Positions 1 through 49,020 of a stretch of 49,020 nucleotides of DNA are shown here, one piece after another; within the stretch, counting starts at the first letter, position 1, and the number at the start of each line of letters is the position of its first letter. The notes below the pieces were generated by a model. It worked only from the letters and a program-made list of their open reading frames with translations. It searched no databases and was not told where the DNA came from. A program made the position numbers and the translations under genes. Source of the DNA: a virus. The stretch covers positions 1-49,020 of the IMG/VR virus record IMGVR_UViG_3300037493_003182; one strand, given 5' to 3'.

Positions 1-1253
1 CCAACCACTTCTAATTTCCGGTCTGGTGCGGCCGTTCCGATACCAACGTTAGTGCCGTTATCAAAAATCAATGAATTACCCAGAGCGGTACTCGTAGTCC
101 ATTTCGGCACATAGTTAGTTGTACCTGACCCGCCGATAATACCAGGGTCACCTTGGTCGCCTTTGTCGCCTTGGTCGCCTTTGTCGCCTTGGTCGCCTTT
201 GTCGCCTTTGTCGCCTTGAGGGCCAATACCCGTACTTCTTTTAGCTGAGGTATTTCCAAACTTACCAGCTTCTATAAACATAGCTTGGTCTTCGTCGGCT
301 AAATTTGTTGCACCTTGTTTCACTATTAAATAACAACGTAATATATCGTAATTTAAAAAAGGGTTTATTGCAGTAAAATCTGTTATTGCTGCAAGTGCAT
401 TTTCATACGAGGCATATGTTTCTTGTCCATAACAGATGTCGTTTGTGTTGGTTGGTGCATAAAGATATATCGGCTGAATTGTCCATTCACCTGCCGGAAC
501 AGGCGCTAATCCACTTCCAGTATCGTATTGGTCGGGGTCTATATTGGCTGTAAGTGGTAATGAATTGTTCCAAACATCTGGGGCGGTTTGATAATAATAT
601 GTTAACTGACAAGGAAATTCTTCTGCTGTTCTAAAAGCGTTTGTGTCTGCGCTATTTTGTTCCCAAAAACTGCCTCCATCAAATACAGCACCCTCTGACC
701 GAGCTATTGTAAGATTGATAGCTGATAAATCGTGTGCGTAATATGAATTGCCACTTATATTAAATGCTCCTAAATATTCAAAGAACTGATGCATCTGAAT
801 ACCGAGGTCGAGTACCGGATATGGTTCGTTTAATAATACATTAATAGTTGAACGATTTCTATGTTCTACCCATCCAATAACAATTGCGAAATTCATTTCG
901 TCATATGAAATAGATTCCTCTGATTGAATTAATTCTCCATCAGAATCAAACCATAAAAAGGTGGTATCCCATTCTGCAATATGTGATAATTCTACGGTGG
1001 GTATTGCCTCCCATTCTATTCTACTTAGCGATGGGCTCTCGCAGTCTGTTAGATTATCTATAATATACCCGCACCCTGCGGTTATTGCAATGTGAGTGTC
1101 GTCTATTTTTGAAATTATTCCACCGCAACGAATTCCTGTGTTTAGCGCGTTGAGAATACGTTTCGTATTTAGGGCTAGTGTTGCATCCTCGGTCGTGTCT
1201 CCTATGATATCAAACTTACCAGTCATTGGATTTATTTCAAATTTATGTGCCAT
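1..1253 (-). CDS. Tail fibre protein with collagen-like repeat (partial, C-terminus missing)
   Basis: Reading leftward from the ATG at 1253, an open frame runs to the window edge (about 417 codons), beginning MAHKFEINPMTGKFDIIGD. A globular N-terminal part of about 340 residues is followed by a collagen-type Gly-X-Y run (GPQGDKGDKGDQGD and on) near residues 343-370, then by NVGIGTAAPDRKLEVVG at the edge. The last motif is the linker commonly found just before a C-terminal intramolecular chaperone (peptidase S74 type) in fibre proteins, so such a domain is expected beyond the edge. It is the last visible gene of the leftward structural block, 4 bases after the stop of the 80-residue gene. Likely role: distal tail fibre or adhesin. 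The short open frame at 68-259 is only this repeat read in another frame. Confidence 0.85.
   Translation of the reverse strand, partial: MAHKFEINPMTGKFDIIGDTTEDATLALNTKRILNALNTGIRCGGIISKIDDTHIAITAGCGYIIDNLTDCESPSLSRIEWEAIPTVELSHIAEWDTTFLWFDSDGELIQSEESISYDEMNFAIVIGWVEHRNRSTINVLLNEPYPVLDLGIQMHQFFEYLGAFNISGNSYYAHDLSAINLTIARSEGAVFDGGSFWEQNSADTNAFRTAEEFPCQLTYYYQTAPDVWNNSLPLTANIDPDQYDTGSGLAPVPAGEWTIQPIYLYAPTNTNDICYGQETYASYENALAAITDFTAINPFLNYDILRCYLIVKQGATNLADEDQAMFIEAGKFGNTSAKRSTGIGPQGDKGDKGDQGDKGDQGDKGDQGDPGIIGGSGTTNYVPKWTTSTALGNSLIFDNGTNVGIGTAAPDRKLEVV
151..213. repeat. 18-base tandem repeat encoding the collagen-like segment
   Basis: On the plus strand the unit ccttggtcgcctttgtcg occurs three times in a row (151-168, 169-186, 187-204), followed by a half unit (205-213). 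Read on the minus strand it encodes GDKGDQ repeats. The near-perfect identity of the units makes copy-number slippage plausible, which would change fibre shaft length in steps of six residues without breaking the frame. Confidence 0.9.
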
Positions 1254-1257
1254 AAAA

Positions 1258-1500
1258 TTATAATCCTAATTCAGCGAGTGTTTTGTAGTTTAAGTTTTCT
1301 GGATTGGCTAAAAGTTGTGCGTAAGTAAAAACGCCTTCTTTAATGTTAATACCCGCGAATCTTACTGAGTTTGTTTCTGAAACTCGTTTAACAACAACTC
1401 CAGAAAACTCATTCATAAAAATATAATAAGTATTTGATTCTACCACTACGGTATCCATGTATTCATAACCGCCTAAAGGGGCTTGCATTGATAAACTCAT
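1258..1500 (-). CDS. Hypothetical 80-residue protein between portal and tail fibre
   Basis: Starts MSLSMQAPLGGYEY and ends LNYKTLAELGL. It lies 1 base from the portal stop and 4 bases before the fibre start, so it is part of the leftward structural operon. No membrane segment or recognisable motif. The small beta-rich composition (VVVESNTYYIFMNEFSGVVVKRV) would fit a small virion or head-completion component, but this is position-based only; function not recognised. Confidence 0.7.
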   Translation of the reverse strand: MSLSMQAPLGGYEYMDTVVVESNTYYIFMNEFSGVVVKRVSETNSVRFAGINIKEGVFTYAQLLANPENLNYKTLAELGL

Positions 1501-1501
1501 A

Positions 1502-3199
1502 TTATTTGTTCTCCTGAGGCTTCTGATATTTCGCTTTCAGATGCCATTTATTATCTTTTCCTTTAAATCCAATTTTCTTAACAGAACCCCAACCATATTT
1601 CGCTCCCATAGATTCTCTGATTGCTTCTGGCGAATCTTTATAGTGCTCATACGCCCAATTAAACCCACCCATAAAGGCTTTCTTTAATTCAGCGTCGGCT
1701 AATTTAGTTGCTATTCTAGCTGGTAGTTCATTGATAGTTTTATACTCTGAGAAGTCTATACTTGAAAATTGGTCATTCTTATTATTAGGACTGATTGGAG
1801 GCTCAGTCGGTGTATTATCTTTTGTCTGCTTATTTTTTGCAGGCGGTGTATCTGTTTCGTCATTCTCATCGTCTGTTGGTTCTGCTATCGGTTGGCCGAT
1901 TCTCTCTTCTTCTGCTTTACCTGTTATGTTCTCGCTATTGACAGTAACCGGAGGATATAATAAGATTTCATATCCCTCTTTCATTTCTTCTTCGCGCCGT
2001 TTAATAACAGTAGAAAAATCTAAACCAAGTGACTCGATATAATCTCTTTTGCTTACAGCACCTCTGTCATGCGCATCTTTCAGCAATGTTAAGAATTCAT
2101 TATCCCAAAATGTTTTAATCGGCCCGGTAACAATACGTAATTGATTTGTCTGCGAAAATAATTTATTGTGCTTATTATTTTTAATATAAATATCTTTAAG
2201 AATATCTTTTATCAACTGCTTCACGTCGGCTAAAGCGTCGTATACTTCTTCAATGAGCGGCTTGGGGTTTAAGATAGCTTCATTTCTTCCGCTTGTCTTT
2301 ATCACTTCAACTAATCCGAGACCTGACCGAATATCCATGTCCAATTGTTGGTATACATCTACACCCATGATTTTTACCAAGTCTGGCATTATTACGTTGG
2401 TTTCGGTATCGAACATTGTGGCCATTGTAGGGAAGCCACCTTCATTTTTTGATTTGTTAATTTGGTCTTTGACTTCCTTCATGAAGGCGTTTAATTGTGC
2501 CGGGCTATAGGCTACTCCGGGTAAGTTAGGGTGGCCCTTTTTCATGTGTTGAATAAATAATGCGTGTTTAGCGATGTCGGCGGCGTGCTCTTTGATGTAT
2601 CGCTTAATCATCCAGTTACCATATACTCTTTTCACTAGATACGGTGTTGGATATCTATCGGTAGAGCGGCCTGACTTGTGAACATATATGTCTGACAGTG
2701 CTATGTCTTTTTTCGACTTATCACTTTTAATTGAATATGCAAAATTTCCCATCTCGGTCTCGTCTCCGCTAACTCGAATAGATGCGCCGTCGAGAACCGC
2801 CATTGAGGTAGGTAAAACGAAGGTATCAAATTTATTCCAATTAACTTGAGTAACAACTAACCCAGACGTCCATCTTTCTAAAAGATATTGTTCCATGAAT
2901 TTTCTGAGACCAGAAGGAATATCAACGGCAACTCCAATGTTGATAGAATCTAACCATGCATTTAATGTCTTTGTGGCTGTATCATTATCGGTTTCAATAC
3001 GAATAGATGAACTGAGCACTGATTTAATCATAAAATCGATAACAGGCGCTACTAATCCGCTTGTATCATTATTTAAAATCTTTTTAGCAACTTTGACCTG
3101 AGCAGAGAAAGAGCTTGGCGGGTCTATCTGAACCGATGAATCTAATTGGTTCATGAACCACTGTGTGTATGCTGTAATGTCTGCGCTTGTGTCTGCCAT
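1502..3199 (-). CDS. Probable portal protein with C-terminal ChaB-like domain
   Basis: 565 residues. Its place directly downstream of the large terminase and its size fit a portal. Residues 1 to about 400 have the alternating helix/strand composition of portals (for example DIRSGLGLVEV, NEAILNPKPLIEEVYDAL), a variant of DUF935/Mu gp29-type proteins by general appearance. A Pro/Thr/Asn/Asp-rich linker (about 430-475) follows. The last 75 residues resemble the ChaB domain: INELPARIA near the start, FNWAYEHYKD in the middle, and a WGSVKK...KGKDNKWHLK end that parallels the ChaB pattern of AW.AVK...KGDDGKWHKK. Portal identity rests mostly on synteny; the ChaB-like end is a direct motif match. The gene starts 10 bases downstream of the terminase stop. 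Confidence 0.75.
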   Translation of the reverse strand: MADTSADITAYTQWFMNQLDSSVQIDPPSSFSAQVKVAKKILNNDTSGLVAPVIDFMIKSVLSSSIRIETDNDTATKTLNAWLDSINIGVAVDIPSGLRKFMEQYLLERWTSGLVVTQVNWNKFDTFVLPTSMAVLDGASIRVSGDETEMGNFAYSIKSDKSKKDIALSDIYVHKSGRSTDRYPTPYLVKRVYGNWMIKRYIKEHAADIAKHALFIQHMKKGHPNLPGVAYSPAQLNAFMKEVKDQINKSKNEGGFPTMATMFDTETNVIMPDLVKIMGVDVYQQLDMDIRSGLGLVEVIKTSGRNEAILNPKPLIEEVYDALADVKQLIKDILKDIYIKNNKHNKLFSQTNQLRIVTGPIKTFWDNEFLTLLKDAHDRGAVSKRDYIESLGLDFSTVIKRREEEMKEGYEILLYPPVTVNSENITGKAEEERIGQPIAEPTDDENDETDTPPAKNKQTKDNTPTEPPISPNNKNDQFSSIDFSEYKTINELPARIATKLADAELKKAFMGGFNWAYEHYKDSPEAIRESMGAKYGWGSVKKIGFKGKDNKWHLKAKYQKPQENK

Positions 3200-3209
3200 T
3201 TTTTATCTC

Positions 3210-4829
3210 CTAAACAGTTCCGCAAACGCCAATGCACCAGTTTTCTGTGGTCATCGGCTGAAGTGATGCGAACTCTGATTTAATCCACTCTGCAATCGCA
3301 AATACCTGAAAGGCTGCGTGCAAATGGTCTGCCTCGGTAGAACTATAAACAACTTTACCAGATTTACCAGGAGACGCTTTCATAGCAGAAAACTGCTTTT
3401 CTAACTTTGTGTCTCGTGGAATCTCTAATCTACCATTATATAAGAGCGTCTGTAATCTTCGTATCGACCAATCTATAACAAATTCTTCAACTGGTATTGG
3501 TTTACCATCTATTAATTTTAATGTGCCGTCTTCGTTCTTTTCAAAATCTATTACTAACTTTTCATTAAATCCAACTGCACAGAGATTTTTTTCTTTATAT
3601 TTTTTTTGCCAGTCTCTATATATCTGTCTACCGCCTTGTTCTGTGGCATCTATTGCAAGTACGTTGCCTTGTAACTGTTTATTTATATATTCAAAAACCA
3701 AGAACTGTTCATCTGGCACTAAGCCGTAAAGTGTGATATTGTATTCGTATCTATAGAATTCTCCGATTTTATAAATGATGACAATTTCTGTCGGAGCCGT
3801 TATACCAAAATCTGCCGCGATATATACTTGGTCAACATTTTTTGGTCTCTCTAAGACTAGAATATTTTGAAAAATTGTTTTTGTATCTTTACTTATTTCA
3901 AAATGTTTTATATACCGCTCTTTTTTAACGCACTCTTTTATTCTTTCCATATCATAAAGACTAAGTGCGTTTGCACATAACTGCGCAAGAACGTGAACTT
4001 TGTAACCAACCGATTCTTCTCCGCCATAATCATCTAACGCTTTTTGTTTAGCTAACGAACTCCAAAACGGTGAAACGGTCTGCGGAAAATTAACCAGCCA
4101 ATTGCGTTTATCTTGACTAAGAAAAATCTTACCAGCCGGAGACTCTGCATTAAAATTAGTAATGCCTGCAAATCTTTCTATCGCGCCCTTTTCTGAGGTT
4201 GACTGTGAGCGCTTATGCACGACATCTTCTATTTCATATTGATGTTCGTCTTGAACCATCTTTTTGGCATGTATACTTTCCCAGTTACTGCCTGGGCTTC
4301 TACTCGAAAGCGCCATGTTAACGCCTTTGGTTTTATGGCCTGATGGTATCGTGACTTCGTATTCTGGATGGCCAACTGCTCGCGCGCCAAAGAGTTTAAA
4401 AAATGGGTGAACTCTCAGTACTGAAATGTACGGCTCAAGAATTGTTTTTACGTGAGCTTCATCAAACGCCGAAAAGGCCGTAACCCAGTCATAGCAATTA
4501 TGCACGGTATCTAACAATAAATCTATCAAAAGCGCCACGAGAGACTTACCGATTTTTCTTCCACAATATACGTAACAACTACCAGCGCCAATTTTTAATT
4601 GAAAGTTTTGTTCATCTGAAAGAGCGGGGTCTTCTGGTAATAAATATTCGTAAGAGAGAAACGGTATCTGATATGGCCTAACTTTAAAATAGGTTTTATC
4701 GTCGTATTGTTTTAGAGTGTCAAAATTTTCTAACTTTGCTGTGAAAAGCACTTCTGATGCCACCTGAGGATGGCACAGCAACGACATCGCCTCTAAATCA
4801 TCTGTATAGTCCGATTTTTCAATGAGCAT
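3210..4829 (-). CDS. terL: Terminase large subunit (packaging ATPase-nuclease)
   Basis: 539 residues, normal length for TerL. It cuts concatemeric phage DNA and drives packaging into the prohead. The N-terminal ATPase shows Walker A GRKIGKS (90-96) and a Walker B-like MVQDEH (192-197) with Asp195-Glu196. The C-terminal RNase H-like nuclease shows AADFG (Asp341) and AIDAT (Asp395), the usual two early acidic positions, with later acidic residues towards the end. The start overlaps the end of the preceding gene by 11 bases, suggesting translational coupling. The Walker A lacks the more common GxxxxGKS spacing with small residues but keeps GKS. Confidence 0.92.
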   Translation of the reverse strand: MLIEKSDYTDDLEAMSLLCHPQVASEVLFTAKLENFDTLKQYDDKTYFKVRPYQIPFLSYEYLLPEDPALSDEQNFQLKIGAGSCYVYCGRKIGKSLVALLIDLLLDTVHNCYDWVTAFSAFDEAHVKTILEPYISVLRVHPFFKLFGARAVGHPEYEVTIPSGHKTKGVNMALSSRSPGSNWESIHAKKMVQDEHQYEIEDVVHKRSQSTSEKGAIERFAGITNFNAESPAGKIFLSQDKRNWLVNFPQTVSPFWSSLAKQKALDDYGGEESVGYKVHVLAQLCANALSLYDMERIKECVKKERYIKHFEISKDTKTIFQNILVLERPKNVDQVYIAADFGITAPTEIVIIYKIGEFYRYEYNITLYGLVPDEQFLVFEYINKQLQGNVLAIDATEQGGRQIYRDWQKKYKEKNLCAVGFNEKLVIDFEKNEDGTLKLIDGKPIPVEEFVIDWSIRRLQTLLYNGRLEIPRDTKLEKQFSAMKASPGKSGKVVYSSTEADHLHAAFQVFAIAEWIKSEFASLQPMTTENWCIGVCGTV

Positions 4830-5559
4830 CTGTTACCTGCTGTTTGGCTCTTGACTTTTCATTAAGGTACAATTGATACATACCGTTAACAAAGTCTGTA
4901 GAACTACCAAATACTTCAGCGACGGTATCAACTGTAATAACAGATTTTTCTTCAATGCCTCTTAACAAGGTTTCATTGTATAAAGACGTTCCTCTAAAAC
5001 ACCAAAGCTTCTGAATATCGTAATCGTTTAATCTAAGAACTGTGTGAAAATATTCGCCGCAATGAGGACATTTAAGAATAAACTCACCCTTGTGAGTTTC
5101 GAAGTATAATTGAAGTTTCTTTTTAAGATTAAGCCAAAACGTTAACCAAGACTCTTGTTTGCGTTCTTTTAGCAATCCAAGGCTATCCTTCATGCTAAGA
5201 ATCTGTTTTTGAATACCCATTAAGCTTTCGAGTTGTTTACAATCTATGGCTTTTGGGGTTTCTATACTTAATTGATTGATGAGGTTGGTAAGGCGTTTGT
5301 GAATGATTTCGAGAGAACAGAGTTGTTTGAGACTTTCTTTATCGCTAGGCGCGGTAAAGTGATAAGCTTCATGATATCGCTTATACAAATCTAAATATGC
5401 TTTTTTCTCTTGGTCATTTAAGTTAATGTCTTCTAAAAGTTCTTTTTCTTCAATCTTAGCTACGGCCACTTCTTTGAGTTGTTCGTCAGAAAGGTCTTTA
5501 AATTGCTTTAAAACCTTCATTCGAGCCATCTCTTTTGCTAATTTTGTGTCAGAAATCAT
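4819..5559 (-). CDS. Hypothetical zinc-motif protein, possible terminase small subunit
   Basis: 246 residues. It is first in the leftward operon and overlaps terL by 11 bases, the usual place for TerS. The N-terminal half is mostly charged helix with coiled-coil character (EMARMKVLKQFKDLSDEQLKEV). A CPHCGEYF knuckle with a later lone Cys (KLWCFRG) sits near residues 163-190. TerS sequences are poorly conserved, so the assignment is positional; it could instead be a packaging accessory factor. It is preceded by a strong promoter at 5618-5647, but no clear ribosome binding site is seen directly upstream of the ATG. Confidence 0.6.
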   Translation of the reverse strand: MISDTKLAKEMARMKVLKQFKDLSDEQLKEVAVAKIEEKELLEDINLNDQEKKAYLDLYKRYHEAYHFTAPSDKESLKQLCSLEIIHKRLTNLINQLSIETPKAIDCKQLESLMGIQKQILSMKDSLGLLKERKQESWLTFWLNLKKKLQLYFETHKGEFILKCPHCGEYFHTVLRLNDYDIQKLWCFRGTSLYNETLLRGIEEKSVITVDTVAEVFGSSTDFVNGMYQLYLNEKSRAKQQVTDAH

Positions 5560-5617
5560 AGTTTTTGATACTTTTTTAACACATTAACGTATTGAACAAA
5601 CTCTATCTTACACTCAT

Positions 5618-5647
5618 AGTATACCATATCCAATGTATGGTTGTCAA
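5618..5647 (-). promoter_or_regulatory. Sigma70-type promoter for the leftward packaging/structural operon
   Basis: Read on the minus strand: TTGACA (5647-5642), an 18-base spacer ending in ATATGG, and TATACT (5623-5618). It lies about 60 bases upstream of the gene starting at 5559. Both hexamers are near consensus and the layout matches other promoters in this window. Confidence 0.8.
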
Positions 5648-5788
5648 CTATTCCTCTAAATTCTCTGAATAATCCGCTACAATTTCTACTCCACAATTTT
5701 CACACACGAACACATATTCCTCGCTTTTCAAGCTCGGAACTAATTTAACCGTGTTCTCAGCCTGACAGTTATCACATTTGATTTTCAT
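5648..5788 (-). CDS. Small zinc-ribbon protein (46 residues)
   Basis: Starts MKIKCDNCQAENTVKL and ends YSENLEE. Two CxxC pairs (CDNC at residues 5-8, CENC at 30-33) form a classical zinc ribbon. A good ribosome binding site (GAAAGGAG on the minus strand) lies about 8 bases before the ATG, and a strong promoter (5811-5840) lies just upstream. The stop overlaps the -35 region of the next promoter. Function not known; such small ribbons often bind nucleic acid or RNA polymerase. Confidence 0.75.
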   Translation of the reverse strand: MKIKCDNCQAENTVKLVPSLKSEEYVFVCENCGVEIVADYSENLEE

Positions 5789-5810
5789 AGCTTTCTCCTT
5801 TCACACCTCA

Positions 5811-5840
5811 AGTATACCACACGCGCGTATATCTTGTCAA
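5811..5840 (-). promoter_or_regulatory. Sigma70-type promoter, outermost leftward promoter
   Basis: Minus strand: TTGACA (5840-5835), 18-base spacer ending GCGTGTGG, TATACT (5816-5811). The TGTGG just before the -10 hexamer recurs at 27871-27875. It drives the 46-residue zinc-ribbon gene and probably reads through into the packaging operon. Confidence 0.8.
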
Positions 5841-5934
5841 GTATAATATATAATATATTAATAGTATAATAATATTAATTAAGTATAAACAATAATAGTA
5901 TTATCATACTAATAATAATATTAATACTATTAAG

Positions 5935-5959
5935 CTAGAGATTACTACGTAATCTCTAG
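5935..5959. repeat. Perfect inverted repeat, 11-bp arms
   Basis: CTAGAGATTAC, three-base loop TAC, then GTAATCTCTAG. All 11 positions pair. Only one base separates it from the next hairpin. No U-run follows on either strand, so it is not a standard intrinsic terminator. Confidence 0.85.
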
Positions 5960-5960
5960 C

Positions 5961-5996
5961 GAGAGTAATAATAATCAAAGCATTATTATTACTCTC
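5961..5996. repeat. Perfect inverted repeat, 15-bp arms
   Basis: GAGAGTAATAATAAT (5961-5975), six-base loop CAAAGC, then ATTATTATTACTCTC (5982-5996). All 15 positions pair. With the 5935-5959 hairpin it forms a double cruciform-capable element in the divergent region. Confidence 0.88.
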
Positions 5997-6725
5997 TAAC
6001 GTATTATTAATACTACTAGTATAACTACGTAGTGTATTAATAAATAGTAGTATATATCTATTTATGATATAATAGGCCTTATTTTCAATTATGGTGGTGT
6101 AAGCGGTATTATTCTCTACTTTCGAGTAATCGTTTAAAAAAGAGGCAATTATGCTTAATTTTGACCTATTGTAGTGCAAAGGTCTGTAGCATTTTTACAA
6201 ATTAGTAGTTTTTAGCCAATATATGCTTAAAATGACTATTATTGCTCTAGGGGTAGGTACATGACTGTAAAACACCTTACCGTGCTTCGTGCTCTATTTT
6301 GGCGATTTAACACCGTGATAGGCCGATTAATACACCGGGAACGACCTACAGTGGTGTATTTTATAAGCCGTATACTGTTATTTTACCAATTTATTATATA
6401 GGGGTATAATCATATAATAAGTATTGATTTTATTGACTTTATACTATATTATAATGTATTCTTATACGATTTTTAAGCACTTGACTATTTTTTTTGATAT
6501 TTTATAAAAAAACTAAAATTAAATTAAATAAAAATCTATTATTTAATAGCTTTTAATTACATAGTATTATAGCATTGTATAGCATTATGTATTTATTACT
6601 TTATTGCTTATTGTGTTGATTAGTTTGTATTGTGTTTATTTATTGATTATCTTATGGCTTTTTAATGGTATAGGTTAAATTGTTTTTATAGATTGGTATG
6701 CCTGTAAATATTATTAAAATTTACC

Positions 6726-6754
6726 TTGACGCTTGATCGTTGACGTGGTATATT
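6726..6754 (+). promoter_or_regulatory. Rightward early promoter
   Basis: TTGACG (6726-6731), 17-base spacer ending GACGTGG, TATATT (6749-6754). It is the first rightward promoter and lies 53 bases before the ATG at 6807. A transcription start near 6761 would exclude the upstream GTG at 6759, which supports the ATG at 6807 as the start of the first gene. Confidence 0.75.
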
Positions 6755-6806
6755 CAAAGTGAAGGCAGAGATTGATAATAAAAACAAAGTAAAGAAGGCG
6801 GTTAAA

Positions 6807-7001
6807 ATGTTAAAACTAACAGAATACAGAGAATTCGCGAAAGCAGGCAAGAGAATAAAAGCGCATATCATAGGTAACATTGCAACAAGTGATTATGTTG
6901 TAATAAGTCAACGGTGTAATAAAGCGTATACTCATGGCTTTGATAGTATGCGGTTAGTGTTGAATAGGTTATTGCGTAAAGGTTGGCTAGAAGTTAAATA
7001 A
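6807..7001 (+). CDS. Small early protein, family shared with 7959-8129
   Basis: 64 residues, MLKLTEYREFAKAGKRIKAH...LLRKGWLEVK. The ATG at 6807 has GAAGG 8 bases upstream; a longer form from GTG at 6759 would begin at the promoter start point and is unlikely. It resembles the protein at 7959-8129: both have a (K/A)GKRxIK segment, a VVxQR segment and end in LL(R/K)xGW, so they are probably paralogues. Basic and compact, possibly nucleic-acid binding; function not recognised. Confidence 0.65.
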   Translation: MLKLTEYREFAKAGKRIKAHIIGNIATSDYVVISQRCNKAYTHGFDSMRLVLNRLLRKGWLEVK

Positions 7002-7028
7002 TAATAGAAGTAAACGAATAAAAAAGTT

Positions 7029-7238
7029 ATGATAAAACTATTGAAAATTGAAAATAATAATCATCACAAAAAAGCGCATTATAAAAATGCGCTATGTATT
7101 CATAACGAGTTATTGATCACAAACGCCGAGCAATTAAAAGCGCATTTATTAGATAATCGGGGTGAAGTGTACCAATACATTAAAAGAGTAAAACCTCAAG
7201 CGTTGGCAGAGTATGAGAAAATCAAAGGTATAAAATGA
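7029..7238 (+). CDS. Hypothetical early protein (69 residues)
   Basis: MIKLLKIENNNHHKKAHYKNAL...EYEKIKGIK. Lys/His-rich and probably helical, no known motif. Its stop overlaps the next start (ATGA at 7235-7238), consistent with one operon running from 6807 to 7734. The ribosome binding site is weak. Confidence 0.55.
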   Translation: MIKLLKIENNNHHKKAHYKNALCIHNELLITNAEQLKAHLLDNRGEVYQYIKRVKPQALAEYEKIKGIK

Positions 7239-7381
7239 TTATATCATTGTATAAGTTTATAAATAAAGCTCAGCAAAAAAATAAAGTTTTAGGCTTTATA
7301 CCTAAACAAGGTATAGAGTATGCAATAACGAAAAATAGAGTTTTAACGATATTGAATATTTTAAAATGGCGGTATAAATGA
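7235..7381 (+). CDS. Hypothetical early protein (48 residues)
   Basis: MIISLYKFINKAQQ...LTILNILKWRYK. Joined by four-base ATGA overlaps both to the gene before it and to the 3D-domain gene after it, which is strong evidence of translation. The end (VLTILNILKWRYK) loosely recalls the C-terminal hydrophobic-basic end of the 6807 and 7959 proteins. Function unknown. Confidence 0.6.
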   Translation: MIISLYKFINKAQQKNKVLGFIPKQGIEYAITKNRVLTILNILKWRYK

Positions 7382-7734
7382 AAAAAATATTTATAATGGC
7401 ATTATTGATTTTTTTTAATAGTCAATCGGTTGTAGATAATCAAAACCGTACTAAATGGCTAATAACTGCCTATTGTGTTTGTAAGGTATGTTGCGGTAAA
7501 AATGCTCAAGGTATCACCGCAAGCGGTAAACCTGCCAAGGTTGGCATGATAGCCTGTAACGTGTTACCATTTGGCAAAAAAGTACATATTGACGGTTTAG
7601 GCTCTTTTATCGTTTGTGATCGAGGTTCAAAGCGGTTATTTAATGGCAAGGCTCATATTGATATATTTATGGCAAGTCACAAACAGGCTCTAGAATTCGG
7701 TAAAAAATATTTAACGGTTAGCCTTGACAATTAG
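7378..7734 (+). CDS. Exported 3D-domain protein (putative peptidoglycan hydrolase)
   Basis: 118 residues. A short N-terminal signal or anchor (MKKIFIMALLIFFNSQS) is followed by a 3D domain, the double-psi beta barrel shared by YocH/YorM-type and MltA/RlpA-type cell-wall proteins. Seen directly: TAYCVCKVCCG (30-40), GITASGKPAKVG (45-56), LPFGKKVHIDGLG (63-75), VCDRG (79-83) and HIDIF (93-97). The two Asp (81, 95) correspond to the conserved acidic residues of the domain. Likely acts on peptidoglycan outside the cytoplasmic membrane. Finding it in the first rightward operon rather than a late lysis cassette is unusual. Confidence 0.8.
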   Translation: MKKIFIMALLIFFNSQSVVDNQNRTKWLITAYCVCKVCCGKNAQGITASGKPAKVGMIACNVLPFGKKVHIDGLGSFIVCDRGSKRLFNGKAHIDIFMASHKQALEFGKKYLTVSLDN

Positions 7735-7755
7735 ATTTTTAAATGGTAAGGTATA
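7718..7755 (+). promoter_or_regulatory. Possible promoter at the end of the 3D-domain gene
   Basis: A TTGACA inside the last codons of the upstream gene is followed after 17 bases (ending AAATGG) by TAAGGT, with TATAGT five bases further on. The -35 is perfect but the -10 is weak or badly spaced. It may serve the small gene at 7763. Confidence 0.4.
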
Positions 7756-7762
7756 GTTAATT

Positions 7763-7936
7763 ATGAAGTACAAAAAAACTAAAGCAATAAACAAGCTCAA
7801 GAAAAATCAATGCAAGCGTATTTTTTGCGGTGAGTATGTAAGGCTTGAAAAAGTCAAGCCTATATTGAATTTTTCGATTAAAAATTTTTTTTCAAATTGC
7901 CTTGTATTTTTAAATCGCCTATGGTATAAATAGGTG
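7763..7936 (+). CDS. Hypothetical basic small protein (57 residues)
   Basis: MKYKKTKAINKLKKNQCKRIFCGEYVRLEKVKP... ending NRLWYK, stop at 7934-7936. Very basic N-terminus and a hydrophobic middle. There is no clear ribosome binding site, and an AGGCTTGA / TCAAGCCT hairpin lies inside the frame, so it may not be translated. Reported as a possible gene only. Confidence 0.35.
7841..7861 (+). repeat. Hairpin AGGCTTGA / TCAAGCCT
   Basis: Eight-base arms with a five-base loop (AAAAG). An A/T-rich tail follows but no clean U-run, so it could be a weak terminator or attenuator between the promoters on either side. Confidence 0.55.
7905..7935 (+). promoter_or_regulatory. Promoter upstream of the 7959 gene
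   Basis: TTGTAT, 17-base spacer ending CGCCTATGG, then TATAAA. The CCTTG before the -35 and ATGG before the -10 repeat the pattern seen at the 6726 and 7718 promoters. It lies about 30 bases before the ATG at 7959. Confidence 0.55.
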
Positions 7937-7958
7937 TAAAGTAAAAACGGTGGTTTTT

Positions 7959-8129
7959 ATGAATACCAAAAATTTACAGATTATTATCAAAGGCAAGAGA
8001 AAAATAAAAATTGTACCCATCGCCAATCAATTTGCGGTGGTTCAACGCAAAGGCAAATTTTACCTAAATAATACACCACAATCTTGTCGCTTATTGATAC
8101 ACCTTCTTAATCGAGGTTGGCAGTTATAA
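7959..8129 (+). CDS. Small early protein, paralogue of the 6807 gene product
   Basis: 56 residues: MNTKNLQIIIKGKRKIKIVP...LLIHLLNRGWQL. It shares the KGKRxIK, VVQR and C-terminal LLxRGW pattern with the 64-residue protein at 6807-7001. It has its own promoter, so the two members of the pair are separately controlled. Function unknown; the basic compact make-up would suit a small nucleic-acid-binding or host-takeover protein. Confidence 0.6.
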   Translation: MNTKNLQIIIKGKRKIKIVPIANQFAVVQRKGKFYLNNTPQSCRLLIHLLNRGWQL

Positions 8130-8159
8130 ATAGGCTTGCTATGTTTTTATAGGTTCATT

Positions 8160-8573
8160 GATAATTAGGCGGTATACAACAAAAGAGGTATCACAATGAT
8201 TAAGATTATTACAAACGAAAATTTTAGTGCTATTGCAATGACTCAACGGTCAAAAAGCAACAAATTTGCGGCATTGCTGGCGGTTATAACGACAATGAAG
8301 GCAGATAAACTTTATGCAGGCAAGAGCATCACCGCAGAGATCAAAGACCTATTACCAGCTTGTGACCATATTCACTACACCGATTACATTAAGGTACGCA
8401 AGACAATCGGCGAAAACAACGTCAAGATAGCTGGCAGAGTTGTAGAGAATGGTATCAAGTCAACAAGTAAAATTTCGGTGTTAGCTATTCAGTTATAAAC
8501 GAATAGCAAGCGAAAAAAAACAATGCTCTTGAGATAGTAAAATCACTATAACCAATAATACCGCCTGATTATC
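8160..8573. repeat. 16-base inverted repeat flanking the gene at 8196-8498
   Basis: Left copy GATAATTAGGCGGTAT at 8160-8175, right copy ATACCGCCTGATTATC at 8558-8573. They match as inverted repeats at 15 of 16 positions. They bracket a single gene and its leader. No transposase is present. Confidence 0.6.
8196..8498 (+). CDS. Hypothetical protein (100 residues)
   Basis: MIKIITNENFSAIAMTQRSKSNKFAALLAVITTMKADKLYAGKSITAEI...KISVLAIQL. Preceded by AAAAGAGG, a good ribosome binding site. The gene is bracketed by a 16-base inverted repeat. The length, the Lys-rich core and the TAEIKDLL...DYIKVRKTIG portion would fit a small nucleic-acid-binding protein, but no family is recognised. Confidence 0.65.
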   Translation: MIKIITNENFSAIAMTQRSKSNKFAALLAVITTMKADKLYAGKSITAEIKDLLPACDHIHYTDYIKVRKTIGENNVKIAGRVVENGIKSTSKISVLAIQL

Positions 8574-8587
8574 TGTCTTTATCAATA

Positions 8588-8860
8588 ATGACTAAAGCAA
8601 GGTATAAAATGATTAAAATATTACAGGAAAATAACGAATACTTTAAAAAACCTCAACCGCCAAAAATCATAAATGGCGTAGAGTATCAAGCTATTGGTGA
8701 AACCTCTAATAAAATAGAAAAAACAATCGAACTGCTTAAATGTTGGCGTAATGCACCGATAAAATGCTGGCAAAAGAAAATATGCAAGCGATCATCAAAA
8801 AGTAAGCATGAAGTTATGATACAAGCCTTTAATGAGATATACCACAATAAAAACAAGTAA
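8588..8860 (+). CDS. Hypothetical basic protein (90 residues)
   Basis: MTKARYKMIKILQENNEYFKKPQPPKI... ending FNEIYHNKNK. Lys-rich, with CWRNAPIKCWQKKICKRSSKS in the middle; three Cys could be structural. No RBS of note; an in-frame ATG eight codons in (MIKILQEN) is an alternative start. Last gene before the strong terminator at 8927. Function unknown. Confidence 0.5.
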   Translation: MTKARYKMIKILQENNEYFKKPQPPKIINGVEYQAIGETSNKIEKTIELLKCWRNAPIKCWQKKICKRSSKSKHEVMIQAFNEIYHNKNK

Positions 8861-9027
8861 AAACCGCAGATATACCTAGCGTATAATGCAGGTCGTTGGC
8901 GGTTTGTAGTAGGTAATACAATCAATAAGGCTCAAGCCTATTTTTTGAGCTTGAGCCTTTGTTTTTATCAAAAAATAGAGTATAAAAGAGTAAAAAAACG
9001 AAAATCAGAGTATAAAAAAAGGACAAT
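8861..9027 (+). other. Intergenic segment holding the terminator
   Basis: Contains an AAACCGC / GCGGTTT pair (8861-8867 and 8899-8905), the terminator, and two copies of AGAGTATAAAA (near 8978 and 9008) just before the next operon. The repeated TATA-containing element could be a promoter of unfamiliar type, but it has no matching -35 box. Confidence 0.4.
8927..8966 (+). terminator. Intrinsic terminator closing the first rightward block
   Basis: AAGGCTCAAGC (8927-8937), 11-base loop, GCTTGAGCCTT (8949-8959), then TGTTTTT. The 11-bp stem is perfect and followed by a T-run, the standard rho-independent form. It separates the 6807-8860 genes from those starting at 9028. Confidence 0.85.
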
Positions 9028-9144
9028 ATGGAAAATTTAAAAATTATTCAGGCAATTTTAGAAAATATAAGATTTTTTAAATCGGATATTGTAATTGTGT
9101 TTATAATTTTATTGGCAGTAATTACTTTAAAAATTGGATTATAA
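9028..9144 (+). CDS. Small single-span membrane protein (38 residues)
   Basis: MENLKIIQAILENIRFFKSD followed by a hydrophobic segment (IVIVFIILLAVITLKIGL, about residues 21-38). AAAGGAC lies before the ATG. Directly upstream of the gene at 9146. Function unknown. Confidence 0.6.
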   Translation: MENLKIIQAILENIRFFKSDIVIVFIILLAVITLKIGL

Positions 9145-9145
9145 A

Positions 9146-9418
9146 ATGAAAACACTAATTAAAAAAGAATTACACAGATTGGCGGATGGCGCGGATATCA
9201 CAGTACAAAAGAAAAATAATATATATACAGCATACTTAGAAGACTATGGTTTTTTTGCGGAATATGAGATTGTACTAAAAAATAAAAGATTATTTTTAAT
9301 GTCAATCAAAAGCAAAGAAAAATTTGGTACGGAGTCGCCAGTATATATAAATGAATATTTAAATATATATATATTTACAGAGCAACGAAAGAAAAAATGG
9401 TGTAAAAATGCGAATTGA
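9146..9418 (+). CDS. Hypothetical protein (90 residues)
   Basis: The ATG at 9146 follows the preceding stop by one base, giving MKTLIKKELHRLADGADITVQKK... An in-frame TTG at 9134 is less likely. Beta-rich with aromatic residues; no motif recognised. Its end overlaps the HNH gene by 11 bases. Confidence 0.6.
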   Translation: MKTLIKKELHRLADGADITVQKKNNIYTAYLEDYGFFAEYEIVLKNKRLFLMSIKSKEKFGTESPVYINEYLNIYIFTEQRKKKWCKNAN

Positions 9419-9788
9419 ACGGGTAAGAGAATTTTTAAAATGGTTTAAATTGGTATATGAAAATACCGACAACACACTTCAATGGAAAGATGTTGATATT
9501 AAATTCACACAATTGGAAACAAGTAAAAAGCATTTATATCAAAAAACCTACCAATACCAACCGCAATGCTATTTTTGTAAAGCTAATATGGACGCTAATG
9601 AATTTTATCGCAATAAATCAGGCAAGAATATGGACAATTGGGTAATTCATCACAAAAACCACAACCGAGCAGATAACGGGAAAGATAATTTAGTGCTTGG
9701 GCATCGTACTTGCCATTTAAGTTACCACAGACAATTGGAATCAAAAGAATTCAATGAAACACTCAATAACATAGTAAACGCCATTTAA
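9408..9788 (+). CDS. HNH endonuclease
   Basis: 126 residues. The beta-beta-alpha-metal core is clear: CYFC (54-57), VIHHKNHNRADNGKDNL (79-95) and HRTCHLSYH (99-107). The His81/His82, Asn94 and His/Cys positions fit the HNH pattern with a structural zinc from CxxC plus CH. The N-terminal 50 residues (EFLKWFKLVYENTDNTLQWKDV) may give specificity. It could be a free-standing homing endonuclease, a nicking enzyme or a host-DNA degrading nuclease; no intron is visible around it. Confidence 0.85.
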   Translation: MRIERVREFLKWFKLVYENTDNTLQWKDVDIKFTQLETSKKHLYQKTYQYQPQCYFCKANMDANEFYRNKSGKNMDNWVIHHKNHNRADNGKDNLVLGHRTCHLSYHRQLESKEFNETLNNIVNAI

Positions 9789-9801
9789 AAAAGAAGACAA
9801 T

Positions 9802-9963
9802 ATGCGAAAAATAAAAATAACTCAAGAAGGACTATTCGTAAACACAAACGCTATCATAACAGGCGTTTTAATTGGAAGACAATATGAAGTAAAGGTTAAC
9901 ACGGAAGAGTATGGTATTGTTACATTATGGTTAAAAGAAAATGAATTTACAATTATTGACTAA
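9802..9963 (+). CDS. Hypothetical protein (53 residues)
   Basis: MRKIKITQEGLFVNTNAIITGVLIGRQYEV...NEFTIID. Beta-rich and SH3-like in appearance. Preceded by AAGAAGACAAT. It follows the HNH gene by 13 bases. Function unknown. Confidence 0.55.
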   Translation: MRKIKITQEGLFVNTNAIITGVLIGRQYEVKVNTEEYGIVTLWLKENEFTIID

Positions 9964-9978
9964 TAACGAAAGGGTTGT

Positions 9979-10203
9979 ATGATTATTTTAAAGGATGGTG
10001 CAACGGTTACATCGGACAGCAAAGTGTATAAAGTCAAGGGCAATTACAAAGTGATACCAGTTGAGTTTCGGAATAGTGAGTTATTGTTTCAATTCGGTGA
10101 TGTAAAAGGAACAGCAAGTTATCGCGATATTGAGATTGAAAATAACGATGATAAACAATATGTTCACAGTACGGATTTGTTAGTTGAAAATGTAACAGAA
10201 TAA
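9979..10203 (+). CDS. Hypothetical protein (74 residues)
   Basis: MIILKDGATVTSDSKVYKVKGNYKVIPVEF...LLVENVTE. Mostly predicted strands. AAAGGG lies 7 bases before the ATG. No motif recognised. Confidence 0.6.
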   Translation: MIILKDGATVTSDSKVYKVKGNYKVIPVEFRNSELLFQFGDVKGTASYRDIEIENNDDKQYVHSTDLLVENVTE

Positions 10204-10230
10204 ATTAAGTAAAAATGAAGGAGAAATAAT

Positions 10231-10431
10231 ATGGTAACGAAAAGATTAGTGAAGGCAGAGGAAACAGTTGAACAACTATGGCTTATTGAATTTGACTCAA
10301 ACACCTGTTGGAGAGATTACTACAAAGCCATTCGGGAACTAACAAGGGAATTCAAAGACCAAGATGTAACAGTAACTAACTCGAAAGAGGGAGTTCTAGT
10401 CAGGATTAGAAGGGCGAGAGAACTGAAATGA
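10231..10431 (+). CDS. Hypothetical protein (66 residues)
   Basis: MVTKRLVKAEETVEQLWLIEFDSNTCWRDYYKAIRELTREFKDQDVTVTNSKEG... A strong GAAGGAG ribosome binding site precedes it. Mixed alpha/beta, charged; no family recognised. Confidence 0.6.
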   Translation: MVTKRLVKAEETVEQLWLIEFDSNTCWRDYYKAIRELTREFKDQDVTVTNSKEGVLVRIRRARELK

Positions 10432-10518
10432 GACCGGAATATCAAGTGTAAAGTATATAATTATTTGTGATGAAGGAACTTTATATAAAGTTATTAAGTA
10501 AACCGAAAGGAAGTTACT

Positions 10519-10692
10519 ATGTTATGGTATAGTGTAATTATTATAGTAAGTATTGCTCTTGGATTATTGTGTGTAAAGTTATTTGATAAATACTATTCGG
10601 ATGACCTTTTGGCCGGATTATTTTTATTTTTAGGTTATATCTTTTTCGGATTATCAAGTATGATGTTATTGAGATTAGTTATATCATGGTAA
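10519..10692 (+). CDS. Two-span membrane protein (57 residues)
   Basis: MLWYSVIIIVSIALGLLCVKLFDKYYSDD then LLAGLFLFLGYIFFGLSSMMLL. Two hydrophobic helices joined by a short acidic loop, a hairpin inner-membrane protein. GAAAGGAAG precedes the ATG. A perfect palindrome AACTTTATATAAAGTT lies upstream (10477-10492). Function unknown. Confidence 0.6.
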   Translation: MLWYSVIIIVSIALGLLCVKLFDKYYSDDLLAGLFLFLGYIFFGLSSMMLLRLVISW

Positions 10693-10708
10693 CACAAAAG
10701 GAGACAAC

Positions 10709-10933
10709 ATGAGTTCAACGGTTCACACACTAACGGCACAAGCAAAAGTAGATGGATTTAATGCAGGATACGGCAAAGATGTATTAAGATACAAGTTTTG
10801 CAAAGATGCGGGGCATTGTGATTTTCAAGTAAAATTGAACGACGGTTGGATGTGTCTTCATAACGGACACTTGAGTAATTATGATGTATTAAAAACGGCA
10901 TTACAATTACTAAAACAAGAGAAAAAGAGGTAA
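10709..10933 (+). CDS. Hypothetical protein (74 residues)
   Basis: MSSTVHTLTAQAKVDGFNAGYGKDVLRYKFCKDAGHCDFQVKLNDGWMCLHNGHLSNYD... Three Cys and several His could bind a metal, but spacing matches no ribbon I know. Good AAAGGAG site upstream. One base separates it from the next gene. Confidence 0.6.
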   Translation: MSSTVHTLTAQAKVDGFNAGYGKDVLRYKFCKDAGHCDFQVKLNDGWMCLHNGHLSNYDVLKTALQLLKQEKKR

Positions 10934-10934
10934 T

Positions 10935-11177
10935 ATGAACGAAATACTTGATTTAATAGCAAACAAAGTAAAAGCCAAATATGGAAACTTCTGTAATACT
11001 AAATATTGCCAGAAGTTTAAAGAGAAAAATGGACACTGTCTTAATTCATGTGAAGGATTTAAAGAAGCAAAGACTATGTTTGAGTTGCATATGTTATTAA
11101 ATGAGGTAATGCACGGAACAAAGACCAAAGAAGATTTAAACGACGCTTTAGCAATATTAGAAGCAAAGGAGGACTAA
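10935..11177 (+). CDS. Hypothetical Cys-containing protein (80 residues)
   Basis: MNEILDLIANKVKAKYGNFCNTKYCQKFKEKNGHCLNSCEGFKEAK... Four Cys (FCNTKYC, HCLNSC) in the first half could form a zinc site; the second half is helical. Overlap-free, tightly packed between neighbours. Function unknown. Confidence 0.6.
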   Translation: MNEILDLIANKVKAKYGNFCNTKYCQKFKEKNGHCLNSCEGFKEAKTMFELHMLLNEVMHGTKTKEDLNDALAILEAKED

Positions 11178-11366
11178 GTGGAATTAACAATCGATATGTT
11201 ACTAAGTTTGGCGTTAATAAGTTGCGGAGTTAGCTTGATTAGTTATATATTTTCATGGGGAAATTCATATGTCAAAGCACTGTTTTGCATGGTGGGAAGT
11301 ATAATATTAGCTGCAATATTAGGATTATTAGCAGTGATATTACTTGCAATATCACTATTTTTATAA
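11178..11366 (+). CDS. Small two-span membrane protein (62 residues)
   Basis: Starts at GTG immediately after the preceding stop, with AAAGGAGG in the previous gene's last codons as its ribosome binding site. Hydrophobic throughout: MLLSLALISCGVSLISYIF, then KALFCMVGSIILAAILGLLAVILL. A possible inner-membrane protein such as a superinfection or holin-type factor; no evidence decides this. Confidence 0.55.
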   Translation: MELTIDMLLSLALISCGVSLISYIFSWGNSYVKALFCMVGSIILAAILGLLAVILLAISLFL

Positions 11367-11378
11367 AAAGGACTAACC

Positions 11379-11861
11379 ATGACTAAAAAAACATACAAGA
11401 AATTAAAAAGGATAGCAGACTATTCGGAAAAGATATTTGCACCACTTAATAAAAAGTATTGTAGTAATTGTATTTGTAATGAAAGATACGGTAACGAAAC
11501 AATACTTTGGAAAGAGTCAGGTAGAGGATGTTGTGCAAACTGTGCCAGTAATCGTGGATATTTTATAAGCAATGATATTGATAAAAATAAGCAAGTAGAA
11601 AAATTAAAAAAGAGATACAATTTTGATAAAGAATATGGATTCTTCGATAATATCAATAAATGTTGTAAACTACCAAGAATAAGACGTTCACACACTTGCT
11701 TAGGATTTACATGTAGTGACTTGCGTCACAAAGTAGAAATAGAAAATAAAGTTTTGGCATATGAATTATATCATGCTGGTTTTGGTCATCGAGAAGGTAA
11801 ATTAGGAAGAAAACTGGCAGATATGATAAAAATAAGACGACAACACAATATTGCAACATAA
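11379..11861 (+). CDS. Cys-rich hypothetical protein (160 residues)
   Basis: About eleven Cys: YCSNCIC, GCCANC, KCC, and TCLGFTC. The first two clusters look like paired zinc knuckles (CxxCxC...CCxxC). A basic C-terminal third follows (RHKVEIENK...KIRRQHN). No family recognised; probably a metal-stabilised nucleic-acid or protein-binding factor. Confidence 0.6.
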   Translation: MTKKTYKKLKRIADYSEKIFAPLNKKYCSNCICNERYGNETILWKESGRGCCANCASNRGYFISNDIDKNKQVEKLKKRYNFDKEYGFFDNINKCCKLPRIRRSHTCLGFTCSDLRHKVEIENKVLAYELYHAGFGHREGKLGRKLADMIKIRRQHNIAT

Positions 11862-11878
11862 CAAGAAAGGAATACATA

Positions 11879-12007
11879 ATGATAACACCACCATTTACAA
11901 GAATAAAAAACAGAAAAAAGCGCATTGAAAGATGCAAAGCCATATGCGACGGATGGTTTGGTAAAAAGTTTATGAGAGAATTTATGAAAAGGAGTTACAA
12001 TGCTTAA
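11879..12007 (+). CDS. Short basic protein (42 residues)
   Basis: MITPPFTRIKNRKKRIERCKAICDGWFGKKFMREFMKRSYNA. Strongly basic. GAAAGGAA lies upstream. It overlaps the next gene by 8 bases. A free small basic peptide could bind nucleic acid; otherwise unknown. Confidence 0.5.
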   Translation: MITPPFTRIKNRKKRIERCKAICDGWFGKKFMREFMKRSYNA

Positions 12008-12245
12008 ATTAAAAGAACCAAAAATCTATGAAAGAATAATTATCATGGTTGATGGTAAGTGGAAAGATGACGAGAGTGAGTTTGAGAATTGTAAAGTGGT
12101 AGTTGGAGATAGTTCAGACGAGGATTACAATGATACTAATTTATTTTATTACTTTGAAACGTGGAAAGAATTTAAAAACGCATTTAATAAAAACAATGAC
12201 GATGACTTTGTGTTAACTAACGCAACAATAGACGAAGTAATTTAA
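12000..12245 (+). CDS. Hypothetical acidic protein (81 residues)
   Basis: MLKLKEPKIYERIIIMVDGKWKDDESEFENCKVVVGDSSDEDYND...TNATIDEVI. Acidic, the opposite charge of the preceding basic peptide. AAAGGAG lies upstream. No motif recognised. Confidence 0.6.
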   Translation: MLKLKEPKIYERIIIMVDGKWKDDESEFENCKVVVGDSSDEDYNDTNLFYYFETWKEFKNAFNKNNDDDFVLTNATIDEVI

Positions 12246-12261
12246 ATAGAAGAGGTATAAA

Positions 12262-12486
12262 ATGATTACAAAAAGAGTAACAATAGCTATCTGGGCCAAG
12301 ATACCTAAAAGATTAGAAAAAATAATAACCACAGATGTGTTAAATAAACTTATATTAGACCTCTGTACTGAGAATATTGATGGAAAACACGATACATTTG
12401 ATTTTGAACCTAATCGTGACGATACTTTCAAGGATGAGGAGATAGAATTAAGATGTGAATTATTTGACTCAATTCAAGATAATTAA
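12262..12486 (+). CDS. Hypothetical acidic protein (74 residues)
   Basis: MITKRVTIAIWAKIPKRLEKIITTDVLNKL...ELFDSIQDN. An alpha/beta start and acidic end. AGAGG precedes the ATG. Function unknown. Confidence 0.55.
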   Translation: MITKRVTIAIWAKIPKRLEKIITTDVLNKLILDLCTENIDGKHDTFDFEPNRDDTFKDEEIELRCELFDSIQDN

Positions 12487-12519
12487 GCAGATGTTAATAG
12501 TTAAACAAAGGAGAGAAAT

Positions 12520-12699
12520 ATGAAAGAAGATTTAGAGAAGTTGGTAAAGTATTGTGAAAAATATGGAGAGAACAAAATATTAGAGGTAATGGAAGACGCT
12601 TATTGTGACGGCGCACAAGGAGCTTATTTAATAATTTCAACATTACAGAAATTAAATAGACTTGACACAATTATAAAAGAGCAACAAATAAAGGAGTAA
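12520..12699 (+). CDS. Hypothetical helical protein (59 residues)
   Basis: MKEDLEKLVKYCEKYGENKILEVMEDAYCDGAQGAYLIISTLQKLNRLDT... Mostly helical. Strong AAAGGAGAG site. Followed after two bases by a membrane peptide gene. Function unknown. Confidence 0.6.
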   Translation: MKEDLEKLVKYCEKYGENKILEVMEDAYCDGAQGAYLIISTLQKLNRLDTIIKEQQIKE

Positions 12700-12701
12700 T
12701 T

Positions 12702-12815
12702 ATGAAACAAGAAATTGAAAATATCGACAGAAACATAGCTTTAATGGCAGTGATTGGAAAACTTCTTATAGTATTGGTTATTTGTATTCTAATTATAGTA
12801 GAACTTGTAAAATAA
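12702..12815 (+). CDS. Small single-span membrane protein (37 residues)
   Basis: MKQEIENIDRNIALMAVIGK then a hydrophobic stretch LLIVLVICILIIVELVK. AAAGGAG overlaps the end of the preceding gene. It ends 9 bases before the tRNA. Function unknown. Confidence 0.55.
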   Translation: MKQEIENIDRNIALMAVIGKLLIVLVICILIIVELVK

Positions 12816-12824
12816 TAGTAATAT

Positions 12825-12898
12825 GGGAACGTAGCTCAGTGGGTTAGAGCGGCAAACTCATAATTTGCGGGTCGTTGGTTCGATACCAACCGTTCCTA
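12825..12898 (+). tRNA. tRNA with anticodon CAU (Met, or Ile2 if lysidine-modified)
   Basis: 74 bases forming a full cloverleaf: acceptor GGGAACG / CGTTCCT, D arm GCTC...GAGC, anticodon stem GCAAA / TTTGC with loop CTCATAA (anticodon 12859-12861), variable loop GGGTC region, T arm GTTGG-TTCGATA-CCAAC. The first acceptor pair is G-U and the 3' CCA is not encoded, so host CCA-adding enzyme is needed. Elongator Met and Ile2 (lysidine) both use CAU, and the sequence does not settle which. It is co-oriented with and embedded in the gene array. Confidence 0.93.
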
Positions 12899-12927
12899 CT
12901 GCATTTATAATAATAAAGGAGACCAAT

Positions 12928-13296
12928 ATGATTATATTTAATGATAACGATAAAGTGAATTTTGTAGATGATAATAACGTATTTGTCGGATACAGTATGA
13001 GTAGAAACTGTTGTGAAACCTTTGGATGGTTTATATCTAAGCAAAAGTGTGTTGAAAAACAAGAGAATACCGATAATACCACATTAAAAGTTAATTTTAA
13101 ATATAAAAAATATACTTTCAATAAAAAATCTTTTGTAAGAGTAGGCAAAGATAATAACAATATGGTTATTTTTCAACTTAAATGTAAAGGGAAACCATCA
13201 TTATATTTACATTTATATAACTATCACAACGGATACTATGCTCACGGGTTTGAAATGCAAATAAATAATGTAGTTTTTCATAGAGATAGTATATAA
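12928..13296 (+). CDS. Hypothetical protein (122 residues)
   Basis: Start chosen at the ATG at 12928, which has AAAGGAGACC upstream; an open frame further upstream runs inside the tRNA and is not coding. MIIFNDNDKVNFVDDNNVFVGYSMSRNCCETFGWFISKQ... ends VVFHRDSI. Beta-rich with a CC pair near the N-terminus. No family recognised. Confidence 0.65.
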   Translation: MIIFNDNDKVNFVDDNNVFVGYSMSRNCCETFGWFISKQKCVEKQENTDNTTLKVNFKYKKYTFNKKSFVRVGKDNNNMVIFQLKCKGKPSLYLHLYNYHNGYYAHGFEMQINNVVFHRDSI

Positions 13297-13310
13297 AACA
13301 AAGAACTAAT

Positions 13311-13691
13311 ATGCAACGTTATAACAAACAAGTATATTGGCCGGATGATTCTAATATGAAATTAGAATTATTTAATAATAATCTGAAAATAAAGTTAGCA
13401 TGTATATCTATATCTAATCACGCATTTGAAAGAATAAAAGAAAAATGTCCTTTGATAGGTGAATATAATGTAATTAAATGGATATATAAACAGACTTTAA
13501 AGGCAAAAGATATTATTGAATACTATGAAGACAATGGTGAAGTTATAAGAGCAGTATATAAAATACCTTATAATATGAGATTAAACATGGCATTAGTGGT
13601 GGATAAAGATTATCATATAGTAACGCTTTATTTCAACAATAAATACGATAATCACGCAACATTAAATAAAGACCTATATGAAAAGAAATAA
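13311..13691 (+). CDS. Hypothetical protein (126 residues)
   Basis: MQRYNKQVYWPDDSNMKLELF... The segment ISNHAFERIKEKC followed by IIEYYEDNGEVIRAVY and MALVVDKDYHIVTLYF has the layout of DUF4258/RelE-like proteins (His near the N-terminus of a helix, then strands), but the match is weak. It is the gene before the repeated-tail cluster. Could be a small toxin-like RNase or a structural relative; function open. Confidence 0.55.
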   Translation: MQRYNKQVYWPDDSNMKLELFNNNLKIKLACISISNHAFERIKEKCPLIGEYNVIKWIYKQTLKAKDIIEYYEDNGEVIRAVYKIPYNMRLNMALVVDKDYHIVTLYFNNKYDNHATLNKDLYEKK

Positions 13692-13693
13692 TA

Positions 13694-14020
13694 ATGTACA
13701 CGTTTAAAGTGGGTGATATTGTAAGATTAAAGACAATAGAGGAAGAACCTCGTAACACCGACCTTTTTATATTGACAGCGTCGGATAGAACAAGACTTCG
13801 TGAAGCAAAAACATTGACAGTGAAAAGAGAGCATACGACCGACGGTATACAAAAACTTGAATTTTATGAGGTGTCAGGCACGAGCTCATGGTATGCGTGG
13901 AGATTTGAATTAGTCAAACGACCAAGGAAGAGAACGCCACCAATCAAACGAAAAGGCTACGCATTGTGGATTCATAATATCGAATGTGAGAGAAAGAAAG
14001 GACGTAAACATGCCAACTAA
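13694..14020 (+). CDS. Repeated-tail family protein, copy A (SH3-like body, KRKGYALWIHNIE tail)
   Basis: 108 residues. Body begins MYTFKVGDIVRLKTIEEEP and contains WYAWRFELV, a pattern of small SH3-like beta-barrel phage proteins. The tail has KRPRKRTPPIKRKGYALWIHNIE at about residues 75-97, followed by a short basic end. A 58-base stretch in the tail (13905-13962) is identical to copy B at 15117-15174, showing recent duplication or gene conversion. Its 3' end overlaps the start region of the amidoligase at 14010. Candidate substrate or adaptor of the neighbouring ligases; that role is inference. Confidence 0.85.
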   Translation: MYTFKVGDIVRLKTIEEEPRNTDLFILTASDRTRLREAKTLTVKREHTTDGIQKLEFYEVSGTSSWYAWRFELVKRPRKRTPPIKRKGYALWIHNIECERKKGRKHAN

Positions 14021-14915
14021 TATAATATCGAACAAATCAACTGCTCGCGCAAAGCAAGTAGGGGTTACTGTTCATCAAAACAACATGGTTGGAGTATTTT
14101 TAGACCAACAAGACTATTTTCTGTCAAAGAATAATGACATGAAGAGCATCGTGGATGCTCAATTTGAAACGATACAAAACCAAGATTGGAATTTAAATCA
14201 TGGCTGGAAACCAACACCATGCTTTCATAAAATGAATTATGAACATATCAACACACTCTACATGGGAATCGAATTAGAAACAGAATATGATGAGGAATAT
14301 GTTTCTAATTCATTAATTAGTATTAAAAGGTATTTAAAAGCACAAAAACAAGAAATACTATTTTACGCTAAGGAAGACTGTACTTTGACAAATGGGATTG
14401 AATGGGTAAGTCAACCAATGACATTAGAGTTTATTAAGTATAATAATATGAAACAATTTTTACACCAAATAGAACTTGCAAATGGAGAAGTGTCTAGTAA
14501 TTGTGGAATGCATGTGCATATCAATAGTAATTTCTTGGGCGAACAGAATATTCATAAAATGAAGTTATTTTTCGCAAATAATAGTGGAGAATTATATAAG
14601 TTTTCAAAACGAAGGTCATCGAATTGGTGTTTAGCCGTTGACTGGACAGTAAAAGACTATACAAGTAAACGTGGGTATTATGATTGTTCAAGACGAGCAA
14701 TATCAGTATCGAAAAATACCACGGAAATAAGAATATTTAGTGGTACATTAGATTATAAGCAGTTTATGGCTAATTTAGAGTTAGTGGATAGCATAGCTCA
14801 CTTCGTAATAGAGCATAGTGCATTGAGTTTGAAGTGGAATACATTTAAACAGTGGGTAGTACAACAAAACAGATATAATTGGTTAGTAGAAAATTTAAAA
14901 GAGGTGAAATTATGA
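14010..14915 (+). CDS. Amidoligase-family enzyme 1 (Amidoligase_2-like)
   Basis: 301 residues from ATG 14010; an in-frame ATG at 13986 lies inside copy A and is less likely. Members of this family (COOH-NH2 ligases of the glutamine-synthetase-like fold) use ATP to join a carboxylate to an amine. Seen: GIELETE (86-92), AKEDCTL...GIEWVSQPMTL (120-139), CGMHVHINSNF (165-175) and TEIRIFSGTL (238-247), the metal/ATP-binding and active-site signatures of the family. The first half (1-80) is unassigned. It shares all motifs with the second amidoligase at 16252 but lacks the zinc modules. The stop overlaps copy B by four bases (ATGA). Confidence 0.85.
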   Translation: MPTNIISNKSTARAKQVGVTVHQNNMVGVFLDQQDYFLSKNNDMKSIVDAQFETIQNQDWNLNHGWKPTPCFHKMNYEHINTLYMGIELETEYDEEYVSNSLISIKRYLKAQKQEILFYAKEDCTLTNGIEWVSQPMTLEFIKYNNMKQFLHQIELANGEVSSNCGMHVHINSNFLGEQNIHKMKLFFANNSGELYKFSKRRSSNWCLAVDWTVKDYTSKRGYYDCSRRAISVSKNTTEIRIFSGTLDYKQFMANLELVDSIAHFVIEHSALSLKWNTFKQWVVQQNRYNWLVENLKEVKL

Positions 14916-15223
14916 CATATAAAGTTGGAGACCTTATTAGAGTAGTAAAAATACGAGAGGGCTCGGCCGAGAATGTATGTGCCTTAGAAGGCGCAACCGG
15001 GTTACGAGTAACACATAGTATCGGTGGAGGAGTTTATGTAACAAAGGAAGCAGGCTCTATAGTACCTATCAATGCGATATGTTGGACGGCGGGCTTGTTA
15101 TTATTTGATAATGAAATTGAATTAGTCAAACGACCAAGGAAGAGAACGCCACCAATCAAACGAAAAGGCTACGCTTTCTGGATACACAATATCGAACATA
15201 AATCAAAGAAAGGGATTAAATAA
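14912..15223 (+). CDS. Repeated-tail family protein, copy B
   Basis: 103 residues from ATG 14912, which overlaps the amidoligase stop and has GAGGTG upstream. MTYKVGDLIRVVKIREG body, then ELVKRPRKRTPPIKRKGYA and FWIHNIE. It shares 58 identical bases with copy A and 40 with copy E (15111-15150 here, 20175-20214 there). Its TAATG junction couples it to the amidotransferase gene. So one copy sits between the first ligase and the amidotransferase. Confidence 0.85.
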   Translation: MTYKVGDLIRVVKIREGSAENVCALEGATGLRVTHSIGGGVYVTKEAGSIVPINAICWTAGLLLFDNEIELVKRPRKRTPPIKRKGYAFWIHNIEHKSKKGIK

Positions 15224-16239
15224 TGTGTATTATCATTGGTAAAGTATCAGGAGTTAAATTTCCTAAAGATGAGTATTTAAAAACATCAGAGTCACATAAT
15301 AGTGATGGGATTGGTATTGCATATCATAAGTTTGGAACAGATAAAGTTATAATTAAGAAAGATTTTAAAGACGTAAATGATTTAATTAAGTTTCAAAATG
15401 AAAATCTGAAAGAAGAGGATTCGGTCTTATATCATTTTAGATTTGCAACTCACGGATTAAAAGACGAAGGCAATAGACATCCTTTTCCAGCATCAAAGGA
15501 TGAAAATCTGTTACGCTCTGTAAATCTGGAAACGAATTTGGCCATAGCTCATAACGGAGTGTTATCTGAATATTCTGATAAAAAGAATAAACTGAGTGAC
15601 ACACAGTTATTTATTGGGGAAATAATGAGCGATGAGGTTATTATAAACAATATTAATAACGAGGTCATCTTGAGTTTAATTGCGGAAAGAGTATCGCCAA
15701 GTAGGCTGGCTATTATGCAAAAGAACGGAGACATTATATTCTTAAACACCTTTACAGAAGAAGACGGATGCCTGTATTCAAATACAAATTATAAAACGCC
15801 TAAATTTAATTACTTAAATACCAACTATTCAAGCGGTTGGTCGTATCAGGGTGAATATGGTGCATATGGACACGGCTATGGATTACCAAGTACATTAGAT
15901 GCGCAGGACGCTAAGGCAATAAAAGCCTTAAATAATAAATCATATGCAAATATTGTTAAATCAACGGCGTATAAAGCAAAGTGTGATGATTGTGCAAAAG
16001 AACAACATGTAATGGACGTAGAGAGTGGTGATGTTATATTAAAATTGTGTAAGAAGTGTAGAAAGAGATTTAGAAAAGATGAGAAGGAACGAAACTTGAC
16101 AGATAAACCGCCAACTCAGGACAGTGAGATGTATTATTGCGCATCGTGTCAAACATATTATCCAAAAAAAGGAATGATATCGATAACACAGGGAATATAT
16201 AGTTGTGAAGCGTGTTTTACATCGTTAACATTAGAATAA
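15223..16239 (+). CDS. Class II glutamine amidotransferase with C-terminal zinc ribbons
   Basis: 338 residues. The N-terminal Ntn-hydrolase domain begins MCIIIG, so Cys2 becomes the N-terminal nucleophile after Met removal. Other hallmarks: NSDGIGIAY (26-34), HFRFATHG (71-78), IAHNGVL (108-114) and SDTQLF (125-130). This domain releases ammonia from glutamine. The C-terminal 100 residues carry two four-Cys ribbons (CDDC/CKKC and CASC/CEAC) and a Gly/Tyr-rich linker. There is no synthase domain in the polypeptide, so the ammonia acceptor must be another protein; the flanking amidoligases and ATP-grasp enzyme are obvious partners. Translationally coupled to copy B (TAATG). Confidence 0.88.
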   Translation: MCIIIGKVSGVKFPKDEYLKTSESHNSDGIGIAYHKFGTDKVIIKKDFKDVNDLIKFQNENLKEEDSVLYHFRFATHGLKDEGNRHPFPASKDENLLRSVNLETNLAIAHNGVLSEYSDKKNKLSDTQLFIGEIMSDEVIINNINNEVILSLIAERVSPSRLAIMQKNGDIIFLNTFTEEDGCLYSNTNYKTPKFNYLNTNYSSGWSYQGEYGAYGHGYGLPSTLDAQDAKAIKALNNKSYANIVKSTAYKAKCDDCAKEQHVMDVESGDVILKLCKKCRKRFRKDEKERNLTDKPPTQDSEMYYCASCQTYYPKKGMISITQGIYSCEACFTSLTLE

Positions 16240-16251
16240 AAAGGAGCCAAT

Positions 16252-17493
16252 ATGAACAAGAAAGTATGTCGTAATTGTAAAGCGGATACTGGCGAACTTG
16301 ACATATACGATGAGGTAGTTCTTTGCAACGACTGTGTCAAAAAATACGTCGGAATATGTGAAACTTGCGGACAAAAACACCTTAAAAATCACCTAACCTC
16401 ATCTATGCAAAAAGAATATTGTCAGGAGTGTTTTAATAAGGTTGCAACGTATTGCAGGTGTTGTGATAAACGAGTATTGAAAGAAGATATTGTAGAGGAT
16501 GAGTTTGATAGTCAAAAAGTATGTAAATCATGTTATAAAAAACAATCAATAATCAGACGATATGATTTTAAACCGCCGGAATTAGAATTTCATAAGACTA
16601 ACTCAGATACGGATGAAAATCTATTACATATGGGATTTGAGTTAGAGGTTGAACCTAATCAACCAGACTATACCGCAGCGGAGATGTTACAAGTTTATCT
16701 GAAAAAACACAATCTATATAAATCTCACTATTATATGAAACATGATGGTAGTTTGCGTGGATTTGAGATAGTAAGTCAACCAATGACACTGAGATGCTTG
16801 CATCAGAAGGCAAAATTAAGTCAGATACTCAAGTTCATGCAAGAGAAGGGGTTTACTTCTTTCTTAGGAGGTAAGTGCGGATTTCACGTTCATGTGAGTA
16901 GAAAGTTTTTTAGTTCAGAAGAAGTCGATAACGGAGACTTACAGTTAAAAAAGTTGAGATTGTTTGTAATAACTAATAAACAATATATTAGAAGATTGTC
17001 CAGACGATATGGAATTGGTGAAGATAGATACTTTCGTTATGAAGATTGTGATTCAAAAGAAATCATTAAAGGACGTTCAAACACAAATCGATATTCAGCG
17101 TTAAATATATCGTTTCGTGGACAACAAACAGTTGAGTTTAGAATGTTTAGAGGTACGTTAAATTACAATAGAATATTAGCAACTTTACAATTTGTGGAGG
17201 CCGTTTGCTATTATACAGCAGCAGAATCAACAGGAATAACATCATTAATCAAAGATAAGAGTTGGGAAAACTTTATTGATTGGTGTAAACAGGTAGAGAG
17301 ATACAGTCATTTTGTAAGATACTGGGAAACAGAGGGTAAGAAAACACATTTACGAGCACCAACTGATAATGATAAAGAAGATGATATAGAAAAGAAGACA
17401 GCTAATTTAACTTGGAGAAGTGAAGTAGAATACCTTGAAAAGATGTATGGAAAAGACCATCACAATGTTAGAGCAATGAGAGAATTGGTATAA
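16252..17493 (+). CDS. Amidoligase-family enzyme 2 with N-terminal zinc modules
   Basis: 413 residues. The first 96 hold four Cys-pair modules (CRNC/CNDC, CETC/CQEC, CRCC/CKSC), arranged like treble-clef or LIM-type zinc fingers. The ligase domain follows: HMGFELEVE (126-134), MKHDGSLRGFEIVSQPMTL (162-180), CGFHVHVSRKFF (209-220) and TVEFRMFRGTL (293-303). The two amidoligases therefore match motif for motif, differing mainly by the zinc part, which could recruit substrate. AAAGGAGCC precedes the ATG. The end (LEKMYGKDHHNVRAMREL) is charged. Product and substrate unknown. Confidence 0.87.
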   Translation: MNKKVCRNCKADTGELDIYDEVVLCNDCVKKYVGICETCGQKHLKNHLTSSMQKEYCQECFNKVATYCRCCDKRVLKEDIVEDEFDSQKVCKSCYKKQSIIRRYDFKPPELEFHKTNSDTDENLLHMGFELEVEPNQPDYTAAEMLQVYLKKHNLYKSHYYMKHDGSLRGFEIVSQPMTLRCLHQKAKLSQILKFMQEKGFTSFLGGKCGFHVHVSRKFFSSEEVDNGDLQLKKLRLFVITNKQYIRRLSRRYGIGEDRYFRYEDCDSKEIIKGRSNTNRYSALNISFRGQQTVEFRMFRGTLNYNRILATLQFVEAVCYYTAAESTGITSLIKDKSWENFIDWCKQVERYSHFVRYWETEGKKTHLRAPTDNDKEDDIEKKTANLTWRSEVEYLEKMYGKDHHNVRAMRELV

Positions 17494-17507
17494 CCGTGGA
17501 GGCACAA

Positions 17508-17900
17508 ATGCAAACAATAAAAACCACAATATTTGACACTCTACTAACAATGTTGGAAACGGCCGCATTAAAAGAGTTTGATACTCTTAAAATAAACTAC
17601 TCAAAAAATGGATACGAAAAGGAACTAAAAGATAACTACGTTAAGCACAGAAAACACGCAATGCTCAAAGAAATCATAATGGCAATACGTAAGAAATGTG
17701 GAATAGTATGCGACACCGCAAGAAAATGCTATACGGAGTGGTTAGATATTATATCAAAAGATACACCGTTAGTTGTACATAATAAAACTTGTATAGAATG
17801 TAATAGGACGTTTCATATGATACACGACGATTATATGAAGATATTATTATCTGATAGTTGGATTAAAAGTCACGAATTTATTTGTGAAGATTGTAAATAA
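17508..17900 (+). CDS. Hypothetical zinc-knuckle protein (130 residues)
   Basis: Start set at ATG 17508 because GGAGG lies 5 bases upstream; the in-frame GTG at 17496 has none. Helical and basic (KELKDNYVKHRKHAMLKEI), ending with CIEC...CEDC about 35 residues apart, a zinc ribbon like those on the amidotransferase. It lies between amidoligase 2 and copy C. Possibly a partner sharing the same recognition module; function unknown. Confidence 0.65.
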   Translation: MQTIKTTIFDTLLTMLETAALKEFDTLKINYSKNGYEKELKDNYVKHRKHAMLKEIIMAIRKKCGIVCDTARKCYTEWLDIISKDTPLVVHNKTCIECNRTFHMIHDDYMKILLSDSWIKSHEFICEDCK

Positions 17901-17911
17901 AAGGAACTAAC

Positions 17912-18214
17912 ATGAATGAGTTTAAAGTAGGTGATGTGGTAAGATTGAAGACGATAGCGGAAGAACCCAGTAATATAGATATTTTTAACAGCGACTCTCT
18001 TCATGATAAAGAATTGGTAAAATGCACAAAAGTAACGGTTACATGTTGCCATTGCGGGATACTTCGTGTTTGTAATACTTCTGAGACATTGGAGTATGGG
18101 TGGTATGATTGGAGATTTACATTAGTAAAACCTAAACGCAAATCACCAATCAAACGAAAAAACTATGCACTGTGGATTCACAACATTGAGAAAAAAAGAA
18201 AGGCTCACCAATGA
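17912..18214 (+). CDS. Repeated-tail family protein, copy C
   Basis: 100 residues. MNEFKVGDVVRLKTIAEEP is close to copy A, and the middle has CCHCG and WYDWRFTLV. The tail is KRKSPIKRKNYALWIHNIE plus KKRKAHQ. The Gly of KRKGY is Asn here. It overlaps the next gene by four bases (ATGA). The body and tail vary independently among copies, which fits modular exchange. Confidence 0.83.
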   Translation: MNEFKVGDVVRLKTIAEEPSNIDIFNSDSLHDKELVKCTKVTVTCCHCGILRVCNTSETLEYGWYDWRFTLVKPKRKSPIKRKNYALWIHNIEKKRKAHQ

Positions 18215-18660
18215 AAACAGGATTCTTACAGTCATTATTAAAAGACGTTAATAGTCAAACAGATTCGGAATCACCAATGTCAACAGCAACACAGTTAGTC
18301 AATCATTATTTTAATAAAATATATAGCAACACCGCGGAGTGTGACTATATCTTAGGAAAGAAAATGACTCTAGTATGTATTGACTTGTTAACATGGTTGA
18401 ATTCAAGCAAGGATTATACTAAGTCAAAGTTATCATTTAGCTGGAAAGATAGTATTAAGAACGCAGATAAAAAATTAATACCATTAAAGAAGAAATTGTT
18501 TCATGGTTGGCTTACGGGTAAATTTAGTAAGTGGGAAAAAACTTTCTCTGAGAAACAGAATAAAAGCATAAGCGATAAAGAGTGTTTGAATATTATATCA
18601 CGATATAAGACTTTTAAAATAAGTGATTTAAATAATGTAAAAAAGGAGTTAGGCTTATGA
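18211..18660 (+). CDS. Hypothetical protein (149 residues)
   Basis: MKTGFLQSLLKDVNSQTDSESPM... mostly helical and basic, with no Cys cluster or catalytic motif I recognise. ATGA overlaps on both sides tie it to copy C and to the gene at 18657, so it belongs to the same transcript as the ligase cluster. Could be a dedicated partner or substrate. Confidence 0.6.
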   Translation: MKTGFLQSLLKDVNSQTDSESPMSTATQLVNHYFNKIYSNTAECDYILGKKMTLVCIDLLTWLNSSKDYTKSKLSFSWKDSIKNADKKLIPLKKKLFHGWLTGKFSKWEKTFSEKQNKSISDKECLNIISRYKTFKISDLNNVKKELGL

Positions 18661-18866
18661 ATGAAAAAAAGAAAGAAATTACTTGCAAACCACAGCAGGT
18701 ATATATAGTGATGTTAGACAATTATTGTGAAGGGTGTGGAGATACTTGTAACTGTCATGATAATTATCCGGGCGATGCATATGTAGCGTTTTTTGATAAA
18801 GACAAAGCAGAAACCGAGGCTAAAAGTTGGGGTGGATTTATAAAAGAAGTGGAGGTTCGAAAATGA
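18657..18866 (+). CDS. Hypothetical Cys-rich protein (69 residues)
   Basis: MNEKKKEITCKPQQVYIVMLDNYCEGCGDTCNCHDNYPGDAYVAFFDKDKAETEAKSW... The CEGCGDTCNCH cluster may hold zinc or an iron-sulphur centre. The VAFFDKDKAETEA segment is typical of small phage proteins. Overlaps copy D by four bases. Confidence 0.6.
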   Translation: MNEKKKEITCKPQQVYIVMLDNYCEGCGDTCNCHDNYPGDAYVAFFDKDKAETEAKSWGGFIKEVEVRK

Positions 18867-19150
18867 GTAATTTTAAAGTAGGTGATATTGTGTTAGTGAA
18901 CGGAGACCAAGTCGCAAGAGACTGGATGATACGTCACTCATTAGACTCAAACACTTGTAAATATGTTATCAACAGTGTCTCAGAGTCTGAAGACTATAGA
19001 GTGTGTCATATGGATGGAACATTCCTATGCTGGGCTGCCTCGTCACACCTAACACTGTTTAGAAAAAAGAAAACAACACCACTCAAACGTAAAGGCTACG
19101 CATTGTGGATACACAATATCGAATGTAAATCAAAGAGAGGAGTTAAATGA
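18863..19150 (+). CDS. Repeated-tail family protein, copy D
   Basis: 95 residues from ATG 18863 (preceded by GTGGAGG). The first 62 bases match the start of copy F at 21367 with two differences, so D and F share a recent common body. Body: MSNFKVGDIVLVNGDQVARD. Tail: TTPLKRKGYALWIHNIE followed by CKSKRGVK, very like copy B's ending. Coupled by ATGA to the ATP-grasp gene. Confidence 0.85.
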   Translation: MSNFKVGDIVLVNGDQVARDWMIRHSLDSNTCKYVINSVSESEDYRVCHMDGTFLCWAASSHLTLFRKKKTTPLKRKGYALWIHNIECKSKRGVK

Positions 19151-19950
19151 GTATTTTCATTCACCACACATTAAAGTCTGATACGGGGCCAAAGTTAGCA
19201 AAGGTACTACATAATGGCAAGAACGGATTTACATTAGACAGCGCAGAAGATAATTTTATTGTGAATTATGGACGGCGAGATAGCTCTTTAGCTAAACTGA
19301 ACACAAATATTGTATCAAATAAACTCGACCAATTAAAAATAATGCAACGCAATAACGTAAGTGTACCGGAGTGGTTTGAAATGACGGATATTAATAATCT
19401 GAGACCGTCTTATTTTCCGTTAATAGCGCGAAAATATCATCACACACAAGGAAGAGATGCAATATTTTTGCGTGCACCTGTATCGTTGAGAAAACGATGG
19501 AATAGAGTAACAAGAAAACGCGATTACTTTATTAAATATATTGCCAAATCAGAAGAGTATAGAGTGCATGTATTAGGCGACACTATTGCTGGAATAAGTA
19601 AGAAGATTAAATACTCAACAGTAATGAGAGATAGTGATGACGAGGATGACGCGGCTCATCAGTATATACCAACAACAGCACATCCTCATATCTGGAGTAG
19701 GTTACGAGGTTGGATTCAAGTTGACTATGACGGTACAGAGACAGAGAGTTTGAAGGAATTGGCAGTTAGAGCGTGTAAAGCATTGCGATATGACTTTGGG
19801 GCAGTAGATATCATTAAAGATTTAAATGGTAAACTATATGTATTGGAGATTAATAGTGCACCGAGATTAAATTTACGCAGACGCAGATTATATTGTAAAT
19901 ACTTTAGAGAGAAACAGAAAGCATTTTTGGAAGGGAGTCGCCATGAGTAA
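19147..19950 (+). CDS. RimK-like ATP-grasp ligase
   Basis: 267 residues. Lysine/ATP-binding strands PLIARKYHHTQGRDAIFL (91-108) and YFIKYIAKSEEYRVHVLGD (127-145) are followed by the acidic metal site FGAVDI (217-222) and VLEINSAPRLN (232-242), the classical ATP-grasp ending with Glu-x-Asn. Enzymes of this group activate a carboxylate as acyl phosphate and join it to an amine, as RimK adds glutamates to a protein tail. There is no separate N-terminal substrate domain of standard size. It is the third predicted amide-bond-forming enzyme of the cluster, flanked by copies D and E. Confidence 0.87.
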   Translation: MSIFIHHTLKSDTGPKLAKVLHNGKNGFTLDSAEDNFIVNYGRRDSSLAKLNTNIVSNKLDQLKIMQRNNVSVPEWFEMTDINNLRPSYFPLIARKYHHTQGRDAIFLRAPVSLRKRWNRVTRKRDYFIKYIAKSEEYRVHVLGDTIAGISKKIKYSTVMRDSDDEDDAAHQYIPTTAHPHIWSRLRGWIQVDYDGTETESLKELAVRACKALRYDFGAVDIIKDLNGKLYVLEINSAPRLNLRRRRLYCKYFREKQKAFLEGSRHE

Positions 19951-20275
19951 ATTCAAATCGGGTGACAGAGTAAGAGTGCGCGAGAACTATGAGGTCTCAG
20001 AATTGGTAGAATTAGAAGGAGTTATACTAGACAACAATCACTCTAATTCGTCGAAGAGATACATAGTGTCTTTTGAAAATATCATTTCGGAAATATCAGA
20101 GGAGATACGACACAAATATTTACATAGCTGCAGCGGAAGCTTACCAGTCAGAACAGGAAGATTTTTCTCTTCTGATGAAATTGAATTAGTCAAACGACCA
20201 AGGAAGAGAACGCCTGTAATTAAGCGTAAAGGTTATGCATTGTGGATACACAACATTGAAAGAAAACGTAAATAA
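19943..20275 (+). CDS. Repeated-tail family protein, copy E
   Basis: 110 residues. MSKFKSGDRVRVRENYEV body, different from the other copies in the middle, then DEIELVKRPRKRTPVIKR and KGYALWIHNIE, ending in RKRK. Forty bases are identical to copy B just before the tail. It overlaps the ATP-grasp gene by 8 bases and is followed by the RuvB-like gene. Confidence 0.85.
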   Translation: MSKFKSGDRVRVRENYEVSELVELEGVILDNNHSNSSKRYIVSFENIISEISEEIRHKYLHSCSGSLPVRTGRFFSSDEIELVKRPRKRTPVIKRKGYALWIHNIERKRK

Positions 20276-20283
20276 AGGATATT

Positions 20284-21354
20284 ATGGCAATATTATTTTG
20301 GTTAGTGTTACTTATTATTTTCGGGGTGATTTATTTTTTAACAAAAGATAAAGAAGTAACGAATAGATTACCTGAGATTTGGGATACAAAAGTGTCGTCG
20401 TCTGATTTACTACACATCGTAATATCGGAGCCAAAGATTAATGAAAATTCTTTAGTAAAAGTATCACCAACCACTAAAACAATGTTTAGACCGCAAACAT
20501 TGACCGAGTACATTGGACAAGCAAGAGCTAAAGAATTAATCAAATTAAATATAGAGAAGATAACAAGATTTAAGCCAATACATATTTTCTTGTCAGGAGA
20601 TAAAGGCCACGGAAAGACAACACTTGCAAATATTATTGCCAATATGTTACACGCGCAGTTTATTCAACGGATTGGGTCTCAAATGACTGATGTTGATGAT
20701 GTGATAGAGGTATTAAATTTAATAAATACCTCAGAAGAGCTTTGGACAGTATTATTTTTAGATGAAATTCATACAATGAAATGTAAACCAGAATTGTTTT
20801 ATACGATAATGGAAGACTTTAAACTGGCCGGACAAGCTATCAAGCCTTTTACTTTAATAGGGGCAACAACTGAAAAGAATGTATTTGCCGGGAAGTATGA
20901 ACCATTTCTGGACAGGTTTCAATGTATTGAATTAGAACCTTATAAAAATGAAGATATTGTAGCGATATTATCACAATATAAAAGACAAATGTGGAATAGT
21001 TTACCAGATAACGCAGAGCATTTGAGAATTATATCTGAAAACTGTAAACGAACACCGAGAATCGCCATCACACTGCTGGAAGATACATTAGTTGTCAACG
21101 ATATTACCAAGATATTAAAGTATCACGATATAGTTATCAATGGATTAACGAGTAAAGACATACAACTGTTGAGACTGTTGCGAGATATAAACAAACCCGT
21201 AGGAGAGGACGCATTATCACAAGCAATTGGTATCAATAAAAAAGATTATAAAACATTACATGAACCTTATTTAGCGAAAGAGCAATATATAATTAGAACT
21301 GGAAAAGGCAGAATAATTACGGCAAAAGGGTTAGCATTATTAGCAACACTATAA
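20284..21354 (+). CDS. Membrane-anchored RuvB-like AAA+ ATPase
   Basis: 356 residues. An N-terminal transmembrane helix (about 3-20, AILFWLVLLIIFGVIYFL) and a 45-residue linker precede a RuvB-type AAA+ core: MFRPQTLTEYIGQ (67-79), Walker A GDKGHGKTT (105-113), Walker B LFLDEIH (157-163), sensor-1 GATT (193-196), and FLDRF with probable arginine finger Arg211. The C-terminal winged helix keeps the RuvB ending (EPYLAKEQYIIRTGKGRIITAKG). Classical RuvB has no membrane anchor; with it, the ATPase would sit on the cytoplasmic membrane. No RuvA is seen. Position within the ligase cluster suggests it may act on modified proteins or DNA at the membrane rather than in Holliday junction migration. Confidence 0.85.
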   Translation: MAILFWLVLLIIFGVIYFLTKDKEVTNRLPEIWDTKVSSSDLLHIVISEPKINENSLVKVSPTTKTMFRPQTLTEYIGQARAKELIKLNIEKITRFKPIHIFLSGDKGHGKTTLANIIANMLHAQFIQRIGSQMTDVDDVIEVLNLINTSEELWTVLFLDEIHTMKCKPELFYTIMEDFKLAGQAIKPFTLIGATTEKNVFAGKYEPFLDRFQCIELEPYKNEDIVAILSQYKRQMWNSLPDNAEHLRIISENCKRTPRIAITLLEDTLVVNDITKILKYHDIVINGLTSKDIQLLRLLRDINKPVGEDALSQAIGINKKDYKTLHEPYLAKEQYIIRTGKGRIITAKGLALLATL

Positions 21355-21366
21355 GAAAGGTACTAT

Positions 21367-21636
21367 ATGAGTAAGTTTAAAGTAGGTGATATTGTGTTAG
21401 TGAACGGAAACCAAGTCGCAAGAGACTGTATGAAATCAGTCTCATTAGACTCGGATACTTGCCCATGCATCATCGTCAGCACCATAGATAGATTCTATAA
21501 CGTGTATCGCATGAACGGAACCTACCTTGGTACGGTAGATGATGGATACCTTACTTTTTATAAAAAGAGAATACCATTCAATGGTAAAGACCGCGCTCTT
21601 AAAATACACAATATCGAACGCAAAAGAAAGAGATAA
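21367..21636 (+). CDS. Repeated-tail family protein, copy F (divergent tail)
   Basis: 89 residues. The N-terminal body is nearly the same as copy D (60 of 62 bases). The tail is degraded: GKDRALKIHNIERKRKR keeps the IHNIE core but has lost KRKGY and the Trp. If the tail is functional, this copy shows which residues are dispensable or that it is decaying. GAAAGG lies upstream. Confidence 0.8.
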   Translation: MSKFKVGDIVLVNGNQVARDCMKSVSLDSDTCPCIIVSTIDRFYNVYRMNGTYLGTVDDGYLTFYKKRIPFNGKDRALKIHNIERKRKR

Positions 21637-21637
21637 T

Positions 21638-21901
21638 ATGAATAAATATATTTTTATTTGGTGGAAATTCGTAAAGAACAAAGATGAAGTTTATAAGAAC
21701 GAGACAATAGAAGAAACTTATTCATTTGGATATGGTGTTAAGTGTAAGTGTTTATTTCAAGCAAAAGATAATGACAGAGCTATTAGTTTTGGACACACGT
21801 TAGCACAAGAACACGACGCAACAATATACTCAATTCATCAAGTGTTGAATTTTGGAAAGGCACAAACACTCTACACAACGGAGGCTAAAAATGCCATCTA
21901 A
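21638..21901 (+). CDS. Hypothetical protein (87 residues)
   Basis: Start at ATG 21638; an open frame further upstream overlaps copy F and is not used. MNKYIFIWWKFVKNKDEVYKNETIEETYSFGYGVKCKCLFQAKDNDRAISFGHTLAQEHDATIYSIHQVL... Alpha/beta fold without a known motif. Its last bases hold GGAGG serving the broken copy G. Confidence 0.6.
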   Translation: MNKYIFIWWKFVKNKDEVYKNETIEETYSFGYGVKCKCLFQAKDNDRAISFGHTLAQEHDATIYSIHQVLNFGKAQTLYTTEAKNAI

Positions 21902-22066
21902 TGATACCTCATCTGATACGCCACGAAACCAGTGCACTTTAATATGGACGCAATTGATAGTATTGGTTTAGATGCATCAAGAAATACAATGCCTAAAAAA
22001 CAAAGTAAACCAAAACGTAAGAATTACGCTTTATGGATTCATAATATAGAGAAAGGAATGAAATGA
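21891..22066 (+). pseudogene. Repeated-tail family, copy G, frameshifted or reduced to the tail
   Basis: An ATG at 21891 with GGAGG 7 bases upstream opens a frame (MPSNDTSSDTPRNQ...) that stops at 21969-21971. The next frame (shift of -1) carries MDAIDSIGLDASRNTM then KRKNYALWIHNIEKGMK, from ATG 21944 to 22066 (40 residues), or from GTG 21932. The well-placed ribosome site belongs to the first frame and the conserved tail to the second, as expected for a single-base indel. The alternative is a short stand-alone tail peptide. No classical slippery heptamer is seen. The stop overlaps the next gene (ATGA). Confidence 0.6.
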
Positions 22067-22326
22067 AAAAATATAAAGTAATTGATTGTCAGTGCGATAG
22101 TTACTTTTGGGAAGGACATAAATTTAAATCAAAAGAAGAAATTGTTGACGCTTTAGCAAGTTATCACGATGTTGACTTTCTGGAGGCGTTTGAAGATGAC
22201 GATGAGCAAGCACCAAATGATATATATGATTTTCTTGATAAGTTTTTAACAACACAACTTAAATTAGATTTTTTATTAGACCATGGAACCTGGGAAATTG
22301 AGGAGGTAGAATATGAAAAAGTTTAA
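22063..22326 (+). CDS. Hypothetical acidic protein (87 residues)
   Basis: MKKYKVIDCQCDSYFWEGHKFKSKEEIVDALASYHDVDF... ends GTWEIEEVEYEKV. Acidic centre (FEDDDEQAPND). ATGA overlap with copy G upstream and 14-base overlap with the next gene downstream. No known motif. Confidence 0.65.
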   Translation: MKKYKVIDCQCDSYFWEGHKFKSKEEIVDALASYHDVDFLEAFEDDDEQAPNDIYDFLDKFLTTQLKLDFLLDHGTWEIEEVEYEKV

Positions 22327-22471
22327 AGTAACTTTCGTTGAAGAAATTGAATGTGAGGACGAAGAACAAGCATATGATATTTTATTAGAAATATTAAATG
22401 AGACTGTTAAAGCAGAAGATGTTACTGCATTTAATTTTAAAGAAATAAAAACAAAAAAGAGGTTAGTATGA
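22313..22471 (+). CDS. Hypothetical acidic protein (52 residues)
   Basis: MKKFKVTFVEEIECEDEEQAYDILLEILNETVKAEDVTAF... a strand-helix layout with acidic helices. GAGGAGG inside the preceding gene is its ribosome binding site. ATGA-coupled to the next gene. Function unknown. Confidence 0.6.
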   Translation: MKKFKVTFVEEIECEDEEQAYDILLEILNETVKAEDVTAFNFKEIKTKKRLV

Positions 22472-22635
22472 AGTATAAACCATACAACACAATCGAAATT
22501 CATGATGACAAAAGAGCGCGATTACTAAAATATGATGATTATAGTATAAGAATTAAGGGAATAGTTTACGAAGTATCAGTATGTAGAGATACTCATGAAC
22601 TGTTTATTAATAAAGATGAAAACCAAGGAGACTAG
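22468..22635 (+). CDS. Hypothetical protein (55 residues)
   Basis: MKYKPYNTIEIHDDKRARLLKYDDYSIRIKGIVYEVSVCRDTHELFINKD... Short beta-rich protein ending in a TAG directly before the rtcB start; its last codons supply AAGGAG for rtcB. No motif recognised. Confidence 0.6.
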   Translation: MKYKPYNTIEIHDDKRARLLKYDDYSIRIKGIVYEVSVCRDTHELFINKDENQGD

Positions 22636-23832
22636 ATGAAAGTATTAAATTTTGAAAACGAACTACATGTTAAAAGTTGGTGTGATAATATCGAAGATTC
22701 GGCATTAAAGCAAATAGAAAACCTATCTAAATTGCCATTTGCATATCATCATATAGCTATCATGCCAGACTGTCACAGTGGATACGGTATGCCGATTGGC
22801 GGAGTGTTAGCAACTAAAGACGTGGTAATACCAAACGCTGTTGGAGTCGATATTGGTTGCGGAATGTGCGCTGTAAAAACATCGTTACAAGCAAGCTCTT
22901 TAAATAAAGAATTACTTAAAGAAATTATGAGAAAGATAAGAGAGGCTGTGCCTGTAGGAAAGAGACATCATAAAGACAAGCAAGATGAACGTCTAATGCC
23001 TACTAAGAGTGAATATGAAATGAAAAAAATAGTATCAGAGGAGTATCAATCAGCCTTACATCAATTAGGTACTCTCGGAGGCGGTAATCATTTTATTGAG
23101 CTACAAAAAGATACATATGGTAATGTTTGGATTATGATTCATTCAGGTAGTCGTAATCTTGGATACAAGGTGGCTAATTATTACAATGATTTAGCGGTCT
23201 CGTTAAACGAGAAGTGGCAAAGTAAAGTATTTAAAGAATGGGAACTGGCCTTTCTACCGTTAGATTCTCAAGAAGGAAAGAATTATCTAGATGAAATGCA
23301 GTATTGTGTTGACTTTGCATTGGCTAATCGTCAATTGATGATGAACAGAATATTAAAATGTATTGACGATACTCTTGTTGAAAATATAGAAGGAACTAAT
23401 TGTTGGACACATGAACCTATTATAAACATCGCTCATAACTACGCAATATGGGAAAACCATTTTGGCAAGAATGTTATTGTTCATCGCAAAGGAGCGACGT
23501 TGGCAAGAGAAAATACACTAGGTATAATTCCGGGTAGTCAAGGCAGTAAGAGTTATATTGTACAAGGGTTAGGCAACTCAGATAGCTTTCAGTCATGTTC
23601 TCATGGTGCGGGTAGAAAGATGAGTAGAACAAAGGCAGAGAATGAACTCAATCTTGAAGAAGAAATTAAGAAATTAGATGACCAGGGAATTGTTCATGGT
23701 ATTAGAACGAAGAAAGATTTAGATGAAGCCACTGGAGCATATAAAAATATAGATGAAGTTATGGAAAGTCAAAAAGACTTGGTTAAGATATTGGTTGAAT
23801 TAACTCCATTGGCAGTGATTAAAGGAGATTAA
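22636..23832 (+). CDS. rtcB: RtcB-type RNA ligase
   Basis: 398 residues, the length of bacterial RtcB. RtcB joins 2',3'-cyclic-phosphate or 3'-phosphate RNA ends to 5'-OH ends using GTP and Mn2+. Motifs: IMPDCHSGYGMPIGG (42-56), GVDIGCGM (70-77), LGTLGGGNHFIE, IHSGSRNLG, VHRKGATLA and SCSHGAGRKMSR, covering the metal ligands and the guanylylated-His region. This end chemistry is what cleaved tRNAs carry, so RtcB probably repairs tRNA cut by host anticodon nucleases. Directly followed by a recombinase gene (no gap). A second, different ligase lies at 33214. Confidence 0.94.
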   Translation: MKVLNFENELHVKSWCDNIEDSALKQIENLSKLPFAYHHIAIMPDCHSGYGMPIGGVLATKDVVIPNAVGVDIGCGMCAVKTSLQASSLNKELLKEIMRKIREAVPVGKRHHKDKQDERLMPTKSEYEMKKIVSEEYQSALHQLGTLGGGNHFIELQKDTYGNVWIMIHSGSRNLGYKVANYYNDLAVSLNEKWQSKVFKEWELAFLPLDSQEGKNYLDEMQYCVDFALANRQLMMNRILKCIDDTLVENIEGTNCWTHEPIINIAHNYAIWENHFGKNVIVHRKGATLARENTLGIIPGSQGSKSYIVQGLGNSDSFQSCSHGAGRKMSRTKAENELNLEEEIKKLDDQGIVHGIRTKKDLDEATGAYKNIDEVMESQKDLVKILVELTPLAVIKGD

Positions 23833-24630
23833 ATGATATTACAAGATGAGCTGAAAAAGTTTAAAGAGAATTTAATCTTACAGGGAAAGTCACCAGACTA
23901 CTGGTCTAGAATTAGAGAACTGTTATATGTTCTGGAAGCATTTGACGATGAACATATCACTAAATTTCTTATGAATATGATACAGAACAAAACTCACAGC
24001 ACCGCAACAATAAATCAATACATAGTTTCTATCAATGCGTTTGCAAGTTTTATTAATATACCGATTAAATTAATTAAGCCACTAAAAGTCACCAACAAAA
24101 TGCCAATATACATGACACTGGAATTCTTTGAGAATGAATTTATGCCAACAGTAGAGACAGTATTTGAGAGTAATAAATATAAATATCGAGCGTTATTTTA
24201 TTTCTGGTTTTATACGGGTATGCGAGGTAGAGATATTGCAAATGTAGAAAGAGCGAATATTAATCTAGAAACGTGCGAAGTAAAATTTCTCAATAAGAAA
24301 TCGAAGATGGAGCAGATGGCTTTCTTCCCAAAGAAAATAGTACCGACATTGAAAGATTATTTTGATAGAGAGGTCGAGAGAAAAGGAGCGTTTAATATCG
24401 GCCTAAGCGGAATTAATCGCAGTATTAGAGTATTGAAACCTCACTTTACAACAATGAGTTTACATGCGCATATATTTAGACACTCGTTTGCTACTCATTG
24501 GATACGTAGTGGCGGAGACATTCGCATATTACAGTTATTACTTGGTCATAAGAATATACAAACAACATTGAAATACCCAATATGTAATACTGAAATGATG
24601 AGTAAAGCCTACAGTGATAAGATTAAATAA
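23833..24630 (+). CDS. Tyrosine recombinase (phage integrase family)
   Basis: 265 residues. An N-terminal SAM-like DNA-binding half precedes the catalytic domain with TGMRGRD (Arg131), a Lys in FLNKKSK, HIFRHSFATH (His213, Arg216), LLGHKNIQTT (His239) and the nucleophile Tyr248 in LKYPI. All five or six active-site residues are visible, so it should be active. Its role could be integration, resolution of genome multimers or a DNA inversion. No attP-like repeat or repressor gene is seen nearby, so integration is uncertain. Confidence 0.9.
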   Translation: MILQDELKKFKENLILQGKSPDYWSRIRELLYVLEAFDDEHITKFLMNMIQNKTHSTATINQYIVSINAFASFINIPIKLIKPLKVTNKMPIYMTLEFFENEFMPTVETVFESNKYKYRALFYFWFYTGMRGRDIANVERANINLETCEVKFLNKKSKMEQMAFFPKKIVPTLKDYFDREVERKGAFNIGLSGINRSIRVLKPHFTTMSLHAHIFRHSFATHWIRSGGDIRILQLLLGHKNIQTTLKYPICNTEMMSKAYSDKIK

Positions 24631-24640
24631 AGGAGCCATT

Positions 24641-24835
24641 ATGACAAAAGTATGTTGTGCGTATACTGATTGTAAAAACAATAGAAAAACGAACGAAGGA
24701 TATTTTTGTTCTTTAAAAGCAATAAACATAATATATGTTGCTCTGCATGATGATACAGACGGTAGATGTGTTTGTGATATGTATGAGTGTAGGAAAGGTT
24801 ATTGTGCAAGTAAAGAAATGAGGCAATATGATTAA
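24641..24835 (+). CDS. Cys-rich small protein (64 residues)
   Basis: Start at ATG 24641 with AAAGGAGCC upstream. MTKVCCAYTDCKNNRKTNEGYFCSLKA...GRCVCDMYECRKGYC. Eight Cys in pairs resemble small metal-binding phage or DUF1540-type proteins (CxxxxCxNN...C). Function unknown. Confidence 0.65.
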   Translation: MTKVCCAYTDCKNNRKTNEGYFCSLKAINIIYVALHDDTDGRCVCDMYECRKGYCASKEMRQYD

Positions 24836-25211
24836 ACAAATATTAAATACTGAAGGGTATGGCCGAGAAATTGATTTATTAGCGCGATTAGAGGTAAGAT
24901 TAGCCGACCGTGGAATACTAAGTTCTAGTAATTTTGATTTTGAGCAAAACACATTAGTAAGAATAGATAATATATTCTTGCAGATATACGAATCTGACAA
25001 AGAGTGTACGTTAGAAGAGGCTAAGCTCGGATTTTTCTCAGAGTTGTACGGTTCTTTGAGCGTTGTTGGTCAATCATTTGGCTATTCAGAATATACAATC
25101 AATGAATTCAACTTGTCAACTGCGAGGTTAGGCGGTCACAATATTCAAGATATTATAAACAATAAAAAAGATAAATATTTACATGTTATTATATCACAAG
25201 TAAAGCTATAA
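24828..25211 (+). CDS. Hypothetical protein (127 residues)
   Basis: MIKQILNTEGYGREIDLLARLEVRLADRGILSSSNFDFEQN... helical, acidic. Overlaps the preceding gene by 8 bases. No known motif. Confidence 0.6.
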   Translation: MIKQILNTEGYGREIDLLARLEVRLADRGILSSSNFDFEQNTLVRIDNIFLQIYESDKECTLEEAKLGFFSELYGSLSVVGQSFGYSEYTINEFNLSTARLGGHNIQDIINNKKDKYLHVIISQVKL

Positions 25212-25217
25212 ACCATT

Positions 25218-25466
25218 ATGAACATATTCGATTACGGTAAATATCGATTAGGGTTGACAGATGACGAGATAAAGTGCTATATTCAAAGTAGAGCACAGGC
25301 ACACACATCAAATAAATTGTCAATATCTGATTGTGATTATTTATATTCATTGTTATTAGAACTCGGAACATTCACTAAAGTATATGAAGTAGATAAACAA
25401 TTAGTTATTGATAGATGGGAAATATTAAACACACTAGACACTTTTTTACCAGAAACACCGGAGTAA
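25218..25466 (+). CDS. Hypothetical protein (82 residues)
   Basis: MNIFDYGKYRLGLTDDEIKCYIQSRAQAHTSNKLSISDCDYLYSLLLELG... Helical. The DNA for LTDDEIKCYI also forms a promoter-like sequence (25254-25283). Function unknown. Confidence 0.6.
   Translation: MNIFDYGKYRLGLTDDEIKCYIQSRAQAHTSNKLSISDCDYLYSLLLELGTFTKVYEVDKQLVIDRWEILNTLDTFLPETPE
25254..25283 (+). promoter_or_regulatory. Possible internal promoter inside the 25218 gene
   Basis: TTGACA (25254-25259), 18-base spacer ending AAGTGC, TATATT (25278-25283) with a TGn extension. It has the same spacing as the intergenic promoters here. It would serve the genes from 25470 onward. Because it overlaps coding sequence it may be chance. Confidence 0.45.
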
Positions 25467-25469
25467 ACC

Positions 25470-25721
25470 ATGCTTAGTAAAATATATCATTCACTGTTGT
25501 ATATCACAAATAACGAGACAGAATCAAAGGATGAGGTATTGTTTGATATTATAGGCTTTATTGTTTCAACCATAGCTGTAATTGCTGGAACATATTTGTT
25601 TATTAAAGCTGACGAGAAACAATGGATGTTTGTATTGTGGATTGAATATCTGTGGTACTTAGATAATATGCGCAATAATAGAATTGACCTGTCAAAACCA
25701 AAGAAAAGGAGAAACAAATAA
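25470..25721 (+). CDS. Small membrane protein (83 residues)
   Basis: MLSKIYHSLLYITNNETESKDEVL, then a hydrophobic helix FDIIGFIVSTIAVIAGTYLFI (about 28-48) and a Trp-rich, basic tail. Ends TAATG-coupled to the next gene. Function unknown. Confidence 0.6.
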   Translation: MLSKIYHSLLYITNNETESKDEVLFDIIGFIVSTIAVIAGTYLFIKADEKQWMFVLWIEYLWYLDNMRNNRIDLSKPKKRRNK

Positions 25722-25906
25722 TGAATAAGATAGAAAAACAAATTATAGATTTATTGGCATCTGCTTACAATAATTTTATTAAACTTGAAGTTCAACATCC
25801 AAGTGAATTAAAAGATTTTTCTGATGGAATACATTTATGTCAATATATTATCGCTACGCGGCTTGCAAGAGAAAAATATGAACACGTATTTCCCATTAAA
25901 AGGTGA
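25721..25906 (+). CDS. Hypothetical protein (61 residues)
   Basis: MNKIEKQIIDLLASAYNNFIKLEVQHPSELKDFSDGIHLCQYIIATRLAREKYEHVFPIKR. The pattern (HPSDLxEFxxxIHxxQxIIxxRxARxxxP-F) is seen in many phage hypothetical proteins of unknown role. TAATG overlap with the membrane-protein gene. Confidence 0.65.
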   Translation: MNKIEKQIIDLLASAYNNFIKLEVQHPSELKDFSDGIHLCQYIIATRLAREKYEHVFPIKR

Positions 25907-25925
25907 CCAAGCGAAAGGATAGGGG

Positions 25926-26582
25926 ATGTCAAATAAATTACCATATAAAATCAACGGTCAGGAGGGCGAATATACCTTGCACGATGGAGACATTGTTTTA
26001 GTGCACGCCAAAGGCTTAAACGTAATATCGGCATCAATAAGAATCTTAACCAAGAGTTATTGGAATCATGTTGGTGTTTATTTTCGTTCGTATCCCTGGG
26101 CAGAAGAACAAGTAGTAGAAGCTTTAGGAACTGTAATCGTTAATGATTTTAGTAAGTATTTAGATTATAGTAATTTTGATGTTAAAGTAGTGAGAATTAA
26201 CGCTAAGTATTTTAAAGATGAATATGAACGAGAACAAAAGATTAATACTTTTTTACAGAATATGTATAGTTTAGTTGGTAAACGATATGATGGAGTTGCA
26301 ATTGTTTGGTTGGGAATTAAATGCATAACCAAGAATATACTAAGACCACTGTGGAAATTAATGTGTAAAACAAATAATTGGCTAGATTCAAAGGAACGAT
26401 TCTTTTGTAGTGAAGCTGTGTGTGCAAGCGCAGAAGGACTCAGCACTGTTAAGCCGTGTTTGTTTCAGGGTGAGAATGACAAACAAGCTTATTGTAATAA
26501 TGTCACACCCAAGGATATTGGTAAGGCTGATTCGGTAGATTTTGTTTGGTCTAATATCTCTAATGGAAAAGAACTACTCTAA
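25926..26582 (+). CDS. YiiX-like permuted papain-fold peptidase (C92 type)
   Basis: 218 residues. GDIVLVHAKG (21-30) opens the fold, WNHVGVYF (46-53) gives the catalytic His48, VVEAL (63-67) the acidic residue, and ERFFCSEAV (157-165) the nucleophile Cys161. This His-then-Cys order is that of the circularly permuted NlpC/P60 relatives (YiiX/YebB, peptidase C92). Members cleave peptide, amide or acyl bonds; the substrate here is unknown. Given a ligase cluster 4 kb upstream, an amide-cleaving counterpart is conceivable, but so is a cell-envelope role. No signal peptide. Confidence 0.82.
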   Translation: MSNKLPYKINGQEGEYTLHDGDIVLVHAKGLNVISASIRILTKSYWNHVGVYFRSYPWAEEQVVEALGTVIVNDFSKYLDYSNFDVKVVRINAKYFKDEYEREQKINTFLQNMYSLVGKRYDGVAIVWLGIKCITKNILRPLWKLMCKTNNWLDSKERFFCSEAVCASAEGLSTVKPCLFQGENDKQAYCNNVTPKDIGKADSVDFVWSNISNGKELL

Positions 26583-26584
26583 TT

Positions 26585-27856
26585 ATGCTAATAACAATAA
26601 ATAAAACAAAAATCGTAGAACCAGACACATCAGAAGTAGTTATCAAGTATGGGATTCTCGGTAAAGAGTTTAATCTAATATCTGGCTCAGTAGACCTCCC
26701 AGATAAAGGATTGGTTGTGTTAGAAGGTATATCTGGCAGTGGAAAGACGGTATGTTTACGCGAAATAGCTCAAACTCTTAATCAATGTATTATAAAGATA
26801 CATCAGAATGGCTCAAATTACGAGGGAAATACCTCTAAATTGAAAGATTACATCGAGGGTAGAGTACCTTACTCTTTACTAGCTTCTTGCGGTTTAAGCG
26901 ATATTGTGACGCTATTAACACCTATACAGTATTTGAGTGATGGACAGAAGTATAGATTGTGTTTAGCAGAGACTATTAATATATTGGGTAATGCGCCGTT
27001 AATTATTGATGAATTTTGCAATCAGTTAGATGAAATATCAACAATAGGCATATTGAAATTAATTCGTAGACTGGCAAATGACAGGTTGATAGTTGTGGCA
27101 ACCGCCAGACCGTATGGATTACAGTACGTTAAATGCGACAAACTGTATAGAATTAAGGCTGGGAAAATAATTGAACGCACAGTTAATAATATCTCATTGA
27201 CAGATGACATTACGTGGTATCGAGGTAATAAGAAAGATTGGGAATATTTTAGTCAGTGGCATTATCGTAGTGGTTCGGCTGGGTTAGCTAACAATATTTT
27301 AGTCTTTAAATATAAAAACGATTATGAGGTTGGATGTATTATTGGCGGTCAACCATACTTAGATATTTCATGTAGAAACAAATTGTATCCACATTACAAA
27401 AAGAACGGAGTAGTAGTTAATCAGGATATTTACCAGATACACCGCATTGTAATATCGCCTGAATTTAGAGGACTCGGCCTCAGTAAATTAATGTTTGATA
27501 AAATGCACGAATTATATTACGCACCTAAGAATAAGAAAATGGTGGAGTTGATTACGAGTTTAGATGAATACATACCATTTGCAAAGAAGGCTGGTTTTAC
27601 CTTAGGCGGAGAGTTACCACCAAACCCAGTAAGAGAAAGGTTATTAAAATTAAACTTTGACTTTACGAGATTTACACAAGATGAATATGTTAAACAATTT
27701 GTACTAGATAATGAAACAACGTTGACAAAAGCGGTGATAGCTAGTTATAATCGAGGTATGAGCGGAGATTTTAAACCAACACTAGAGGAGGTTGTATTTA
27801 ACGTACAAAGAATGTGTAATGTAAAGACTTCGTACTACTACAAACGATTTGATTGA
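26585..27856 (+). CDS. ABC-type ATPase fused to a GNAT acyltransferase
   Basis: 423 residues. N-terminal ABC ATPase with Walker A GISGSGKT (48-55), signature LSDGQKYR (about 117-124) and Walker B PLIIDEF (about 137-143), but no transmembrane segments. From about residue 205 a GNAT-like domain follows with the acyl-CoA loop region IHRIVISPEFRGLGLSKLMFD. This architecture matches COG2401, described only as an ABC ATPase fused to a predicted acetyltransferase. It probably acts in the cytoplasm, modifying a nucleic acid or protein. It starts two bases after the peptidase stop, so both are one operon. Confidence 0.83.
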   Translation: MLITINKTKIVEPDTSEVVIKYGILGKEFNLISGSVDLPDKGLVVLEGISGSGKTVCLREIAQTLNQCIIKIHQNGSNYEGNTSKLKDYIEGRVPYSLLASCGLSDIVTLLTPIQYLSDGQKYRLCLAETINILGNAPLIIDEFCNQLDEISTIGILKLIRRLANDRLIVVATARPYGLQYVKCDKLYRIKAGKIIERTVNNISLTDDITWYRGNKKDWEYFSQWHYRSGSAGLANNILVFKYKNDYEVGCIIGGQPYLDISCRNKLYPHYKKNGVVVNQDIYQIHRIVISPEFRGLGLSKLMFDKMHELYYAPKNKKMVELITSLDEYIPFAKKAGFTLGGELPPNPVRERLLKLNFDFTRFTQDEYVKQFVLDNETTLTKAVIASYNRGMSGDFKPTLEEVVFNVQRMCNVKTSYYYKRFD

Positions 27857-27881
27857 CAGACGACCACTCAATGTGGTATAA
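27852..27881 (+). promoter_or_regulatory. Promoter upstream of the 27900 gene
   Basis: TTGACA, 18-base spacer ending TCAATGTGG, TATAAC. It lies in the 43-base gap after the ABC-GNAT gene, 20 bases before the next ATG. The spacer length and TGTGG match the leftward promoter at 5811-5840. Confidence 0.75.
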
Positions 27882-27899
27882 CCAAGGTGAGGTGAAACA

Positions 27900-28094
27900 A
27901 TGTTAACGCCAAGACAGTTTACTAAGATTATTCATGACATTAAAAGAATTGGAGAAACACTAACATTAGTCACCGATGAACAAGACTTATCACCGAAAGT
28001 AAAGAAAATGTTAAAGTTGTTAGTTGATGAGATTGATTGTTTACACGAAGATTTAATAGATGTAAAAGGAGAGAGCTCAGATGAAACTAAATAA
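27900..28094 (+). CDS. Hypothetical helical protein (64 residues)
   Basis: MLTPRQFTKIIHDIKRIGETLTLVTDEQDLSPKVKKMLKLLVDEIDCLHEDLIDVKGE... amphipathic helices. First gene after the promoter, with AGGTGAGG upstream. Overlaps the next gene by 14 bases. Unknown. Confidence 0.6.
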   Translation: MLTPRQFTKIIHDIKRIGETLTLVTDEQDLSPKVKKMLKLLVDEIDCLHEDLIDVKGESSDETK

Positions 28095-28356
28095 GGGGAA
28101 ATACTCTCAGTTAATTGTTGAACCAACTAATCAACAAGAAATAATGTTGTTATTCAGAACGAATGGTAGTCAAGAAGTGAGACTAATAAATACTGAAAGT
28201 AAAACGCTAAAAGACATTCAAAGATTGGTAGGCACTTTTGTTATTAAAAACTGTTTAAATATACAACTAGAAGGGAGTAACAATGCCGTACATCAGTCAG
28301 ACGAGACGAACGAACCTAGACCAAGCGCTGAACCAAATACAGAAACTAGAGAATAA
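28081..28356 (+). CDS. Hypothetical protein (91 residues)
   Basis: MKLNKGKYSQLIVEPTNQQEIMLLFRTNGSQEVRLINTESKTLK... beta-rich, then a disordered acidic tail (SDETNEPRPSAEPNTETRE) that overlaps the next gene by 74 bases in another frame. GGAGAG precedes the ATG. Unknown. Confidence 0.6.
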   Translation: MKLNKGKYSQLIVEPTNQQEIMLLFRTNGSQEVRLINTESKTLKDIQRLVGTFVIKNCLNIQLEGSNNAVHQSDETNEPRPSAEPNTETRE

Positions 28357-28537
28357 AGGAGACCTTGAATATTGTATCTTTAAACTAATGGTTACATACA
28401 TGAAAGATAAAGAATATCGTTATAGTACGTTACACGATACTGTATATGCGGCAACTCACTGTGGAGATGAATTTCGTCGTAGGTTTTTAGACGCACGAGA
28501 AAACACAGCAATCAAAGAGAACGGAGACGTGTTATGA
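28283..28537 (+). CDS. Conserved phage protein of unknown function (84 residues)
   Basis: MPYISQTRRTNLDQALNQIQKLENKGDLEYCIFKLMVTYMKDKEYRYSTL...EFRRRFLDARENTAIKENGDVL. The pattern MPYIxxxRR...LD...GDLxYxI...Y...EFRRR...ENxxIKxNGDV is widespread in phages (DUF6899-like). Helical bundle; role unknown. AAGGGAG upstream supports the start despite the 74-base overlap. Confidence 0.75.
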   Translation: MPYISQTRRTNLDQALNQIQKLENKGDLEYCIFKLMVTYMKDKEYRYSTLHDTVYAATHCGDEFRRRFLDARENTAIKENGDVL

Positions 28538-29124
28538 AAAAGAAAAGCACAAAAAAGAAGAGACTGGTTGCTTGCATTGACTGGAATCATTTCAGTGTAA
28601 CAAGTAATTTATTGCCAGCGAGATACATCTTTTTACATGATGTGATTGAACCAGAGTTAGCAAGCAACGTAATGAAACAGTTAATCTTTGTGGACAGGCT
28701 CAATGACGCAGAAAAAGTAAAACTGCCTATCAACATGTGGATTAACTCACCGGGCGGAAGTGTGTCAGATGGTTTAATGTTAATTGATACGATTCAGAGT
28801 GTAACATCTAATGTTAATACTATTGTAAACGGAGAAGCTTGCTCAATGGCTTGTATTTTAGCAATATGCGGAGACCAAAGATACGCCACAAAGAATAGTA
28901 TCTTTATGTTACATGATATTGCAGGTGGTATTGATGGCGGAGACTATACTAATAAGACAGCGGACAGAGTTGAGTTTTGGATGAAGAACAGAGAGCAGTT
29001 ATGGAATTTAGTCGCCTCTAAAACAAAGTTATCTGCAACTGACTTAGATAAGGCCAGACACGGAGAGTTGTGGTTAACCGCTAACGAGGCTTTGGCCAAA
29101 GGATTAATAGACCATATTATTTAA
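28534..29124 (+). CDS. ClpP-like serine protease
   Basis: 196 residues. INSPGGSVSDGLMLIDTIQ (about 70-88) is the ClpP handle region, GEACSMACILAICGD holds the nucleophile Ser, and FMLHDIAGG holds the catalytic His. In phages such proteins often serve as head maturation proteases, but here the gene is far from the capsid genes and in a nucleotide-metabolism context. It could alternatively replace or modulate host ClpP. ATGA overlap with the preceding gene. Confidence 0.87.
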   Translation: MKKKSTKKKRLVACIDWNHFSVTSNLLPARYIFLHDVIEPELASNVMKQLIFVDRLNDAEKVKLPINMWINSPGGSVSDGLMLIDTIQSVTSNVNTIVNGEACSMACILAICGDQRYATKNSIFMLHDIAGGIDGGDYTNKTADRVEFWMKNREQLWNLVASKTKLSATDLDKARHGELWLTANEALAKGLIDHII

Positions 29125-29137
29125 AGAAAGAAGACTT

Positions 29138-29440
29138 ATGAAAGATATAATAAAAGCATTAGCATCCCTAGTAATATTTTTTAGTTGCTCATTATTCGCA
29201 ATCGCCGACACAGTAAAGCCTACCAAGAGTGCAGATGAAAAAGAATTGGCAACCTTTCATTGGATGGTTGAATTGAAAGACGGCGAGGTTATCGACGATA
29301 TACGTGTTCAAGAAATAGTAGTTAATGACAGCGTGATAATGTTAGGACGCGAAGAAGTATCGGGAATAGTATTAACAACAATTTATTATTACGCTATTTC
29401 TATAGATAATTTTAAAAAGGCTAGACGAATAAACAGTTAA
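29138..29440 (+). CDS. Exported or membrane-tethered hypothetical protein (100 residues)
   Basis: MKDIIKALASLVIFFSCSLFAIADT looks like a Sec signal peptide (positive start, hydrophobic core, cut near AIA-D). No standard lipobox. The mature part (TFHWMVELKDGEVIDDIRVQEIVVNDSVIML...) is a beta-rich SH3-like domain. GAAAGAAG precedes the ATG. Role unknown. Confidence 0.65.
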   Translation: MKDIIKALASLVIFFSCSLFAIADTVKPTKSADEKELATFHWMVELKDGEVIDDIRVQEIVVNDSVIMLGREEVSGIVLTTIYYYAISIDNFKKARRINS

Positions 29441-29461
29441 CATTATTTAAGGAGACTAAAT

Positions 29462-29662
29462 ATGAAGAAAGTATATTGTTGCAACTGTAAATACTACACC
29501 TTGTGGACTATAGATTGTTTACATAAAACTAATGCAGATTTATATAGAGATAATGTAACGGGCGAAACGAGATATCGAATTTGGGAATTTCCATCTAGTC
29601 TGAATTCAAACGGCGAATGTAAAAATTATGAACGTAAGTGGTGGAAATTTTGGGTGAAATAA
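29462..29662 (+). CDS. Zinc-motif small protein (66 residues)
   Basis: MKKVYCCNCKYYTLWTIDCLHK...NGECKNYERKWWKFWVK. CCNCKYYT, DCLHK and GECKNYE give a four-Cys site typical of many phage proteins; the Trp-rich basic end is also common in this group. AAGGAG upstream. Unknown function. Confidence 0.7.
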   Translation: MKKVYCCNCKYYTLWTIDCLHKTNADLYRDNVTGETRYRIWEFPSSLNSNGECKNYERKWWKFWVK

Positions 29663-29663
29663 T

Positions 29664-29849
29664 ATGATTAAAACTATCATTATATGTGATTCATGTGGTA
29701 AAACAGAGGATATGAATTTCAGTTATAGAAAAAAATGGCCATATGAAAATGAGAAAGCTACGTTCTGTACAGAGAATTGTTTATTAAATGCTCTTACACA
29801 AAGACTTGTAGAAGAAGACGCAATACGAGAAAATGTAGAAGAGGTATAA
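29664..29849 (+). CDS. Zinc-motif small protein (61 residues)
   Basis: MIKTIIICDSCGKTEDMNFSYRKKWPYENEKATFCTENCLLNALTQR. CDSC and CTENC form a ribbon-like site. One base separates it from the preceding gene. Unknown function. Confidence 0.65.
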   Translation: MIKTIIICDSCGKTEDMNFSYRKKWPYENEKATFCTENCLLNALTQRLVEEDAIRENVEEV

Positions 29850-29850
29850 T

Positions 29851-30054
29851 ATGTACTTAGATTTACACAGTTGCGGATGGCCGTGGCATACAATGTTAAA
29901 CTTAGATATTACATTTCAGTTAATATTTATAGCTATTGTGATTTTTTATGTAAGACGTATATTAAAAAAAATAAAACCAAGAGAAAGATTTGACGAAATA
30001 TTAGAAGATACAATGCCAGATTGGTATAAGAAAATTAAAAAGGGAAGCAAATGA
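29851..30054 (+). CDS. Membrane protein (67 residues)
   Basis: MYLDLHSCGWPWHTMLNLDITFQLIFIAIVIFYVRRILKKIKPRERFDEIL. One hydrophobic helix (about 20-36) and a basic cytoplasmic tail. ATGA-coupled to the next gene. Unknown. Confidence 0.6.
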   Translation: MYLDLHSCGWPWHTMLNLDITFQLIFIAIVIFYVRRILKKIKPRERFDEILEDTMPDWYKKIKKGSK

Positions 30055-30449
30055 AGAAAGAATTAGAACAAGTATTATTTACACGTTATCCAAAATTATT
30101 TTGTCAACACAATAAATCAATGACAGAAACCTCAATGTGTTGGGGAATTCAATGCGAAGATGGATGGTTTGATTTAATTAATAGTATGTGTAGAATGTTA
30201 CAGTTTCATATAGATAATAATGGTCATAAACAAATAGAATTTACTACTATTAAAGAAAAATTTGGAACACTATCTGTATATCATCAAGGTGCAGATAATT
30301 ACCTAGAAGGTGTTATTGCTATGGTCGAAAACATGAGTTATAATGTGTGTGAACAATGCGGAACATGGGATGAAACTGTTGCAAACAAACGTACCAATGG
30401 ACGGTATCAAATATTGTGTAAATCTTGTCACAATAAAAAAGGAGAATAG
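30051..30449 (+). CDS. Conserved phage zinc protein (132 residues)
   Basis: MKKELEQVLFTRYPKLFCQHNKSMTETSMCWGIQCEDGWFDLI... The CWGxxCxDGWFxLI...IKEKFGTLSVY...CEQCG...ILCKSCH pattern is a common phage hypothetical protein. C-terminal CEQC/CKSC forms a zinc ribbon. Role unknown. The widely shared pattern supports the reading. Confidence 0.75.
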   Translation: MKKELEQVLFTRYPKLFCQHNKSMTETSMCWGIQCEDGWFDLINSMCRMLQFHIDNNGHKQIEFTTIKEKFGTLSVYHQGADNYLEGVIAMVENMSYNVCEQCGTWDETVANKRTNGRYQILCKSCHNKKGE

Positions 30450-30450
30450 T

Positions 30451-30723
30451 GTGAAAAAGAAATTAAGTGTGCAAGCAATAGAGTGTTTAGTTTGTGGTGA
30501 TACCGTGTATAGTCGAGCAACTCACGATTATCGTAAATGCACATGCGGTCGAGTAGCTATTGATGGAGGAAGAGACTACACAAGGGTGTTATATGAAAGA
30601 GAGGTTAACGGTGTAGTAAAAGCGAAATCAAAAATTCTTAAACTGAATGTTACAGAAAAAGAATTGTATGATGATTGGAACCAACGTATCGATAAATATG
30701 GTATCGTAAACGAAAGTGTATAA
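30451..30723 (+). CDS. Conserved phage zinc protein (90 residues)
   Basis: Start at GTG 30451, with AAGGAG nine bases upstream; the same frame is open further upstream but overlaps the previous gene. LSVQAIECLVCGDTVYSRATHDYRKCTCGRVAIDGGRDYTRVLY is the core of a widespread phage family (DUF7695-like), with CxxC and CxC zinc ligands. Unknown role. Confidence 0.75.
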   Translation: MKKKLSVQAIECLVCGDTVYSRATHDYRKCTCGRVAIDGGRDYTRVLYEREVNGVVKAKSKILKLNVTEKELYDDWNQRIDKYGIVNESV

Positions 30724-30724
30724 T

Positions 30725-31327
30725 ATGGATGGTAGAATAAAATATACAACTTATCTGGCAGGCGGTATTGAACACACCGATGAACATGGCATGAAGACGT
30801 GGAGAGAACAGGTCAAGGAGAAACTTGCATCTAAAGACCTACTGGTCTACGACCCTATCACGCAAGAAGCTAGTAAGGTTGGATTACCTCCTGGGGAGCA
30901 CATTCGTCAGATAGCTGGATGGAAACGTGCAGGTTTATATGAGAAGTTTTATGAGGCTATGTGGAAAATATGGTTTGGAGTTATTCAGCAAGATACAGAT
31001 ATACCGACAACCATGAATTATCTTCGCAGTAGAAAATTCATAGATGGCAATAGAGAACGCGACATGTCTTTTTGGGGCGACACGGAAGCAGTAGTGAGAA
31101 GTGATTTTATTATTGTCTATTTGCCCAAAGATATGAAGACGGTCGGTACTTATTATGAGGTGTGGATTGCAGCAACTTATAAGATACCAGTTTATTTAAT
31201 TATACCAGATACAAATAAAACAGAAACCAACTCATCACTATTGTTGGGAGTAATGATGTCTAAGGGTGAAGTATTTTATAATATGAATGATTGTGTATCG
31301 TTTATCAAAGAGAGGTATAAATTATGA
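30725..31327 (+). CDS. Nucleoside 2-deoxyribosyltransferase-like protein
   Basis: 200 residues from ATG 30725; an in-frame GTG at 30716 overlaps the previous gene. YLAGGIEHTDEHGMKTWREQVKEKL opens the Rossmann-like fold, VYDPITQEA follows, RSDFIIVYLPK holds the conserved Asp, and GTYYEVWIAATYKIPVYLI holds the catalytic Glu. The family exchanges or hydrolyses the base of (deoxy)nucleosides. Together with the dNTP diphosphohydrolase at 34362, it suggests remodelling of the nucleotide pool. Confidence 0.78.
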   Translation: MDGRIKYTTYLAGGIEHTDEHGMKTWREQVKEKLASKDLLVYDPITQEASKVGLPPGEHIRQIAGWKRAGLYEKFYEAMWKIWFGVIQQDTDIPTTMNYLRSRKFIDGNRERDMSFWGDTEAVVRSDFIIVYLPKDMKTVGTYYEVWIAATYKIPVYLIIPDTNKTETNSSLLLGVMMSKGEVFYNMNDCVSFIKERYKL

Positions 31328-32034
31328 TGAGTATTATTTTAGGCATTATTGGAGTTGTAGTTGGTTTATTTATGGCTTATGGTTATGGTAAATTAAACAA
31401 GCATATTGAATTGACAAAAGTACAGCAAGAAGTCTTTCAAAAGACAAAAGCACTAGAAGGCATGTTGAGTGTTAATAATTTAGTATTATGGACTAAAGAT
31501 ATATCTAATCTATTTAATATACGTAAGTTAATTATATATACTATTATTATTATATTAATATTTAGTTATGGTTGGTTTAAGGGTATTCAGAATAAACCAG
31601 TCAAGATTGACTTGGGTTATGGAAAAGAGGCCATAATCAATATCGACAAGAACACACAATTACATATTGCCAAGAACGGCAACGTGTATCTCGAAGATGT
31701 TAACGGAAATATCTTAAAACAGATTTCAGTAAAAGATATACCAACACTGCAAGCACAACTGAAGCCATATGGATTTGAAAGCAAGATACTTGGAATAGGC
31801 GGTTACGGGTTCGGTAATACTAGTAGCGCAGAGGCTGGTGCGGGATTGAGACTTGCGAGATTGTGGCAAGCACGGTTAGATACCTTTCTCACAAATAAAG
31901 CCGCATATTTGGGAATAGCTTATAAGTTTAAAAACCCAAAGATAAGTAACACATCAGTTGGCATTGGTCATGGGTTTGGTTATGATGGTGAGAATAGAAC
32001 AGTGGGATACGTAGCAATAGAATTTGGAAATTAA
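31324..32034 (+). CDS. Membrane protein with beta-rich C-terminus (236 residues)
   Basis: Two membrane helices (IILGIIGVVVGLFMAYGYG, about 4-22; IIYTIIIILIFSYGWF, about 69-84) with a helical segment between them, then a beta-rich periplasmic-type domain ending in repeated strands (YLGIAYKF, TSVGIGHGFGYDG, TVGYVAIEFGN). The end resembles membrane-barrel-like proteins in some phages. Overlaps the previous gene by four bases. Possibly an envelope-spanning factor; not recognised. Confidence 0.65.
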   Translation: MMSIILGIIGVVVGLFMAYGYGKLNKHIELTKVQQEVFQKTKALEGMLSVNNLVLWTKDISNLFNIRKLIIYTIIIILIFSYGWFKGIQNKPVKIDLGYGKEAIINIDKNTQLHIAKNGNVYLEDVNGNILKQISVKDIPTLQAQLKPYGFESKILGIGGYGFGNTSSAEAGAGLRLARLWQARLDTFLTNKAAYLGIAYKFKNPKISNTSVGIGHGFGYDGENRTVGYVAIEFGN

Positions 32035-32035
32035 T

Positions 32036-32596
32036 ATGACTTATTTCTTCACGTCAGATTTACACTTAGGTCATGCAAATATTATCAAATATTGCAATAG
32101 GCCGTTTTCTACGTTAGAAGAAATGAACAATAAAATCATTAGTAATTGGAACGCTAGAGTTAAAAAAGAAGATGTTGTATTTCATGTTGGTGATTTTTGT
32201 TTTAAGAATACCAAGAACAATATACCAAAAGGTGAAGGTGACGCACAGAGAGAAGTAGAATACGAAAAACAATTGAACGGTAAGATTATTTTTATTCAAG
32301 GTAATCATGATAAGAACTCGCAATGCAAAACACCAATAGAATCAATCACAATATCACTCGGTGGACGCACGTTGAGATTGGTGCACAAACCAGACCATGT
32401 AAATTTTGCATATGATTTACACTTAACTGGACACGTACATGAGAAGTGGCAATGTCAACGGTTCACCTCAAATGTTGTAGCTGGTATTACCGACTGTGTT
32501 AATGTTGGGGTAGATGTATGGAACTTCTACCCAGTTACTATAAATGAAATATTGGCTAGATATAATAGATGGAAAAAACAGGAGAAATTAATATGA
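32036..32596 (+). CDS. Calcineurin-like metallophosphoesterase
   Basis: 186 residues from ATG 32036. TSDLHLGHANII (6-17) is motif I, VGDFCF motif II, GNHDK motif III, and LTGHVHEKW the distal His motif. This is a two-metal phosphoesterase of the YfcE/MJ0936-like small type, likely hydrolysing phosphodiesters of nucleic acids or cyclic nucleotides. A role against cyclic-oligonucleotide signalling is possible but unproven. It starts one base after the preceding stop. Confidence 0.88.
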   Translation: MTYFFTSDLHLGHANIIKYCNRPFSTLEEMNNKIISNWNARVKKEDVVFHVGDFCFKNTKNNIPKGEGDAQREVEYEKQLNGKIIFIQGNHDKNSQCKTPIESITISLGGRTLRLVHKPDHVNFAYDLHLTGHVHEKWQCQRFTSNVVAGITDCVNVGVDVWNFYPVTINEILARYNRWKKQEKLI

Positions 32597-32976
32597 CATA
32601 TAATCCATATGTAATTGATGAAAAAGAAATTAGAATGATGACTTTTTATATAGGAGTATATTTAAGTAAAATCGTTCCTGAAAATGGAACTGTAGACCTA
32701 TCAAAGACTATATATAGCGATGACCTTATTACTATTGCGTACCAAAAACCGCGAAATATAACTACAATTAAACATAAAGAGATACTTCTTTTTAGTGCAA
32801 ACTCTGATACAGTTTATACATATAAACATGGAAAATGGGAACAATATATAGTTAAATTATTTAATAAAGCCTTAATAATTTTAAATAAAGAACAAGACGA
32901 AATTGATTCACAGTGTCAACATCAGTTTACACCTGTATCAGATGATATTAATGTACTATTTGAAAAGGAGTTATAA
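32593..32976 (+). CDS. Hypothetical protein (127 residues)
   Basis: MTYNPYVIDEKEIRMMTFYIGVYLSKIVPENGTVDLSKTIYSDDL... ATG overlaps the phosphoesterase stop (ATGA) and has GGAG upstream. Mixed alpha/beta; no motif. TAATG-coupled to the next gene. Confidence 0.65.
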   Translation: MTYNPYVIDEKEIRMMTFYIGVYLSKIVPENGTVDLSKTIYSDDLITIAYQKPRNITTIKHKEILLFSANSDTVYTYKHGKWEQYIVKLFNKALIILNKEQDEIDSQCQHQFTPVSDDINVLFEKEL

Positions 32977-33212
32977 TGAATACCTTAACACATTGGGTAA
33001 CGATAGACGGCAAAGAAGTAGACGTACAAAAAATGTCTACTAAAAATATCAGAAAATCAAGAAACCTATGCCTAACAGCTATTGACTTTGTTAAAGGCTA
33101 TGATGCACCAGATATTGAATTGATGACTAAAAAAGAGAAAAAAGAACAGATAGACCGTTTACTTGACTATATTAATGTATTTACTAAAGAATTAAGAAAG
33201 AGAGGTAAATAA
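32976..33212 (+). CDS. Hypothetical protein (78 residues)
   Basis: MNTLTHWVTIDGKEVDVQKMSTKNIRKSRNLCLTAIDFV... helical and charged. The THWxTxDGxxIxxxxMSxxHIxN pattern is common in phage proteins. Role unknown. Followed by the RNA ligase after one base. Confidence 0.65.
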   Translation: MNTLTHWVTIDGKEVDVQKMSTKNIRKSRNLCLTAIDFVKGYDAPDIELMTKKEKKEQIDRLLDYINVFTKELRKRGK

Positions 33213-33213
33213 T

Positions 33214-34353
33214 ATGTCATCATTGATTGTAGAAATATGTACGATTGATAATGTAGCTAAAGTAGAGAAGGCTGATAAACTTGACGTTGTTACCATCAAA
33301 GGATGGCAATGTATTGTTGGCCGCGATAACTTTAAAGTTGGAGACCTGTGTATTTTTTTACCGCCAGATTCTATTGTACCGGAGGCGTTAATTGATAAAT
33401 ATAAATTAGAGTTCTTGCGTAAGAATAACAAAGTAGGTACTATCAAATTAAAAGGTCAGGTATCACAGGGTTTGGTTTTAGACCTTACTTGTTTACCAAA
33501 TAAAAAATATAAGGTTGGCGATAATGTGGCTGAGATTTTACACATAACCAAGTGGGAACCACCAGAACCAGAATATCAACAAACAAGCCAGAAAGAAACT
33601 ATCGGTGATATTTGGCAAGACTTTGTAAAACACAATATTAGTTTTAGAAGAATGTTTCGCAAAATCTTTAATTACTATATCACAAGAATGAAAAAGAAAC
33701 GCAATAAACTGAATGAGTTCTTTAATAAATTCACAGACATCGAGAATATCAAGCACTATTCAGAAGTATTTAAAGATGGTGAAGAGGCAGTTATTACGGA
33801 GAAAATTCATGGAACGAGCGCAAGGTACGCCAAATTACCTATCAAAAAGAATAGCAATCAATACCAATTCTATTATGGTAGTAGAAATGTACAGTACATA
33901 GATACAACTAAAACAAGCCAAAGCTATTACAATGCTAATGTATACGCAAAAATAGCTATTAAATATAATCTTGAAGAAGTATTACCAAATGACTACACAG
34001 TCTATGGTGAGATATATGGTAAAGGTATTCAAGACCTGGAATATGATATGAAAGATATTGATTTCATGGTATACGCAATATCTTATAAAAATAGATACTT
34101 AGATTACGCCGAGCTGGTAGAAAAGGCAATTGAATTTAAATTACCGTTCGTACCAACATTGTATGTTGGAGCGTTTTCTCAACAAAAACTCGATGAATGT
34201 ACAAAAGGTAACTCATTAATCGCACCTAACCAGATACGAGAAGGATGTGTAGTGTTATCTACAAAAGAAGGTGTGGCTTCGTGTGGTAGAAAGATATTGA
34301 AAAGCATCAACGCAGAGTATTTATTAAGAAAAAAAGGTACGGAGTATAAATAA
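33214..34353 (+). CDS. RNA ligase, Rnl5/DraRnl-like (Rnl2 superfamily)
   Basis: 379 residues. An N-terminal OB-like module (residues 1-100, FKVGDLCIFLPPDSIVPE) is joined by a basic linker to the nucleotidyltransferase domain. Motif I is EKIHGTSAR with the adenylated Lys197, motif III/IIIa is VYGEIYGKGIQDLEYD, motif IV is REGCVVL and motif V ILKSINAEYL. This N-terminal OB plus ligase layout is that of Deinococcus-type Rnl5. It seals 3'-OH/5'-phosphate RNA nicks, complementing the RtcB at 22636, which seals the other kind of end. Confidence 0.85.
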   Translation: MSSLIVEICTIDNVAKVEKADKLDVVTIKGWQCIVGRDNFKVGDLCIFLPPDSIVPEALIDKYKLEFLRKNNKVGTIKLKGQVSQGLVLDLTCLPNKKYKVGDNVAEILHITKWEPPEPEYQQTSQKETIGDIWQDFVKHNISFRRMFRKIFNYYITRMKKKRNKLNEFFNKFTDIENIKHYSEVFKDGEEAVITEKIHGTSARYAKLPIKKNSNQYQFYYGSRNVQYIDTTKTSQSYYNANVYAKIAIKYNLEEVLPNDYTVYGEIYGKGIQDLEYDMKDIDFMVYAISYKNRYLDYAELVEKAIEFKLPFVPTLYVGAFSQQKLDECTKGNSLIAPNQIREGCVVLSTKEGVASCGRKILKSINAEYLLRKKGTEYK

Positions 34354-34361
34354 GGAGTAAT

Positions 34362-34757
34362 ATGGCAGAAACAAGTTATAAGAAGGTAGTTGATTCAGGG
34401 AAACGACAATCATTTGAGACCGGAAGTGTGAGAGACACTAATGACGGTAAGGGTACGTTTGATTTGTTGAGTCCGATAGCACTGAAAAGATTGGCACAGC
34501 ATACACAAAACGGCATGCAGAAATATGGGGCACGTAATTGGGAAAAAGGTCAGAACTTAGGTCGTTATCTTGACTCTGCGGTTAGACACATTTACGCATA
34601 TTTAGAAGGCAAACGAGACGAAGACCATCTTGCGGCTGCCATGTGGAATTTACAAGGTATCATTCACACTGAGGAAATGATTAAACGAGGATTGTTGCCA
34701 GAGAGTTTAAATGATTTACCAAACTATTTAGCAAAAGAAACCACCAAGGAGGTATAA
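34362..34757 (+). CDS. dATP/dGTP diphosphohydrolase-like protein (MazG-related)
   Basis: 131 residues. SGKRQSFETGSVRDTNDGKG (12-31) and FDLLSPIALKRLAQH, KYGARNWEKG, SAVRHIYAYLEGKRDEDHLAAAMWN are the signature of the phage dATP/dGTP diphosphohydrolase N-terminal family (formerly DUF5664). The EDH...AAxWN helix carries metal ligands. Likely cleaves deoxynucleoside triphosphates to monophosphates, tuning the pool. AAGGAG precedes the ATG. Confidence 0.83.
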   Translation: MAETSYKKVVDSGKRQSFETGSVRDTNDGKGTFDLLSPIALKRLAQHTQNGMQKYGARNWEKGQNLGRYLDSAVRHIYAYLEGKRDEDHLAAAMWNLQGIIHTEEMIKRGLLPESLNDLPNYLAKETTKEV

Positions 34758-34758
34758 C

Positions 34759-34974
34759 ATGAAGTATTGCGCGTATTGTAAAGAGCCTATTGAAGACGAG
34801 AGCAAAATGATAACAGTCGGAACCTTACATTATCACTACGATAAGTTAAATGATTTAAACACTTGTTACTTTGAAGATACTATTCATGGCGAAGACCCAT
34901 CAGACTTTGATGATGATTTGTTGTGTGATTATAATGATATTGATTTTGGAGAAGACGAAGAAAACGATGATTAA
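34759..34974 (+). CDS. Hypothetical zinc-knuckle acidic protein (71 residues)
   Basis: MKYCAYCKEPIEDESKMITVGTLHYHYDKLNDLNTCYFED... CAYC with a later HYHY/C could bind zinc as in small LIM-like knuckles. The second half is strongly acidic (DFDDDLLCDYNDIDFGEDEENDD). GGAGG upstream. Overlaps the transporter start. Unknown. Confidence 0.65.
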   Translation: MKYCAYCKEPIEDESKMITVGTLHYHYDKLNDLNTCYFEDTIHGEDPSDFDDDLLCDYNDIDFGEDEENDD

Positions 34975-36139
34975 AATATACACACTGTTAGGTTTAATAT
35001 ACTTTATTCAGGGGTTAGGTGGGCTGGCAGGTCAGTCTCTTGAACTATGGATGAAGAATATTGCAAAGATACCCTACGGTACGATAGAGCAATTGGTAGG
35101 TATTACGGCTATACCATGGTTTATTAAACCGCTGTATGGCTTTTTGAGCGATACATTCCCTATCTTTGGTTATCGAAGAGTATCTTACTTAATATTAAAC
35201 TACATAGCGTTAGCTGTTGTGTTGAGTATATTAGGTCTTTGGTCATTAAATATCGCGGCACTAATCATATTACTTACAGTGATGCAACTTTCAATAGCGT
35301 TTAATGATGTTGTGTGTGACGGTTTAATGGTTGAGACAGGTAAGAAATATAACAATATAAATAAATTACAATCAATTCAGTGGATATGTTTAGGTCTTGC
35401 AGGGATATTTGCTTCGTATTTTGGAGGTTTAATATCTCAATATGGTACATACCAACAAGCATATTGTATATTGGCAATCGTAACTGTGATAGCGTTAGCC
35501 GTGATAAAATTCATGCACTGCGATGTTAAAGTGGTACGAACGAATGGTCAGAATATAAAAAATAATTTAAAGAAACTATTTACAAATAAAAAGCTACTGT
35601 TTGCGTGGTTGTTTCTTATTTGTTTATATTTTTCGCCTGCGTGCGGTTCAATTTTTCGTAACGTAATAGAACGAGATAAATTACATTTCTCAGAATCGTT
35701 CATAGGTATATTAGGTACAGTGGGAGCTATAAGTTCAATCGTTGGATATTTATTATTCAATAAGTTTTGTGCGAAAGAAAAGTTCAAAAAGCTACTCACT
35801 TATGCTATCATAGGCAGTGCAATTACCAGCGTTGCCTATCTTTGGTATCCTAATGCTAGTGTAGCTATCGTATATGCAATATTGTTTAGTGTGTTTGGAG
35901 GCTTTTGTCAATTGGCGATTCTTGGATTTGTAGCTATTCTAACACCAAAGAACCTAGAAGGGTTAACCTTTGCCACTACGTGTGCACTATTGAACCTATC
36001 GGGAGCGTTGTCTCACGTCACAGGTGGAGCATTATACAAGATTGTTGGATTACCTACACTAATAATATTATCGGGAGTCACTACGCTTGCGTGTATATTC
36101 TTTATACCATATCTAAACAGCGAGAGTGACTATGAGTAA
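34967..36139 (+). CDS. MFS transporter, folate-biopterin (BT1) family-like
   Basis: 390 residues from ATG 34967 (8-base overlap with the previous gene); the frame stays open 96 bases further upstream, but that part overlaps an acidic gene and would place a different sequence before the first helix. Twelve hydrophobic segments are apparent. Diagnostic motifs: AIPWFIKPLYGFLSDTFPIFGYRR (first cytoplasmic loop) and AFNDVVCDGLMVETGKKY (between helices 4 and 5), which mirror the PWxIKPLYGxxSD...GYRR and DVxxDxxVE motifs of BT1 transporters. Family members import folates, biopterins or S-adenosylmethionine. Located in the inner membrane. MFS carriers are rare in phage genomes. Confidence 0.82.
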   Translation: MIKIYTLLGLIYFIQGLGGLAGQSLELWMKNIAKIPYGTIEQLVGITAIPWFIKPLYGFLSDTFPIFGYRRVSYLILNYIALAVVLSILGLWSLNIAALIILLTVMQLSIAFNDVVCDGLMVETGKKYNNINKLQSIQWICLGLAGIFASYFGGLISQYGTYQQAYCILAIVTVIALAVIKFMHCDVKVVRTNGQNIKNNLKKLFTNKKLLFAWLFLICLYFSPACGSIFRNVIERDKLHFSESFIGILGTVGAISSIVGYLLFNKFCAKEKFKKLLTYAIIGSAITSVAYLWYPNASVAIVYAILFSVFGGFCQLAILGFVAILTPKNLEGLTFATTCALLNLSGALSHVTGGALYKIVGLPTLIILSGVTTLACIFFIPYLNSESDYE

Positions 36140-37199
36140 GGTGATATTTCTAGACTGGGGCATCTACTCACATCGAGCTGGGTTTGCCAGTAAATACACG
36201 CAGATGTCACCTGGGCGACTTGCATATAGTATGATGTTATCGAGTTTAAAACTGATAGGAGTAGACAGAGATGACCTCGTTATAGTTGCATGCGATGGTA
36301 GAAATAATTGGAGAAAATTGAAAGACGTTGCATATAAAGGTACTCGCAAACAAAAACTAGAAGACTCAGAGATAGATTGGAAAAGTGTTTGGAAATCATG
36401 TGATGAATTATTAGAAAGACTTGATATATCAACAAACTGGCACATTATAAAAATAGATAAATTAGAAGCAGATGATATTATGGCGGTAGGCGCAAGATAT
36501 TTCTGGAACAAAGAAGTTGTATTAGTAACTTATGATAGCGATTTAGAACAGTGTTGGCACTATAATACTGTATCAGAATGTTGCAAAGCGCCAGTAAAAA
36601 CCGAAGACGCTAACAAGATATGCTGTAAATGTCATCAAATAACCAAAACAATATGCTATAATAGAGTTAAAATATTCTCACAGCATCCAAAAGCCAAAAG
36701 ATACAAAACAATGCCAGATAATTTTAACGTATATGAGGTGTTAGCGAAAAAAACCAAACAAGAGAAAACAGATGACTTAATATCGGAGGTGCAGAACGAA
36801 GAAGAATTTGATATTAGAACAGAGTTAGTAGACCTTATTCACTTACCAAACTGGGTAAAAGAGGCTGTGAAAGATAGGTTGAGAGGCCTGTCAAGCCAGA
36901 AGCCATCAAATTTAAGCGCATTGCCGTTTTATAGATACGGTAAGCTTGATAGGTGGGGTAAGTCAGGTATCGATAGTTTTAATGAAATATACGGCAAAGA
37001 ACGCATAATTACCTATGAGCAGAGTAAGCAGATGGTAGAAGTTAAAAAACAACGTAAGGCAAGAAAGGCAACTCGTGAAAAAGCCAAAGCTAAAAAAGCC
37101 GCAATCGTTGCAAGACAGAGTGCGAGCATTGGAGATACTAACGAGAGACCTATATCGAGCAATGTTAGAATTACAAAGTCGAAAAAGTTGACAGGTTGA
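36132..37199 (+). CDS. FEN-like 5'-3' exonuclease with zinc insertion
   Basis: 355 residues from ATG 36132, overlapping the transporter stop by 8 bases. The PIN/FEN core shows ACDGRNNWRKL (53-63) with Asp55, YKGTRKQ (68-74), LEADDIMAV (111-119) and VTYDSDLEQ (132-140), the acidic cluster of flap endonucleases. A Cys-rich insertion follows (SECCKAP...ICCKCH, about 149-168), likely one zinc. A very basic C-terminus (KKQRKARKATREKAKAKKAA) may bind DNA. Probably removes RNA primers or flaps during replication; it opens the replication block. Confidence 0.83.
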   Translation: MSKVIFLDWGIYSHRAGFASKYTQMSPGRLAYSMMLSSLKLIGVDRDDLVIVACDGRNNWRKLKDVAYKGTRKQKLEDSEIDWKSVWKSCDELLERLDISTNWHIIKIDKLEADDIMAVGARYFWNKEVVLVTYDSDLEQCWHYNTVSECCKAPVKTEDANKICCKCHQITKTICYNRVKIFSQHPKAKRYKTMPDNFNVYEVLAKKTKQEKTDDLISEVQNEEEFDIRTELVDLIHLPNWVKEAVKDRLRGLSSQKPSNLSALPFYRYGKLDRWGKSGIDSFNEIYGKERIITYEQSKQMVEVKKQRKARKATREKAKAKKAAIVARQSASIGDTNERPISSNVRITKSKKLTG

Positions 37200-37217
37200 T
37201 AATTGATATGTTATATT
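37188..37217 (+). promoter_or_regulatory. Promoter for the probable SSB gene
   Basis: TTGACA (37188-37193), 18-base spacer, TATATT (37212-37217). It begins in the last codons of the FEN gene and lies 36 bases before the ATG at 37254. Same spacing as the other promoters here. Confidence 0.7.
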
Positions 37218-37253
37218 TGTGATGAGAGTAACAACCAACAAAGGAGATTAAAA

Positions 37254-37742
37254 ATGAAGATTGTGAAAGTAGAGAAAGACAAGATTTTATTTAAGAAAGC
37301 GGATGGTACAGATAAGTATTTTAATGTGCCTGCGAGCGTAGTTGCAAAAGCGCAGGGTAAAGAAGGGTGTAGTTGTAAACCAACATTTGAAAATTTTAAA
37401 ATCACAGACCTTACGATTTATGATAAAAAGGCGTACACCGCAAAAGCAAAAAAGAGTTATGGCGGTGGAGACGATACTTATTATGGTCGTAGTCAAGAAT
37501 TAATGGTTGAACGTAGTGTCTACGCTTCTGTAGCTAATATCGTGAGTGAGTTAGATGAAGTAAATATAGTAAATGTTCAAGATGTAATTGAGAAATTATT
37601 TGCACAGGGGATGCAGTTAGTGAGAGGGCCCGTGGCAACAGGCTCAGCAAAAGCAGAGACCAAAGTGGATGATGACGATGAAGTTGCAATTGAAGATACC
37701 GAAAAAGACATCGAAGACGAAGAAGAAATCGAAGAAGAATAA
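37254..37742 (+). CDS. Probable single-stranded DNA-binding protein
   Basis: 162 residues from ATG 37254 with AAAGGAG upstream; the same frame open further upstream lies within the promoter. MKIVKVEKDKILFKKADGTDKYFNV suggests an OB-like strand layout, followed by an ITDLTIYDKKAYTAKAKKSYGGGDDTYYG core. The last 30 residues are extremely acidic (DDDDEVAIEDTEKDIEDEEEIEEE), as in phage SSBs of T4 gp32/T7 gp2.5 type, where the tail recruits replication proteins. Position between FEN and primase-helicase supports this. No direct family motif. Confidence 0.6.
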   Translation: MKIVKVEKDKILFKKADGTDKYFNVPASVVAKAQGKEGCSCKPTFENFKITDLTIYDKKAYTAKAKKSYGGGDDTYYGRSQELMVERSVYASVANIVSELDEVNIVNVQDVIEKLFAQGMQLVRGPVATGSAKAETKVDDDDEVAIEDTEKDIEDEEEIEEE

Positions 37743-37916
37743 GTCTTGCGGAGGTACACCGCAAGTTTACGGTGATGAGCCTCGTGCTCAAAGCCAATAC
37801 ACCGATGAGTTACTGGTACTCAATCAGTAAAGCGTGGCTTGTATAGTCGCGCAAATGCTAGAGCGAGATAAAGCTCATAACTCGTCGGGCGTTTTTATAA
37901 CACAGTAATAAAGGAG
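37743..37916 (+). ncRNA. Candidate structured RNA in the SSB-protease gap
   Basis: About 170 bases with no convincing gene and clearly higher GC than its flanks. Several helices can form: CTTGCGG / CCGCAAG (37744-37767 region), CGGTG / CACCG enclosing a GAGC-CTCGT-GCTC hairpin, TTACTG / CAGTAA, AAGCCA / TGGCTT and GCGAG / CTCGT, then GTCGGGCG followed by TTTTT near 37890. The T-run suggests a transcript end. A 23-codon frame (MSLVLKANTPM...) inside has no ribosome binding site. It could be a small RNA, a leader controlling the downstream protease, or a complex terminator after the highly expressed SSB gene. Confidence 0.45.
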
Positions 37917-37922
37917 AACAAC

Positions 37923-38660
37923 ATGATTTTTCTCAAACGAACGTTGGCAATCACAGTGATATTCTTTTTGATATTTAGCTCTCTCTTATATATTCAAACT
38001 TTATCAAGTACGAATGTTACAAAGAATAATCGACCTACATATCAATATTTGAGAGACGTTACAGTACGCATCGAAGGACAAGCTTATGACAATAATTCTC
38101 AGCAAAACGTAGCGTGGTGTGGAACAGGCGTTGTCGTTAAGCAAAATAATTTATATACATATATCTTAACCAATAGACACGTTATCGGCGGAGATAAAAA
38201 CGATGACCTAGACTGTGTTCAATTAAGAGTAATTGACGACCGAAGAGGTTATCCTCACGTAGCGGAAGTAATATCTACACATAATTATTATGATATGGCA
38301 ATTATTACGGTGAGAGGCAAGTTGAATGGTAAGCGAATTATACAAGGGGTAGGTCAAGCACAGATTCAAGACCCCGTATATTTAGTTGGAGAAAGCCTTG
38401 GTAGACATTTGATTTATGGTGAAGGTGTTGTTGCAGGATATGATAATACAGATACTATAATTCAGTTACCATCAATTTACGGTAATTCTGGCAGCGGAGT
38501 ATTTAATGAAGATGGTATTTTAGTTGGATTATTGTATAGTTGTACAGTGATACCAGTACGAACGATGTATGGAGACTATGGTTTTGTACCAGTATTTACA
38601 CACGCAAATATTATCGACGGAATATATATTCAACTGTACTTAAACGAGGTATTAAATTAA
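37923..38660 (+). CDS. Trypsin-like serine protease with N-terminal membrane signal
   Basis: 245 residues. A hydrophobic N-terminal helix (about 8-26) acts as signal or anchor. Catalytic triad: His86 in LTNRHVIGG, Asp124 in YYDMAII and Ser189 in YGNSGSGVF, the chymotrypsin/DegP-type fold (S1). AWCGTGVVV and a later Cys (YSCTV) might form a disulphide outside the cytoplasm. A secreted protease gene in the middle of replication genes is unusual; it may degrade envelope or surface proteins, or block superinfection. AAAGGAG lies upstream. Confidence 0.87.
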   Translation: MIFLKRTLAITVIFFLIFSSLLYIQTLSSTNVTKNNRPTYQYLRDVTVRIEGQAYDNNSQQNVAWCGTGVVVKQNNLYTYILTNRHVIGGDKNDDLDCVQLRVIDDRRGYPHVAEVISTHNYYDMAIITVRGKLNGKRIIQGVGQAQIQDPVYLVGESLGRHLIYGEGVVAGYDNTDTIIQLPSIYGNSGSGVFNEDGILVGLLYSCTVIPVRTMYGDYGFVPVFTHANIIDGIYIQLYLNEVLN

Positions 38661-38661
38661 T

Positions 38662-40539
38662 ATGACACCGAATGAAATAGTTATTCTGAATAAGATACCA
38701 GAATATATCAAGTTGAAAAACTGGGAACATAATAAGCACTTAATGAAGTGTCCAGTCTGTCAACACGAGCAGTTGTCTGCGCAGGTTATACCAAATACGT
38801 ATAAGATTAAGTGTTACAACTGTAACAAAAAATATACACTTATTACTTTTGTACGTAAGTTGGAACCAGAAAAAGCAGAAGCAACTCAAGAAGAGATTTT
38901 AGTTTATTTAAAAGATTTATTGAAAGTCAATGTATTAACAACCTCAGAAGAAGACAAGGTGAATTTGCATTTTGAATTGTTTGAGAAAGAAAGTTTCTCA
39001 CTGTTGCCTGTTCAGCGTAATGGTAAACGACCGATTGAAACTGGCTGGACTTCTACTGAGCACAAAGTAAAAGCTGAGTGGTTAGAGTGGCTTAAAACAG
39101 GTTTGAATGTTGGAGTGCGTACAGGTATGGTGAGTAATGTAACGGTATTAGATATTGATACGAAAGAAATACCAGAAGAACTTAAACAATATCTCGGCAA
39201 AACTCTCACTCAAGTAACAACTAAAGGCTACCACTTATTTTTTAAATATGAAAAAGACTTACCTAAGACACGTATTGATGAATTAAAATTAGATATTGAG
39301 AATGATGGCGGACAGGTTGTTGTATATCCTTCAAAGGTGGAAGACAAAGAAAGAACATTCTTTGCAATTCAACCAGTCGAAACAATGCCACTAGAATTAA
39401 AAACATATATCACCGCTAAGTTACCAACAATGATAGTGAAGACATTCTCTGAGAAAATGAAAGAAGAAATTGATACTGAAAACTTCAAGATTAATATGGA
39501 GAATTTGAAGTTGAAATCAGAGGGCTTACAAGGTTGTTGCAATGTAGAGTTTGCTAAACTCGGCGGGGTATTACGCAAGAACCTAAGCCTGCCTCAAGTA
39601 GAGTATACCTTGCGAGTGATTAATCGTTTAATGTTAGACCAACCGATGGCTGAGAGAGATATATCATCCATGGTCAGACAATTAGATAAATACGCATCTT
39701 ATGATGAAAAAGAGTTGTCATATGAAGTTATCAAATATCTTAAAGATACTGAATATGCAGACCGCACAGACATCACCAAAGCAATGGGTGAGCCTGCCAA
39801 AAGAATAGCAAACGTACTAAACTACCTAGTCAGAGAGGGATATATTCTCAAGAGAGGTAGAAATTACTGTGCCGTAAAGAAATTAGACTGGCAAACGGCA
39901 TTAGTGAATATCGGCAAACCTGTTGGCTTTAAAGTACCGTATTTCGATGATGTTGCTAAATTTAACTATGGAGACTTGATTGTGATAGGCGCATCTTCAG
40001 GTGTTGGTAAAACTCACGTGGCGATGAACATGGTTAAACGATTTGTAGACCAAGGCATAAAACCTTACTACATATCACGAGAAACAGGTTCACGCTTTGC
40101 AAAGATAGCATTACAGTTAGGCTTGCAAGAAGGAGACTTCGGTCATAAGTTCTGCGGAGACCCAACTAAGATTGAGTTTGAAAAAGGCGCGGTTACTATT
40201 ATTGACTGGTTGTTACCACAAGACTACGCAAAGACAGACCAGATATTTGACTACTTCTCACAATTATTAGAGAAGACACAGGGGTTTTTAATTGTGTTTG
40301 TGCAGTTGAGAAAAGAAACTAACGAGTGGTACGCTAAAGACCAGATAGAATTCTTCCCTGCACTGACCACCAAATATGCATATGACAATGTTGCGGATGG
40401 TTCTAGAGGTAGTTTTGAAATATGTAAGATTCGAGAAGGCGTACAGGCAAAGAAACACGTTGTTAAAATACCGTGTAGATATGACTGGGATACTAAACAA
40501 TTGATTAGAATAGATGAGGAAGAGAACGGCAAAGTATAA
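38662..40539 (+). CDS. Primase-polymerase/helicase fusion
   Basis: 625 residues. An N-terminal zinc ribbon (CPVC 30-33, CYNC 51-54), then a prim-pol-like primase with LLPVQRNGKRPIETGW, NVTVLDID (about 158-165, the catalytic acidic pair) and TTKGYHLFFKY (about 186-196). A helical primase-C-terminal segment and a winged-helix section follow (about 290-420). The C-terminal RecA-fold ATPase has Walker A GASSGVGKTH (443-452) and FLIVFVQLR as a Walker B-like strand, resembling SF4/DnaB-type helicases. It probably primes and unwinds at the phage fork. Confidence 0.82.
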   Translation: MTPNEIVILNKIPEYIKLKNWEHNKHLMKCPVCQHEQLSAQVIPNTYKIKCYNCNKKYTLITFVRKLEPEKAEATQEEILVYLKDLLKVNVLTTSEEDKVNLHFELFEKESFSLLPVQRNGKRPIETGWTSTEHKVKAEWLEWLKTGLNVGVRTGMVSNVTVLDIDTKEIPEELKQYLGKTLTQVTTKGYHLFFKYEKDLPKTRIDELKLDIENDGGQVVVYPSKVEDKERTFFAIQPVETMPLELKTYITAKLPTMIVKTFSEKMKEEIDTENFKINMENLKLKSEGLQGCCNVEFAKLGGVLRKNLSLPQVEYTLRVINRLMLDQPMAERDISSMVRQLDKYASYDEKELSYEVIKYLKDTEYADRTDITKAMGEPAKRIANVLNYLVREGYILKRGRNYCAVKKLDWQTALVNIGKPVGFKVPYFDDVAKFNYGDLIVIGASSGVGKTHVAMNMVKRFVDQGIKPYYISRETGSRFAKIALQLGLQEGDFGHKFCGDPTKIEFEKGAVTIIDWLLPQDYAKTDQIFDYFSQLLEKTQGFLIVFVQLRKETNEWYAKDQIEFFPALTTKYAYDNVADGSRGSFEICKIREGVQAKKHVVKIPCRYDWDTKQLIRIDEEENGKV

Positions 40540-40554
40540 ATAGAAAGATTTTAA

Positions 40555-41091
40555 ATGACAACCATTAATATTGAATTATTAGAGCAGAATCTGGGAATTA
40601 AAATCAAACGAAACGTGAAAGCTATTGGATTAGATACCGCAACCAAGACCGGATATGCCGTAATTGAGACAGATGACACCGAGGCAAAGATAGATGTTGG
40701 TTTTATTAATGCAGAATCGAAGGTCACAACTACGAAATACAATATGTTTGTTGAAATGTTTGACAAACTTATTCAACCAGACCAGATAGTAATCATTGAA
40801 GACACCTTTCTGAAATACTTTTTTATTGGCAAAAAGAAACTCGCTAATGTTAACGGTTTAAAGACCTTGACACGCATAGGCATGATAGCGTATACTATAG
40901 CCATACAGAAGAAATGCAAACAGCCAGTGTTTATTAATGCGTGTTCAGCGAGAAGCAAATTAAATATGAACGGTAAAGCCAAGAAAGAAGAACTCGTTAG
41001 AATAATTAATACCGCGTTGAGAATACAATTGACAAACAATGATGAAGTTGACGCTCTTATATTAGCAATAAACGGAGTAAAAGTCAAATGA
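40555..41091 (+). CDS. RuvC-like Holliday junction resolvase
   Basis: 178 residues. RNase H-fold nuclease with GLDTATKTGYAVI (Asp27), VIIEDTF (Glu82) and NNDEVDALILAI (Asp163, Asp166), the four acidic residues of RuvC-type resolvases. It likely resolves branched replication intermediates before packaging. The basic stretch 120-150 may contact DNA. ATGA overlap with the next gene. An 18-spaced promoter-like sequence lies inside (40867-40896). Confidence 0.85.
   Translation: MTTINIELLEQNLGIKIKRNVKAIGLDTATKTGYAVIETDDTEAKIDVGFINAESKVTTTKYNMFVEMFDKLIQPDQIVIIEDTFLKYFFIGKKKLANVNGLKTLTRIGMIAYTIAIQKKCKQPVFINACSARSKLNMNGKAKKEELVRIINTALRIQLTNNDEVDALILAINGVKVK
40867..40896 (+). promoter_or_regulatory. 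Possible internal promoter inside the RuvC-like gene
   Basis: TTGACA (40867-40872), 18-base spacer ending GATAGCG, TATACT (40891-40896). Both hexamers match the leftward promoters exactly. It would transcribe the genes from 41088 towards recA. It lies within codons for TLTRIGMIAYT, so coincidence cannot be excluded. Confidence 0.5.
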
Positions 41092-41291
41092 AAAAATCTC
41101 AAATGATATGGAAGGCAGGTACACAAAAGTGCGCTGTACTGATAGAATACGATAAACAAATTTATCAGATATGTCTCACGCCAGAACAATCAGATAGATT
41201 AATAGCTACGTTACCACAATTATATGACGACGGTGTAATTAAGATTTTACCAGAACCACTTGACTTAAATTTTAAGAAAGACTTAAAATGA
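41088..41291 (+). CDS. Hypothetical protein (67 residues)
   Basis: MKKSQMIWKAGTQKCAVLIEYDKQIYQICLTPEQSDRLIATLPQLYDDG... Small alpha/beta protein joined by ATGA overlaps on both sides. Role unknown. Confidence 0.65.
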   Translation: MKKSQMIWKAGTQKCAVLIEYDKQIYQICLTPEQSDRLIATLPQLYDDGVIKILPEPLDLNFKKDLK

Positions 41292-41746
41292 AAAAAACAA
41301 AGAGTAACGAGAAATACTTACTTGAGTTGTTTCATTACTGGTGCGGTAGATTTAAAGTACCAAAGATTGTTAAAACAATTAAAGACAATACCATGGACTG
41401 TGTTTGTTGTGTTGAACACTGGGATAACGAAGAAACACGTATTTTAAAGTATAATTTAAAACAATTAAATGCATATAGGCGATGTGAGGTTATATGTGTT
41501 GCATTTCATGAGCTTGGACACTTCTTTGAACATGAAGACTATAATACAAAAGACAGTCAAATAAAAAGCGAATTCTTGGCAGAGAGTTTTGCTTTACGAA
41601 TGATGCAAAAACACTATACTAAAGAATATCAAACATACTGTAGATTAATTAAAAAAGAACACCTGCTAGAACGTATAAAGCAAAGTGATGATATTTATTA
41701 CCAAGCCTATAAACAAATACCAGAATATGCAGAATCTATTAAATAA
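41288..41746 (+). CDS. ImmA/IrrE-like zinc metallopeptidase
   Basis: 152 residues. HELGH (74-78) within VAFHELGHFFEH is the gluzincin zinc site and EFLAESFAL (about 95-103) supplies the third ligand Glu, as in the M78 (ImmA/IrrE) family. Such proteases cut repressors in mobile elements. No partner repressor gene is adjacent, so it may act on a host or unlinked phage regulator. A Cys cluster (CVCCVEHW) near residue 40 is of unknown importance. Confidence 0.78.
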   Translation: MKKTKSNEKYLLELFHYWCGRFKVPKIVKTIKDNTMDCVCCVEHWDNEETRILKYNLKQLNAYRRCEVICVAFHELGHFFEHEDYNTKDSQIKSEFLAESFALRMMQKHYTKEYQTYCRLIKKEHLLERIKQSDDIYYQAYKQIPEYAESIK

Positions 41747-41894
41747 TCTAACTCAAGTGTTACAGTACGTAGCTATATTTACGTTTTTGATATTGACTAT
41801 ATTGAGTTTATTAACTAAGCAATATAATGGCGCTGGTATTAATTTAGCTTTGACTCTGTTATATATTTTCTTATACTTACAACCAATAAAATAA
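41727..41894 (+). CDS. Small membrane protein (55 residues)
   Basis: Start taken as ATG 41727, giving MQNLLNNLTQVLQYVAIFTFLILTILSLLTKQYNGAGINLALTLLYIFLYLQPIK, two membrane helices. An earlier in-frame ATG at 41685 would overlap the peptidase much more. Ribosome site weak. Unknown. Confidence 0.5.
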   Translation: MQNLLNNLTQVLQYVAIFTFLILTILSLLTKQYNGAGINLALTLLYIFLYLQPIK

Positions 41895-41895
41895 T

Positions 41896-42225
41896 ATGAG
41901 CCAAAAAAATAATAAATTAGAATTATATGTAGCTGATAAACTCAACGCTCTCGGTATTGAGGCTAGACCAACACGAGCGTCTGGTGCATCGACCGAACTT
42001 GGAGATGTATTTAATGAAGTATTTTTAGTAGAATGTAAACAACATTTAACACAAGAGAATGTTATTGTTGTACGTAAGGTATGGAATAAATTATGTGGCG
42101 AGTTGCCAGCAGGTAGTCAGAGAATACCTATTCACGCCTTAGAAAACAAATACAACGAGAGATTTATAGCAATGCAGGCAGAGGACTTCTTTAGATTAAT
42201 TGCACCATTATATAAGAAAGGTTAA
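41896..42225 (+). CDS. PD-(D/E)xK-type nuclease (Hjc-like)
   Basis: 109 residues. ELYVADKLNALGIEARPTRASGASTELGDVFNEVFLVECKQH shows the Glu of helix 1, the SGA loop, Asp and ECK of the restriction-endonuclease fold found in archaeal Hjc resolvases and many phage nucleases. Likely cleaves branched DNA. Placed between two predicted resolvase/recombinase genes, so the phage may have two independent junction enzymes. Confidence 0.75.
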   Translation: MSQKNNKLELYVADKLNALGIEARPTRASGASTELGDVFNEVFLVECKQHLTQENVIVVRKVWNKLCGELPAGSQRIPIHALENKYNERFIAMQAEDFFRLIAPLYKKG

Positions 42226-42226
42226 T

Positions 42227-42388
42227 ATGATGTCAATTTTAGATAAAATAGTTAGTTTCATAGAGAGTAGATTTTTTCTTATCATGTTAATATGTGGTGG
42301 ACTCATTTTTGTATTAGCGGGAGCGTTAGTATGGTCAGTTATTATTATAAACAGAACGTTTGAAATATTACACCTACTTGGTTTTTAA
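42227..42388 (+). CDS. Small membrane protein (53 residues)
   Basis: MMSILDKIVSFIESRFFLIMLICGGLIFVLAGALVWSVIIINRTFEI. One long or two short hydrophobic segments. Starts one base after the nuclease stop; a second ATG at 42230 is equally possible. Function unknown. Confidence 0.55.
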   Translation: MMSILDKIVSFIESRFFLIMLICGGLIFVLAGALVWSVIIINRTFEILHLLGF

Positions 42389-42401
42389 AAAGGAGAAATA
42401 A

Positions 42402-43373
42402 ATGAGTAAGATTAAGAAAACAGAAGAGACGACCGAGAATACCTTTAAAGATAGACAGGCCGTAGATAAATTAATGAATGAAACGAATAGAGAGGCTGGT
42501 AATACGGTATTGTGTTACGCAACGCAGTTAAAGCCAAAGACTAGAATACCGTGTGGTGTAGAACCTATCGATAAGATACTCAAGGGAGGTATTTTATCAA
42601 GTCTATTTACTGTTATTTGGGGCAATAAGAGTGCGGGAAAGACGACACTTGTATATAAATTCATAGCTGAGGCTCAGAAGTTAGGTAAGCGCCCAATGTT
42701 ATTAGACTATGAAAGAAGCTTCGACCCACTGTGGGCGACCAAGAAAGGTATTAATTGTGACAATCTTCTTATCGGTCAATTCGATACCGCAGAAGCCGGA
42801 TTAGATGTATTTCGTAAATACGCTACAGACGGTCTTATTGATATGTTGGTAATAGATAGTATTCAGGGTTTAAGTCCAAAAGGCGAACAAGAGACAAAGA
42901 CAGGCAAAACAAAAACTCTCGATGAAGATACCATGGCATTGTTGGCAAAGAAACTATCTCAATTCTTTCGTATCACCGCAGGTAAGGTTTATAGAGGAGA
43001 CATTACCGTGTTATTAGTTGGACAAGCTAGAACGGACTTAGGTTCATTTATTGCTACCGAGAAGTTGTCTGGCGGTAACGCATTAGCTCATTGGGCTAGT
43101 TTAATTTTAAAGATTCGCCGTGGCCAGGGAGTAGATGCACCAATGGTTAAATTCGTTAAGGATGGCAAGAAAATGAAGCGTAAAGTTGGTTTCGATTGTG
43201 TTATTAAAATAGAAAAAACAAAAATGGATACCGAGTCAGAATTAACAGAAGTACACGTACCGTTCTATTATGAGAGTGGGTTTGATAAACCAGAGACCAA
43301 AGAGGTGATTGCAACTGAAGGCGCAGAAACACAAGAGGAGGCGACAGATGAAGAGAACGAATCAGAGAATTGA
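42402..43373 (+). CDS. RecA/UvsX-like recombinase
   Basis: 323 residues. GVEPIDKILKGGILSS opens the core, Walker A is GNKSAGKTT (74-82), Walker B MLVIDS (about 148-153), and LLVGQARTDLGSF plus SGGNALAHWAS the L2/AHxxS-like region. It forms nucleoprotein filaments for strand exchange. The acidic tail (EEATDEENESEN) is typical of RecA. AAAGGAG precedes the ATG. The 3' end overlaps the next gene. Confidence 0.92.
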   Translation: MSKIKKTEETTENTFKDRQAVDKLMNETNREAGNTVLCYATQLKPKTRIPCGVEPIDKILKGGILSSLFTVIWGNKSAGKTTLVYKFIAEAQKLGKRPMLLDYERSFDPLWATKKGINCDNLLIGQFDTAEAGLDVFRKYATDGLIDMLVIDSIQGLSPKGEQETKTGKTKTLDEDTMALLAKKLSQFFRITAGKVYRGDITVLLVGQARTDLGSFIATEKLSGGNALAHWASLILKIRRGQGVDAPMVKFVKDGKKMKRKVGFDCVIKIEKTKMDTESELTEVHVPFYYESGFDKPETKEVIATEGAETQEEATDEENESEN

Positions 43374-43527
43374 TAATACTCTCGCAATACTCGCGATATT
43401 ATGGAAACAAGCGCCAGAGTTAAGGTTAGGTCAACTCGTGTGTGCAGGCAATGATGTTGATTCTTTCTTTTTAGAAGACCACGAACTATTAGCAAAAGTT
43501 AAAGAAAGAGTAACTGTCAATGAATAA
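43348..43527 (+). CDS. Conserved phage protein (59 residues)
   Basis: Start at ATG 43348 inside the recA end, with GAGGAGG upstream; the frame further upstream is the recA tail read out of frame. MKRTNQRIDNTLAILAILWKQAPELRLGQLVCAGNDVDSFFLEDHELL... This LRLGQLI...DxFFxEDxxL pattern is common in phages (function unknown). Confidence 0.68.
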   Translation: MKRTNQRIDNTLAILAILWKQAPELRLGQLVCAGNDVDSFFLEDHELLAKVKERVTVNE

Positions 43528-43702
43528 GAGGTTAGAGGCTTACGAATCAACCAATGAAAAAGGTGAGATAGAACTTGTCGCTCTTACCATTGTCACCTGT
43601 GAATGTGGCGACGAAGATGTTCTAGGCGGTCATATTAAAACAGGCAGAGCATATATTTGTATGCGCTGTGGCAGAGTGGTGGGGTTTGATAACGATTTAT
43701 GA
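43520..43702 (+). CDS. Zinc-motif small protein (60 residues)
   Basis: MNKRLEAYESTNEKGEIELVALTIVTCECGDEDVLGGHIKTGRAYICMRCGRVVGFDNDL. CECG...CMRCG forms a ribbon. Overlaps its neighbours on both sides (8 and 4 bases). Role unknown. Confidence 0.65.
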   Translation: MNKRLEAYESTNEKGEIELVALTIVTCECGDEDVLGGHIKTGRAYICMRCGRVVGFDNDL

Positions 43703-44073
43703 GTAACGAAATAATTTTTACAAATATATTTGGCGTAATATTGACCGTCTTTGGTTACTTAGACGGGTATAAGTATTTTATTGAAGCTAGAAAAATAGTC
43801 AGTGTGAAGACCTCTCATGGTCATAGTAGAAAATTTATCAACATAGCACTCGCTAATGACGTTGTGAGATTAGGTTATTTCTTTGTAATAGATAGAAATA
43901 TTTATCTAATCATATCTGCAATTGTAGCTTTAGTGTTTATGTGTTATATGTTTTGGCAAATCTATTGGTGGTATCCTTATCGCAACAGAACACGATACGG
44001 GTTTAAAAGACCGAATCTCGGATTATATATTGTTAATAGTTTGTTACCTAACAGTATTCGTAAAAAGTTATAA
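43699..44073 (+). CDS. Membrane protein (124 residues)
   Basis: MSNEIIFTNIFGVILTVFGYLDGYKYFIEARKI..., then NIYLIISAIVALVFMCYMFWQIYWWY. Three to four hydrophobic stretches with a basic, Tyr-rich end (YRNRTRYGFKRPNLGLYI). No family recognised. Confidence 0.6.
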   Translation: MSNEIIFTNIFGVILTVFGYLDGYKYFIEARKIVSVKTSHGHSRKFINIALANDVVRLGYFFVIDRNIYLIISAIVALVFMCYMFWQIYWWYPYRNRTRYGFKRPNLGLYIVNSLLPNSIRKKL

Positions 44074-44084
44074 AAGGAGTTAAC

Positions 44085-44522
44085 ATGAGTATTTACGCAA
44101 AGTTTGATGAGTATTTTAAGAATAAAGATTTAGCTACGGTTTTAACAGAGGCTGAAAAGTATTTTGTTAAGATTGATGAATGTGCCAAACTCATGAGAAC
44201 AACGCAGTCAGATAACTTTTCTGTACTCAATGACATCTTAGTTAAAGTTGGCGGTTATCGAGCCTATTTAGAGCCAGTGTTAGGCTTGGCAATGACCTAT
44301 AAAAAAGGTAATGAAATGCTTGAGTTTGACGAACTAGCTAAAGCACAGATAGCCAAAAACGAAAAAGTGGTTGCCGCTCAGTTAGAAAAAGCCGCTAGCT
44401 TGAAAGTACAAGACGAGCGTAAGGTTCGCAATATTTTTCAAAGCTACATCAATTCATGTGAGGCTATCGTGAGAAGTATTCAGTCTAGATTAAAATCAGA
44501 CCAAAAAATACAGGCAGACTAA
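44085..44522 (+). CDS. Hypothetical helical protein (145 residues)
   Basis: MSIYAKFDEYFKNKDLATVLTEAEKYFVKIDECAKLMRT... all-alpha, probably coiled-coil in AQIAKNEKVVAAQLEKAASLKVQDERKVRNIF. TAATG-coupled to the polymerase, suggesting a replication accessory role. AAAGGAG upstream. Confidence 0.65.
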   Translation: MSIYAKFDEYFKNKDLATVLTEAEKYFVKIDECAKLMRTTQSDNFSVLNDILVKVGGYRAYLEPVLGLAMTYKKGNEMLEFDELAKAQIAKNEKVVAAQLEKAASLKVQDERKVRNIFQSYINSCEAIVRSIQSRLKSDQKIQAD

Positions 44523-46876
44523 TGCAATTAGTTAATATTGGTAATAAACGTAGAGAGATATTTTTATTTCTTCGCAACGATGTAGGTGAATTAAAAATTG
44601 AGAAGGTTATTGACTTCTATCCTTATTATTATGAGGCTGACGTTAATGGCAAGTTTACTACGTTTAATGGCCTCAAGGTAAAGAAAATAATCTGCAACGA
44701 ACCTACAGACATTGCAAATCAACGCAATGAAAAGAGCTGGGAAGCCGACGTAATATTCAGCAAGCGGTTCATGATAGACAGAATAGACGCACTTGATAAA
44801 TGTATAATTAAATATGCGTTTATTGATATTGAAGTATTTTCGCCTAAAGGTTTCCCAGACCAGAGCGAAGCCAAGTATCCAGTGAGCTGCATTACCATAT
44901 ATAATTCTGCGTCTAAAAAGTTAAAGACCTTTTATCTTGGAGACTATGAAGGTAAACTTCAACAACGAGAAATCGCTCTATTAAAAGACTTTTGTCAATA
45001 TATGAAAGCCGCGCAGTTTGATATTTGGTTTTCATGGAACGTTGACTTTGACTACACTTATTTGTTTAATCGAATTGACCGCTTTAAACGAGAGGTATTA
45101 GAAACTCTTTCGCGTAAGGTTAATTTCGCTAGTTATATTTCGCCAATAGGCTCTGTGCGACAAGGAGAACGCGAAGATGTATGGTTTCCTTCTGGTTTGA
45201 GTATTGTAGACTACATGCAATGGTATCAAAAGTTTACCAACAAAACAGAACCAACCTACGCTTTAGACGCAATAGCTCAGAAACATCTCGGCGAGGCAAC
45301 CTGGGGTGAAGCTGAGTTTGATAAAATTACTATTGAAATACGCAAAAAGAACCAAAACGACGTTGTGCGTATGGTTAAGTTAGAGAAAAAGTTTCAACTC
45401 ATACAATACTACGATGAAATTAGACGCAGAGCACGAGTGACGTGGGAAGACTTATATCACAACAGTCGTATCGTTGACCAACTGCTTTTACGTAAGGCAT
45501 TTGAAAAGAAGATTATTCTGCCGTGTAGACAGAAAGACCTTACTAAAGAGGTGTATGACGGCGCATATAGAGAGGCTCATCAAACGGGTGTATTTAAAAA
45601 CATTGGTAAGTTTGATTTATCTTCCGCTTATCCAACCATTCTGGTAGACTTTTGTTTAGACCCCGCTAATATTGTAACTGAACGTGGCGACAATGTAATT
45701 GAAGCCGCAGGCACTCTGTTCAAACAAGACGACAACGCCCTGCTTCCAGCCGTTGTAAGAGACCTAATTGTATTGAAAAACGATTTAAAGAAAGCGCAGG
45801 CCGTCTCAGACTCTGAATCTGCCGAAGGAAAACTGTTAGATAAAAAATATACGGCCATAAAGTCTATCATCAATTCTATTTACGGAGTAATGGGAAATAG
45901 ATTTTTTAGATATTATGACCGTAGAGTGGCTTCGGCTACCACGTGGGGCGCACGAGAGGCCTTAAAATACGTCGAGAATAGGCTTTTAAGCGAAGGTAGG
46001 CAGGTGATATACGTTGATACCGACAGTGTGTTTATAGACGAAAAAAACAACATTTCTGACCAATTAAACAGTATGTTGCAAGACTGGTATCTGTCTAATA
46101 ATAATAACAAGCGAACCCTTACATTTGACTATGAAGGTTATTTTACGAAGTTAATTGTTTTGGCCAAATGTAGATATAAGGGTTATGTTCAAAAACCTAA
46201 TGGTAAGATTAAATCAGAGGTTAAAGGTATTGAGGCCAAACGAAGAGACACCAGTAAGTTCTGTGCTAGTTTTCAAACTACTCTGCTTGATAAGGTTATG
46301 GATGGTATGAATAGAGAAGAAACCGTACAGTGGTTAAAAGAACAGGTAGCCACCATAAAGAATCTTCCCATCTCTGAGTTCGCCTTCCCTTGTAAGATGC
46401 GCAGTAGTGTTGAAGAATATAAGGTTTTGCCTATTTTTATAAGAGCATTGAATTACTCACGTGAGTTGTATGCATTTAGTAAACAACCGGGTGACTTATT
46501 CTACTACATATATATGCAATCGTTTGGCAATGAAGTTAAGACGGTTAAGCAGTGGCAATTAAATGGCAAGAATGTTACACCGAAAAGATGGAAAGATACT
46601 CTGCATTTATTGCATTTAGACGAGACCGCAGAACTGAATGTTGAAAATGATATTACGAAGCAGTTGATAACATCGAATATTTTAAAAGAAGAAGAGATTA
46701 CCAAGCCTGGGGCCGTAAAGAATGTGTTGGCTTTTGATAGCAAAAAGCAAACTCATATAGATAGAGAAAAGATAGACTGGCAAAAGATGATAGAGCGCAA
46801 CATTGATAACAAAGCCGAGGTTGTTTTCACTGCGATGAAGTGGGAAAAGCCAAAGCTACTTGACAAACCACTTTAA
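44522..46876 (+). CDS. Family B DNA polymerase
   Basis: 784 residues. Exonuclease motifs: FIDIEVF (100-106) and FSWNVDFDYTYL. Polymerase motifs: A, FDLSSAYPTI (364-373); B, KSIINSIYGVMGNR (about 447-460); C, YVDTDSVF (497-504). The KGIEAKRRDTSKF element (about 568-580) is the KxY-like thumb-edge region. The protein is shorter than T4 gp43, in the range of compact phage PolB. Replicates the phage genome with 3'-5' proofreading. Directly coupled (TAATG) to the preceding helical gene. Confidence 0.94.
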   Translation: MQLVNIGNKRREIFLFLRNDVGELKIEKVIDFYPYYYEADVNGKFTTFNGLKVKKIICNEPTDIANQRNEKSWEADVIFSKRFMIDRIDALDKCIIKYAFIDIEVFSPKGFPDQSEAKYPVSCITIYNSASKKLKTFYLGDYEGKLQQREIALLKDFCQYMKAAQFDIWFSWNVDFDYTYLFNRIDRFKREVLETLSRKVNFASYISPIGSVRQGEREDVWFPSGLSIVDYMQWYQKFTNKTEPTYALDAIAQKHLGEATWGEAEFDKITIEIRKKNQNDVVRMVKLEKKFQLIQYYDEIRRRARVTWEDLYHNSRIVDQLLLRKAFEKKIILPCRQKDLTKEVYDGAYREAHQTGVFKNIGKFDLSSAYPTILVDFCLDPANIVTERGDNVIEAAGTLFKQDDNALLPAVVRDLIVLKNDLKKAQAVSDSESAEGKLLDKKYTAIKSIINSIYGVMGNRFFRYYDRRVASATTWGAREALKYVENRLLSEGRQVIYVDTDSVFIDEKNNISDQLNSMLQDWYLSNNNNKRTLTFDYEGYFTKLIVLAKCRYKGYVQKPNGKIKSEVKGIEAKRRDTSKFCASFQTTLLDKVMDGMNREETVQWLKEQVATIKNLPISEFAFPCKMRSSVEEYKVLPIFIRALNYSRELYAFSKQPGDLFYYIYMQSFGNEVKTVKQWQLNGKNVTPKRWKDTLHLLHLDETAELNVENDITKQLITSNILKEEEITKPGAVKNVLAFDSKKQTHIDREKIDWQKMIERNIDNKAEVVFTAMKWEKPKLLDKPL

Positions 46877-46889
46877 GAAATGCTACACT
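46860..46889 (+). promoter_or_regulatory. Promoter downstream of the polymerase gene
   Basis: TTGACA (46860-46865), 18-base spacer ending AAATGC, TACACT (46884-46889) with TGn extension. It overlaps the last polymerase codons and stands 17 bases before the ATG at 46907. Confidence 0.65.
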
Positions 46890-46906
46890 AGAGGTGAGGT
46901 TAACTT

Positions 46907-47089
46907 ATGAAAAAATCAAAGCACGTAATCGGTGAGTGTATGATATGCAAGAGAGGTATAACTCTTCATATGTTGCAGAACGCACGAGCTGTACGTGTCG
47001 GTGATAAGTTTAGATGTAGAAAGTTAGAATGTGAGCTAGAATTTATTCAACCGTTTTTAGATAAGTTAATCAAAGTGAAAGGTAATTAA
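46907..47089 (+). CDS. Zinc-motif small protein (60 residues)
   Basis: MKKSKHVIGECMICKRGITLHMLQNARAVRVGDKFRCRKLECELEF... CMIC and CRKLEC form a zinc site. Preceded by AGAGGTGAGG and the 46860 promoter. Unknown. Confidence 0.65.
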   Translation: MKKSKHVIGECMICKRGITLHMLQNARAVRVGDKFRCRKLECELEFIQPFLDKLIKVKGN

Positions 47090-47428
47090 ATGGAACAATA
47101 TGTAATATTTTTAAAAGATACCAAGACCAATACCGAGAGGCAGGTTATTGTACCTGAACGCCTTGAGTTAGGTAGACTGTTGGCTGTTGTTGGCAAAAGA
47201 TTTAAAGTATTAAATATTGTTGTTTTGAGTTCGCCATGTGATTATTTAGACATGATGCAAGAATTACAAGATATTGGTGAAATGGTGTTTGGTAACGAAC
47301 CAGACGTAAAGACCTTGCAACAATATAAAAATATATTAGATGAAGCTCAACCGGGCGAGGCTGAAAACTTATTAGAATTATTAATTCAAGCCGGAGAAGC
47401 AAGTGCAGAGGTTAATGATGAGAATTAA
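47090..47428 (+). CDS. Hypothetical protein (112 residues)
   Basis: MEQYVIFLKDTKTNTERQVIVPERLELGRLLAVVGKRFKVLNIVVLSSPCDYLDMM... acidic tail. Abuts the previous gene with no gap. Alpha/beta; unknown role. Confidence 0.6.
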   Translation: MEQYVIFLKDTKTNTERQVIVPERLELGRLLAVVGKRFKVLNIVVLSSPCDYLDMMQELQDIGEMVFGNEPDVKTLQQYKNILDEAQPGEAENLLELLIQAGEASAEVNDEN

Positions 47429-47639
47429 AAAAACAAAGAAAAGTATTAATCCACGCGAATATGTTACTCAACAAAAGAGTACAGAAAAAAGCCGTATTAC
47501 AATAACTACCGAAACTCTTAATAAGTTGTGGCAAGAGGCCACTAGCGCAGATAAAAAACCTATGCTGCTATTGCAGTTAAAAGATAAAAATACTACTTGG
47601 AACTTATACGTAGACATAACGAAGGGAAATACTTTATGA
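47415..47639 (+). CDS. Hypothetical protein (74 residues)
   Basis: MMRIKKTKKSINPREYVTQQKSTEKSRITITTETLNKLWQEATSADKKPMLLLQLKDKNTTW... Start at ATG 47415 (AGAGG upstream); the ATG at 47418 is equally usable. Basic N-terminus, then a strand-helix pattern. Common as a phage nuclease-like accessory by size only; no motif. ATGA overlap with the next gene. Confidence 0.55.
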   Translation: MMRIKKTKKSINPREYVTQQKSTEKSRITITTETLNKLWQEATSADKKPMLLLQLKDKNTTWNLYVDITKGNTL

Positions 47640-48676
47640 ATTGGTTAGCAGAACCAAAACGTATTCAAGAATTACAGAAGCTTCTCGACGACGGTAAGCG
47701 ATACAAGGATATTGCCGTAATATTCAATACCTCGATTAGTTCTGTTAAACACGCGGCTCAAGCGTATTGCAACAGAAAAATCACACCTTCTATAGCGACA
47801 GGTTCGAGACCACAAGCACCCCAACCACACGAAGCCCTTGACGTAGAGACACTTGACACTATGAAAGAACAATTTAAATTGCATTGGACAGTACCTAAAT
47901 CAACCAAAACATTAAAAACAAAAGCGTTTAAATCGTATCTCGTTGTTGCTGATATTCACGTACCGCAGGTCAACTCGGCCGCAGTGAAGTCTATTCTTAA
48001 ATTAATGGACGATGTTCCTTTTGACGGGTTCATTATCTTAGGCGATTATATGGACATGGAACCTATCAGCCATTGGTTGCAAGATAAAGGTCAGCACAAG
48101 AGTCTTGAGAACAAACGTATGTTGACAGACTACGTTATGGGTAATGCGCTGTTAGATGAATTTGATAAACGATTACCAAAGAACTGCGACAAGCGATACT
48201 TCTACGGTAATCATGAACGGTTCTATTATGACTTAATTGAACGACTGCCAGCGCTTGAAGGGTTATTAGACCCTCAAGAAAAACTGCGTTTAAAAGAACG
48301 TAGCTATAAAGTATATGATAAGATTAATCATATTGAGCGTATTGGTAGGCTTAGCTTTACACACGGTATGTATCACGGCGAGAATTATTTGAAGAAACAC
48401 ATTGATGAATTCAAAACCAATGTTATTCACGCAGATATTCACTCACCCAGATTTCAGTTATCACCATCACCAGCCAGAGAAGTAGCAATCTCAGGTGACT
48501 GTGTTGGTTGTTTATGTGACCTTAACCCTATATACATGAATAATCGTTGTAACAAGTGGTCTCATGGATTTGCAGTTGTGCATTTCTTTGAGAACGGTTG
48601 TTTTGACGTTGATAATAAACGCATCGTGTATGGTAAGTTTGTTTACAATAATAAATTATATAACGGTAATAAATAA
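47636..48676 (+). CDS. Metallophosphoesterase with N-terminal helix-turn-helix
   Basis: 346 residues from ATG 47636 (GAAGGG upstream). Residues about 7-48 (IQELQKLLDDGKRYKDIAVIFNTSISSVKHAAQAY) form a DNA-binding helix-turn-helix. The phosphoesterase follows: VVADIHVP, ILGDYMDME, GNHERFYYD, FTHGMYHG and HADIHSPR, with all metal-ligand motifs. A DNA-targeted phosphodiesterase acting in replication or repair is likely. A common architecture next to phage polymerase genes. Confidence 0.85.
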   Translation: MNWLAEPKRIQELQKLLDDGKRYKDIAVIFNTSISSVKHAAQAYCNRKITPSIATGSRPQAPQPHEALDVETLDTMKEQFKLHWTVPKSTKTLKTKAFKSYLVVADIHVPQVNSAAVKSILKLMDDVPFDGFIILGDYMDMEPISHWLQDKGQHKSLENKRMLTDYVMGNALLDEFDKRLPKNCDKRYFYGNHERFYYDLIERLPALEGLLDPQEKLRLKERSYKVYDKINHIERIGRLSFTHGMYHGENYLKKHIDEFKTNVIHADIHSPRFQLSPSPAREVAISGDCVGCLCDLNPIYMNNRCNKWSHGFAVVHFFENGCFDVDNKRIVYGKFVYNNKLYNGNK

Positions 48677-48686
48677 GGAGAATAAA

Positions 48687-49020
48687 ATGGAAGAGACACC
48701 AGTTGTTGCAAAGAAGTTTTTAGACTATGTACTTGAGTTTGTTAGAGCGATTATCGACACGTACTCTAAGATTAACGATGGCAGACTATTTGTAGGCAAA
48801 TTGCTCATTGAGGCTGGAGAATTAGTTAGACAAAACGACGCTGTAGGTATCGACGCGGGAAGTATGATATATGTGACTGTACATGGGCCGAATATTTACA
48901 TTGAACCTGCAAACATTCAAAAGAACGCAGACGGCACAGTACCAGAAAAGAAAGACCCGATTGTAATTGATATTGCGACTGGTACAATTGTAGAAAAGAA
49001 AGTCGAACCAGAAATGCCTG
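48687..49020 (+). CDS. Hypothetical protein, partial (cut by right edge)
   Basis: Starts at ATG 48687 with AAGGAG upstream; at least 111 residues: MEETPVVAKKFLDYVLEFVRAIIDTYSKINDGRLFVGKLLIEAGELVRQND... then a strand-rich part with a VHGPNIYIEP and IDIATGTIVEKK section. The frame is open at the edge. Function not recognised. Confidence 0.75.
   Translation, partial: MEETPVVAKKFLDYVLEFVRAIIDTYSKINDGRLFVGKLLIEAGELVRQNDAVGIDAGSMIYVTVHGPNIYIEPANIQKNADGTVPEKKDPIVIDIATGTIVEKKVEPEMP

Follow-up and report, generated by a model that had tools for sequence, protein, structure and literature searches.

Repeated, virus-specific C-terminal tails beside an amide-bond ligase cluster suggest an undescribed tagging or docking system in three phages

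What is the role of a short peptide that recurs at the C-termini of small phage proteins encoded among predicted amide-bond ligases? The sequence studied (the window) is the 49,020-nt IMG/VR record IMGVR_UViG_3300037493_003182, positions 1-49,020, and the region of interest is 13,694-22,066; all genes given below lie on the + strand. The repeated tail described in an earlier note on this DNA was recovered. The KRKGYALWIHNIE tail is found in seven open reading frames (T1-T7), all inside 13.7-22.1 kb, a recurrence far above chance, and the reading frames listed in that note were confirmed in place.

Upstream lies a conserved gene of the lineage (13311..13691; phrog_1905), which was the left border for the matching region in the relative G001. 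T1 (13694..14020), an SH3-like body followed by the tail KRKGYALWIHNIE, precedes Amidoligase A (14010..14915). Thereafter come T2 (14912..15223; SH3-like body, then tail KRKGYAFWIHNIE), a free-standing class II glutamine amidotransferase (15223..16239), Amidoligase B with N-terminal CxxC zinc-ribbon-like segments (16252..17493), and a hypothetical protein of 130-134 aa (17508..17900; a GTG at 17496 gives the longer form), for which PHROGs and NCBIfam gave no family at E<=0.1. These are followed by T3 (17912..18214; SH3-like body, then tail KRKNYALWIHNIE), hypothetical proteins of 149 aa (18211..18660) and 69 aa (18657..18866), and T4 (18863..19150; SH3-like body, then tail KRKGYALWIHNIE). The RimK-like ATP-grasp ligase (19147..19950) has T4 and T5 (19943..20275; SH3-like body, then tail KRKGYALWIHNIE) on its two sides, and a RuvB-like AAA+ ATPase (20284..21354; NCBIfam RuvB, E 5.8e-50) is likewise flanked by T5 and T6 (21367..21636; SH3-like body, then the diverged tail GKDRALKIHNIE). 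T7 (21932..22066) is a short reading frame of uncertain start which lacks the SH3-like body and carries the tail KRKNYALWIHNIE. The RuvB-like gene has orthologues in the relatives G001, G003, G004 and G005 and is thus conserved in the lineage; a clamp-loader call for it by PHROGs was overruled by the NCBIfam match.

The family assignments made earlier for the enzymes held. Both amidoligases matched Amidoligase_2 of Pfam (PF12224), the gene at 14010-14915 with E 1.9e-6 (28.4 bits, cut-off 22) and that at 16252-17493 with E 1.6e-10 (41.8 bits). The amidotransferase matched GATase_6/GATase_4 at E 5e-5 / 3e-4, slightly below the cut-offs; its Cys2, NxDG, HxRxAT, HNG and DT motifs are intact in an alignment of 70, and four zinc-ribbon-like CxxC pairs stand at its C-terminus. 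The ATP-grasp scored 27.2 bits with the RimK ATP-grasp model PF08443 (cut-off 21) and 40.5 bits with TIGR00768 rimK_fam against a cut-off of 143, and by these scores, which do not set its substrate specificity, it is related to RimK. Its orthologues were found in just two other viral records. Degenerate ligase motifs, named in the earlier note as a possible objection, were searched for in alignment, and the invariant residues that could be checked are kept. The GS-like motifs and invariant residues are retained in both amidoligases; Amidoligase A keeps the invariant E/E, D, E, H/H and E/R residues in a motif table of 94 homologues, with unusual S->T and R->S changes adjoining them. All four enzymes look intact from their motifs.

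Phage clusters of amidoligase, amidotransferase and ATP-grasp have been annotated for more than a decade, and we know of no proven substrate for them. The 2009 work of Iyer et al. is said to deal with phage clusters of amidoligase, COOH-NH2 ligase, GAT-II, ATP-grasp and GGCT. Sets of amidoligase, glutamine amidotransferase, ATP-grasp and COOH-NH2 ligase are annotated in LUZ24-like phages (UFV-P2, PMC3890496) and in further phages. As in these LUZ24/phiEco32-type clusters, Amidoligase_2, class II amidotransferase and RimK-like ATP-grasp occur together in the early region here. Those clusters have a GGCT/COOH-NH2 ligase, whereas Pfam and PHROGs scans of the cluster proteins here recognised neither a GGCT nor a second COOH-NH2 ligase; we treated these genes as accessory, not defining. 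The SH3-plus-constant-tail family is present here but was not found in three loci of that type, and no small tagged family with such clusters is reported in the literature surveyed. The enzyme set is of a known phage kind (LUZ24/phiEco32 type) and is not new; the novelty is the tail proteins, a family which we did not find described. The amidoligase and GAT-II pair occurs in 67/84 loci, nearly always adjacent. Mycobacteriophage Marvin and OM43 phages (PMC10580990) also have an amidoligase with a GAT-II gene, but the loci examined in them, unlike this one, have no ATP-grasp and no tailed family. A PADLOC scan for known defence systems gave no convincing match.

The gene order is looser than first described. 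The earlier note had placed a tailed copy beside each enzyme in one-to-one interleaving, but Amidoligase B has no tailed neighbour, T5 and T6 flank the RuvB-like gene, other copies precede hypothetical genes, and the relatives carry tandem runs of tailed genes. Translational coupling, taken there as support for joint function, is not specific to the tail genes, since stop/start overlaps are common region-wide and also occur at junctions without them. Tailed genes flank the ATP-grasp gene on either side in this phage, G003 and G004 (3/3), and in each of these viruses the RuvB-like gene falls within the tailed cluster.

The tail was analyzed at the codon level. Synonymous change has reached saturation in its 13-codon core (pooled pS 0.91), with pN at 0.04; T3 and T7 are identical at 13 residues with 10 silent changes between them. 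Codon differences at identical tail residues nearly reach what random synonymous choice would give in all three viruses: 0.43 observed versus 0.56 expected in this phage, 0.38 versus 0.45 in G003 and 0.31 versus 0.43 in G004. Because silent sites are saturated while the residues stay constant, selection acts at the peptide level, and judged from these codon comparisons the tail is a peptide under strong purifying selection, not a DNA repeat. The saturated silent sites rule out a DNA repeat, regulatory RNA and gene conversion for the core peptide. Within this phage the tails have an identity of 0.83, above the 0.29 of the bodies. The C-terminal ends are ragged: 4-11 residues follow NIE. The tail had been described as basic and near-constant; the repeat is real, and the basic residues that come after NIE overlap in part the Shine-Dalgarno region of the next gene. 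By tblastn the tail was absent from 50,697 phage records, and scanning IMG/VR and GTDB for its pattern yielded chance matches only, none in a tail context.

Two diverged relatives carry the same enzymes with tails of their own. G003 (109 kb) has 20 tailed proteins with the tail IKPYGIVxFCKKYY, confined to about 14.7 kb in the ligase region, and G004 (53.5 kb) has 14 with the tail NPNNNIIIK, which occupy 12.5 kb of the ligase region save for one tagged replication enzyme. Tails again exceed bodies in within-virus identity (0.44 > 0.23 in G003; 0.58 > 0.24 in G004). Beyond their own viruses, searches with the two tails gave one out-of-frame chance match only. Similarity of tails between viruses does not exceed that of shuffles (p 0.93, 0.38, 0.72), and shared ancestry of the three, to which an apparent G-I-x-N-x-x-N-N-I likeness pointed, was rejected on the same ground. 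By these comparisons the three phages have one SH3-like family and unrelated tails, each virus its own. The DNA primase-helicase of G004 ends in TNPNNDIIVK and its orthologues do not; as far as the gene sequences tell, the tail is portable, being found on this enzyme and, in T7, without the body.

Most tailed proteins of G003 and G004 have the same SH3-like body as those of this phage. A G003 copy gave an AF2 model with pLDDT 84 and SH3 topology, a five-stranded SH3-like barrel; a copy from this phage alone gave a poor model (pLDDT 61). Foldseek matched the body to the SH3-like NHase beta, PetP and L21e (E above 1e-3, probability near 1), a DUF4314 protein is among its viral fold matches, and phrog_4317 matches T1. 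The bodies of the tailed proteins are thus predicted to be folded SH3-like barrels. Other small SH3-like phage proteins (phrog_4317, DUF4314-like folds) share the five-stranded barrel; unlike them, the family here has many copies, is encoded beside ligases and ends in a constant tail specific to each virus. The body tree is too short and diverged for resolution and the bodies show no clear grouping by virus, unlike the tails, which group completely by virus. An SH3 domain fused to the N-terminus of the G003 and G004 amidoligases was visible by eye only and was discarded, as the body HMM finds none.

Does the tailed family follow the ligases? With an alignment profile the SH3-like family was found in 3/31 whole viral records, with one marginal match in a fourth (E 0.04). 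PF08443 was found in exactly the same 3/31 records (Fisher p 2e-4, kinship ignored), and since the three viruses are of one lineage, this co-occurrence represents few independent events. The relatives G001 and G005 are without the ATP-grasp and without the tail family; G005 carries an amidoligase and an amidotransferase, yet neither of these two. Leave-one-virus-out HMMs gave no match at E<0.01 in G001 or G005-G008 and still recovered the copies of the omitted virus, so the absence of the family from relatives is meaningful. The lack of co-occurrence in related phages that the earlier note gave as a refuting outcome was not what we found, and in these genomes the ligase set and the tail family appear to go together.

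In the reading that we favour, at a probability of about 0.42, the tail serves each virus as its own docking or recognition tag, and a partner encoded by the same phage, most likely the ligase set, reads it. The tag itself is well supported at the sequence level by peptide selection, per-virus tail identity, portability and ATP-grasp co-occurrence, and points to a tagging or docking system not described before in the three related, uncultured phages; the ligases as its readers, and the bodies as adaptors, are what we infer. The class II amidotransferase, which releases ammonia, and the amidoligase would probably act as a pair amidating a carboxylate, and the RimK-like ATP-grasp would add an amino acid or peptide. 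The tail would be the docking tag for the reader, most likely an ATP-grasp/amidoligase complex, and the variable bodies would deliver various targets to that reader, much as F-box proteins do for a ubiquitin ligase. As the tail has been added to a replication enzyme in G004, the tag can work on an unrelated protein. F-box/SOCS-box adaptors are an analogy only: they too are multi-copy and join a variable target-side domain to a constant docking motif, but they have no homology to the tailed proteins, and docking to a ligase is putative here. The fuller version, in which each phage makes 7 to 20 SH3-like adaptors with one virus-specific tag docking to a co-encoded amide-bond ligase complex, tag and reader changing together between phages, is unlikely as a whole on present sequence comparisons. 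If true, it could let a phage select which host or phage proteins get modified and would be the viral counterpart of the F-box adaptor families. If the ligases read the tag, this would be a multi-adaptor protein-modification system, and we found none such described in bacteria or phages; if they do not, an address tag on many phage proteins, unrelated between related phages, would still be unusual and testable. Either way the tag is a handle, which may serve as bait for its reader, and the tagged proteins may lead to targets. Several points count against a ligase-read tag: we saw no shared tail-binding domain, the three viruses are of one lineage, the SH3-like N-terminus of the G003 and G004 amidoligases escapes the body HMM, and G008 has a GxDY C-terminal motif without an ATP-grasp.

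Among the other explanations, the one that survives best, though we hold it somewhat unlikely, is that the tail docks or localises proteins to a non-ligase reader, for instance a complex of the host or a replication/recombination hub of the phage, and that the ligases just share the locus. The tag on the G004 primase-helicase, the RuvB-like gene within the tailed cluster of all three viruses, and per-virus tail sequences, expected if each follows a different host, are in its favour; but RuvB-like and primase genes also occur in relatives without the tailed family, and the ATP-grasp separates tailed from untailed viruses as far as tested. The tagged primase-helicase and the RuvB-like gene fit a replication hub equally well.

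In the earlier note the tailed proteins were substrates whose tail is modified by the ligases, which now seems quite improbable. RimK-type enzymes act on protein C-termini, this phage's tail has an invariant Lys and Glu, and the co-occurrence with the ATP-grasp fits equally; however, the three tails share no acidic, Lys or hydroxyl residue, and with the ragged ends this leaves chemical modification of the tail unsupported. It is very doubtful, too, that this is an ordinary fast-evolving multi-copy family with the tail as its best-conserved part, spread by local duplication in each virus. Copies do lie near each other, often in tandem, small SH3-like proteins are common in phages and the body tree cannot speak against it, but the peptide is constant over saturated silent sites, the tail is kept on a non-SH3 frame and on the primase-helicase, and tails sort wholly by virus where bodies do not clearly.

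Hardly any credence can be given to a graspetide-like RiPP, with tailed precursors cyclised by an ATP-grasp distantly similar to MvdC/MvdD maturases and one constant and one variable segment, since the G003 and G004 tails have no conserved acceptor/donor residues, the bodies are predicted to be folded and maturase models score far under cut-off. A DNA/RNA-level element (recombination homology, regulatory RNA or overlapping ribosome-binding sites) is extremely improbable: the next gene's Shine-Dalgarno region does lie within the 3' ends of tailed genes, and similar overlaps may account for the GxDY motif of G008, but no RNA structure above shuffles was found and the conserved codons precede that Shine-Dalgarno region. 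The GxDY repeat of G008/L104, with no SH3 body and no ATP-grasp, was set aside; it partly overlaps the start region of the next gene.

The window (49,020 bases) is the IMG/VR virus record in full, and its cluster is bordered on the left by a conserved gene (13311-13691) and on the right by a RuvB-like AAA+ gene (20284-21354). Between these borders were found two Amidoligase_2 genes (A, 14010-14915; B, 16252-17493), one class II glutamine amidotransferase (GAT), one RimK-like ATP-grasp ligase (19147-19950), three hypothetical genes and T1-T5, which belong to the seven ORFs ending in one near-constant peptide, the tail; T6 and T7 come after the RuvB-like gene. The ATP-grasp gene is flanked by tailed genes on both sides (18863-20275).

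The enzymes were analyzed for their integrity. All residues invariant among 94 aligned homologues are retained in both amidoligases, copy A deviating at two less strict positions beside them; Cys2 and the remaining class II motifs of the GAT are intact, and the ATP-grasp motifs common to both orthologues were found. The enzyme set is of an already known kind: LUZ24-like phages including UFV-P2 carry a COOH-NH2 ligase, Amidoligase_2, GAT, ATP-grasp and gamma-glutamyl cyclotransferase in a single early region (PMC3890496), and comparable sets are present in annotated records of Alcaligenes, Stenotrophomonas and Vibrio phages. The roles proposed for such enzymes, cell-wall modification against superinfection in phiEco32 and secondary metabolite synthesis in Marvin, are published but unproven guesses (PMC10580990). 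A GAT gene is present in 67 of 84 amidoligase loci, nearly always immediately downstream; on general enzymology, this suggests that the two pair up as an amide synthase that uses ammonia. The pair is unusually repeated in the viral record G007 (L123/L124), where 23 kb contain several stretches of amidoligase together with three GAT genes (the latter seen in L029).

The tail is conserved as a protein, because its silent sites have reached saturation (pooled pS 0.91 vs pN 0.04 for six tail cores of 13 codons each), codons at positions with a residue common to the copies differ nearly as expected from random synonymous choice, and its RNA folds no better than shuffles. T3 and T7 have 13 identical residues with 10 silent changes, and the probability of 10/10 silent changes under neutrality is about 3e-8. 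Recent DNA copying as the cause of this constancy is ruled out by the silent-site saturation and codon divergence. T7 has the tail without the SH3-like body of T1-T6, so the tail is able to exist independently of that body. The start of T7 is putative and a frameshift is possible; at 21891-22066, a Shine-Dalgarno and an ATG at about 21891 begin a 26-codon ORF in a frame different from that of the T7 tail.

Two uncultured viruses, G003 (109 kb) and G004 (53.5 kb), were reached through the nearest amidoligases. Both belong to the window's lineage and have diverged from it, sharing DNA polymerase, UvsX-like recombinase, primase and RuvB-like genes with the window at roughly 37-43% identity, and both carry amidoligase, GAT, ATP-grasp and many small tailed proteins. 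The tail is approximately IKPYGIVxFCKKYY in 20 proteins of G003 and NPNNNIIIK in 14 small proteins of G004. A leave-one-virus-out HMM of the bodies recovers some or all copies of the omitted virus; the bodies of the three viruses are a single family. For a G003 copy the predicted structure (pLDDT 84) is an SH3-like barrel of five strands, after which the tail forms a helix, and known SH3-like domains were among its fold matches. Within each virus the bodies are 23-29% identical and the tails 44-83%; similarity among the three viruses' tails is not above that of shuffled profiles, and pattern searches found each tail in one virus only. At G003 66112-66660 (reverse complement), a body and tail continue into an apparent lipoprotein signal (LLSGC), which may reflect gene fusion or overlap.

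The tail acts as a portable tag, because it ends the G004 primase-helicase and is internal in two longer ORFs of G003. This primase-helicase (960 residues; 22320-25202, reverse complement of IMGVR_UViG_3300029811_000124) has the C-terminus TNPNNDIIVK, the virus's own constant tail, and in tail-profile searches no other tailed protein lay both beyond the small family and at a distance from the cluster. Its orthologues in G003, the window and a further lineage member, G001, have C-termini without the tail.

Among 31 whole viral records, the majority amidoligase-bearing and all of them possibly incomplete, three match the ATP-grasp profile PF08443; these three also carry the SH3-like tailed family, of which a fourth record has a single marginal match (E 0.04). 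For this co-occurrence Fisher p is 2e-4 with kinship ignored, the three viruses being related and few. The ATP-grasp gene sits between two tailed genes in all three viruses, and an IMG/VR profile search for it matched no contigs beyond G003 and G004. Two other lineage members serve as a comparison. In G001 both the ligases and the tailed proteins are absent, other small genes lying between the same border genes; in G005 (105 kb), also of this lineage, amidoligase and GAT are present, and neither ATP-grasp nor the tailed family was found. DNA polymerase identity places the window no nearer to G003 or G004 than to G001, so a single gain or loss may not suffice to explain the joint distribution.

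A role as a recognition or docking tag, which would change in step with its reader, best accounts for a tail that is constant in each virus, differs between relatives, stands on diverse bodies and can move to an unrelated enzyme. The co-encoded ligase set is the most likely reader, since it is the ATP-grasp gene that accompanies the tags from record to record; the main rival is reading by a host factor or by a hub of replication proteins. That the tail itself is chemically modified, as also proposed in the earlier note, is less likely, since no reactive residue is common to the three tails and their ends are ragged.

Other C-terminal motifs were seen in the compared records. About 19 small, often overlapping genes of L104/G008 (IMGVR_UViG_3300005323_000061) carry a GxDY-like motif, which may be DNA-level because it partly overlaps the start region of the next gene; this record has no ATP-grasp, and the bodies are unlike the SH3-like tailed family. 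Several small proteins of G005 (L116-L121), the relative lacking the tailed SH3 family, have an NRDYW-like motif in common. Elsewhere in the window, an RNA ligase of the RtcB type and another RNA ligase (22636-23832 and 33214-34353) occur in one phage, which suggests RNA repair, and the left end (129-226) holds a nine-base tandem repeat whose minus-strand reading is collagen-like as judged by eye.
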